A stretch of DNA of 36,922 nucleotides from a virus: positions 1-36,922 of the IMG/VR virus record IMGVR_UViG_3300047333_000073, one strand, 5' to 3'. Shown here piece by piece: positions 1 to 36,922 of the stretch. The position numbers were made by a program, and so were the translations under genes. How positions within the stretch are numbered: the first letter of the stretch is position 1; every line of letters begins with the position of its first letter. The notes below the pieces were generated by a model. The model worked only from the letters and a program-made list of their open reading frames with translations, searched no databases and was not told where the DNA came from.

Positions 1-120
1 CGCGCCGCTCAGGTCCGCGTCGCGCAGGTCCGCGCCGCTCAGGTCCGCGTCGCGCAGGTCCGCGTCGCGCAGGTCCGCGTCGCGCAGGTCCGCGCCGCGC
101 AGGTCCGCGCCGCGCAGGTT
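1..120. repeat. 15-bp tandem repeats encoding pentapeptides (8 units)
   Basis: There are eight 15-bp units of the form cgcgYcgcKcaggtY. Units 1-6 (1-90) match the last six units at the right end of the window (36755-36844) in order. The two units at 91-120 (minus-strand peptide DLRGA) are extra relative to the right end. Confidence 0.95.
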
Positions 121-273
121 AATATCGGACTTCAAAGCCTTTCTCACCGCCCAGCCAAGCAACACGGCTTGGTTTGCGTCGGCCAGATCGGCGGGCGGCG
201 TGGCTTCGTACAGAACGCTGCTCGCGTCCCAGCGAGAGACAATTTTAACGGTTGGGGTGGGTGTGTCGGTCAT
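1..273 (-). CDS. Pentapeptide-repeat protein, N-terminal part (runs off window start)
   Basis: The ATG at 273-271 overlaps the methyltransferase stop as ATGA. The N-terminal 36 residues (MTDTPTPTVKIVSRW...) are followed by the segment that begins the open frame at the other end of the window ([15 protein letters not shown]), then by repeats of the form A-D/N-L-R/S-x. The frame stays open to base 1. Bases 111-198 recur exactly at 36835-36922, so this is the front of the gene whose remainder lies at 36293-36922. Joined, the protein is about 234-244 residues depending on which end's repeat count is used. Pentapeptide repeats fold as a right-handed quadrilateral beta-helix; some members mimic DNA (MfpA and Qnr act on gyrase). 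The target here is unknown. Confidence 0.88.
   Translation of the reverse strand, partial: MTDTPTPTVKIVSRWDASSVLYEATPPADLADANQAVLLGWAVRKALKSDINLRGADLRGADLRDADLRDADLRDADLSGADLRDADLSGA
111..198. repeat. Terminal direct repeat, left copy (window overlap)
   Basis: These 88 bases are identical to 36835-36922, the last bases of the window. With a 30-bp gap in the repeat array, the match extends left through 1-89 against 36755-36843 without substitutions. This shows that the sequence closes on itself or is terminally redundant. Confidence 0.95.
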
Positions 274-1130
274 GGGTGATACGTCCTGCCAATGTGGGTT
301 GATATGGTGAGTGGAATTTTTGCGATCATGGCGGAGGCGGCTTTGCGTGTTGGTGACTTAGAGGATGATGTTCGGGACGCCGCATTTGGATCGCTAAACC
401 AATCACCGCCTTGTTTCAGGCCATCTTGCTTGATTTCCTTCATGGCGGCGTAGTCACCAAACCACGTGCCTCCACCGCCCTTGATGCCCGATTGCATCCC
501 CGCAATCCGCGTAAAATCCTGCCCGCGCAATTCTCGATTGCTCCAATTCATGCCTGCGGTTTTATGACATTCTTGAACACTCGCGGTCTGAAAACTCTTA
601 CCGCTGCCATTGAAGCGGAAGCTTGGTACTTTCGCGGCCTTCAATGCAGGCGGCATCAGCGCAGGCGTATCCCCCCAAAAATGAAATGACCCGAAATTCC
701 AGCGAGACCTTCCGACCCACGGAATCGCGCCGCGCACATTTTCGACAACCATCGGAATGTGCCGGCCCGCAGCCTCGCACGCCTCGCGCTGGATGCGAAA
801 ACAGGCGTTAAACAGTCGGTTCAAATCCTCTAGCGCCTCGCCGGTTTCGTCGGCACGGATTGCCGCAGCTTGCGCCTTCGCCCGCGTCCAAGGCATTGCC
901 ATATACGAATAACGCTGGCAGGGCGGAGATGCGACGATCAACCCGGCTTTGGCAAACTGCGAGCCGTGCAGAGTAAGAACGTCCTGCAACCAGAGCGATC
1001 CGGGATATTTCTGCCCGCCGTAGACGTGGCGCTCTATATCCACGCCGCATACGTGCCAGCCGGTGGCAAGCAGGCCAGCCGTCCAGCCCCCAAGACCGCA
1101 AAAAAGGTCGATGGCGAGCGGCTTAACCAT
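270..1130 (-). CDS. DNA (cytosine-5) methyltransferase
   Basis: This is a 286-residue C5-methyltransferase that methylates cytosine in DNA using S-adenosylmethionine. Motif I is DLFCGLGG (residues 8-15), the catalytic Pro-Cys motif IV is SPPCQ (68-72, nucleophile Cys71) and motif VI is ENV (130-132). The C-terminal KAASAMIAKIP resembles the motif X helix. The ATG at 1130 is chosen because it overlaps the TAA of the 42-residue gene upstream; a longer reading starting at 1169 would run back into that gene. The stop overlaps the start of the pentapeptide-repeat gene (ATGA). No restriction endonuclease is seen nearby, so an orphan enzyme protecting phage DNA or marking its own sites is the likely role. 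The target sequence is unknown. Confidence 0.93.
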   Translation of the reverse strand: MVKPLAIDLFCGLGGWTAGLLATGWHVCGVDIERHVYGGQKYPGSLWLQDVLTLHGSQFAKAGLIVASPPCQRYSYMAMPWTRAKAQAAAIRADETGEALEDLNRLFNACFRIQREACEAAGRHIPMVVENVRGAIPWVGRSRWNFGSFHFWGDTPALMPPALKAAKVPSFRFNGSGKSFQTASVQECHKTAGMNWSNRELRGQDFTRIAGMQSGIKGGGGTWFGDYAAMKEIKQDGLKQGGDWFSDPNAASRTSSSKSPTRKAASAMIAKIPLTISTHIGRTYHP

Positions 1131-1251
1131 CAACCAGCACCAATTCCGCCTCAGGGTGTGCGCCGTCAATCAGCGCAATAAACGCCGCGTGCGCTTCCGA
1201 AAAATCGGTAAAGTCTCGCTGGCCCGCGGACCAAGTAAGGCGGTAAGTCAT
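1123..1251 (-). CDS. Small hypothetical protein, first gene of leftward operon
   Basis: A 42-residue acidic protein (MTYRLTWSAGQRDFTDF... ending ELVLVDG). The ATG at 1251 has GGAG (minus strand, 1261-1258) six bases upstream and follows the TTGACA promoter candidate at 1304-1276. An in-frame ATG at 1269 is an alternative. Its TAA overlaps the methyltransferase start, implying coupled translation. No family recognised. Confidence 0.5.
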   Translation of the reverse strand: MTYRLTWSAGQRDFTDFSEAHAAFIALIDGAHPEAELVLVDG

Positions 1252-1275
1252 AGGATGCTCCGTGTTCATGCCCCA

Positions 1276-1304
1276 TTTATTCCACAGACGGAAAACCATG
1301 TCAA
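1276..1304 (-). promoter_or_regulatory. Candidate leftward promoter
   Basis: On the minus strand, TTGACA (1304-1299) is followed by a 17-bp spacer and AATAAA (1281-1276). The -35 is a perfect sigma70 consensus and the -10 matches 4 of 6. It would fire just upstream of the ATG at 1251, the first gene of the leftward block, and lies in the divergent gap before the rightward HTH gene. Confidence 0.55.
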
Positions 1305-1331
1305 ACCATTTTTGGAAAAATAATTCCTTGA

Positions 1332-1343
1332 CCGGAATTTCGG
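1332..1343. promoter_or_regulatory. Near-perfect palindrome, candidate operator
   Basis: CCGGAATTTCGG is a 12-bp palindrome with five of six base pairs symmetrical. It sits between the leftward promoter candidate and the start of the rightward HTH gene, where a repressor operator would be expected. Binding by either HTH protein is inference. Confidence 0.35.
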
Positions 1344-1363
1344 GGCGTGCCAATCATGGCGCT

Positions 1364-1576
1364 ATGATACGAGACCTCATTGACAAATCCGGCATGTCAC
1401 AGACAGAAATTTCCCTGAAAACGGGCATTTCCAAGGCTGCTGTATGCCGAATTTACCTGAACCGGCAAAAAATTTCGGCCGATCAGGCTTTAGCGTTCAA
1501 CCGCGCGTTTGGGTGGCCGCTGTCCAAGCTGCGTCCCGATTATTGGCCGCCTCGCGCTAGGAGTTATACAGAATGA
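1364..1576 (+). CDS. Cro/YdaS-like HTH regulator
   Basis: A 70-residue protein with a helix-turn-helix at about residues 11-31 (MSQTEISLKTGISKAAVCRI), followed by a segment typical of small YdaS/Cro-like repressors. It is the first gene of the rightward block, divergent from the methyltransferase operon, which suits a switch regulator. The ATG at 1364 has no good Shine-Dalgarno sequence. An in-frame ATG at 1298, preceded by ACGGAAAA, would add 22 residues, but these cover the leftward promoter. The end overlaps the next start (ATGA at 1573-1576). Confidence 0.75.
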   Translation: MIRDLIDKSGMSQTEISLKTGISKAAVCRIYLNRQKISADQALAFNRAFGWPLSKLRPDYWPPRARSYTE

Positions 1577-1737
1577 CCCTCGCCGTAATCATCGCCGCTC
1601 TCATGGTCGCCGTTTGCTTCATGTTTTTCCGGGGCGCGCACACTAAAAATGACCGGTCTTCGTGTCCGTGCGGCTGGGCGTCGTACCGCGACGACGGCTG
1701 CGAAGGATGCCCTGGCAATTTGGAAAATCGGAAATGA
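1573..1737 (+). CDS. Membrane microprotein with Cys-rich tail
   Basis: A 54-residue protein. Residues 2-19 (TLAVIIAALMVAVCFMFF) form one hydrophobic segment. A short tail follows with four cysteines at 31, 33, 43 and 46 (CPCGW...GCEGC), a possible metal site. It is joined by ATGA overlaps to the HTH gene before it and the 31-residue gene after it, which is the main evidence that it is translated. Function unknown. Confidence 0.6.
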   Translation: MTLAVIIAALMVAVCFMFFRGAHTKNDRSSCPCGWASYRDDGCEGCPGNLENRK

Positions 1738-1829
1738 CCGACGAGTTTATCGCGCTTTGCATCGGGCTGGTATTCGTTCCGGTGTTTTTGGTTGCACTGT
1801 CGGGCTGGTTTTTGGCGAGGTTGTCGTGA
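1734..1829 (+). CDS. Membrane microprotein, 31 residues
   Basis: MTDEFIALCIGLVFVPVFLV followed by ALSGWFLARLS: a single hydrophobic helix with an acidic N-terminus and a basic end. The start overlaps the previous stop (ATGA at 1734-1737) and the stop overlaps the next GTG (GTGA at 1826-1829). No family recognised; the overlaps and hydrophobicity support a real peptide. Confidence 0.5.
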   Translation: MTDEFIALCIGLVFVPVFLVALSGWFLARLS

Positions 1830-2422
1830 AGCGTGGCAAAACCCACAGCCCGGAGACCAGGGCGAAGATGGCGGCGGCGGCGCGCAATCGCACCCCAGAG
1901 ACCCGGGCGAAGTTGGCGGCGGCGGCGCGCAATCGCACCCCAGAGACCCGGGCGAAGATGGCGGCGGCCAATCGCGGCAAAACCCACAGCCCGGAGACCC
2001 GGGCGAAGATGGCGGCGGCGGCGCGCAATCGCACCCCAGAGACCAGGGCGAAGTTGGCGGCGGCGGCGCGCAATCTCACCCCAGAGACCAGGGCGAAGAT
2101 GGCGGCGGCCAATCGCGGCAAAACCCGCACCCCAGAGACCCGGGCGAAGATGGCGGCGGCGGCGCGCAATCGCACCCCAGAGACCCGGGCGAAGTTGGCG
2201 GCGGCCAATCGCGGCAAAACCCACACCCCGGAGAGCAGGGCGAAGATGGCGGCGGCTAAGCGCGGCAAAACCCACACCCCGGAGAGCAGGGCGAAGATGG
2301 CGGAAGGAAGACATCCTTTTCTCAAAGGCTTTACCGAAGCCCAACGCGCCGATTTTAGGCTGTTTCGCCGCAAGGGATATTCTTCCGCCGAGGCGCGCGA
2401 ATTGGTGCTGAAAGATGTTTGA
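1826..2422 (+). CDS. NUMOD3-repeat protein lacking a nuclease domain
   Basis: A 198-residue protein built from about ten copies of a 14-17-residue motif, T/S-P-E-T/S-R-A-K-M/L-A-A-A-x-R, often followed by GKT, over roughly residues 5-155. The motif resembles NUMOD3, a DNA-binding module usually found in arrays after GIY-YIG or HNH homing-endonuclease domains. No such catalytic domain is present. The C-terminal 40 residues (FTEAQRADFRLFRRKGYSSA) look like a separate helical domain. The GTG start at 1826 overlaps the previous stop. The repeat region is highly basic, so DNA or RNA binding is likely. It may be a domesticated remnant of a homing endonuclease. Confidence 0.75.
   Translation: MKRGKTHSPETRAKMAAAARNRTPETRAKLAAAARNRTPETRAKMAAANRGKTHSPETRAKMAAAARNRTPETRAKLAAAARNLTPETRAKMAAANRGKTRTPETRAKMAAAARNRTPETRAKLAAANRGKTHTPESRAKMAAAKRGKTHTPESRAKMAEGRHPFLKGFTEAQRADFRLFRRKGYSSAEARELVLKDV
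1838..2306. repeat. Coding tandem repeat array (45-51 bp units)
   Basis: About ten direct repeats with a core cggagacc.gggcgaagatgg, spaced 45, 48 or 51 bp apart, encode the NUMOD3-like motifs. Units fall into three forms by linker (ARNR, ANRGKT, AKRGKT), and a three-unit pattern recurs, suggesting expansion by duplicating groups of units. Confidence 0.85.
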
Positions 2423-2495
2423 TTTTCTCACGATGATTGAGGCTTTTTGCGTGATCGTGGTGCCGCTGACCGTTCTGGTTTTGCTGCTCCGATAA
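2415..2495 (+). CDS. Membrane microprotein, 26 residues
   Basis: MFDFLTMIEAFCVIVVPLTV plus LVLLLR is almost entirely one hydrophobic helix. The ATG at 2415 lies inside the end of the NUMOD3-repeat gene (8-base overlap), consistent with coupling. It is very small and unrecognised. The string of membrane microproteins here makes it credible but not certain. Confidence 0.4.
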   Translation: MFDFLTMIEAFCVIVVPLTVLVLLLR

Positions 2496-2530
2496 ATCCC
2501 GCCAGGTAGCGCACCCTGGAAACGGAAAGA

Positions 2531-2758
2531 ATGGGAGGTTTGTCAAATGAATACCAGCGAATTAAAATCGGACGTTTACGATTCCCTAGCGCGATCAGCC
2601 TAGAAGAAGACATGGCTGCGGTCATCACGATGCTGCGGCTTGCAGTGGATCGTAACGCTCCGTTGACGTGCCGGGAGTTGGATAAGCTGGCGGATCGGAT
2701 TTGCGGCTGGGATTGTGTGTTAGGAGATAGCGGTTTTGCGCCGGATCAAGTCACATGA
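2531..2758 (+). CDS. Hypothetical protein
   Basis: A 75-residue protein. The ATG at 2531 is preceded by GGAAAG about three bases upstream. Residues 28-60 (MAAVITMLRLAVDRNAPLTC...) look helical. The stop overlaps the next start (ATGA at 2755-2758). An internal ATG at residue 28 is an alternative start. No family recognised. Confidence 0.6.
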   Translation: MGGLSNEYQRIKIGRLRFPSAISLEEDMAAVITMLRLAVDRNAPLTCRELDKLADRICGWDCVLGDSGFAPDQVT

Positions 2759-2982
2759 CCATCCTAACCTTCCTCGGCGGGCAGCAAGCCGAATTCACCG
2801 CCTGCGCCATCCGGCCCGCGACAATCGTGCCGAACGGTTTCATCGGCTATGGATTAATTGGCAATGTCACGGATATTCTGGCATCGTACGGTATGCCGCG
2901 CATCCCGGTTCATAGCAGCGCGCCGGTCGCGTTTTGGGCTGAGGCGGTGTGCCGCGCGGCGTCGGAGAGGGATAGGCTGTGA
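2755..2982 (+). CDS. Hypothetical protein
   Basis: A 75-residue protein (MTILTFLGGQQAEFTACAIR...) translationally coupled to the gene before it through ATGA. It ends 11 bases before the helicase start. It has Gly/Ala/Ile-rich segments but no clear membrane helix or motif, and I recognise no family. Its place at the head of the replication cassette is the only hint of role. Confidence 0.6.
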   Translation: MTILTFLGGQQAEFTACAIRPATIVPNGFIGYGLIGNVTDILASYGMPRIPVHSSAPVAFWAEAVCRAASERDRL

Positions 2983-2993
2983 GCGAGCTGTAA

Positions 2994-4439
2994 GTGATCC
3001 ACCTTCGCGACTACCAGCAAAAAGCGGTGACGGATATTCGGGCGGCGATGGCAAAGTCGCGGCGTGTGCTGTTTCAACTGCCTACAGGCGGTGGCAAGAC
3101 GGTGATCTTCAGTTTCGTAACGAACGGAGCCGCGATCAAAGGCAAGCGCGTTTATATCCTCGCGCATCGGCAGGAAATCTTGCGCCAAATATCGGCGGCG
3201 ATCGCGCAGCACAATTTGCCGCATGGGTGGATAGCACCTGGCCGCACGCCGACGACCGATAACTGTCAGATTGGCATGATCCAGACGGTCGCACGCCGGC
3301 TGGACACGCTACCAGCCCCGGACATGCTAATCGTCGATGAAGCGCACCATGCCGCTGCGCAGGGGCAGTATGCTACAGTTCTCGCCGCGTGGCCGGGTGC
3401 GTATGTTTTGGGCGTCACAGCCACGCCTGAGCGGCTTGACGGGCGCGGATTGAACGCTTCGTTCGATGTGATGGTTCAAGGCCCGCAAAGCCACGAATTA
3501 ATAGACCGTGGCTTTTTGGCAAATTTCGTTTACCTCGCGCCCGAACTTGCAACATTCGACGGCGTGAAATCGCGCGCCGGCGATTACGTATCCGAGTCGG
3601 TAGCGGATATTATGGACAAGCCGCAGATCATCGGTTCGGCTATTTCGCATTATCAAAAATATCTCGACGGAAAGACTGCGATTGCGTTTTGCGTCACGGT
3701 CGCGCACGCCGAACACGTCGCGCAGCAATTTCGTGATGTTGGCATTCCGGCTGCTTCAATCGACGGAAAAATGCTGCCGCAACAGCGCATGGAAATCTGC
3801 GCCGCGCTGGCCACGGGCCGCATAAAAGTTTTGACATCGTGTGAGTTGATATCAGAGGGGTTCGACGCACCATCGGTCAACGGCGCGATACTGCTGCGCC
3901 CGACGAAATCTTTGGCGATGTATTTGCAGCAAATCGGGCGATGCCTTCGTCTCAAGCCAGACGGCAGTAGCGCGGTTATTCTGGATCACGTCGGCAATTA
4001 CTCGCGTCACGGTATGCCTAATAGAACTAGGTCATGGTCACTTGAGGGGCGCGACAAAAAGAAAGAAAAATTTGACACGAAAAAATGTGATCTATGCTTT
4101 AAGGTGTTTGAGGTCAAAAAAGACTGGAAAGACTGCGCCGAGTGCGACGAGCGCGACGATCCGAAATGCGCATTGCATGTAAAATCAAACGAGGAACGCG
4201 AGCCGGGCGACAGGTTGATTTCCGAGGTCGCTGGCGAACTGCGTGTCGTTTCCGATTCGCCAGAATGGGCTGGTGGCATCAATATAATCCGCGCCTCCGG
4301 ACCGGAGTGGAAAGCAATGATTGCAAAGGCTGACACACGCGAAAAATTGAGCGAGATTGCAAAAATTCGCGGATACAAACGGGGTTGGGTGGCACATATG
4401 ATGAAAATCAGGGAGCAGTATCATGGCAGAGACCTATGA
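2994..4439 (+). CDS. SF2 DEAH-box helicase with Cys-rich C-terminus
   Basis: A 481-residue superfamily-2 helicase of the UvrB/RecQ-like phage type, expected to unwind or translocate on DNA using ATP. Motifs: Q-tip RDYQQKAV (5-12), Walker A PTGGGKT (30-36), DEAH VDEAHH (114-119), motif III TATPERLDG (142-150), motif V SEGFDAP (287-293) and motif VI QQIGRCLR (312-319). After the helicase core, C365-x2-C368, C381-x2-C384 and C392 form a probable zinc-binding module. The GTG at 2994 begins directly at the Q motif. The VRR-NUC gene overlaps its 3' end by 17 bases, and the pair recurs in phage replication or recombination cassettes. Confidence 0.93.
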   Translation: MIHLRDYQQKAVTDIRAAMAKSRRVLFQLPTGGGKTVIFSFVTNGAAIKGKRVYILAHRQEILRQISAAIAQHNLPHGWIAPGRTPTTDNCQIGMIQTVARRLDTLPAPDMLIVDEAHHAAAQGQYATVLAAWPGAYVLGVTATPERLDGRGLNASFDVMVQGPQSHELIDRGFLANFVYLAPELATFDGVKSRAGDYVSESVADIMDKPQIIGSAISHYQKYLDGKTAIAFCVTVAHAEHVAQQFRDVGIPAASIDGKMLPQQRMEICAALATGRIKVLTSCELISEGFDAPSVNGAILLRPTKSLAMYLQQIGRCLRLKPDGSSAVILDHVGNYSRHGMPNRTRSWSLEGRDKKKEKFDTKKCDLCFKVFEVKKDWKDCAECDERDDPKCALHVKSNEEREPGDRLISEVAGELRVVSDSPEWAGGINIIRASGPEWKAMIAKADTREKLSEIAKIRGYKRGWVAHMMKIREQYHGRDL

Positions 4440-4749
4440 TGTCACGCTGCCGGTGCTGGTTGCCGTGTCGCAACGTGAGAACGCGATTTACTGGCGACAA
4501 AACAGCGGATTATTTTTTAGCCTTGACGGAAAGCGGCATATTCGCTCAACATCAATCAAAGGGATTCCGGATATTATGGGGGTCGAGCGCGGATATCCCG
4601 TAGGTATTGAAACCAAGGCAAAAAAGGGGAAACAGGGCGAGACACAACGCATTTTTCAACGCAATTTTGAAAAATCTGGCGGCATTTACATCATCGCGCG
4701 CTCACCGGAACAAGCATTAGCCGAACTGGATAAACTGCCATGGCCTTAA
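4423..4749 (+). CDS. VRR-NUC domain nuclease
   Basis: A 108-residue stand-alone VRR-NUC protein, a PD-(D/E)xK nuclease family related to Holliday-junction and flap nucleases. Active-site residues are seen in KGIPDI (46-51, Asp50) and GIETKAKKG (61-69, Glu63 and Lys65), followed by the conserved Q-x4-F-x9-G segment. GGGAG lies upstream of the ATG at 4423. It overlaps the helicase and the following gene, consistent with joint action on branched DNA. Confidence 0.9.
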   Translation: MAETYDVTLPVLVAVSQRENAIYWRQNSGLFFSLDGKRHIRSTSIKGIPDIMGVERGYPVGIETKAKKGKQGETQRIFQRNFEKSGGIYIIARSPEQALAELDKLPWP

Positions 4750-5216
4750 CTCAATCCGCTTCCGAATGGGAAGAACAATACCGTCGCGCCGAAGTGCTGG
4801 TCGAGTTTGCGCTCGCTGGCCGCAATGCGATGCGCAAAACCGGCGCGGCGGCAAGACCGGAAGATTTTCGGCTGCATTTGGCCGGCGTCATTCCTCGTAT
4901 TGTCGGATCACTCACGAAAAACGAAATTTCCTACGAAGATGCTGAGGGCGCGGTGACGCAATTCGCGGCTGATTTTCCACCGCACGATTACGATTATGCG
5001 ATTGATTCGTTTCACAAAGCTATCACAAGGCGCGCGGACGAAAATATTAGGATTACGGCGGAAATCCGTGAAAAGTGCGGTCCGATGATCGTGGCTGGCA
5101 TCAACCCTGAAAAAATCCGCGCCGCCGCGCACTCAATAAACAAATTCGGCACGATCAGCGAGGCCGACGTCACTGAAATCCTTCGCCATGAATGGCGTAA
5201 ATTAAAAAATGGATGA
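4740..5216 (+). CDS. Hypothetical protein of the replication cassette
   Basis: A 158-residue mostly helical, charged protein (MALTQSASEWEEQYRRAEVL...). It overlaps the VRR-NUC gene by 10 bases and the ATPase gene by 8, so it is embedded in the replication cassette. I see no catalytic motif. A helicase loader or primase accessory role is possible from position alone. Confidence 0.7.
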   Translation: MALTQSASEWEEQYRRAEVLVEFALAGRNAMRKTGAAARPEDFRLHLAGVIPRIVGSLTKNEISYEDAEGAVTQFAADFPPHDYDYAIDSFHKAITRRADENIRITAEIREKCGPMIVAGINPEKIRAAAHSINKFGTISEADVTEILRHEWRKLKNG

Positions 5217-6888
5217 CCAGCATCGCGAAATTGACGAGTGGGATTTAGATCACGGCGTTCCAGAGCCGTTCCCGATTGATGGCGTCAAGCCGCTTGGTTA
5301 TGATCGCGGGCCAGTGTTTTTTTATTACTCGGCGTCATTAAATCAAGTCGTCGCACTTAACCCGGCGCAGCACACGCGCGCAAATCTGGAAGGCATGGCG
5401 AGCGGGCCGAAATACTGGGAAAATTTCGACGCGTTTATGTCGAAACAAGGGTTTTCTTGGGCGCAGCTTTCGGGCTGGCTTATGGCGCAATGCCGCGAGG
5501 CCGGCGTGTACGATCCGGCGCGAATTCGCGGCCGGGGCGCGTGGCTTGAGGGCGATCAGCCGATTTTGCACGTCGGGGATGCGTTGATCGTCAACGGGGA
5601 GCGCCGGTCCCTGCAATACCCCGGTAGCCGATTTATTTACGAAGCGACGGTTTCGCTTTTGCCTGATATCATGCCCCCGGCCGCCACGATTGACGCCCAT
5701 TGGCTGGTCAAAGTGTGCCGCCTTTTGCGGTGGGAAATCCCGGCTCACGGCACGCTCCTGGCTGGCTGGATCGCCCTCGCACCCATCAGCGGCGCTTTGC
5801 GCTGGCGGCCCTCTGTGTGGCTTACGGGCGGCTCCGGCGCGGGCAAATCCTGGGTGATGGATAAGATCGTCACCGCCGTGCTGGGCCAGATTGCGGTTGC
5901 GGCCGCATCCACCACCACAGAGCCTGGTTTGCGTCAAAAGTTGCAATCGGACGCCAGGCCGATCATTTTCGACGAGGCCGAGGCCGAATCGGGGCGCGAT
6001 GCCGAGCGGTTACAGTCAATTCTCAATCTGGTTCGGGTGTCTGCGTCAGAAAATTCGCCCGATATCCTAAAAGGCACGGTCGGCCAGTCCGCGGCAAAAT
6101 CTTTCCGCATTAGGTCAATGTTCCTGTTCCAGTCAATCAACGTCAGCCTTTCCAAACGCGCGGACGAAAGCCGCATCACCGTCCTGAGCCTGCGGGACCA
6201 GTCGAACGCGCGCGATATCGGTTTCGACGACCTCGACGCCACGGTGCGCGAGCGGATCACCCCGGATTTTGCCAGCGCGCTTATCAGCCGCTCGGTCAGC
6301 CTAATCCCCGTCATTCGCGCCAACGCCGAGACCTTTGCGACCGCTATCGCCTCCCATCTCGGCAATCGCCGCTTGGGCGATCAGCTCGGTGCCCTACTGG
6401 CCGGCGCGTACAGCCTGCACTCCACCGGCCTAATATCCGCCCCAGACGCCCTGGCCTATGTGCGGCGCGAGGAATGGGCGGACCAAGCCCCCGACACCGA
6501 CGAAAAGGACGAATTCCGCCTGCTGCGCTTCCTAATGGCCTCCAAGCTACGCATCGGCGCATCCGAAATGCCCGTTTCGCGGCTTCTCGAGGCCGTTCAG
6601 GCGCTTGAACAAGCCGAAGGTCTCCCAACACCGGAAGTGGCGGACAGGGCTCTACGCGAGGCTGGGATCAAGTATGCGCCGCGCGAAAACCGGCATGGGG
6701 TGTATGTCAGCAACAACCACCCGTCGCTCAAAGCCATGCTGCGAGGCACAGATTGGCATTCGGCGTGGTCCAGGTCTCTCGCCCGCATTCCCGGCAGCGT
6801 CGGCGGGCGTGATATAATGCAGCGGTTTGGGCTGGGTCATCAATCCCGCGCAGTGTGGATTGCCATGGGCGTAATCGACCCGCCTTAA
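5209..6888 (+). CDS. Replication-type P-loop ATPase (phage helicase/primase-like)
   Basis: A 559-residue protein with a central ATPase: Walker A GGSGAGKS (207-214) and Walker B PIIFDEAEAE (251-260, Asp255/Glu256), then a sensor-like segment SMFLFQSINVSL near 300. The domain resembles DUF927/D5-type phage helicase ATPases that act with or instead of a primase-helicase at the origin. The N-terminal 190 residues lack a recognisable primase motif. The start overlaps the previous gene. The GTGTACCA-rich region lies immediately downstream, which fits an initiator or origin helicase acting close to its gene. The biochemical role is inferred. Confidence 0.75.
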   Translation: MDDQHREIDEWDLDHGVPEPFPIDGVKPLGYDRGPVFFYYSASLNQVVALNPAQHTRANLEGMASGPKYWENFDAFMSKQGFSWAQLSGWLMAQCREAGVYDPARIRGRGAWLEGDQPILHVGDALIVNGERRSLQYPGSRFIYEATVSLLPDIMPPAATIDAHWLVKVCRLLRWEIPAHGTLLAGWIALAPISGALRWRPSVWLTGGSGAGKSWVMDKIVTAVLGQIAVAAASTTTEPGLRQKLQSDARPIIFDEAEAESGRDAERLQSILNLVRVSASENSPDILKGTVGQSAAKSFRIRSMFLFQSINVSLSKRADESRITVLSLRDQSNARDIGFDDLDATVRERITPDFASALISRSVSLIPVIRANAETFATAIASHLGNRRLGDQLGALLAGAYSLHSTGLISAPDALAYVRREEWADQAPDTDEKDEFRLLRFLMASKLRIGASEMPVSRLLEAVQALEQAEGLPTPEVADRALREAGIKYAPRENRHGVYVSNNHPSLKAMLRGTDWHSAWSRSLARIPGSVGGRDIMQRFGLGHQSRAVWIAMGVIDPP

Positions 6889-6914
6889 CGATACCGCTTG
6901 ACGGTGCGCAAAAC

Positions 6915-7237
6915 GTGTACCATAAAAAACCTAGGGTTTCTGCGGCTTTCCCTTGGTACACCGGGACACTTCCCAAACTATGTGTACCATCAAAATGTAC
7001 CGCAAAATCGACGCCATATCAGCGTCTTTTCAAAATGGGACACCGGTACCACAAAATCCGTGTTGAAAGCCCTATACAAGGTATGGGGGAAACGCGCGCG
7101 TGTTGTGTATGCGTGTACCATGTGTACCATATATATATATTTTTATAATAAGTTATTATTATTATTAGGTTTTTTTCCAGAATGTAGCGGTACACATGCT
7201 GGTACCACAGTGTTACCACTTTTTGGGTGGTGTACCA
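6915..7237. repeat. GTGTACCA repeat cluster (about 10 copies)
   Basis: Copies: GTGTACCAT at 6915-6923, TGGTACAC at 6954-6961 (inverted), GTGTACCAT at 6982-6990, TGTACC at 6996-7001, GGTACCA at 7045-7051, tandem GTGTACCAT at 7113-7121 and 7122-7130, GGTACAC at 7189-7195 (inverted), GGTACCACA at 7201-7209, a variant TGTTACCAC at 7211-7219 and GTGTACCA at 7230-7237. The density is far above chance for an 8-mer. A dedicated DNA-binding protein is implied. Confidence 0.85.
7144..7149 (+). promoter_or_regulatory. Perfect TATAAT hexamer, possible -10 of late promoter
   Basis: TATAAT lies in the AT-rich tract just after the tandem GTGTACCAT pair. The position expected for the -35 (about 7121-7126) falls inside the repeats and has no TTGACA match. 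An activator-dependent or repeat-regulated promoter for the packaging and capsid genes is possible. Such hexamers also arise by chance in AT-rich DNA. Confidence 0.3.
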
Positions 7238-7390
7238 GCTAGAGGGCGCTCTCGAAAACTGACGGCACATATCGCATCTGGCGGGTCGCCTAACCCGTTA
7301 CCCGCAATTCACAACCGCACGAAAACACTTGCGAAACGCGTAAATTTCTGCACATCTCGCGGACACAACCCTCGCGGAGCTTCGAAACCG

Positions 7391-7612
7391 ATGAAAAAAA
7401 TGTCGAAAATGGGCGGCGGCGGCAAAGGAACCGGCGGAAAAGCCGGAATTTCGAAGTCGCCCTCGATGAAGGCTTCTGGTGAAAAATCCAGTAAAATGAG
7501 CGTCGCTTCGGGCTCTGGGGCCGGTGTCCACAAATCCAAACACCCCATCGCCACCTCCGCTCCTATGCACCCGCACAAACTTTCGCGAGCGCCCGCCGGT
7601 TCGTTAAAATAA
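7391..7612 (+). CDS. Small basic Gly/Ser/Lys-rich protein
   Basis: A 73-residue protein, very rich in Lys, Ser and Gly (MKKMSKMGGGGKGTGGKAGI...), with no hydrophobic core and probably disordered. The ATG at 7391 is chosen where the composition changes; GGAG lies 11 bases upstream. Upstream in-frame sequence lies in the repeat region and looks non-coding. It sits immediately before the terminase genes, where small basic DNA-binding proteins occur, but no function can be assigned. Confidence 0.5.
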   Translation: MKKMSKMGGGGKGTGGKAGISKSPSMKASGEKSSKMSVASGSGAGVHKSKHPIATSAPMHPHKLSRAPAGSLK

Positions 7613-7635
7613 TTCTGCAAACTGGAAGTTCATTA

Positions 7636-7905
7636 GTGGCCGGAACCGGAAACATTGCGAATCTGACAAATGCTGGAAAGGGACGCCAGAAAGGTGTGCC
7701 CAACAAAGCGACTAAGCTGTTGAAAGAACAGATTTTAGAGTCGCTCGACGCAGAGGGAGGTGTGCTTTACATCCGAAAGTTGGCGCAAGAGCAGCCTGTC
7801 GCATTCGCCTCGCTTTTAGGAAAAATCCTGCCAACACAGATTTCCGGCGAAGGTGGCGGTCCGGTGCTGATCATCACGGGAGTTCCCCGCGATGCCGCAG
7901 ATTGA
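7636..7905 (+). CDS. Probable terminase small subunit-like protein
   Basis: An 89-residue protein with a GKGRQKGVPNKATKLLKEQI segment (residues 14-33), followed by helices ending in LGKILPTQI. This conserved layout is common in phage proteins encoded just before the large terminase. It overlaps that gene by 14 bases. The GTG at 7636 has GGAAG about nine bases upstream. By position it is the best small-terminase (DNA recognition) candidate, but it is shorter than most small terminases. Confidence 0.65.
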   Translation: MAGTGNIANLTNAGKGRQKGVPNKATKLLKEQILESLDAEGGVLYIRKLAQEQPVAFASLLGKILPTQISGEGGGPVLIITGVPRDAAD

Positions 7906-9184
7906 GACAGGATATGTCCATCGACCCCAGTTCAAACCTTTCCACACCAGACGCCAGCGATTTTACGCCATGTGCTGCCATCGCCGGGCCGGGAAAACGG
8001 TTGCTGTGGTCAACGACCTCATTGATTCCGCCCTGCGCTGCGATAAGCCCGACCCGCGTTTCGGTCTCGGGTATCCGTTTCGTGACCAGGGCAAAGAAGC
8101 CGCTTGGGGGTATCTCAAGCGCTACGGTCTACAAGTCCCTGGCGCCGCGGCAAACGAAACAGACCTGCGCATCGACTTTAAGTCCAACGGCAGCTTCGTT
8201 CGCATCTACGGCCTCGACAATTTCGAAGCCCGCCGAGGCGGGTATTTCGACGGCTTCGCGGTCGACGAGTACGGCGACGTGAACCCGACCGTCTTTCCTA
8301 CGGTCATCAGGCCGATGCTTGCCGACCGCGGCGGCTGGGCTGCTTTATTCGGAACAAGCAAAGGCCGCAACCACTTTGCGGACGTCATGGAGCGCGCTCA
8401 GACAAGCCCTGAATGGGGTCACATGATCTTGCGGGCGTCCGAGAGCGGCATCCTGCCGGCCGCCGAGCTTGCGTCTCTCAGGGCCGATATGAGCGAGGAG
8501 CAATACGCGTCCGAGTTTGAATGCAGCTTCGAGGGCAGCGTTGTCGGCGCGTATTGGGGACGGGAAATGCAAGCCGCAGAAGCCGCCGGCCGTATTGGTA
8601 ATGTGCCGTACCAATCCGAGATCGGCGTCGAGACGTGGTGGGATTTGGGCGTTGGCGATGCCAACGCCATATGGTTCACGCAATCGGTGGGGCGCGAGGT
8701 CCATGTGATTGATTATTACGAAAACAGCGGCGAGGGCGTGCAGCACTACGCCAAGGTCCTGCAAGAGCGCGGGTACGTATATACCAAACACCACGCCCCG
8801 CATGACATCATGGTGCGCGAATGGGGCAACGAAGCCCGGACGCGGTTCGAGACGGCGGCCAGGCTCGGCATCAAATTCGAGATCGTTCCAGATGTAGGGT
8901 TGCAAGACGGCATTGACGCAGCGCGCTCGTTTATCGCTCGATGCTGGTTCGACCGAAAAAAGACCGAGCAAGGCCGCAACTCCCTGACCAACTATCGCAA
9001 AACTTGGGATAATAAACGCAAGGTCTTTTCCAATTCGCCGTTCCACGATTGGGCGTCCAACGGCGCCGATTCTTTCAGATATTTGTCGGTCGGTCACAAG
9101 ATCGCGACGCAGCGGAACACGACGACCGCGCGGCGTTCGCTTCAAACGGCCGGCAGCGCCTCAACAGCATGGATGGCAGGTTAA
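7892..9184 (+). CDS. terL: Terminase large subunit
   Basis: A 430-residue packaging motor and headful nuclease. The ATPase has Walker A CHRRAGKT (29-36), Walker B FAVDEYGDV (122-130, Asp125/Glu126) and coupling motif FGTSKG (153-158). The C-terminal RNase H-like nuclease begins with WDLGVGDAN (250-258, Asp251) and has a second acidic site in the DWASNGADSFRY segment near 387-398. It pumps DNA into the procapsid through the portal encoded just downstream. Length and motifs are complete. Confidence 0.95.
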   Translation: MPQIETGYVHRPQFKPFHTRRQRFYAMCCHRRAGKTVAVVNDLIDSALRCDKPDPRFGLGYPFRDQGKEAAWGYLKRYGLQVPGAAANETDLRIDFKSNGSFVRIYGLDNFEARRGGYFDGFAVDEYGDVNPTVFPTVIRPMLADRGGWAALFGTSKGRNHFADVMERAQTSPEWGHMILRASESGILPAAELASLRADMSEEQYASEFECSFEGSVVGAYWGREMQAAEAAGRIGNVPYQSEIGVETWWDLGVGDANAIWFTQSVGREVHVIDYYENSGEGVQHYAKVLQERGYVYTKHHAPHDIMVREWGNEARTRFETAARLGIKFEIVPDVGLQDGIDAARSFIARCWFDRKKTEQGRNSLTNYRKTWDNKRKVFSNSPFHDWASNGADSFRYLSVGHKIATQRNTTTARRSLQTAGSASTAWMAG

Positions 9185-9185
9185 T

Positions 9186-9593
9186 ATGGGCGTTTACACC
9201 CTTTTCAGCGGAGTCACCGCAGCGCAGTCCGCGCCAGGCACAACTCAGGTGGATGCCAACGGCGTGCCGTATCAGCCGATTTCCAATGTCCCCATCGGGT
9301 CAATCGGCGTTCGTGTTGACGGCGGTGGCGGTGAGACGGTGCAGGCGTCGAACAATCAGAGCTTTCATGTCGTTGTGGTCGGCACGAGCGGCAACGTCAG
9401 CGCCACGGTGCAGCCGATTGTCAGCAATGATGGGGTGAACTGGATTGCTTACGGTTCACCGATTACAATCGCGTCCGGCGCGACGCCGCAACAGGGCAGC
9501 GCTATCAATACCGGATTCTGGAAGTATTTCAGCGCTTACGTGACCGCGATCACGGGCGCCGGCGCGACCGCAAAGTGCATGATGGCGGCGTAA
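9186..9593 (+). CDS. Putative virion protein (head decoration-like)
   Basis: A 135-residue protein of Gly, Ser, Thr and Val-rich beta-strand character (QSFHVVVVGTSGNVSATVQP), without cysteine clusters or membrane helices. It lies between the terminase and portal genes, a common place for small structural or decoration proteins. No family is recognised. It is separated from the large terminase stop by one base. Confidence 0.65.
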   Translation: MGVYTLFSGVTAAQSAPGTTQVDANGVPYQPISNVPIGSIGVRVDGGGGETVQASNNQSFHVVVVGTSGNVSATVQPIVSNDGVNWIAYGSPITIASGATPQQGSAINTGFWKYFSAYVTAITGAGATAKCMMAA

Positions 9594-9597
9594 ACCC

Positions 9598-11913
9598 ATG
9601 GCGATGGCGAATAATCCTCTGACGGGTCAAGACAGCGGCAAGATCGGATTGCCGTCCATCGACGCGGGGATGAACAAGCTAGGTCCGGACGCCAATGGCG
9701 GCGGCAAAGGCGGAAAAGACATTAAAATGTCGAAGACCGCCACCGAGAAGCTCCTAGCCAAGGCCCGAAAACGTTTCACGCGCGCGTCCGATGGTTGGTC
9801 AGAGAACAACAAGGCGGCACTCGACGACCTGAAGTTCAAGCAGGGCGATCAATGGCCGGCCGATGTGCAAAAGCAGCGCGGCGCCGATCAGCGGCCGTGT
9901 CTGACCATCAACAAGATGCTGACCATTGTTCACCAAGTCACGAATGACTTGCGGCAGAACCGCCCGCAGATCAAAATCAATCCAGTTGGCGACGGCGCCG
10001 ACCAGAAGGTGGCTCGGCACTTGGGCGGGCTGATCCGAGCCATAGAGCGCGACAGCGCGGCCGACATCGCTTATGACACGATGGCGGACAACGCCGTCTC
10101 TAATGGTTACGGGTTTTGCCGGGTTATCACCGAATACGAGACACCCGCTTCAATGGATCAGGTGATCCACATCAAGCGCATCCGCAACCCGTTTACGGTG
10201 TATCTGGACCCTGACCACCAAGAGCCGGACGGCGCAGACTGCCGGTTTGCCTTTGTTACCGAGATGATCCCGCGCGACGAGTTCGAGGACATGTACCCCG
10301 ACGCCGATCCGATGCCGTGGTCGATGGGTGGGGTCGGTAACAAGGTGGCCGGCTGGGTGGACAAGGACAATATCCGCGTCGCAGAGTATTTCGAGGTCAA
10401 AGTCCATAAGCGTACGCTGGTTCAGCTATCGAACGATCACGTCGGCTGGGAAGATGAGCTTGACGATCTTGTTCTTGAGAAAATACGCCGCGGCACGATC
10501 AAGATCACCGCCAGCCGCGAGTCCGATTGCCGCAAGATCATGTGGTACAAGCTGACCGCGCTTGATGTTCTGGACAGCCGCGAATGGCCTGGCGTCTGGA
10601 TTCCCATCGTCAAGATGATCGGCGACGAGGTCGACGTTGAGGGCAAGGTGACGTATTCCGGCGTGATCCGGCACGCCAAAGACGCGCAGCGCATGGTCAA
10701 CTACTGGCGCACCCTACAAACCGAAAAGGTGGCGCTGGCGCCCAAGGCGAAGTGGCTGCTTGAGGAAGGCCAGATCGACGGCCACGACGACGAATGGCGA
10801 AACGCTCACAACAATACATCGCCGACGTTGACCTACAAAGCAGTCGGGCTGTCTGGCACATTGATATCGCCGCCGACAATGATTCAACCGCAGGGTATAG
10901 ACGCCAACCTTGAATCAGCGATCCAAGGCAGCGCCATGGATATGATGGCCACGACCGGCGTGCAGTTCGACAATAATCAGAACGACGACCGCCAAGACGC
11001 TTCCGGCCGCGCCATTCGCGAGGCGCGACGCTCGGGCGATTTGGGGTCTTTTCACTACGCAGACAACATGTCGCGCTCGCTGATGCACATGGGCCGCATA
11101 CTGATCGACCTCATTCCAAAGATTTACGACACCAAGCGGCAGATCATCTTGCTGCAGGAAGACGATAAAGAGCAGGTGGCCATGCTCGACCCGGCAGCGC
11201 CGAAACCGATCCAGAAAGGCCAGCACCCCACTGAGCCGAACAAGCAGGTTGACATCATCAACCCCACGATTGGGCGTTACGGCGTCACTGTGACGGTAGG
11301 CCCGTCCTACGCAACGCGCCGCATTGAGGCGGCCGAGAGCATGATGCAGTTTGTGCAGGCGATGCCGAACGTTGCCGCGGCGGTTCCCGATTTGATCGCC
11401 AAGAACATGGATTGGGACGGCTCCGACGAATTCGCGCGTCGGCTCGTGAAGATGATTCCGCCTCAACTGCTCGCGCCGGACATGGCCGATGTGCCGCCCC
11501 AGGTTCAAGCGATGTTGCAGGCGATGCAAAAGAACATCCAGCAGCTTACGCTCGAACGCAACCAGATGATGCTGGCGATTAAGAGCAAGGACGCCGACCG
11601 GCGGATCGCGCAGGACAAGGTCAACAAGGACTTCGAGGCCAAGCTGCTGGCGGTCGTGCAGAAAGCCGAAGCCAGCGCGAACAAGGACATCGCCGCGTCG
11701 CTAAAGGAGCTGGCCGGCGAAGTCGTACAGTTTGGCCAGGCCCTCGGCCAGTATCAGGACGGACTGGACCAGATCACGGGTCTTATGTCACAACAGCAAC
11801 AATCGGACGACGCGACCGCTCAGAACCAGATCGACATGGACCCGGCCTCGTTGTTCGCCGCGGTTCAGCCAACAGCTTCAAAAGGACGTTCCAATGCCCG
11901 CCAAACCGTCTAA
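9598..11913 (+). CDS. P22-like portal protein
   Basis: A 771-residue protein forming the dodecameric DNA gate at one capsid vertex. It matches the P22 gp1-type portal family (725 residues in P22). The N-terminal segment has LKFKQGDQWPADV...RPCLTINKM and NDLRQNRPQIKINP (about residues 100-125). A DASGRAIREARRSGDLGSFH segment near 463-482 precedes DNMSRSLMHMGRILIDLIPK, typical of the family. The C-terminal 130 residues are Gln- and Met-rich and helical, like the barrel tail of P22 portal. Starts at 9598 and 9604 are both possible. It marks the virion as a short-tailed P22 type. Confidence 0.93.
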   Translation: MAMANNPLTGQDSGKIGLPSIDAGMNKLGPDANGGGKGGKDIKMSKTATEKLLAKARKRFTRASDGWSENNKAALDDLKFKQGDQWPADVQKQRGADQRPCLTINKMLTIVHQVTNDLRQNRPQIKINPVGDGADQKVARHLGGLIRAIERDSAADIAYDTMADNAVSNGYGFCRVITEYETPASMDQVIHIKRIRNPFTVYLDPDHQEPDGADCRFAFVTEMIPRDEFEDMYPDADPMPWSMGGVGNKVAGWVDKDNIRVAEYFEVKVHKRTLVQLSNDHVGWEDELDDLVLEKIRRGTIKITASRESDCRKIMWYKLTALDVLDSREWPGVWIPIVKMIGDEVDVEGKVTYSGVIRHAKDAQRMVNYWRTLQTEKVALAPKAKWLLEEGQIDGHDDEWRNAHNNTSPTLTYKAVGLSGTLISPPTMIQPQGIDANLESAIQGSAMDMMATTGVQFDNNQNDDRQDASGRAIREARRSGDLGSFHYADNMSRSLMHMGRILIDLIPKIYDTKRQIILLQEDDKEQVAMLDPAAPKPIQKGQHPTEPNKQVDIINPTIGRYGVTVTVGPSYATRRIEAAESMMQFVQAMPNVAAAVPDLIAKNMDWDGSDEFARRLVKMIPPQLLAPDMADVPPQVQAMLQAMQKNIQQLTLERNQMMLAIKSKDADRRIAQDKVNKDFEAKLLAVVQKAEASANKDIAASLKELAGEVVQFGQALGQYQDGLDQITGLMSQQQQSDDATAQNQIDMDPASLFAAVQPTASKGRSNARQTV

Positions 11914-12046
11914 ACCCGAGAAAGCCCGCGTCAATTTCGTTGGTGGAAAGGCGATGGAGACAGGCACCGCGAAGCCGAAAGCCGGGCTTCTGACCAAGCG
12001 AGACAAGGCGAAAACCGCCAAAATCATGAAAAAAGAGATCAAATGA
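11894..12046 (+). CDS. Small basic hypothetical protein
   Basis: A 50-residue Lys/Ala-rich protein (MPAKPSKPEKARVNFVGGKA...). The ATG at 11894 follows a strong AAAGGA site and overlaps the portal 3' end by 20 bases. The stop overlaps the next possible start (ATGA at 12043-12046). Probably disordered or nucleic-acid binding; a small virion component or assembly helper is possible from its place between portal and scaffold. Confidence 0.6.
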   Translation: MPAKPSKPEKARVNFVGGKAMETGTAKPKAGLLTKRDKAKTAKIMKKEIK

Positions 12047-12129
12047 ATTCCCTTCGCGCGGGCGACGCGTTAACCGCCCCGTCACCGGAACGCACGCCGG
12101 GTCAATCCGTGGAGCAGCACCATGAATGA
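12043..12129 (+). CDS. Possible 28-residue peptide bridging to the scaffold gene
   Basis: MNSLRAGDALTAPSPERTPG followed by QSVEQHHE fills the otherwise empty 75-base gap. It begins in an ATGA overlap with the previous stop and ends eight bases into the scaffold gene. No family and no Shine-Dalgarno site beyond coupling. It may be a translated link rather than a functional protein. Confidence 0.35.
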   Translation: MNSLRAGDALTAPSPERTPGQSVEQHHE

Positions 12130-13048
12130 AATTGCGGCCTTGAATGCGGACGTTGTGAACAGCAGCGGGCCGGCGCTATCGGCGACCAGCGATTACCCCA
12201 CGCAATCACAGCTAGACGTTGCGACAAGTCCGAAGCCTGAGAAGGCCGCGGCGGAGACCAAAGAAGATGCGAATCCTGCGAAGGACACGCAACCTGCGGA
12301 ACCAAAAGTCGACGACATCATCGCCGAGCCCGGCGAGATCGACCCGAACAAACTGCGCAAAAGTGCGCTACAAGAGCGGTTTCGTGAGCTTACGACCGCG
12401 CAGAAGGAGGCGATGGAGCGCGCAAGCCGCGCCGAGGCCGCTCTGAAAGCCATTGAGGACGCGAGGGCCAAAGAGGCGGCGGAAGCCGAAGCGCGCAAGC
12501 TGGGTGCGCCGAAACCGACGCGTGACAAGTTCGATGATCCGGACGCATACGACGCGGCGCTGGTCGAATGGGCGCAGAACCAAGGCAAGAAACAGGGGCT
12601 TACCGAGGCGCAGCAGGCGGCGCAGCGCGAATCGAACGAGCGCAGCCAGCGCGAAGCTCAGAGCGCGTTTCAAGAGCGCGTGGCAGCGTTTAAGACAGAA
12701 GTGCCGGACTTTGAGACGCTTGTGATGCAAAATCCAGACCTCCAAATCAGCGCCATTTCCGCGCTCACCATCCAAAAAATGGAAAACGGCCCAGCGGTGG
12801 CGTATCATCTCGCGAAAAACCCCCAGCTTGCGGCCAAAATCGCCGCGATGTCCCCGCCGGACCAGGTGTTCGAGATGGGAAAACTTTCTGCTAGCGTGAC
12901 AACGCCGCAACGTAGTAATGCTTCCCGCGCGCCCGCGCCCATCTCGCCGGTCGGCAGCAGGTCAGGCGTTTCCAAAAGCCCCGATCAGATGTCGGGGGAT
13001 GAATATTACGCAGCGCGGATGGCCGAAAGGCGAGCCGCCAGAAATTAA
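12122..13048 (+). CDS. Scaffolding-like protein
   Basis: A 308-residue acidic, Ala/Glu/Lys-rich helical protein. A long predicted coiled-coil region runs over about residues 75-190 (ALQERFRELTTAQKEAMERA...), and a basic C-terminal tail ends AERRAARN. Position between portal and coat, size (P22 gp8 has 303 residues), and a charged helical C-terminus are all as expected for the scaffold that templates the procapsid and exits before packaging. Assignment rests on these features, not on a conserved motif. Confidence 0.8.
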   Translation: MNEIAALNADVVNSSGPALSATSDYPTQSQLDVATSPKPEKAAAETKEDANPAKDTQPAEPKVDDIIAEPGEIDPNKLRKSALQERFRELTTAQKEAMERASRAEAALKAIEDARAKEAAEAEARKLGAPKPTRDKFDDPDAYDAALVEWAQNQGKKQGLTEAQQAAQRESNERSQREAQSAFQERVAAFKTEVPDFETLVMQNPDLQISAISALTIQKMENGPAVAYHLAKNPQLAAKIAAMSPPDQVFEMGKLSASVTTPQRSNASRAPAPISPVGSRSGVSKSPDQMSGDEYYAARMAERRAARN

Positions 13049-13098
13049 GCCTACCGCAGCGACGCGACGTCGCCGCGTCCCACTGATGGAGAACCTCG

Positions 13099-14283
13099 AT
13101 GGCGAATAACGCCCTTCTGACGCCCAGCCTGATCACCAAGGAGACGTTGGTGATCCTACAGAACAACTTGGTGATGGCCGGCAAGGTCAACCGGAAGTTC
13201 GAGAACCAATTTACCAAGATCGGCAGCACCCTGACGATCCGCAAGCCGAACAAGTTCGTGGCGGTCAACGGCCCGGCTTTGTCGCTGCAGGACATCCAGG
13301 AGCCATCGACCAGCATCACGATCAGCAACCAGACGCACGTGGACTTTCAGTTCACGCAGCAAGACCTCACGCTCACCATTGAGGAGTTCTCAGAGCGCTA
13401 TCTCAAGCCCGCGGCCGAGACGCTCGCCAACGCGATCGACGCCGGCGTGATGGCGAATTACAGCGCCATTCAGAACCTTGTCGGTACGCCAGGAACAGTT
13501 CCCGCGGCCTATAGCGCCATTGCGGCGGTCGGTCAGCGCATGGATGCCGGCGCGGTCCCGCAGGATGGCCGAGTGTTGGTGCTGAACGAAGCGGCTTACT
13601 GGTCTCTGGATGCGGCGTTCATCGGGCTTTATGTGAAATCTGTCGCCGAACCCGCGTTGAAGGGTTTTCTGGCGAATATCGCCAATTTCGAAATCTACAT
13701 GGACCAGAACGCGCCGACGCGGACGGTGGGCGCCTATGCAGGCACGCCTGTGGTCAACGGCGCTGGTCAAACCGGCTCATCGCTTGTTACCTCGGGCTGG
13801 ACGGGCAGCATAACCGGACTGCTGAATGTCGGCGACGTGTTCACCATTGCCGGCGTTTACGCGATTAACCCGCAAAGCCGCGTGGCGAAATCTTTCCTGC
13901 AAAACTTTGTGGTCACCGCGACGGCGAACAGCACCGCCGGCGCCGCGACAATCTCGATCTACCCGGCGATCACTACCACCGGGCCTTACCAGACGGTTTC
14001 GGCATCGCCTGCGAACAACGCAGCCATCACGGTAATCAGCGGCGCGGCTTCGACGAGCTATCAAGAGAATCTCGGTTTCGTGAAGGACGCGTTTGGCTTG
14101 GTCGTCGTGCCAATGGAATTGCCCTCGGGTGTAGATTTCGCCGCGCGCGAAATGGTCAAAAACCTTTCGATGACCGTGGTGCGGGCTTACGACATCAACA
14201 GCACCAATTTCCCTTGCCGTATGGACATTCTGTGGGGAACCGCGACTTACTACCCGGAACTCGCGGTGCGGTTGACCAACTGA
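13099..14283 (+). CDS. Major capsid protein, P22 gp5-like
   Basis: A 394-residue HK97-fold coat protein of the P22 gp5 family (430 in P22). The N-terminal MANNALLTPSLITKETLVIL and the IGSTLTIRKPNKF segment are family-typical. The GDVFTIAGVYAINPQSRVAK region (about residues 245-264) corresponds to the inserted I-domain. GGAG lies seven bases before the ATG at 13099. It should be the most abundant virion protein. It directly follows the scaffold, as in P22. Confidence 0.93.
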   Translation: MANNALLTPSLITKETLVILQNNLVMAGKVNRKFENQFTKIGSTLTIRKPNKFVAVNGPALSLQDIQEPSTSITISNQTHVDFQFTQQDLTLTIEEFSERYLKPAAETLANAIDAGVMANYSAIQNLVGTPGTVPAAYSAIAAVGQRMDAGAVPQDGRVLVLNEAAYWSLDAAFIGLYVKSVAEPALKGFLANIANFEIYMDQNAPTRTVGAYAGTPVVNGAGQTGSSLVTSGWTGSITGLLNVGDVFTIAGVYAINPQSRVAKSFLQNFVVTATANSTAGAATISIYPAITTTGPYQTVSASPANNAAITVISGAASTSYQENLGFVKDAFGLVVVPMELPSGVDFAAREMVKNLSMTVVRAYDINSTNFPCRMDILWGTATYYPELAVRLTN

Positions 14284-14489
14284 TGTTTTCTGATCCGCTA
14301 TACCAAGTTCAGTGCGAGGTCCGCCGCCATACGGGCGAGATGGACCTTGTGCGGATCGGCCCGAAATGGTCGAAGGAATCGGCGGAGAAATTTTTGATGA
14401 CGATCAACGCTCAGATCGCGCTGGGCCGTGAGAAGCATTTCTGCAACCCGCATGTCGTGCTCGCGCTGGCCGACACCGAAGTGAATTAA
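14283..14489 (+). CDS. Small hypothetical protein after coat gene
   Basis: A 68-residue protein (MFSDPLYQVQCEVRRHTGEM...). The ATG at 14283 overlaps the coat stop as TGATG, so translation should be coupled to the coat gene. The beta-strand/helix layout suggests a compact soluble domain. No family recognised. Conserved position within the head operon suggests a minor virion or assembly role. Confidence 0.65.
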   Translation: MFSDPLYQVQCEVRRHTGEMDLVRIGPKWSKESAEKFLMTINAQIALGREKHFCNPHVVLALADTEVN

Positions 14490-14500
14490 GGAGAACACCA

Positions 14501-14806
14501 ATGCCCGTCGCACAGACCGTTCAAAGCCCGTCCAACATTCCTCTGCAACTCTCGCGCGGCGACGACCAAGGCACGATCCTTGGTTTCGGCACGACGCCGG
14601 GAATGGGCATTCCCGACAAAATTGCGTTTTTCGGCGCGACGCCCGTGGCGCCGATCACGCCGGCCGGCTACGCCACGCTGCAAACCGCCGGCTCGACGAC
14701 CGCGCTCTATGCTACAAGTGCGACCACTGGCGGCATCGGGACCACGCAGTACACCTTTGGCGATATCATCGCGACGTTGAAAACCCTCGGCCTGTTCAAG
14801 TCCTAA
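14501..14806 (+). CDS. Putative virion-associated protein
   Basis: A 101-residue protein starting 10 bases after a strong AAGGAG site. It is rich in Gly, Thr, Pro and Ala, with GIPDKIAFFGATPVAPIT in the middle and an Ala/Thr segment typical of short trimeric head fibres or decoration proteins. That assignment is tentative. It lies in the capsid operon between coat and tail-accessory genes. Confidence 0.65.
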   Translation: MPVAQTVQSPSNIPLQLSRGDDQGTILGFGTTPGMGIPDKIAFFGATPVAPITPAGYATLQTAGSTTALYATSATTGGIGTTQYTFGDIIATLKTLGLFKS

Positions 14807-14807
14807 A

Positions 14808-15260
14808 ATGCCGTTCCCGGTATGGATGCAGCACCCGAACGTGCGGCCGGCTTTTGTCGATCGGAAGGATTCGCGCAACTCGCGCGGCGTGTATCTTGGG
14901 CCGATGCAAGTGTATTCCGACGATCAGATCGCGCAATACGAGGCGCAAGGCTATGTGCTGTGCGACCGGCCCGACCCGCGCAATTACGAGGTTACGTATG
15001 GCGTCGGCAAACCTGATGCGCCGTATGTGCATCAGGAATACCCGATGTGGGTTACGCCCGATGTGATGGTTCGCGATGAGTCCGAACACAAGGCTTGGCT
15101 GGCGCGGGACACGTCTGCCGAGGTGGTAGTAGCGGCGGCTGAGGTGGCTCCGCCAGCCGCCGCTCCTACCGACGACCTGCGCGCCGCGCGCCGCGCCGCA
15201 GATGCCGCACGGATGCGCGAGCGCCGCGCCCGCCTCAAAGCAGCGCAGCAGGCCGCCTAA
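14808..15260 (+). CDS. Hypothetical head-operon protein
   Basis: A 150-residue protein. Residues 1-100 are a compact domain with many Tyr, Pro and Asp residues (MPFPVWMQHPNVRPAFVDRK). The last 40 residues are an Ala/Arg-rich helix ending RMRERRARLKAAQQAA. The basic helix could contact DNA or another virion protein. No family recognised. It starts one base after the preceding stop. Confidence 0.65.
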   Translation: MPFPVWMQHPNVRPAFVDRKDSRNSRGVYLGPMQVYSDDQIAQYEAQGYVLCDRPDPRNYEVTYGVGKPDAPYVHQEYPMWVTPDVMVRDESEHKAWLARDTSAEVVVAAAEVAPPAAAPTDDLRAARRAADAARMRERRARLKAAQQAA

Positions 15261-15262
15261 GT

Positions 15263-15988
15263 GTGGCAACAGCCGGAAACATTATCCAGGACGCATTCCA
15301 AAGGCTAGGCATTTACGCGGCCGGCGAGACGATGACGGATGCGGACGCCGAGCGCGGCCTGTCGGTCCTCAACGATATGTTGGACATGTGGAGCAACGAG
15401 CAGCTTTTCTGCTATGCCAATCTTGAGCAGAACCTCACTCTGCAACCGGGCGTGCAGCAATACACCCTTGGGACTGGCGGCAGCGGTCTCAGCGTGCGGC
15501 CTCTCGACATCCGAAAAGGGCCTGGCGCTGCTTATATTACGGACCAGCAAGGGGACATTTATTACGTCGAGGTCGTGACGCAAGACGTGTGGAACCAGAT
15601 CGGATATCGGCTTTCCAATTCCAATCTGCCCGACACGATTTTCTATGACCCGCAATATCCGCTCGGGATTTTGAATGTATTCCCGATCCCGAGCATCGGA
15701 TATACGCTTTCGTTCGATAGCTTCTTGCAGCTTTCGGACTTTGCGAACCTACAGACGATCCTCACGTTTCCGCCAGGCTACAAGCAGGCGATGCAGACAT
15801 GTCTCGCGATCATGCTCGGGCCGGAATATAAGGGCGAGGGGTGGGAGCCGAGTTCGGCGCTGCAACAGCAGGCGATCGACGCAAAACGCGCGATCAAGAT
15901 CACCAACACCAAACCCCTGACCGCCATTTTTGATGCGGCGATCGTCGCGCGGGCACAGTCGAGCTATAATATCTATCGGGGGCGCTGA
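15263..15988 (+). CDS. P22 gp4-like tail accessory / head-tail connector protein
   Basis: A 241-residue protein of the P22 gp4-like (tail accessory factor) family. The N-terminal helical part reads IIQDAFQRLGIYAAGETMTD and GLSVLNDMLDMWSNEQ (residues about 7-45), a diagnostic pattern of these adaptors. In P22 gp4 has 166 residues; this one carries an extra beta-rich middle (about 60-150). It should bind beneath the portal ring and close the packaged head. The GTG at 15263 lies two bases after the previous stop. It is coupled to the gp10-like gene by TGATG. Confidence 0.87.
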   Translation: MATAGNIIQDAFQRLGIYAAGETMTDADAERGLSVLNDMLDMWSNEQLFCYANLEQNLTLQPGVQQYTLGTGGSGLSVRPLDIRKGPGAAYITDQQGDIYYVEVVTQDVWNQIGYRLSNSNLPDTIFYDPQYPLGILNVFPIPSIGYTLSFDSFLQLSDFANLQTILTFPPGYKQAMQTCLAIMLGPEYKGEGWEPSSALQQQAIDAKRAIKITNTKPLTAIFDAAIVARAQSSYNIYRGR

Positions 15989-17469
15989 TGCGCACGCCGT
16001 TCTTTGGGCCGAGTTATTCGGCGAAATACACCAACATCGCCGCGAATCGCCTGCTCAACCTTTACCCCGAAATCGTGGAGGTCGAGGGCGCAGGCAAAGA
16101 CATCGGCGCGTTCCGACTAGCGCCCGGTCTCGACCCGTATTTGACCATCGGCACCGGCCCGATCCGCGGGATGTTCGTGCTTGCGACGATTCTTATTATC
16201 GTCTCGGGCGCGTCGGTTTACTACGTCAATTCGGCAGGCGCGGTGACCGGATGCGGCACGATGACGACCAGCACGAGCGGGCCTGTCAGCATCATCGGCA
16301 ACGTGATCGGCTCGACGGGCCAGGTGGTGGTGTTCGACGGCGTCGCGGGATGGCTGGTTCTTTTCAACAACCTGGTTCTTTCGGGGTTCGGGCAACTCAA
16401 CCTGCCCTTCAGCAATGCGGCACCTTACGGTCCGCCGGTGTCCGCGACATACCAGGACACGTTCGGCCTTGTGAACGTAAATGGGTCGAATCTTTGGTAT
16501 CAGAGCAATCCAGGCGATCTTTCGACCTGGGCGCCGCTGAATTTTTCGGCGGCAGATGCGTTTCCAGACAATGTCCTGGCGATCATATCGGTTCATCAGG
16601 AAATCTGGCTTCTCAAGCAGTTCGACACCGAAGTCTGGTATGATGCAGGCAATTCTGGCTTTTCGTTCTCTCGGTTATCAGGAACGTTCATCGAAAGCGG
16701 CATCGTCGCACCCTTCTCGCTAGTCAAGGGCGGTCAGGCTTTGTTCTGGCTGTCGAATAATCCGCAAGGCTCTGGCATCGCGTTGATGGCGACAGGTTAC
16801 GATCCAACTAGGATTTCCACACATCCTCTTGAAGCGCTTTGGCGCACCTATCCGACGATGAGCGACGCGCTCGGATGGTGCTATCAGCAAGAGGGGCATC
16901 TTTTTTACGTCCTCACGTTCCCGACGGCCAACGCGACGTGGGTATACGATGCCACGGCATCCGCGCAACTCGGACAGCCGTGTTGGCACCAGCGTTCAGC
17001 GTTCGAGAACGGCCAAGATAATAGGCATTGGGGCAACTGCTTCGCATCGTTTGCGGGGTTGCAACTCGTAGGCGATTATCGGAACGCGAATGTCTACGCA
17101 ATGAACCCTGCTACGCTGACCGACAACGGCTCACAACGGCGATGGCTGCGGTCGTGGCGGGCGCTCGCTAAGCCTTCCGAACAGCCAGTGAAGTTTTCGT
17201 CTTTGCGCCTCGACATGCTTACAGGGATCGGCACGCCATCTGGCAGCGAGCCACAGGCGCCGCAGGTGTCGCTGCGCTGGTCGGACGATGGCGGCTATAA
17301 ATGGACGCCGTACGTCCAGCGCGACGCTGGTCAGCTTGGGGCCAACGCAAAGCGGGTGAAGTGGAACCAGCTGGGCAGCACGCGGCGTAACCACGGTCTC
17401 GACCGGGTTTTTGAGATTTCGTCTTCCGATCCTTTTGCGGTGTCTTTGATCGGCGCGGAACTCGAATGA
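15988..17469 (+). CDS. P22 gp10-like packaged-DNA stabilisation protein
   Basis: A 493-residue protein (P22 gp10 has 472). The start FFGPSYSAKYTNIAANRLLN, then YPEIVE..GAGKDIGAFRLAPGL, is typical of the gp10 family, which forms the tail hub below gp4 and holds fibres or spikes. The rest is beta-rich. It overlaps the gp4-like gene by one base and the tail-fibre gene by four, consistent with a head-closure and tail module. No truncation is seen. Confidence 0.87.
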   Translation: MRTPFFGPSYSAKYTNIAANRLLNLYPEIVEVEGAGKDIGAFRLAPGLDPYLTIGTGPIRGMFVLATILIIVSGASVYYVNSAGAVTGCGTMTTSTSGPVSIIGNVIGSTGQVVVFDGVAGWLVLFNNLVLSGFGQLNLPFSNAAPYGPPVSATYQDTFGLVNVNGSNLWYQSNPGDLSTWAPLNFSAADAFPDNVLAIISVHQEIWLLKQFDTEVWYDAGNSGFSFSRLSGTFIESGIVAPFSLVKGGQALFWLSNNPQGSGIALMATGYDPTRISTHPLEALWRTYPTMSDALGWCYQQEGHLFYVLTFPTANATWVYDATASAQLGQPCWHQRSAFENGQDNRHWGNCFASFAGLQLVGDYRNANVYAMNPATLTDNGSQRRWLRSWRALAKPSEQPVKFSSLRLDMLTGIGTPSGSEPQAPQVSLRWSDDGGYKWTPYVQRDAGQLGANAKRVKWNQLGSTRRNHGLDRVFEISSSDPFAVSLIGAELE

Positions 17470-19685
17470 GCGGAGCGGGGTCAAACTATCCGCCGACCAG
17501 GTCGCCGGTTATCAACCAGGGGCAGAATACCGTGTCAAGGGAGTGGCTGCGGTACTTTCTGACGCTTGGGACGAGCAAAGATGCTGGCGGCAGTGTACCG
17601 GCGCCAACACCAGGAACAGCGCTGGATTTTATCCGCATCAATGCCGCAGGCAACGCGTATGAGGTCCAGACGCCGGCGCAGGTCTTGGCGGATATCGGTG
17701 CGCTGACGCTGGCCGAGGCGGAAGCGCTTTTCGAGCCGCTGCTTGACAACATTGAGATCAAATACGGGAATTACCAAGTCACGCTTGCCGATACCGGACT
17801 CGCCATTCTGATGGCTACGCCAGGCACGACATGCGTTCTGCCAGGAAACATGCAGCCCGGCGTCAAGGTGTTTATCGCCGCGGGCGCCATCAACGTGAAA
17901 GTCTTCGCCGATGGCAACGGATTTCTAAATGGCGTGCAGGGCGGTTATGTCACGATTCTCATGGGCCAAGGCGCGTATTGCGAAGTAGTGAAAAACGACT
18001 CCGGCATGGGAGCGTACTGGACAGCGACGTACAATCTTATTTTCCAAGGCCCGGGTGTTCCTGCGATTTACGAGCCGCCGGGCACTGTTTATGTGCGAGA
18101 TGATGAAGCCGGTCAGGTGATTGACAGGGTTTATGTGTCGAATGGATTTTCTGGCAACCTTCCTTTGGTTCAGAATCAAGACGGCGCAATCCATCAATAC
18201 ATTTTTAATGAAACAAGCGGCACGACCCTCGTTGACACCGGCACTTCGCCGATGAACGGCACATACACCGCGCCATTTGCGTTGGAAGCGCCCGGTTTAG
18301 TTTTCGGCCAAGAATATTCAGCCAATATCGAAAATTCAGGATACGCAACTCTGCCGTTTGATGAACCTCCAATGGGCGTTGGCGGGGCTTTTTCCGTTGA
18401 AATTGTTTTCGAGCCATCGGCTATTAGTCCGACCGGTCGCGTTTTTAACAATGCTCGTACTGACGTTAGTAACACAGGGTTTTGTCTTGGCCTTGGCCAA
18501 AGCAGCGACATTTTTGGGGGTTTCATCGCATTTGGAACTCAACATTACTCAATAAATTTCACAAATCCATTCACGACTGGAAGCCTAAACCACATCGTTA
18601 TGACTTACGATGGCACGACAATGGCGGTTTATCAAAACGGCGTCATCTGCGGAACTCTCGTCCCCAGCGGTGCTTACGTTCCTGGCGGCAATCCGATCCA
18701 ATTCGGACAAAACGCCGGCAATCCCGGACATGACTTTGCGCCTGGACAATACCAGTGCGCCGCGATGTATAATTACGCGCTGACTGCGGCCCAAGTTCTA
18801 AACCATTGGCTCAACGTCGAAGGACTCTCTCCATCTTGGTCAGACGTGCAAGCGCAAACGATTCAAAACTCGGCGGGACTTTTCGTCGGAACTGTGAACT
18901 CTTGGGAGCCGGGCCAGTACATAAATTTATCTGTGTCTAATGAAATTGTGACGATAAGTTCGTCTATCGGCGTAGAGGTTGCCGGAACTCTATTTTCAAC
19001 CCTTGCCGCCGGACCCAACATCACGCTTGGCGGCACGTCGCCGGACTTAACCATAAGTTCGTCTATTGGCGTGGAGGTCGCAGGAACATTGTTTCCCACT
19101 CTGCACGCAGGCGCGAATATAACCTTCGGGGGCGCAACACCCGATCTAACTATCAGTTCCTCTGGGGGTTCTGCCTCCGGCACCCTTGGGGTCGAATACG
19201 CGGGCACCCTCTACCCAACTCTCGCCGCCGGCACAAACATCGCCCTGACGCCCGGCACCGGCACAGCAGCCAGTAATCTGACAATCTCATCATCTGGGGG
19301 CGGGGGGCTTGGAACAAATTACTATTCCAAAGCGACGTCGGTTCAATCAATTCCCTCAAGCACAAACGAAACAATAACTGGGTGTGTTTTGACCATTCCA
19401 GGATCAACCGTGGTGCGTATATTTGCAGTTTCATTTTTCTGTATGTGTAGCGGGGGAATTTCTGGCGAGGCAAACGCTCAAATTGTGCTCGATTCTTCTG
19501 GCTATACATCAATCGGTTATTATACCTCTGATGGAACAAACAAATCCTCGTCGGTTGTCGGTTTTGTGACAGTCCCAGGTGACGGCGCGTCACACACAAT
19601 CAGTGGAACTTCATATTTTGACGTTGCAACATCAACTTTCGGAACGCCTTACTTTCCAAGTATCAGCGCGACGCAAATAGCATGA
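17466..19685 (+). CDS. Tail fibre with LamG-like domain and internal repeats
   Basis: A 739-residue probable receptor-binding or fibre protein. Residues 1-90 hold an adaptor-like segment (VSREWLRYFLTLGTS). About 240-450 is a concanavalin/LamG-like fold (HQYIFNETSGTTLVD ... LNHIVMTYDGTTMAVYQNG ... YNYALTAAQV), likely carbohydrate-binding. About 499-620 holds three GVE-V/Y-AGTL-F/Y-x-TL-x-AG-x-NI repeats separated by LTISSS, resembling shaft repeats. The C-terminal 120 residues are beta-rich with no autoprotease motif recognised. The base composition is more AT-rich than neighbouring capsid genes, as often seen for exchanged host-range genes. Confidence 0.83.
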   Translation: MSGAGSNYPPTRSPVINQGQNTVSREWLRYFLTLGTSKDAGGSVPAPTPGTALDFIRINAAGNAYEVQTPAQVLADIGALTLAEAEALFEPLLDNIEIKYGNYQVTLADTGLAILMATPGTTCVLPGNMQPGVKVFIAAGAINVKVFADGNGFLNGVQGGYVTILMGQGAYCEVVKNDSGMGAYWTATYNLIFQGPGVPAIYEPPGTVYVRDDEAGQVIDRVYVSNGFSGNLPLVQNQDGAIHQYIFNETSGTTLVDTGTSPMNGTYTAPFALEAPGLVFGQEYSANIENSGYATLPFDEPPMGVGGAFSVEIVFEPSAISPTGRVFNNARTDVSNTGFCLGLGQSSDIFGGFIAFGTQHYSINFTNPFTTGSLNHIVMTYDGTTMAVYQNGVICGTLVPSGAYVPGGNPIQFGQNAGNPGHDFAPGQYQCAAMYNYALTAAQVLNHWLNVEGLSPSWSDVQAQTIQNSAGLFVGTVNSWEPGQYINLSVSNEIVTISSSIGVEVAGTLFSTLAAGPNITLGGTSPDLTISSSIGVEVAGTLFPTLHAGANITFGGATPDLTISSSGGSASGTLGVEYAGTLYPTLAAGTNIALTPGTGTAASNLTISSSGGGGLGTNYYSKATSVQSIPSSTNETITGCVLTIPGSTVVRIFAVSFFCMCSGGISGEANAQIVLDSSGYTSIGYYTSDGTNKSSSVVGFVTVPGDGASHTISGTSYFDVATSTFGTPYFPSISATQIA

Positions 19686-19732
19686 GCAAGGAAGCCCCCT
19701 AAAATGCCCCTCCAAGGCGATATAACCTGCAA

Positions 19733-20305
19733 ATGACACAGCCGTTTTTGATCACTGGCCTGCCGCGAAGCCGCACCGCTTGGCTTTCGGCGGTATGCAA
19801 TCTCAATCAGCACGCAATATGCCATCACGAGCCGATCCAGAACCTCAAACATTGGCATGAGGCGTTGAGTTTATGGGAAATGCGAGGATACACTTATACC
19901 GGAATTTCCGATTCTTCGCTCGGTTTTCACCTGCCTGAAATTTTACGCCTTCACTCGCCAAACACCTTGGTCATCTTGCGAGACAGAGAGGCCGTGGAGG
20001 CGTCCCTTGAGGCGATGGGTGTCTATGCCGGGAATTACTGCCGCCTCTTGCACAGCCGCATTCAGGCCGCTCTGAGACACCCCCTCGTCATGGCGGTTGG
20101 ATTTGAAGAATTGCGCGATCCGAATGTGGTTTGCGACGCGCTGCAATGGTTGATGCTTGGCTGCGAGGTTGATCGTGAGAAGGTGGCGGCGATGTGCCGG
20201 TTCAACATAACTGTGGACGTGGATCAGATTAGGGACAAGGCCATCGCCGCCAATCCGGACGACATTCTCGGCGCCGACGTGGCCAACATTTTGAGGGCGA
20301 TGTGA
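19733..20305 (+). CDS. Sulfotransferase-like P-loop enzyme
   Basis: A 190-residue protein with an N-terminal LITGLPRSRTAWLSAV (6-21). This matches the 5'-phosphosulfate-binding loop of PAPS-dependent sulfotransferases (GxPRSxTT/S-type), and a later LRDREAVEASLEAMG segment resembles the 3'-phosphate-binding site. It is shorter than typical cellular sulfotransferases. It is coupled by GTGA to a dioxygenase-like gene and lies between the fibre and ejection genes, so it may modify a virion or host-surface component. Substrate unknown. Confidence 0.72.
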   Translation: MTQPFLITGLPRSRTAWLSAVCNLNQHAICHHEPIQNLKHWHEALSLWEMRGYTYTGISDSSLGFHLPEILRLHSPNTLVILRDREAVEASLEAMGVYAGNYCRLLHSRIQAALRHPLVMAVGFEELRDPNVVCDALQWLMLGCEVDREKVAAMCRFNITVDVDQIRDKAIAANPDDILGADVANILRAM

Positions 20306-20883
20306 ATTTTATACCCATTACGCATGTTGATCCGACTTTGATTCTGCACCAGATCGACGCACGGCCCGATTTATGGGACCAGCGACCCGAACGCCGCACC
20401 GCGCCGGGGACGCCTCATTCCGGCATGACCGATATATGGGTGCGTTACAATCACCCCGACCGTCTCACCAAGCCCGGTTTTAACGATGAGCATGTGCCGA
20501 CCAATTATCCGGCATGGTATGCGCTGCCGGCGGTCCGCCGGGTCTGCCTAGGGTTGATGGCGCTCGTTGAGGGCGAAATGCTGGGCGGCGTGCTGATAAC
20601 CCGCATCCCCCACAGCCATAGCATCGCGCGCCACGTCGACCGGGGATGGCATGTCGATTATTTCCAGAAATTCTACGTGGCGTTGCGTTCTGCGCCGGGC
20701 GCAGTGTTCCATTGCGAAGCGGATGGCAAACAGGATAGTTTATGCCCTGAACCCGGCGCGGTGCATCTTTTCGACAACCGTAAGCCGCATTGGGTTACAA
20801 ACGACTCGGGTCAGGACCGCATGACGCTCATTGTTTGCATCAGGACAGAAAAGGAGTTTGGCCAATGCCTTTCGCCGCTGTAG
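20302..20883 (+). CDS. Aspartyl/asparaginyl beta-hydroxylase-like dioxygenase
   Basis: A 193-residue double-stranded beta-helix protein. SHSIARHVDRGWHVDYF (about 104-120) supplies an HxD-type iron ligand pair, and HLFDNRKPHWVTNDSGQDRM supplies the distal His and a 2-oxoglutarate-binding Arg. This pattern is seen in Asp/Asn beta-hydroxylase-like Fe(II)/2-oxoglutarate oxygenases. The GTG at 20302 overlaps the sulfotransferase stop. The exact iron ligands should be confirmed by alignment. It probably oxidises a protein side chain or small molecule; the target is unknown. Confidence 0.68.
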   Translation: MNFIPITHVDPTLILHQIDARPDLWDQRPERRTAPGTPHSGMTDIWVRYNHPDRLTKPGFNDEHVPTNYPAWYALPAVRRVCLGLMALVEGEMLGGVLITRIPHSHSIARHVDRGWHVDYFQKFYVALRSAPGAVFHCEADGKQDSLCPEPGAVHLFDNRKPHWVTNDSGQDRMTLIVCIRTEKEFGQCLSPL

Positions 20884-21584
20884 GAGCCGCCGCGGCCGTC
20901 GCAAGCGCGGGCATGGACATCTATTCCGGAATCAGCGCTGGGGGAGCCGCGAACAAGGCGTCCGCGCAACAGCAGGCCGCGATCAACGCGGCGAATAATT
21001 CGCTCGGAACAAATTACGGGGCGGCGGAGGGCTATCTTTCGCCTTACGCCAGCACCGGCACCGAGGCGAACAGCCTGCTTAAGCAAATGATGACCAACCC
21101 GTCAGCGTTTCAAGCGGGTTTTCAGGCGTCGCCGGGGTATCAGTATAATTTGCAGCAGCAGCAAGGTGCGATCAACAATAGCGCGGCGGCGCGCGGGGGT
21201 TTGGCCGGCGGCAACACCCTTATGGCGTTGCAGAACAATGCGAGCGGCTTAGCTGACCAGGATTATCAGCAGTACATTTCGAACCTGATGAGCAACGCCA
21301 ATATGGGAATGTCCGCCGATCAGGGCATCGCGCAACTACAAGCGCAATACGGGCAGAACATCTCGAACAATCTGCTCGGCATCGGCGCGTCGCAGTCCGC
21401 CGCCACCGTGACCGGCAACAACGCCATGAACAGCGGCATAAGCGGCGCGATCGGGAACATCGCGGGCATTACGCCGTCGCAATATCAAGGCCTCGGCAAC
21501 GCGCTTGGCAGTGTGTTCGCGGTCAACCAAGGCCCTGTGACTGCGGGCCAGTTCACGCAGAACACTACGCCGGGGCTCTACTGA
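20865..21584 (+). CDS. Putative DNA ejection (internal virion) protein
   Basis: A 239-residue Ala/Gly/Asn/Gln-rich protein. The ATG at 20865 is set by the AAGGAG at 20851-20856. A hydrophobic glycine-rich start (MPFAAVGAAAAVASAGMDIY) precedes a helical region with SLGTNYGAAEGYLSPYASTG. This is typical of phage virion proteins that form a channel across the cell envelope, in the position of P22 gp7. It overlaps the dioxygenase gene by 19 bases and joins the next ejection-type gene by TGATG. Confidence 0.72.
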   Translation: MPFAAVGAAAAVASAGMDIYSGISAGGAANKASAQQQAAINAANNSLGTNYGAAEGYLSPYASTGTEANSLLKQMMTNPSAFQAGFQASPGYQYNLQQQQGAINNSAAARGGLAGGNTLMALQNNASGLADQDYQQYISNLMSNANMGMSADQGIAQLQAQYGQNISNNLLGIGASQSAATVTGNNAMNSGISGAIGNIAGITPSQYQGLGNALGSVFAVNQGPVTAGQFTQNTTPGLY

Positions 21585-23311
21585 TGTTTTCTACCTACGC
21601 CAATATCATCGGCAAAAGCGGTCAGTTGCCGCCGCCGGCGATCGACGCGCAGACCATTCAGCAGATTCAAAGCAATGCGCTCGCCCTACAAAAGCAGCAG
21701 CAGGACGCGCAAGCCCAAAACGCGCTCGCTAAGCTGTATCAAAATCCCGCCAACGTACAGAATGGCATGCTGACCCAGAACGCGCTCGCGCAGGTGATGG
21801 GTATCGACCCCGCTACGGGGATCGCGTTGCAGCAACAGCAGCTTAAAACCAAGGACGCGCAGGTCGGCGTGGCTTCGGATCAGCAGTCGTATCTGGCGAG
21901 CAACGTGCTTACTCCTGCCATGGAAGCCTATCAAAACGCGCTCAAGACCATGCCGCAGACCGCCGCAATGCAGGTCGCTCAACAGGTTTATTCGGCGTCG
22001 CTTTCCGCAGCGAAATCTTCGGGCGTATTTTCGTCGGATCAATCCGACCAAATGCCGCAAAATTTCGACCCCAATCGCATCGGCGGCGCGCTCGAAAGCT
22101 ATTCCGATTATCAGAAACAGCAGGAACAACAGAGCGCTCTGCAACAGAAATCGGATTACGACGACCAGCTTTTGGCGATTGACAACGCCAAAATCGGCAT
22201 TACGGCGGCAAACGATGGCCTAAACGCGCCGGGGGGGGCTACACTAAATCCCTCGCCAGGCACGTCCGGCGCTAATCTAAACCCGCCTGTTACGCAGCAA
22301 GACCAAGACGACATTAATAGCTTGCTTGGGCCGATTCCGGCGTCCGCTGGCGGCGCGAGCGCTGGTACGGCCCAGCCGCCGCAAACCGCTCCATCCATCA
22401 AACCAGTTCCAGGGTATAGCCTGCCAGCAACCCAAGCGATGGTCCAACAATACCTCACGACCGGCAAAGCCCCGAATTTTGGCGGTGGAGGCATCGGTCG
22501 GAGGCAAAACGAGGCGTTCATGAACGCGGTGGGGGCAGCGCAGTCCGCAGCCGCTTCGCCGGACGCAAAGCCAGACCCCGAGGTCATGTCGCTTGCTCAA
22601 AGCATGGCGAATTACCAGACTCCGCCGCCTTCCGATCAGGCTTTGGGCCGATATCCGATGATCGCGCAGGCATGGACGCAAGCTCAAAAGCTAAATCCAA
22701 GCCTTTCCGCGGCAAATTACCCCGCCGTAGCGCAGTCGCTCAAGAATTTTGACACCGGCGTCCAAGGCAACGCCACGCGGTCGTTGAACGTGGGGATTCA
22801 GCACTTGGACGTTCTAAGCGACGCCGCGACCGCTCTCGGCAATGGGGACACGCAAAAACTGAATTCCCTGTCCCAAACTTTTGAGGAGCAGTTCGGTTCG
22901 TCGGTCCCGACAAACTTCGATGTGACCAAGCAGCTTGTCGGCGACGAGATCGCCAAGGCGATCGTGGGCGGTCCAACCGCGCAGGCCGATCGTGAAAAGG
23001 CGCAAGACATTTTGAGCCGCGTCAATTCGCCGCAGCAACTTTCCGGCGCGATCGGCCAGATCAAGCGTTTAATGGCCGGTCAGCTTGTCGGACTTCGCCA
23101 GCAGTTTACCAGTTCAACAAACGCACCGGCATCCGTGTTCGACGCCAAATTGCTTCCGACGACCGTTGATGAACTGAACGCCGTGAGCGCGTCGGATAAC
23201 GCGTCCCAGCCCCAAAGCGTGGCCTCGCCGCCCGCCGTAGGCACAGTCATGCAGGGCTACCGATTCAACGGCGGCGATCCGTCCGACCCCGCTTCGTGGT
23301 CCAAGGTGTGA
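21584..23311 (+). CDS. Putative DNA ejection protein, Gln-rich
   Basis: A 575-residue protein, very rich in Gln, Ala and Asn, with long helices (ALALQKQQQDAQAQNALAKL near residues 31-50) and a low-complexity Pro/Gly/Ser middle (about 205-280). It occupies the place of P22 gp20, one of three proteins released into the host ahead of DNA. No enzymatic motif is seen. It is linked by one-base TGATG overlaps to both neighbours. Confidence 0.7.
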   Translation: MFSTYANIIGKSGQLPPPAIDAQTIQQIQSNALALQKQQQDAQAQNALAKLYQNPANVQNGMLTQNALAQVMGIDPATGIALQQQQLKTKDAQVGVASDQQSYLASNVLTPAMEAYQNALKTMPQTAAMQVAQQVYSASLSAAKSSGVFSSDQSDQMPQNFDPNRIGGALESYSDYQKQQEQQSALQQKSDYDDQLLAIDNAKIGITAANDGLNAPGGATLNPSPGTSGANLNPPVTQQDQDDINSLLGPIPASAGGASAGTAQPPQTAPSIKPVPGYSLPATQAMVQQYLTTGKAPNFGGGGIGRRQNEAFMNAVGAAQSAAASPDAKPDPEVMSLAQSMANYQTPPPSDQALGRYPMIAQAWTQAQKLNPSLSAANYPAVAQSLKNFDTGVQGNATRSLNVGIQHLDVLSDAATALGNGDTQKLNSLSQTFEEQFGSSVPTNFDVTKQLVGDEIAKAIVGGPTAQADREKAQDILSRVNSPQQLSGAIGQIKRLMAGQLVGLRQQFTSSTNAPASVFDAKLLPTTVDELNAVSASDNASQPQSVASPPAVGTVMQGYRFNGGDPSDPASWSKV

Positions 23312-25053
23312 TGCCGGATTCCGGGCCTTGGACGCAGTTTCAAGCCTCCGCGCCTCCGGCCGGCCCTTGGACTCAATTCTCCGCGGCGCCAAACGATCCC
23401 GACGCGCCAAAGCAATCCGCTCAGCTTTCCGGGCCTTTCGGCGGTGGCAAAGTCGGTCAAGCACTAGAGTCGTTCGGTTTGGGCGTTGATGAAGGTGGCG
23501 CCGGCTTGGACGATTTTATCGCGCACATGCTGCCGTTTTCGGGGCTTCAACAGCGCGAGGATGCTGAGGTTGAAAAGTTCAAAGACCGCGAGGCGTCAGA
23601 TCGCGCCGTCGAAGGAAAAAGCGGGACAGATTTTGCCAATGTCGCGGGTCAGATAGCAAGTCCGGTAAACTTTGTGCCCGTAGGCGACGTCGGCGCGGGC
23701 GTCGGATTGACCGAAAAACTCGCCAAATTGGCCGGGCAGGGCGCAGTCAGCGGCGCGGCTGCGCCAACCGACCCGCAAACCGGCAACTACCTGATGGATA
23801 AATTCAAGCAGATCGGCGAAGGCGCCGCCGCTTCCGGCGCTGGCGGCGCGATTTTGCACGGGTTCGGGCGCGCAATTCAAAACAGCGGCTCGACGGCGTC
23901 CGACATGCTCCGCAAGGAAGGCGTGACCATGACCCCAGGCCAAGCGCTGGGGGGCATTCCGAAACGGTTCGAAGATGCCGCCGCTAAATTCCCCGTAGTT
24001 GGCAACGTGATCCGCGGCGCGCAAAACCGCTCTTTGGAATCGTTCAACGTCGCGGCGGTCAATCGAGCGCTCGCGCCCATCGGCGAGGTGCTGCCGAAAG
24101 GCGTGAAAGCCGGGAACGATGCGATTTCCTACGCGCGCCAAAAGATCGGCGAGACCTACGACGCGCTGAACAGTCGGATGATCGGCAAACTCGACGCGCC
24201 ATTTTTGGGCGAAATCCAAAATCTTTCACAGATGGCAAAAAACTTGCCGATGCAACAGCGTTCGCAGTTCGGTCGGATTTTGCAGGACGAGGTTTTGTCG
24301 AGGTTTACCCCTTTGCAAACCTCACCGCTGGGTAATGCTTTGGCACTTGCCGGTCAAAGCGCTACAGCAGCCAACGGGGCGGCAGGCGGCGTCACAACAG
24401 GCCAGACCATCAAAGAAATCGAAAGCACTTTAGGCAGGCTCGCAAAGGGCATGATGCGATCGGACGATTACGACACGCAAAAGCTCGGCGGTGGCGTAAA
24501 AGAATTGCAGCAAGCGGTCATCAGGATGCGAGACCGGGTAAATCCGCAATATGCCGGCGAAATCCAAAAGGCAAATGCTGCCTATGCAAACTTCAAGCGC
24601 ATTCAGCGCGCGGCTTCGTCAGATGCGGCAAAAAACGGTGTTTTCACGCCGGCGCACCTGCTGAACGCTGCCAAAGCAGGGGATTTTTCAAAGGACAAGC
24701 GAGCGTTCAGCGAAGGCGACGCTTTAATGCAGGATTTGGCGGCGGCCGGAAAGGAAGTTCTGCCGAACAGCATCGCCGATAGCGGGACAGCAGAAAGACT
24801 TATGTGGGCCGGTTTGCCGGGCGCTGGCGTGACCGGCGCGCTGATGAACCCGCTTGCGACACTAGGAACTGCTGTTGGCGCCGCGGCGGCGGCAGTGCCT
24901 TACACGTCTGGCGGCATGGCGCTGCTATCGAAGTTTGGCGGACCCGCGACGCGCAATTATCTGGCGTCCCTTGCGCATGGCGCCACGCCATATGTCGCCG
25001 GGGGTCTGCGGACAGGCGTGACGGATGGCGCGAATCAACCCGGCAACCAATGA
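23311..25053 (+). CDS. Putative DNA ejection protein (gp16 position)
   Basis: A 580-residue protein. The ATG at 23311 overlaps the preceding stop (TGATG). It begins with a duplicated GPWTQF element (residues 5-10 and 22-27), then glycine/alanine-rich amphipathic stretches (AAASGAGGAILHGFGRAI) and a helical core (about 240-440). A hydrophobic Gly/Ala C-terminal region (about 500-540) could insert in membranes. Position and composition fit P22 gp16-type ejection proteins. No lytic transglycosylase motif is seen. Confidence 0.7.
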   Translation: MPDSGPWTQFQASAPPAGPWTQFSAAPNDPDAPKQSAQLSGPFGGGKVGQALESFGLGVDEGGAGLDDFIAHMLPFSGLQQREDAEVEKFKDREASDRAVEGKSGTDFANVAGQIASPVNFVPVGDVGAGVGLTEKLAKLAGQGAVSGAAAPTDPQTGNYLMDKFKQIGEGAAASGAGGAILHGFGRAIQNSGSTASDMLRKEGVTMTPGQALGGIPKRFEDAAAKFPVVGNVIRGAQNRSLESFNVAAVNRALAPIGEVLPKGVKAGNDAISYARQKIGETYDALNSRMIGKLDAPFLGEIQNLSQMAKNLPMQQRSQFGRILQDEVLSRFTPLQTSPLGNALALAGQSATAANGAAGGVTTGQTIKEIESTLGRLAKGMMRSDDYDTQKLGGGVKELQQAVIRMRDRVNPQYAGEIQKANAAYANFKRIQRAASSDAAKNGVFTPAHLLNAAKAGDFSKDKRAFSEGDALMQDLAAAGKEVLPNSIADSGTAERLMWAGLPGAGVTGALMNPLATLGTAVGAAAAAVPYTSGGMALLSKFGGPATRNYLASLAHGATPYVAGGLRTGVTDGANQPGNQ

Positions 25054-25104
25054 CACCACCATGCACTTGAACGCGATAAAATCGCCGGACCCCGGGTCTA
25101 TCAT

Positions 25105-25446
25105 ATGAAAATCATAATCGAAGCCGTTCCAAAAAGCGAGATGAGATACGCGACTTGGGGCGACTGGTTTCAGGACGGCGACTGCGTGAAAATCCAAGTT
25201 ATGGACGACCTTGATCCGGACATTCAGTTTCTCGTGGCGTTGCACGAACTGGTCGAGGTTAAGCTGTGCGTCATGCGCGGCATTTCCCAACAACAGGTGG
25301 ACGACTTCGACATGAATTTCCAAGGCCTTGACGAACCAGGCGATCACCCCGACGCGCCGTATCGCAAAGAGCATCGCCAAGCCATGCTGATCGAACATAT
25401 GATGGCATCTTTCATGGGATTTTCAGATTACGGTCGGATCGAATGA
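25105..25446 (+). CDS. Conserved phage hypothetical protein
   Basis: A 113-residue protein that I recall as a widespread phage family of unknown function. The pattern is K-I-x-I-E-x-x-P..E-x-R-Y-x-T-x-GDW (1-22), VALHELVEVKLC (49-60), then DDFDMNF and EPGDHPDAPYRKEHRQA. The HELVE segment resembles but is not a canonical HExxH zinc site. The conserved His, Glu and Asp residues would allow a metal site. It overlaps the following gene by ATGA and lies before the ATP-grasp gene. Confidence 0.75.
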   Translation: MKIIIEAVPKSEMRYATWGDWFQDGDCVKIQVMDDLDPDIQFLVALHELVEVKLCVMRGISQQQVDDFDMNFQGLDEPGDHPDAPYRKEHRQAMLIEHMMASFMGFSDYGRIE

Positions 25447-25709
25447 ACCCACCAGAAAAATCTGCCGAAATTTTGACGCCGTTTGGAAAATACCGCACCC
25501 CACAGGCATCTAAAGAAATCATTGACCTGATGGAAGAAATGCTTGAACGCGCTAAACGAGGCGAGGTTACCGCGCTCGCCTTGGTAGCCCTTGCGCCGAA
25601 TGATCATAGCATTACGGCTTGGCGACAAGGTCAGCATTCAATGTTTACCGTGGTTGGCCTCATAGACATTTTGAAGGATGATGTGCTTGATCAGGGACGT
25701 ATTAAATGA
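25443..25709 (+). CDS. Hypothetical protein
   Basis: An 88-residue protein (MNPPEKSAEILTPFGKYRTP...) with a helical first half and a GEVTALALVALAPNDHS strand-rich middle. Both ends overlap neighbours by ATGA, so it is translated together with the preceding conserved protein and the ATP-grasp ligase. No family recognised; position suggests a link to the ligase. Confidence 0.68.
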   Translation: MNPPEKSAEILTPFGKYRTPQASKEIIDLMEEMLERAKRGEVTALALVALAPNDHSITAWRQGQHSMFTVVGLIDILKDDVLDQGRIK

Positions 25710-27034
25710 GGATTCTTCTCATTGACCAAGAATGCCTCGGGCTGGACTTCGCGCTCAGGTGCGAAGCAGTCGGGCATGACGTGCGATGGTATCGTCACAG
25801 TCCGAAAAAGCCGATTCGCGACGGGGAAGGATTCGGCGGGTTCAAGATGATCGACGATTGGCGCGCCAGCATGGGATGGGCGCGGGACGGGCTGATTGTC
25901 TGCACGGGCAATTTCACATTTCTGCAAGAACTCGACCGGTTCCGCGATCTTGGGTTCAAAATCTTCGCTCCCACCGTCAAATCCGCCGAACTTGAAATTG
26001 TGCGGTCCAAAGGAATGGAAGCTATGCAGGCGGCGGGCATCGAAGTCCCGCCTTACACATGCTTCAACAGTTTGGCCGAGGCCGAAGCGTTTCAGCGCAA
26101 ATCAGACAAAGCGCATGTTTTTAAGACGATGGGAAGCGAAGACGACAAGTCTTTGACGTTTGTCGGCAGCGATCCTGCGCAAATGGTCGGGTTTATTCAG
26201 CGTCAGATCGCCAAAGGCATGAAGCTAAAAGGCGCCTGCATGTTACAAGAAAAGATCGACATGCTTGCCGAAGTCGGTGTTTCAGGCTGGTTCGGGCCAG
26301 AGGGGTTTTTGCCTGGAAAATGGCAGATTTGCTTCGAACACAAAAAGCTCATGAACGGCGAGATCGGCCCAAACACCGGAGAGCAAGGCACCGTTTGTCA
26401 GTATGTATCGACAGACAAAATGGCGGAAACCTGCCTAAAACCGATGGAGAGCATTCTCAAGGTTTTGGGGCACCGCGGCGATTTTGCGCTAGGTGCCGGC
26501 ATAGACAAAAAGGGGCAAGTCTGGCCGTTTGAGTGGACCGCCCGGCTGGGGTGGCCCGCTTTTTACATCCAAGTAGCGTCGCACAAGGGCGATCCAGCGC
26601 AATGGATGCGCGACTTGCTCGACGGCAAGGACACGCTGAAAGTGTCAAACGACGTTGCAATTGGCGTCGTGATGGCCCAACCGCGCTACCCGTACAATTC
26701 CAGCCCGCCCGACCTCGTAGAAGGAAACCCGATCAGCGGGATAGACAAAGTTGCCGACAGTATCCATCCCGCATCGGTGATGCTGGCCAAAGGCCCGGTT
26801 TGGCAGGGGGGAAAGATCGCGGACGCCAAAATCCCTCAAACGACCGGCGAATATGTGCTCGTCGCGACCGGGCTTGGAAAAACCGTCACCCAAGCCCGTG
26901 AGAAGGTTTATGGTGTCGTGGAACAAGTCAAATTCAAAGATCGCATGTTCCGGACAGACATCGGCAAAAAGCTAGAAGCGGTTTTGCCGAAGCTTCACAA
27001 GTTTGGCTTTGCGAAACAGATGGAATACGAGTAA
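25706..27034 (+). CDS. ATP-grasp ligase, PurD-like
   Basis: A 442-residue ATP-grasp enzyme resembling glycinamide ribonucleotide synthetase (PurD), which joins glycine to phosphoribosylamine with ATP. The N-terminus MRILLIDQECLGLDFALRCE is a Rossmann-like start. IGPNTGEQGTV (about 220-230) parallels the PurD GPNTGGMG loop. EWTARLGWP (about 276-284) parallels the metal-binding E-x-N-x-R-x-G-x-P signature. GLGKTVTQAREKVYGVVEQV and FRTDIGK (about 388-420) match the PurD C-terminal domain. It is a lone gene among virion genes with no other purine enzymes, so a different substrate is likely. Confidence 0.83.
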   Translation: MRILLIDQECLGLDFALRCEAVGHDVRWYRHSPKKPIRDGEGFGGFKMIDDWRASMGWARDGLIVCTGNFTFLQELDRFRDLGFKIFAPTVKSAELEIVRSKGMEAMQAAGIEVPPYTCFNSLAEAEAFQRKSDKAHVFKTMGSEDDKSLTFVGSDPAQMVGFIQRQIAKGMKLKGACMLQEKIDMLAEVGVSGWFGPEGFLPGKWQICFEHKKLMNGEIGPNTGEQGTVCQYVSTDKMAETCLKPMESILKVLGHRGDFALGAGIDKKGQVWPFEWTARLGWPAFYIQVASHKGDPAQWMRDLLDGKDTLKVSNDVAIGVVMAQPRYPYNSSPPDLVEGNPISGIDKVADSIHPASVMLAKGPVWQGGKIADAKIPQTTGEYVLVATGLGKTVTQAREKVYGVVEQVKFKDRMFRTDIGKKLEAVLPKLHKFGFAKQMEYE

Positions 27035-27041
27035 ATCCCTC

Positions 27042-27075
27042 ATATTGGCACGCCGTGACGGCGCCCCGGAGACCT
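27042..27075 (+). promoter_or_regulatory. Short hairpin between ligase and fibre genes
   Basis: In this 42-base gap, CGCCGTGACGGCG (about 27051-27063) is a 5-bp stem with a 3-base loop. No U-run follows, so it is not a classical terminator. GGAG follows eight bases before the ATG at 27077. It could be a processing or attenuation element, or chance. Confidence 0.2.
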
Positions 27076-27076
27076 G

Positions 27077-28198
27077 ATGACCACCGAATATCTCGCACCA
27101 TACGCGGTACAGCAGTTCACCGATTCATCCGGCAATCTCTTGTCGGGTGGAAAATTGTTCACCTACGCGGCCGGCACGACCACAAAACTCGCGACATATA
27201 CCGATAACACCGGCGTGACCGCAAACACCAATCCTATCATCCTGAACGCCAGGGGCGAGTGCGCTATCTGGATACCGCCCGGCGTTGGGTATAAATTTGT
27301 ACTTTCGCCGTCGACGGACACCGATCCGCCAACCAACCCGTTTTGGACGGCTGATCAGATTTTTGTGCCGCCCGTATTGCCGACCCCCAACAGCAGCAAC
27401 GAGCTATATTTTGTTCAGGTAAACGCCAGTGGCAACGGCTACCAAACGATAGCGCCATCGGCGGTTCTTACGGCAATCGGTGGCGCTGCCGCAGGAACAT
27501 ATGCCGGCCAGAACCTTTACGGTGGCGTTTTAAGCGTCAACACCGCGCTTTCTGTGCCGTCCGCTGGCAGCATAGAGGTCTACGAAGTCGGCTCAGCCAC
27601 GTCCCCATTCACGATTACGCTACCTACGCCAACCCAGAACACAAGGTTTCGGCTGATCGGCGTTGGGGGTTCAAACGCGGCCTCAATAACCACCGCCGCA
27701 GGAACGCTTACCCTGCCGGACGGAACGCAACCGTCGCTCCCTTATTCCGGGCAATATCAACAACTTGGATTGTGCAGCGACTTTTTTGCCGATGGATCAA
27801 ATTGGTTTCAATGTTCTTCTTCGGGGCAAGACATCACCCGAGCGGCGGTGAACCCTAACCAGGCGCCGCAATTCGGCCAACTTTTAGGAGGTGCTAGCAC
27901 CGCAGGCACGCCCGCGACGGTCCAAAACGAACTTAGCTCTCGCGCGTTTGGATCGACCTACACCAACAGCACCGGAAAACCCATTTTCGTCACTGTCACC
28001 GGAACTTCAACTGCGATCGGCGGCGGATTTGGCGCGACCGTCGTCAATGTCGGTGGCGGCGGGACGATGAATGTCGGCGTGTTTCAAGCAGGAGTTTCGG
28101 CACAGCAAGGCACGCTTTCATTCATCGTGCCTCCCGGTGCTACCTACAGCGCCGTCGCGACAAGCTGCACACTCGAATACTGGACTGAATATCGTTAA
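27077..28198 (+). CDS. Second tail fibre / tailspike-like protein
   Basis: A 373-residue beta-rich protein. Its N-terminal domain (residues about 5-90: QQFTDSSGNLLSGGKLFTYA, then TYTDNTG...NPIILNARGE..IW) is the head- or tail-binding module common at the start of phage fibres and spikes. The remainder is Gly/Ser/Thr-rich, without a recognised enzymatic domain, and ends in a compact segment (TLSFIVPPGATYSAVATSCT). The binding module suggests attachment to the tail hub. Confidence 0.8.
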   Translation: MTTEYLAPYAVQQFTDSSGNLLSGGKLFTYAAGTTTKLATYTDNTGVTANTNPIILNARGECAIWIPPGVGYKFVLSPSTDTDPPTNPFWTADQIFVPPVLPTPNSSNELYFVQVNASGNGYQTIAPSAVLTAIGGAAAGTYAGQNLYGGVLSVNTALSVPSAGSIEVYEVGSATSPFTITLPTPTQNTRFRLIGVGGSNAASITTAAGTLTLPDGTQPSLPYSGQYQQLGLCSDFFADGSNWFQCSSSGQDITRAAVNPNQAPQFGQLLGGASTAGTPATVQNELSSRAFGSTYTNSTGKPIFVTVTGTSTAIGGGFGATVVNVGGGGTMNVGVFQAGVSAQQGTLSFIVPPGATYSAVATSCTLEYWTEYR

Positions 28199-28214
28199 CC
28201 AACAGGAGATTTTT

Positions 28215-28430
28215 ATGAGCGAACACACAGAAGACAACCACGTTGAGGAAATCAATCCGATTGAGCAGCCGGACGAACAACACTTTGAGCAGCCCGAAGA
28301 AGAACACCCCGTTCTTCTCGCGGTAAAGCAGCATCTCTTCGAAATGATCGCAGAAGGTTTGGCGAACGTACCTCCTGAGATTGAGGCGGATTTCGCGGCG
28401 ATCCTCAATCACGTCAAATCGTATATTTAG
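28215..28430 (+). CDS. Small acidic hypothetical protein
   Basis: A 71-residue, strongly acidic protein (MSEHTEDNHVEEINPIEQPD...) with a disordered Glu/Pro-rich first half and a helix (HPVLLAVKQHLFEMIAEGLA). The ATG at 28215 follows AGGAGA by five bases. It opens the lysis and membrane-protein cluster. No function assigned. Confidence 0.68.
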   Translation: MSEHTEDNHVEEINPIEQPDEQHFEQPEEEHPVLLAVKQHLFEMIAEGLANVPPEIEADFAAILNHVKSYI

Positions 28431-28441
28431 GGGAAGATGTC

Positions 28442-28717
28442 ATGAAAAAGTGGTTGTCAGACCCCAACACCCAAACCGCTCTCATGGCCTCGCTCGGCGG
28501 GATTTTTGCCATCATCGCGGGCGTCATTTCGCATCAGACCGACATCGCGACCGGCGTCGGTGGCATCGTCTTTATCCTTGCTAAAGCGGTTTTTCCCGCC
28601 AACGTGGCCCTTCAGACGGACCTGAAAGCCGCCAGCGAGGACATCGTGAACCAAGTCAACGCCAAAGTCGTCACCAAAGCCGCGCTCGTCGCGCCCGTCA
28701 CAAAGGCAACCCCATGA
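28442..28717 (+). CDS. Holin candidate (two membrane segments)
   Basis: A 91-residue protein with two hydrophobic segments, residues 12-30 (TALMASLGGIFAIIAGVIS) and about 37-55 (ATGVGGIVFILAKAVFPAN), followed by a soluble helical tail. GGGGAAG precedes the ATG. Size, topology and the endolysin downstream make it the best holin candidate, but no holin family is recognised and other two-helix proteins are nearby. Confidence 0.55.
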   Translation: MKKWLSDPNTQTALMASLGGIFAIIAGVISHQTDIATGVGGIVFILAKAVFPANVALQTDLKAASEDIVNQVNAKVVTKAALVAPVTKATP

Positions 28718-29040
28718 AGCGCTTTATTCCTCTCGCCGCCCTTGTCATGCTTGCCGGATGCGCCACGCCCGGCCCATCCGCGCTCATCACCATCGAATCC
28801 GCCGATGCCGCCGCGCTCGCCGGTCTGATAGCCTACGAAAAACTGCCCAACCCGAGCGCCGCAGTCATCGCCCAAGCCAAGGGGTATCAGGTGCAGGTGG
28901 ACGCTGCCCTGGCACCGCTGGAAGCCGCCGCCGCCGCCGGCGGCGACGTGACCAACGCTGCCGAACTGGAAGCTGCCAGCGCGGCTCTCACGGCGCTCAC
29001 GACATACGAAACCGATCACAACATCAAACCAGGAGCCTGA
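28714..29040 (+). CDS. Lipoprotein, possible outer-membrane spanin component
   Basis: A 108-residue protein with a lipoprotein signal peptide: basic start MKRF, hydrophobic PLAALVML and lipobox LAGC (Cys16). Ala at +2 predicts outer-membrane retention. The mature part is Ala-rich and helical rather than Pro-rich like classical Rz1. It is coupled by ATGA to the holin candidate. An o-spanin role is plausible from context only. Confidence 0.65.
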   Translation: MKRFIPLAALVMLAGCATPGPSALITIESADAAALAGLIAYEKLPNPSAAVIAQAKGYQVQVDAALAPLEAAAAAGGDVTNAAELEAASAALTALTTYETDHNIKPGA

Positions 29041-29042
29041 AT

Positions 29043-29267
29043 ATGAACATCACCGCTAGAATGGTATGCCAGTCCGTAACGCTTTTTCCGTCTTGGGAAG
29101 TAGTAACCATGCGAGCAATTTGGTCTGGCCATCCAGAAGACAGCAACTATTCTTCGGCCACTCCAAATGGAACTTTTGAAATAACGGTTTCCAATGAAGC
29201 TGTTTTCGGCGCGTTTAAGCCCGGATCGGTTTACAATTTCCTCATCACGCCACACGAAGGAGCCTGA
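29043..29267 (+). CDS. Small hypothetical protein
   Basis: A 74-residue protein (MNITARMVCQSVTLFPSWEV...) with AGGAG about eight bases before the ATG at 29043. The alternating polar/hydrophobic pattern suggests a small beta-barrel-like domain. No membrane helix, no recognised family. Part of the lysis-region cluster. Confidence 0.65.
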   Translation: MNITARMVCQSVTLFPSWEVVTMRAIWSGHPEDSNYSSATPNGTFEITVSNEAVFGAFKPGSVYNFLITPHEGA

Positions 29268-29271
29268 CGCC

Positions 29272-29466
29272 ATGCCCGCAGTCGCCGAAATCCTCGCGCT
29301 CTTACAGGTGGCGCAGACACTTTACCCGGTTCTCGCCGCCGCCGTGCCGGTCATCGAAAAGGCCCTGCAAGGGCAGCCGCTCACCGACGAAGACGCCGTG
29401 ACCGTGTCGACGGCACGCAAGGCCCTTGAGGCCATCGCTTTCCCAGCGGACCCGATTGCGCCGTGA
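29272..29466 (+). CDS. Small hypothetical protein, hydrophobic N-half
   Basis: A 64-residue protein. Residues 1-35 (MPAVAEILALLQVAQTLYPV...) form hydrophobic helices with Ala, Leu and Val, followed by a polar helical tail. AAGGAG lies 12 bases upstream of the ATG at 29272. The stop overlaps the next GTG (GTGA). It could be a membrane-associated lysis accessory. Confidence 0.6.
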   Translation: MPAVAEILALLQVAQTLYPVLAAAVPVIEKALQGQPLTDEDAVTVSTARKALEAIAFPADPIAP

Positions 29467-29606
29467 GACTGGTAATTTTACCGCTCTTGTTGCTGCTAAT
29501 TTTCGGCGGTGGTGGGGCGTATTACGGCGTGCCGGGCATATATCTGGGCAGCGGCGGCGGGCTAATCTTGCTGTTAATCGTCTTGATTTTGATCGGTGTT
29601 TTTTAA
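29463..29606 (+). CDS. DUF3309-like membrane microprotein
   Basis: A 47-residue protein with two very hydrophobic segments (LVILPLLLLLIFGGGGAYYG and LILLLIVLILIGVF) joined by a Gly/Tyr linker. This layout resembles the small DUF3309 membrane proteins common in alphaproteobacteria, though I cannot verify membership. The GTG at 29463 overlaps the preceding stop. It may be an alternative holin or antiholin. Confidence 0.5.
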   Translation: MRLVILPLLLLLIFGGGGAYYGVPGIYLGSGGGLILLLIVLILIGVF

Positions 29607-29644
29607 GCAGGTGGTCGCGCCTGGCGTGATTGGAGTAAAGTACG

Positions 29645-30070
29645 ATGCCAGACGAAAAGGCAAATCCGCCAATAAATGCTTCCCATGATTTTCAGCTTGG
29701 CGTGCTGTTTGCTCGCGCCGATGCCTCTGATGTCAGGATGGACGCTATGGACGCGCGCATTGCAGGCTTAACCACCGATATCCACCGGGTAAAAGACGAC
29801 GTGGTGCGCGAGTTTAAAGATGCTCTCGACGCGCAAACTAGAGAATTAAAACCCGTCATTACCGAAAAAATGGTTCGCGACGCTAATGCCGTGGCGGCAA
29901 AAATAAAGGCCGAAAACAACACAAATTTTTGGGTGCGGACAGGCGCGATTATTACGATATGCTCGTCAATGGCTGGCGGATTGCTTTGGGTTGACAAGAC
30001 TTTCTGGAATCCGTCGCACCCATTGCATGTTGTGACTGTGCCACCCAGCATTGTTCAGGAGCGGCCATGA
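29645..30070 (+). CDS. Coiled-coil membrane protein
   Basis: A 141-residue protein. A charged N-terminal region with heptad-like spacing (residues about 20-90, RADASDVRMDAMDARIAGLT...) is followed by one membrane helix (98-115, VRTGAIITICSSMAGGLL). A short Pro-rich tail follows. A tail-anchored membrane protein with a coiled coil could act in lysis or superinfection exclusion. The stop overlaps the next start (ATGA). Confidence 0.65.
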   Translation: MPDEKANPPINASHDFQLGVLFARADASDVRMDAMDARIAGLTTDIHRVKDDVVREFKDALDAQTRELKPVITEKMVRDANAVAAKIKAENNTNFWVRTGAIITICSSMAGGLLWVDKTFWNPSHPLHVVTVPPSIVQERP

Positions 30071-30399
30071 CCATCACCCCCAGCCCCACATACAGCCACG
30101 CGCAAACGCCAGAAGCCGCCGCGCAGATGCAAAACCTTATCCGCGTCGAACAGAATTTTGACGAAAACATCATCCTGAACCTCAAGGCCAGGATGCGCGA
30201 TCGCAACACAAATTACCTCTCATTCTTTGCCGGCCTTGTGGTGACGACCGGAAAAAATACCACCGCCGAGGACTGCCTGCGGGCTTGGCTTTCGTGGCTT
30301 GAACAGCAAGGCGGACGCCCGGTCAACGCTTTTGTGGCAGGCGTTCCGGAAGAAAAGATCGCCGCAGTCGTTCGGGAGGTTGCGCGTTATGTCGCATAG
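30067..30399 (+). CDS. Hypothetical protein
   Basis: A 110-residue soluble helical protein (MTITPSPTYSHAQTPEAAAQ...), with a middle NTNYLSFFAGLVVTTGKNTT and a C-terminal AVVREVARYVA helix. It is coupled to both neighbours (ATGA start; 11-base overlap at the end). No family or catalytic motif recognised. Confidence 0.65.
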   Translation: MTITPSPTYSHAQTPEAAAQMQNLIRVEQNFDENIILNLKARMRDRNTNYLSFFAGLVVTTGKNTTAEDCLRAWLSWLEQQGGRPVNAFVAGVPEEKIAAVVREVARYVA

Positions 30400-30658
30400 C
30401 ATCCCCGGTTCCGGCCATAACCACCCGCCGCGCGACTGGCTCGACGTGCTGCGTGACCTAATCCGCAAGCTGCGTGGATGGCTGCAAGAGGCAGTTCGGC
30501 TCGCCGTGCGGCTTGTGACGTGCGAGGCGCTTATCAGGCGTGTGGATACCCAGCTCGCTGACGATTTGGCGCGTGTAGAACGGCATCCGGCTTTGACGGA
30601 CGAGGAACAACACGCGGTGGCGCGAGCGGCGGCGATTGCGCGGGGGGACGTGCGTTGA
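30389..30658 (+). CDS. Small basic helical protein
   Basis: An 89-residue Arg-rich helical protein (MSHSIPGSGHNHPPRDWLDV...). GGGAGG lies upstream of the ATG at 30389. An amphipathic stretch (LRDLIRKLRGWLQEAVRLAV) could lie on membranes or bind nucleic acid. The stop overlaps the next start (TGATG). Function unknown. Confidence 0.62.
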   Translation: MSHSIPGSGHNHPPRDWLDVLRDLIRKLRGWLQEAVRLAVRLVTCEALIRRVDTQLADDLARVERHPALTDEEQHAVARAAAIARGDVR

Positions 30659-30819
30659 TGGTCGGGTATTTGCAATCAGGACTCACCCGAAGTTTCCTGT
30701 TTGTGCAGCGCCACTGCACCGCGCCTATGGCGATCCGTGGTATTTTACGCCTCCACGGCTGGCGTCTGGGTAGTCGGCAACGCATAAATATTGCACACTT
30801 CCGGTCGGCTTCGCAATGA
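30658..30819 (+). CDS. Small basic hypothetical protein
   Basis: A 53-residue Arg/His-rich protein (MVGYLQSGLTRSFLFVQRHC...). It exactly fills the space between two genes, starting in TGATG with the previous stop and ending in ATGA with the next start. Those overlaps are the main support. No family recognised. Confidence 0.45.
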   Translation: MVGYLQSGLTRSFLFVQRHCTAPMAIRGILRLHGWRLGSRQRINIAHFRSASQ

Positions 30820-31322
30820 CCACCGTCATCCTCACCGGCCTGTGGTGCAGCGGCAAGACGATGGCCGCCCGCATGATCCACGAAAACGGCGTTCGCATGG
30901 ACCTCGACCCCGGCGGGATGCCGGACGGCTTTGAGGACGAAGCGATGCACTATCATTTCACCTATCACCCCCACACGCTGCCGATGGACCTGATCCGCGA
31001 GCGCGATGCTGCCCATCCGGCCTGGGGGTTTAAGCACGCCGCCGCGTGGGAAAATCTTCACCCGCAATCCGTCGCCAGCGTGTTCAGGGAACCTCGTGTG
31101 ATCGTCATGCACCGAGACGTGGTGAATTTGCATGTGGAGACGCGAATGCCCATGAAAGACATAGCGATGGAGACCGTGAAAACGCTGCAATGGGCCGCGC
31201 GGCTGGAATGCCCGGTGCTGCATGTCAGCAGCGAGATGCTGTTCCGCGCGCCGCAAAGCGTGGGCGAGATGATCCGGGGGTTTTTGCGGCTGCGCGAGTT
31301 TTCGATGGGGACGGAGGCTTGA
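30816..31322 (+). CDS. P-loop kinase/sulfotransferase-like protein
   Basis: A 168-residue protein with an N-terminal P-loop ILTGLWCSGKTMAARM (5-20; Walker A GLWCSGKT). A mid-region RVIVMHRDVVNLHVETRM resembles the 3'-phosphate-binding part of sulfotransferases. It could be a small sulfotransferase or a nucleoside or nucleotide kinase-like enzyme. It is the second such P-loop protein here, placed directly before the endolysin gene. The true substrate is not visible from the sequence. Confidence 0.65.
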   Translation: MTTVILTGLWCSGKTMAARMIHENGVRMDLDPGGMPDGFEDEAMHYHFTYHPHTLPMDLIRERDAAHPAWGFKHAAAWENLHPQSVASVFREPRVIVMHRDVVNLHVETRMPMKDIAMETVKTLQWAARLECPVLHVSSEMLFRAPQSVGEMIRGFLRLREFSMGTEA

Positions 31323-31356
31323 ACTGTGCATCAACTGAATTTTTGGAGGCAAGCCT

Positions 31357-31818
31357 GTGACCGAAACCCAGCCTAACCCTGTTGCAATCGCCGCCGCGCT
31401 TGACGAGCCGTTCGAGGGCTTTTCCGCCACGCCCTACCTCGATCCAGTGGGCATCTGGACAATCGGCTACGGATCGACGCGCGACGGCAATGACGCCCCT
31501 GTGACGGCCAGCACGCCGCCGATCACGCAAAGCCAAGCGGTCGATTTGCTGATGCGCGACATGCAGGCGGCATTCGCCGATATTGCGCTGGCCGTGAAAG
31601 TGCCTTTGACCGCCAACGAAAGTGCTGCGCTCGCCTCGCTGATTTACAATATCGGCGCCGGGGCGTTCAACAATTCGACGCTGCTTCAACTGCTGAATGC
31701 CGGGCAGTACGAAGCAGCGGCCGCACAGTTTGAGCTTTGGGATCACGCGGCCGGCAAGATTCTCGCCGGGCTGTTACGGCGTCGGATGGCGGAAAAAGCG
31801 CTGTTTGAAAAGCCTTAG
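31357..31818 (+). CDS. GH24 endolysin (T4/P22-type lysozyme)
   Basis: A 153-residue muramidase that cleaves the glycan strands of peptidoglycan. The catalytic triad has the T4 lysozyme spacing: Glu20 in FEGF, Asp29 in YLDP and Thr35 in WTIGYG (E-x8-D-x5-T). There is no signal peptide or SAR anchor, so export should depend on a holin. The GTG at 31357 follows GGAGG by seven bases. It is the last rightward gene and meets the leftward block just downstream. Confidence 0.95.
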   Translation: MTETQPNPVAIAAALDEPFEGFSATPYLDPVGIWTIGYGSTRDGNDAPVTASTPPITQSQAVDLLMRDMQAAFADIALAVKVPLTANESAALASLIYNIGAGAFNNSTLLQLLNAGQYEAAAAQFELWDHAAGKILAGLLRRRMAEKALFEKP

Positions 31819-31881
31819 GGGTTGGACCCATGTCTTGTACCGACCTTTGGTTATCTCGGGATCGTCAGATTCGGCGCTCAT
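31774..31881 (-). CDS. Possible 35-residue protein overlapping endolysin 3' end
   Basis: MSAESDDPEITKGRYKTWVQ followed by a basic tail (PLRLFKQRFFRHPTP). AAGGA lies seven bases before the ATG at 31881, and the start follows the previous leftward stop by one base. Its last 45 bases are antisense to the endolysin gene. It would be the last gene of the leftward operon. Unrecognised. Confidence 0.4.
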   Translation of the reverse strand: MSAESDDPEITKGRYKTWVQPLRLFKQRFFRHPTP

Positions 31882-31882
31882 A

Positions 31883-32092
31883 TCATGTTCCTTGCGTCAT
31901 ACGATCACGAGTATAAACGTTTCCAATCGCTGCGCCAGAAGATGTAAAAAATACCCAGCACATCGTAATGGCGGGATCGGTCTCAAAGATGTCTTTTGCG
32001 ATTTTCATCGCGACGATGCGGTTTATCGTCTTCGTGTGCGTGATCGTTCCTTTGCCATCGCATTTGCGGAAACAAACCTCATAGATGCTCAT
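31883..32092 (-). CDS. Hypothetical protein
   Basis: A 69-residue protein (MSIYEVCFRKCDGKGTITHT...). The ATG at 32092 is chosen because it overlaps the upstream stop as ATGA. It contains three scattered cysteines (7, 11, 43) and an alpha/beta pattern. No family recognised. Near the end of the leftward operon. Confidence 0.6.
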   Translation of the reverse strand: MSIYEVCFRKCDGKGTITHTKTINRIVAMKIAKDIFETDPAITMCWVFFTSSGAAIGNVYTRDRMTQGT

Positions 32093-32445
32093 TGGGTGGA
32101 CTTTGTGTCTGGGATTGAAGGAAGCGGACGCCATAATTCAACATCGCTCGCGTCGCAGAAAAAATCGTCATAGTGTTCGTCGTCAAAACACAGATGCTCG
32201 CAATTCCACGGGCGCATCTTGATTTCGCCTTTATGGACAATCAGGCAATCGACATACTCGTAGCTTTTCTTTCCAGGCTTAGTCGGCAGCGCGTCCTGGG
32301 GTTTTACCCATAGGGCATCCTCATATGCCTTGATGGCATCCCCGATCAGGTCATCAATCGCGAGAAGATCAAACGGCTCTTTTCTATTGGCAAAAACCTC
32401 GTAGGCAGCGCGCAAGGCGTCGGTCTCGCTCATATCATTCACCAT
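32089..32445 (-). CDS. Hypothetical protein
   Basis: A 118-residue acidic protein with a C-terminal segment CLIVHKGEIKMRPWNCEHLC...YDDFFCDASDVELWRPLPS. This resembles phage proteins of unknown function with a small beta domain (the DxxxWxPLP ending is a familiar pattern in phage hypotheticals). The ATG at 32445 overlaps the preceding gene; an ATG four codons later is also possible. Confidence 0.65.
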   Translation of the reverse strand: MVNDMSETDALRAAYEVFANRKEPFDLLAIDDLIGDAIKAYEDALWVKPQDALPTKPGKKSYEYVDCLIVHKGEIKMRPWNCEHLCFDDEHYDDFFCDASDVELWRPLPSIPDTKSTQ

Positions 32446-32725
32446 CTCTTAGCGCGGCGCTCACAAGCATCGCTTCGTTCCAGCAGCACCACATATCGTA
32501 ATCTCGCGTGGCACCAAGGATTCGCAGGGCGTTTTCGTGATCAGTCCCAACCTCCGGCCATTTTTCGGTTCGATAAAGCGCAATGTGATTTACGCCAATC
32601 AGCATGGAATTAACCGCCGCCTCAAGCGCCTCAATGCGCTTGCCGAGCGTGTCCTTGAGGAATGCCTCAACATCATCTGGGTTAGCTAAACTATGCACCA
32701 TTATTGCGAACGATCCGGAGCTCAT
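32435..32725 (-). CDS. Hypothetical helical protein
   Basis: A 96-residue protein (MSSGSFAIMVHSLANPDDVE...) with a central helix (IEALEAAVNSMLIGVNHIAL). The ATG at 32725 has AAGGAGATAGGG just upstream and overlaps the previous stop as ATGA. Two Trp and two Cys cluster near residues 81-85 (DMWCCWNEA). Unknown function. Confidence 0.62.
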   Translation of the reverse strand: MSSGSFAIMVHSLANPDDVEAFLKDTLGKRIEALEAAVNSMLIGVNHIALYRTEKWPEVGTDHENALRILGATRDYDMWCCWNEAMLVSAALRDGE

Positions 32726-32922
32726 TTCCCTATCTCCTTCCCCATCTCTTTGTCGCGATGCTCGCCGCACCATCCAATGGGATCAATCCACGGCTGCGAA
32801 GCATTTGTCTCGTATGTCGCGGGTTGGTTTTGCACCATGAAAAATCCCCACATCGGCGGAAACCGCCGACACGCGCCTTGATGCTCGAAGCGGCAGGTGG
32901 AGCATGTGGCTGGGGTCGTCAT
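32722..32922 (-). CDS. Small Cys-rich (zinc-ribbon-like) protein
   Basis: A 66-residue protein with CSTCRFEHQGACRRFP near residues 7-22 and CGEH near 52. This gives a CxxC...C...CxxH set suited to one zinc ion. GGGAGA precedes the ATG at 32922. The stop is coupled by ATGA to the next gene. The pattern is common in small phage proteins of unknown role. Confidence 0.62.
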   Translation of the reverse strand: MTTPATCSTCRFEHQGACRRFPPMWGFFMVQNQPATYETNASQPWIDPIGWCGEHRDKEMGKEIGK

Positions 32923-33002
32923 GCTTCGTCTCCCGGCGCTTCGCCAAGCATGGCGACGGCTGGGAACAGCCAAGGCCACTTGATCCATTTCGGGTGGATC
33001 AT
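32919..33002 (-). CDS. Possible 27-residue hydrophobic peptide
   Basis: MIHPKWIKWPWLFPAVAMLG plus EAPGDEA. Trp- and Pro-rich, with one short hydrophobic stretch. It begins in an ATGA with the preceding stop and ends in an ATGA with the next start, exactly filling the gap. Translation is suggested by this double coupling; function unknown. Confidence 0.4.
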   Translation of the reverse strand: MIHPKWIKWPWLFPAVAMLGEAPGDEA

Positions 33003-33646
33003 GCGAAAGCGTCCGCACCGGCATCAACCGGAAACCCCTCATCCCGCAGCAATTCGAACCGTGCCAGCGCCGCACCCACAGCCGCGTCAACAGTCGCGGC
33101 ATGGTTCGGATAATTCTTGGTCAGGAAAGCACGGCGCCGAACCACTTCCTCATCTCCGGTAATGGCTTTGAGGGCATCCATGTTTTCCACGGCTTCAATC
33201 TTCTTCACCATCGCCGCCACGCCGCGTGCGATCTTATCGACTTCTGGATCAGTCTGCAAAACCAAAGGCTTGACAGTGTACGGCTTGCGATTAGCGCGGG
33301 TCGCGGTTAGGGCCATCGTCACGTCTTTGGTGATGTCAGACATATGGCTAATGCGAATACCGCCAACAGCAACACCGCCAAATACCACCTTCTCGTCGCG
33401 GTAGATCGTCATGGAGCGGCCGATATATGCGTTGGCATCTGGGCCCCACACATTAACCAAGACGCGCCTCATGGACTTGCAGAGCTTGTATGGTTTGCCG
33501 TTGTCGCCCTCAAAGTGGATCGAGACCGGCTGCTCATCGCCGGTAATGCGAACCTCGCTTACGGTAATGGTGCGCGGTCCACCAATCAGGTCATCGGCGT
33601 TCAACTGGTCTGATTTTGGAATAATCGTATCCAACATGCTTTTCAT
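32999..33646 (-). CDS. Conserved phage protein, recombination-associated by position
   Basis: A 215-residue protein starting MKSMLDTIIPKSDQLNADDL, with a beta-rich N-terminal half (ITVSEVRITGDEQPVSIHFE; NVWGPDANAYIGRSMTIYRD) like an OB-type fold and a helical C-terminal half. I recall similar proteins next to YqaJ-type exonucleases in phage operons, but no function is established. A single-strand DNA-binding or annealing partner is plausible. It overlaps the exonuclease gene by ATGA. Confidence 0.75.
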   Translation of the reverse strand: MKSMLDTIIPKSDQLNADDLIGGPRTITVSEVRITGDEQPVSIHFEGDNGKPYKLCKSMRRVLVNVWGPDANAYIGRSMTIYRDEKVVFGGVAVGGIRISHMSDITKDVTMALTATRANRKPYTVKPLVLQTDPEVDKIARGVAAMVKKIEAVENMDALKAITGDEEVVRRRAFLTKNYPNHAATVDAAVGAALARFELLRDEGFPVDAGADAFA

Positions 33647-34320
33647 AAAAACATCTCCTGCTCAACGTGCCGCTCGGTCGGAATGAGCGTCTTATCGGTT
33701 TCCAAAAGTAGCCGGTATTCGTGCAGCTTATCTTGCAGCTTGACTTCCAGCGCAGTCGCGGCCGCAACAATGGCGTCAAAGTAATCATGCATCGGATAGA
33801 CGCGGAATTTATACATCGGCAATCCACCGGAGTAGCTGATAAAGTCGCACCATTTGCGTTCTGTCACCAGCAGCGATGTCTGGATTTGCAGCATAAATTC
33901 GTCCGGCGCTTTGCGGCTAAGGATCGTCTCAATCTGATATTTTTGCCGGCGTGATTTGCACTCAATCATGCCGTCATCGCCAACCAAGCCGTCCGGCGAG
34001 CATCCGATGACAAATCCCCACTTATCGTTCGTGACAAACCCGGTTTGTTTAACTGGCGCGAATTTTTCCGAGTACAGGTCACGAGCGCGGATTTCATCGT
34101 CCATGCCACGGATCATATCATCGCCGATGTAACTGGGTTCGATATGCTGGCTGATGCGCTGCGCCAAAAGTTCGTAGAAGTGCTGGCGTTCTTTTTCGTT
34201 GCTGGCGACTTTGAGCGTCGGGGTCAGGATCAGCTTTGTGCTGCCCGCCGTGAGCGTGCCGATGTGGAGGCGCAACCATTCATCGTCACCCTGGATTACG
34301 TCGTCGTAGTAGGTAATCAT
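33643..34320 (-). CDS. YqaJ-type recombination exonuclease
   Basis: A 225-residue nuclease of the lambda exonuclease/YqaJ family (PD-(D/E)xK fold). Motifs: WLRLHIGTLTAGS (15-27) for the N-terminal helix, an acidic helix DDEIRARDLY (74-83), GCSPDGLVG (106-114, Asp110), and IECKSRRQKYQIETIL (119-134, Glu120 and Lys122), then the QIQTSL helix (145-150). It should resect double-stranded ends for strand annealing. AGGAGG precedes the ATG at 34320. The 215-residue partner follows directly. Confidence 0.9.
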   Translation of the reverse strand: MITYYDDVIQGDDEWLRLHIGTLTAGSTKLILTPTLKVASNEKERQHFYELLAQRISQHIEPSYIGDDMIRGMDDEIRARDLYSEKFAPVKQTGFVTNDKWGFVIGCSPDGLVGDDGMIECKSRRQKYQIETILSRKAPDEFMLQIQTSLLVTERKWCDFISYSGGLPMYKFRVYPMHDYFDAIVAAATALEVKLQDKLHEYRLLLETDKTLIPTERHVEQEMFL

Positions 34321-34526
34321 CCCAAGCCCTCCTCATTTATCCACCGTTCCAAATTCCCGGCCATCTGGCTCGCGGCCCGCGAAACCTCGCGCAGCGCCAG
34401 CACTTTTTCCCGCCTTGTGCATGACCGCACGCCGATCAGCCGGTCCAACGCGCGCAAAGCATCGGCTTTTCGGTCTGGAAGGTTGCCGCTGAAAAATTCG
34501 GCGCGGCGGGTTTCGATATCTGTCAC
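34317..34526 (-). CDS. Small helical hypothetical protein
   Basis: A 69-residue charged helical protein (MTDIETRRAEFFSGNLPDRK...). The GTG at 34526 overlaps the previous stop (GTGA) with GGAGG six bases upstream. The stop is coupled by ATGA to the exonuclease gene, so the two are likely made in proportion. No family recognised. Confidence 0.65.
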   Translation of the reverse strand: MTDIETRRAEFFSGNLPDRKADALRALDRLIGVRSCTRREKVLALREVSRAASQMAGNLERWINEEGLG

Positions 34527-35293
34527 GATGCCTCCGCTTCGGCTGACGCTGGAACGATGGCGGGTTTCGGGATAGCGTCATAAGCAGCGCGGGCGGCAAC
34601 GATATCGCCCGCTTTGATTGCTTCAAGCACAGCCGCTAGCGGGTGCTTCCGGCGCCACGGCTTATCCTCGCGGCACGCAAGCAAGTCCTCAACATCGTCA
34701 AGCGTGATCTTGTTGCCGCCTTCAGCAATCCGGTCCACGATTTCGCGATAATCCCGCGCCGAATCCCATGCCTGGTAAAGCGATTCCCATGACATATGAT
34801 AAGCCGTAAGGTCGCAAGTGAACGACGAGAAGTGGTATTTTTTAAGTGATTCCGGCTTCTCATCGACGCGCGCTTGGGCTTCTGCAACCTCCCGATTGGC
34901 ATACTCAAACGCCTCGGCTTCAGTCGCGTGAAGCCGTCCCTCGCGATAGATAGAGCCGCTGCCAATGCCGGTTTCGTTGCACATATACTCAACGCCGTCA
35001 TCGTCGTGCCAAGGATGTGTTTTGGCTGTGATTGACCCGATGGTGAGCGCGTGAGTGACAGCAACGTATTTCAGGTATTCGAGCGACGGGACTTTCGCGT
35101 CGCTGTTGAAATAACCGTTATGGCTACACCGAGGGCATGGCACGGTCGTTTCCAAGCCGGCGGGCGATTTCACCGCCCATTTGCCAGAACCAAAGCAATC
35201 AGGGCATGGGTGCGTTCCCTCGGTGGATTGAGCCGTGCCAAGCCACACTTTGTCACCAATTTTGTATTTCGGCACGGGCAATTCTTTCGTCAT
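34523..35293 (-). CDS. Protein with DnaJ-like zinc motif
   Basis: A 256-residue protein. The N-terminal domain holds two DnaJ-type cysteine motifs, CPDCFGSG (30-37) and CPRCSHNG (53-60), forming one probable zinc site. The rest is helical, with YHFSSFTCDLTAYHMSWES in the middle and an Ala-rich C-terminus. The ATG at 35293 is preceded by TGGAGG, ruling out the longer upstream reading, which overlaps the 33-residue gene. Function unknown; zinc modules of this type bind proteins or nucleic acid. Confidence 0.72.
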   Translation of the reverse strand: MTKELPVPKYKIGDKVWLGTAQSTEGTHPCPDCFGSGKWAVKSPAGLETTVPCPRCSHNGYFNSDAKVPSLEYLKYVAVTHALTIGSITAKTHPWHDDDGVEYMCNETGIGSGSIYREGRLHATEAEAFEYANREVAEAQARVDEKPESLKKYHFSSFTCDLTAYHMSWESLYQAWDSARDYREIVDRIAEGGNKITLDDVEDLLACREDKPWRRKHPLAAVLEAIKAGDIVAARAAYDAIPKPAIVPASAEAEAS

Positions 35294-35294
35294 A

Positions 35295-35396
35295 CTAACC
35301 TCCAAAAGCCACAAAAACAGCAACAATCGCCAGCGCGCCGAGGATCACGCAAGACACGTCGGCTGCGTAGGCAAGGATCGTGCGGCGGCGGGTCAT
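35295..35396 (-). CDS. Membrane microprotein, 33 residues
   Basis: MTRRRTILAYAADVSCVILG followed by ALAIVAVFVAFGG: an Arg-rich start and one membrane helix. It starts in ATGA with the HTH gene stop and ends just before the next ATG. Its codons supply the TGGAGG used by the zinc-motif gene. Unrecognised. Confidence 0.5.
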   Translation of the reverse strand: MTRRRTILAYAADVSCVILGALAIVAVFVAFGG

Positions 35397-35614
35397 GGTC
35401 CAAACTCCCGAAAAACCCGTTTGCATTCAAAACCAAGCGCCATCGCGATGTTTTCACCGATGGCGCGGCGACGATTAAGTATGTCAGACACATATGCGGC
35501 ACTAAAACCGTGCATATCTGCCCACGCCTTTTGTGATCCAAATTCGCGGCATTTCGCTTTGAGTCGACCAATTAAGTCCGCTTCCTCCGCCCACCATTCG
35601 CGCTCATGTTCCAT
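35393..35614 (-). CDS. XRE/Cro-like HTH protein
   Basis: A 73-residue protein with a helix-turn-helix at about residues 26-50 (GSQKAWADMHGFSAAYVSDI, then LNRRRAI), typical of small XRE-family DNA-binding proteins. It belongs to the leftward operon, opposite to the HTH gene at 1364, so the two could be opposing switch regulators. The ATG at 35614 overlaps the previous stop (TAATG). Confidence 0.78.
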   Translation of the reverse strand: MEHEREWWAEEADLIGRLKAKCREFGSQKAWADMHGFSAAYVSDILNRRRAIGENIAMALGFECKRVFREFGP

Positions 35615-35856
35615 TACACCCTCCCCTCACGCCAAACCCGCAGCGCCCGTTCGGCCCGCTCAATCGCGGCATCAACGCGCCCGGCAGAAATGTTTTCCAA
35701 CCGCTCCACGCGCCGGGTGAATATGTTCAGCATCTCGGTGATCATGCGTTTCTCGTACTCGCCGGCCTCGTCTGCGATGTGAACTTGAACCAAACGCATC
35801 GCGGCGAGCTGGGCGTCGGCTGAGACAAGGGCGGCGGTGGCATCGGTGGGCGTCAT
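35614..35856 (-). CDS. Small helical hypothetical protein
   Basis: An 80-residue protein ([20 protein letters not shown]...), mostly helical with acidic and basic faces and possible coiled coil over residues 25-75. GGGAGAAG precedes the ATG at 35856, which overlaps the previous stop. No family recognised. Confidence 0.65.
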   Translation of the reverse strand: MTPTDATAALVSADAQLAAMRLVQVHIADEAGEYEKRMITEMLNIFTRRVERLENISAGRVDAAIERAERALRVWREGRV

Positions 35857-36296
35857 TTTACTTCTCCCAATTCCGTAAACATCGCGTCCATCTCCTGCCA
35901 AAGCGTGTCATCATTCCCAAATGCCGCCGTCATGGCCTCGTAACGAGCTTCGCCGTCCTCGGTTCCGGGTGTCGCGTTCCAGAGCGCCACTGCCGCGTCC
36001 CAATCAGCGTGGGCCTGCACCGACGCATCCTCGGCCACTCGCGCGCCGTAAGCCGTGTAGTCGCTTGGCTCCATGTACGTCGCGGGATAACTGGTAGGGC
36101 CTTCGTCGGCTTCTTCGAGGGCGTGTTCGACCTGGCGGTCAACGTAATCGGCCTTGCGCTGGGCCGGCGTGCGGGCCTTGCGGGCGGCTTCACGGGCAGC
36201 ACGCGCCGCAGCGCGCCGGGGGGCGTCCGCGTCGTAAACGGTACGGACTGCGGCGAGGTAGCGGGGGTCGGTGGGGTCCATTAGGGTGTCGGTCAT
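35853..36296 (-). CDS. Hypothetical helical protein
   Basis: A 147-residue protein with an Ala/Arg-rich basic segment ([20 protein letters not shown], about 27-46) followed by an acidic half. The start overlaps the pentapeptide-repeat stop (ATGA). The charge split suggests interaction with nucleic acid or a partner. No family recognised. Confidence 0.65.
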
Positions 36297-36922
36297 TTCG
36301 CAGCCTCCGCAGCACAGGCGCGCATGTCGGCCAGCGCATGTTCGTTGGATGCGCTAAAATTCGGGATGGGTTTATCCGGGCGCGACTTGGCATAAATCAT
36401 CGCGCCAGCGGCCGAACTGCCAACGGCTTTTTCCAGAGCGTATCCCGCATCACCGCACAGGTGGATTGCCCAGCCGGCGCGGCAATGTGTTGTCCGGCAA
36501 ACGTGCCATTTGCTCATATCAAGTTTGTTGCCGTCTTTCTCAACGGCTTCGAGGATCGCCGCGTCGATATTTGGCAACAAAGGGATTTCCGCGTCGCGCA
36601 GGTCCGCGCCGCTCAGGTACGCGCCGGTCAGGTTCGCGCCGCGCAGGTACGCGCCGCTCAGGTACGCGCCGGTCAGGTCCGCATCGCCCAGGTCCGCATC
36701 GCCCAGGTCCGCACCGCCCAGGTCCGCACCGCCCAGGTTCGCGCCGCTCAGGTTCGCGCCGCTCAGGTCCGCGTCGCGCAGGTCCGCGCCGCTCAGGTCC
36801 GCGTCGCGCAGGTCCGCGTCGCGCAGGTCCGCGTCGCGCAGGTTAATATCGGACTTCAAAGCCTTTCTCACCGCCCAGCCAAGCAACACGGCTTGGTTTG
36901 CGTCGGCCAGATCGGCGGGCGG
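36293..36922 (-). CDS. Pentapeptide-repeat protein, main part (5' end continues at window start)
   Basis: The open frame enters at 36922 (…[18 protein letters not shown]) and carries about 17 pentapeptide repeats ([20 protein letters not shown]) encoded by 36590-36844. The C-terminal domain of about 95 residues contains [20 protein letters not shown] and [20 protein letters not shown], a region I recall in other phage pentapeptide proteins. The internal GTG at 36889 is not the true start: the ATG lies at 273 in the overlapping copy. The gene is coupled to the methyltransferase and the 147-residue gene. Confidence 0.88.
36590..36844. repeat. 15-bp tandem repeats encoding pentapeptides (17 units)
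   Basis: Seventeen 15-bp units vary mainly at four positions, giving DLRD, DLSG, NLSG, YLSG and DLGG forms. The final six units match units 1-6 at the window start in order, but the following two units found there (91-120) are missing here. Confidence 0.95.
36835..36922. repeat. Terminal direct repeat, right copy (window overlap)
   Basis: Identical to 111-198. It lies in the N-terminal coding part of the pentapeptide-repeat gene. The overlap shows that the window ends join. Confidence 0.95.

Follow-up and report, generated by a model that had tools for sequence, protein, structure and literature searches.

The window, i.e., the whole stretch of 36,922 nucleotides of viral DNA analysed here, contains a cluster of short repeats with replication genes upstream and small genes and a terminase gene downstream, in agreement with a previously proposed placement between the replication cassette and the late genes (Table 1). 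The gene immediately preceding the cluster codes for an AAA+ helicase of 559 residues, hereafter referred to as the ATPase. An HTH protein is also encoded in the genome, and no primase was recognised in the record, where TOPRIM_3 and the DnaG zinc ribbon both went undetected. Positions 1649-2422 encode a 257-aa protein in which NUMOD3 motifs (Pfam PF07460, E 2e-26), repeated over six stretches, make up most of the sequence, with no recognised nuclease domain. The two ends of the record are joined by an exact 83-bp repeat (116-198 and 36840-36922), so that a genome closing on itself is probable; the first 115 bases, which fall in a gene of the pentapeptide-repeat kind, seem to result from an assembly slip within this repeat.

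Table 1. Coordinates of the repeat cluster, its elements and the neighbouring genes in the window.
Feature	Position	Strand	Remarks
SF2 (ResIII/DEAD-type) DNA helicase, replication cassette	2994..4439	+	relative in 62/88 ATPase loci
VRR-NUC-like / Holliday junction resolvase-like nuclease	4423..4749	+	phrog_5702 E 2e-9; Pfam VRR_NUC below cut-off
158-aa protein, no family assigned	4740..5216	+	not conserved with the proposed origin
559-aa AAA+ helicase (ATPase), proposed initiator	5209..6888	+	phrog_35358 DNA primase, C-terminal half, E 9e-94
Iteron cluster, proposed origin of replication	6915..7237		ten (T/G)GTACC cores and six exact GTGTACCA
Exact copies of GTGTACCA	6915, 6954, 6982, 7113, 7122, 7230	+, -, +, +, +, +	
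One-mismatch copies of GTGTACCA in the cluster	7036, 7188	-, -	GTGTCCCA (7036), GTGTACCG (7188)
Head-to-tail iteron pair GTGTACCATGTGTACCA	7113..7129	+	left of A+T tract; 9-bp period (7113/7122)
A+T-rich tract, proposed unwinding element	7125..7174		lowest nearest-neighbour duplex stability of 36.9 kb
Opposing pair of degenerate iterons GGTACACATGCTGGTACCAC	7188..7208	-	right of A+T tract; copies 7188, 7201
Terminase large subunit, start of late module	7892..9184	+	phrog_2 terminase large subunit

The occurrence of the repeat cluster was confirmed. It starts 27 bp past the ATPase stop codon (6888) in a stretch that appears non-coding, as had been assumed, no credible gene being found there ahead of the next likely start at about 7394. 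The word GTGTACCA is present in six exact copies in the window versus 0.28 expected from shuffling, all six falling inside the cluster. When both strands were counted, the core (T/G)GTACC occurred at ten sites between 6916 and 7231 versus five in the remaining 36.6 kb; with a core density outside the cluster of 0.05 per 351 bp, a Poisson probability of about 2e-20 was calculated. The "about ten" copies reported in the earlier note are then correct once the degenerate ones are included, and the head-to-tail pair that it described was indeed found 9 bp apart and adjoining the A+T tract. Nearest-neighbour energies returned the duplex stability minimum of the whole window for the 50 bp starting at 7125, with a z of -5.8 versus -3.5 for the runner-up elsewhere, and this global minimum sits between the pairs 7113/7122 and 7188/7201. 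Cumulative GC skew, proposed earlier as a check, showed no extreme at 7 kb and lent no support to an origin.

The ATPase aligned only to the C-terminal, helicase half of the phrog_35358 primases, the fused primase domain being absent. The ATPases of two further loci (L136 and L137) also look short, like the window's helicase without the primase half of its relatives, and a helicase-only branch comprising these three may exist. Comparison with DUF5906 returned 14.3 bits (E 0.067), below the Pfam cut-off of 27.6, and no Pfam match to DUF927 was obtained at E <= 0.1. The structure model of the entire protein (pLDDT 89) found its best PDB match in SCCmec Cch (5dgk_A), with a Z of 14.7 and an rmsd of 6.0 for 430 residues aligned over 24-559, further matches being the SaPI5 primase-helicase, D5-type helicases and MCM, the last also matched by the AAA+ core alone (Z about 14). 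The C-terminal domain (about residues 428-559), modelled alone, reached a pLDDT of 94 and its best PDB rows were mostly winged-helix DNA-binding domains (TcpK, IBP39 and HSF, which we take to be winged helices), weak matches with Z at most 4.7; Foldseek returned no significant match for this domain alone. These weak matches lead to a prediction of a winged-helix-like fold.

A direct search with the ATPase alone retrieved no relative in viral contigs, and an ATPase profile was needed instead, which fetched 80 loci from these contigs; the non-redundant set comprised 63 loci, including the window. A significant short-repeat cluster was present in the first 400 bp past the ATPase stop in 31 of the 63 loci (p<0.01 versus shuffles), and the best mixed-orientation cluster of the locus started within -60 to 350 of this stop in 32. 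The iteron words differ among the ATPase lineages and include TGTTACG, TGTCACG, TGGTAAC, TTGCAAC, TGTTTCA, TGTTGAC and CGTTAGG, among others. Since clusters recur behind the ATPase stop under different words, their position is conserved while the word turns over, a pattern that an initiator and the sites it binds would be expected to show. Two expectations had been formulated for the motif, namely that it should not be equally frequent elsewhere in the genome and that it should be kept in relatives sharing the flanking genes; the former was borne out, whereas most relatives with the ATPase have other words in place of the exact one. The remaining ATPase loci, about half, showed no strong cluster directly downstream, some of them having one kilobases away, and in L135, which has the closest relative of the ATPase (62%), the sequence stops short of the cluster region. 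Comparison of iteron words with the similarity of the C-terminal domains gave a partial rank correlation of 0.17 (p 0.05), and the AAA+ core correlated at least as well; the link between word and C-terminal domain thus appears weak and not specific. In Acinetobacter phage Acjo_20 (L012), nine TGTTACA/TGTAACA repeats in mixed orientation occupy 3075-3426, upstream and not downstream of the primase-helicase gene.

Gene-independent scans, carried out with the pattern GTGTACCAN{0,30}GTGTACCA and the 17-mer GTGTACCATGTGTACCA, returned 54 mixed-orientation clusters with at least six copies, near-identical contigs being counted apart; the 17-mer was found in 43 viral stretches versus 2 for a permuted control 17-mer. 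By the motif alone, dozens of viral contigs with 6-12 copies were recovered, often arranged as inverted 9-bp tandem pairs. Many clusters consist of two tandem pairs, with about 9 bp within the pair, facing each other across A+T-rich DNA; the segment enclosed by the inverted pairs measures 80-130 bp, and the commonest distance between motif starts across facing pairs is 82 or 123 bp. In Acinetobacter-type and Acutalibacter sequences (L244, L253, L316 and L283) the cluster immediately follows a DUF5906 primase-helicase gene, and DUF5906 above cut-off is encoded in 10 of the 20 motif records tested. One record found through the motif (L017, identical to G016) encodes a 909-aa homologue of the window ATPase (28% over 533 aa, E 7e-41). 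Several motif records, some of them fragments, had no detected primase-helicase, and the cluster of a podovirus-like group (L120, L236, L246 and L229) is located 8-15 kb from the primase-helicase gene. The Acinetobacter-type cluster DNA gave no blastn match among named phages. The motif-only hits L055, L128, L105, L083 and L028 were set aside, as they look like repeats within long coding repeats. Three contigs of one bacterial genome, Veronia pacifica (L260, L306 and L313), carry nearly the same GTGTACCA cluster, its spacings unchanged or almost so, as would be seen with a single element in multiple copies. At 2426-2542 of L224 and 2816-2933 of L245, viral records of 38-47 kb without a DUF5906 hit, the cluster takes a form richer in G+C (--++++++).

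We consider it quite likely that 6915-7237 is an iteron origin of replication and that the gene directly before it, that of the ATPase, encodes the probable initiator, whose C-terminal domain would bind the iterons. The earlier interpretation of iterons plus an A+T-rich unwinding element as an origin finds support in the place of the cluster, in its melting profile and in what other phages show, as well as in the best structural match of the ATPase, Cch being a relative of SaPI Rep, but nothing points to the protein priming that had been associated with its opening. Since the 158-residue protein, previously listed as a candidate binder, has relatives in none of the 88 ATPase relatives' loci, the adjacent ATPase appears to be the likelier binder and probably reads the GTGTACCA word. 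From the observed cluster, its place behind the helicase gene, the melting minimum and the way the layout recurs alongside different words and different primase-helicases, we infer that the GTGTACCA iterons would be bound by the winged-helix-like domain, that the facing tandem pairs across the A+T tract would position two helicase rings, and that these rings would melt 7125-7174 and move apart, giving an origin active in both directions; the primase providing the primers would come from the host or from a gene that went unrecognised. The lack of a GC-skew extreme, the absence of an adjacent cluster from about half of the ATPase relatives, the 8-15 kb between cluster and primase-helicase gene in the podovirus-like group, the weak link between word and C-terminal domain, the weakness of the winged-helix matches and the lack of a recognised primase speak against this reading.

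Because the correlation between word and C-terminal domain is weak and not specific, another protein may bind the iterons. Within the origin reading, a sub-case that we judge rather unlikely would have the SF2 helicase, the HTH protein or a host factor bind the repeats and recruit the ATPase; the correlation test fails to set the ATPase C-terminal domain apart, and clusters sometimes lie far from the ATPase gene, which would suit such a binder. However, the helicase is the gene most consistently accompanying these clusters; of the 88 loci, 62 have a relative of the SF2 helicase and none was found to have one of the 158-aa protein.

Two further explanations place the cluster with the late genes, and a contig (L319) encoding a TerL 96% identical to that of the window, together with relatives of two small genes before TerL, bears on both. 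Homology between the two sequences exists only from about 7320 on, and its sharp loss (about 7320 in the window, about 330-340 in L319) marks the border of replication side and late module, a position that on this comparison is a module exchange point. Since the upstream DNA of L319 is unrelated, the cluster stays with the replication side, and a late promoter or a pac site is therefore disfavoured. The late-promoter alternative had already been raised in the earlier note; it regards the cluster as a multi-operator control region in which a phage repressor or activator would bind GTGTACCA and control transcription from the TATAAT at 7144. This hexamer does exist, the cluster lies upstream of the late genes and an HTH protein is encoded in the genome, but no sigma-70-like promoter was detected in 6600-7700, the late genes of L319 work without the cluster, and clusters in other phages come after replication genes. 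We regard this explanation as improbable, even if the late genes of L319 may be controlled in another way. A site for packaging (pac) or of a partition-like kind, with the small terminase or a ParB-like protein as its binder, would agree with the terminase genes nearby in the window and with L117, whose cluster ends about 50 bp ahead of the small-terminase gene; with no cluster upstream of the near-identical TerL in L319, and with the clusters of other phages following primase-helicase genes, it appears highly improbable.

Origins are known for only a minority of phages. The simple rule of a mixed-orientation short-repeat cluster directly behind a primase-helicase gene yields a candidate origin in about half of the 63 loci, from both uncultured and cultured phages, and the differing words beside related helicases would represent ready matched protein/site pairs for learning how initiators read DNA. 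It is conceivable, even if not very likely, that GTGTACCA and its variants form a portable origin code, distantly related or unrelated phage primase-helicases (the DUF5906 and phrog_35358 types) having converged on, or exchanged, both the word and the layout of inverted 9-bp pairs; if so, the initiator of one phage could use the origin of another during coinfection, thus selecting for word turnover. The design itself is known from other mobile DNAs; in the literature searched, no relevant paper contained the GTGTACCA word, and no description of it or of its wide occurrence in phages was found.

Relatives of the DUF5906 type occur among named phages in Moraxella phage Mcat9 and Pseudomonas phage PG1. 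Directly behind their primase lies a gap of 330-360 bp with repeats of the GTGTGAAGG type and of the GTGTCGGGT/GTGTTGGGT type; most are spaced by 9 bp and inverted around the centre. The exact word GTGTACC was not clustered in the named phages tested, including those close by ATPase. The closest named relatives of the ATPase, the primase-helicases of Bordetella phages PY223, PBb001 and PBb002 (41-42% identical), are also located behind an SF2 helicase but, unlike the window, these phages carry a CHC2 zinc-finger primase half and no GTGTACC cluster. The alpha protein of phage P4 combines origin recognition and helicase in one protein. TOPRIM-type primase-helicases exist among the relatives of the window ATPase, a P4-like trait, whereas the ATPase itself differs from alpha in having no recognised primase half, and the P4 iterons probably differ in sequence from GTGTACCA.

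In the archaeal plasmid pRN1 the origin lies directly downstream of a primase-helicase gene whose product bears a C-terminal winged helix (PMC4234260); unlike in the window, this origin uses a 100-bp stem-loop and not a set of iterons. Both SaPI Rep and Cch2 employ their C-terminal domains to recognise iterons placed immediately after the respective gene (PMC7581432). The window differs from the SaPI and SCCmec systems in that the host element is a phage of about 37 kb and not an island, its ATPase scores above the Pfam cut-offs for neither DUF927, the family of Cch and SaPIbov1 Rep, nor DUF5906, and about ten copies of the GTGTACCA word are present instead of the three AAGTG of Cch2. With SaPI Rep/ori and SCCmec Cch/Cch2, systems of self-loading helicases, it shares an AAA+ helicase, a C-terminal domain, here predicted to be winged-helix-like, and iterons directly downstream of the helicase gene; the modelled overall fold of the ATPase resembles that of Cch, its best structural match at full length, and an A+T-rich segment lies between the iteron sets, as in a SaPI Rep-type origin.
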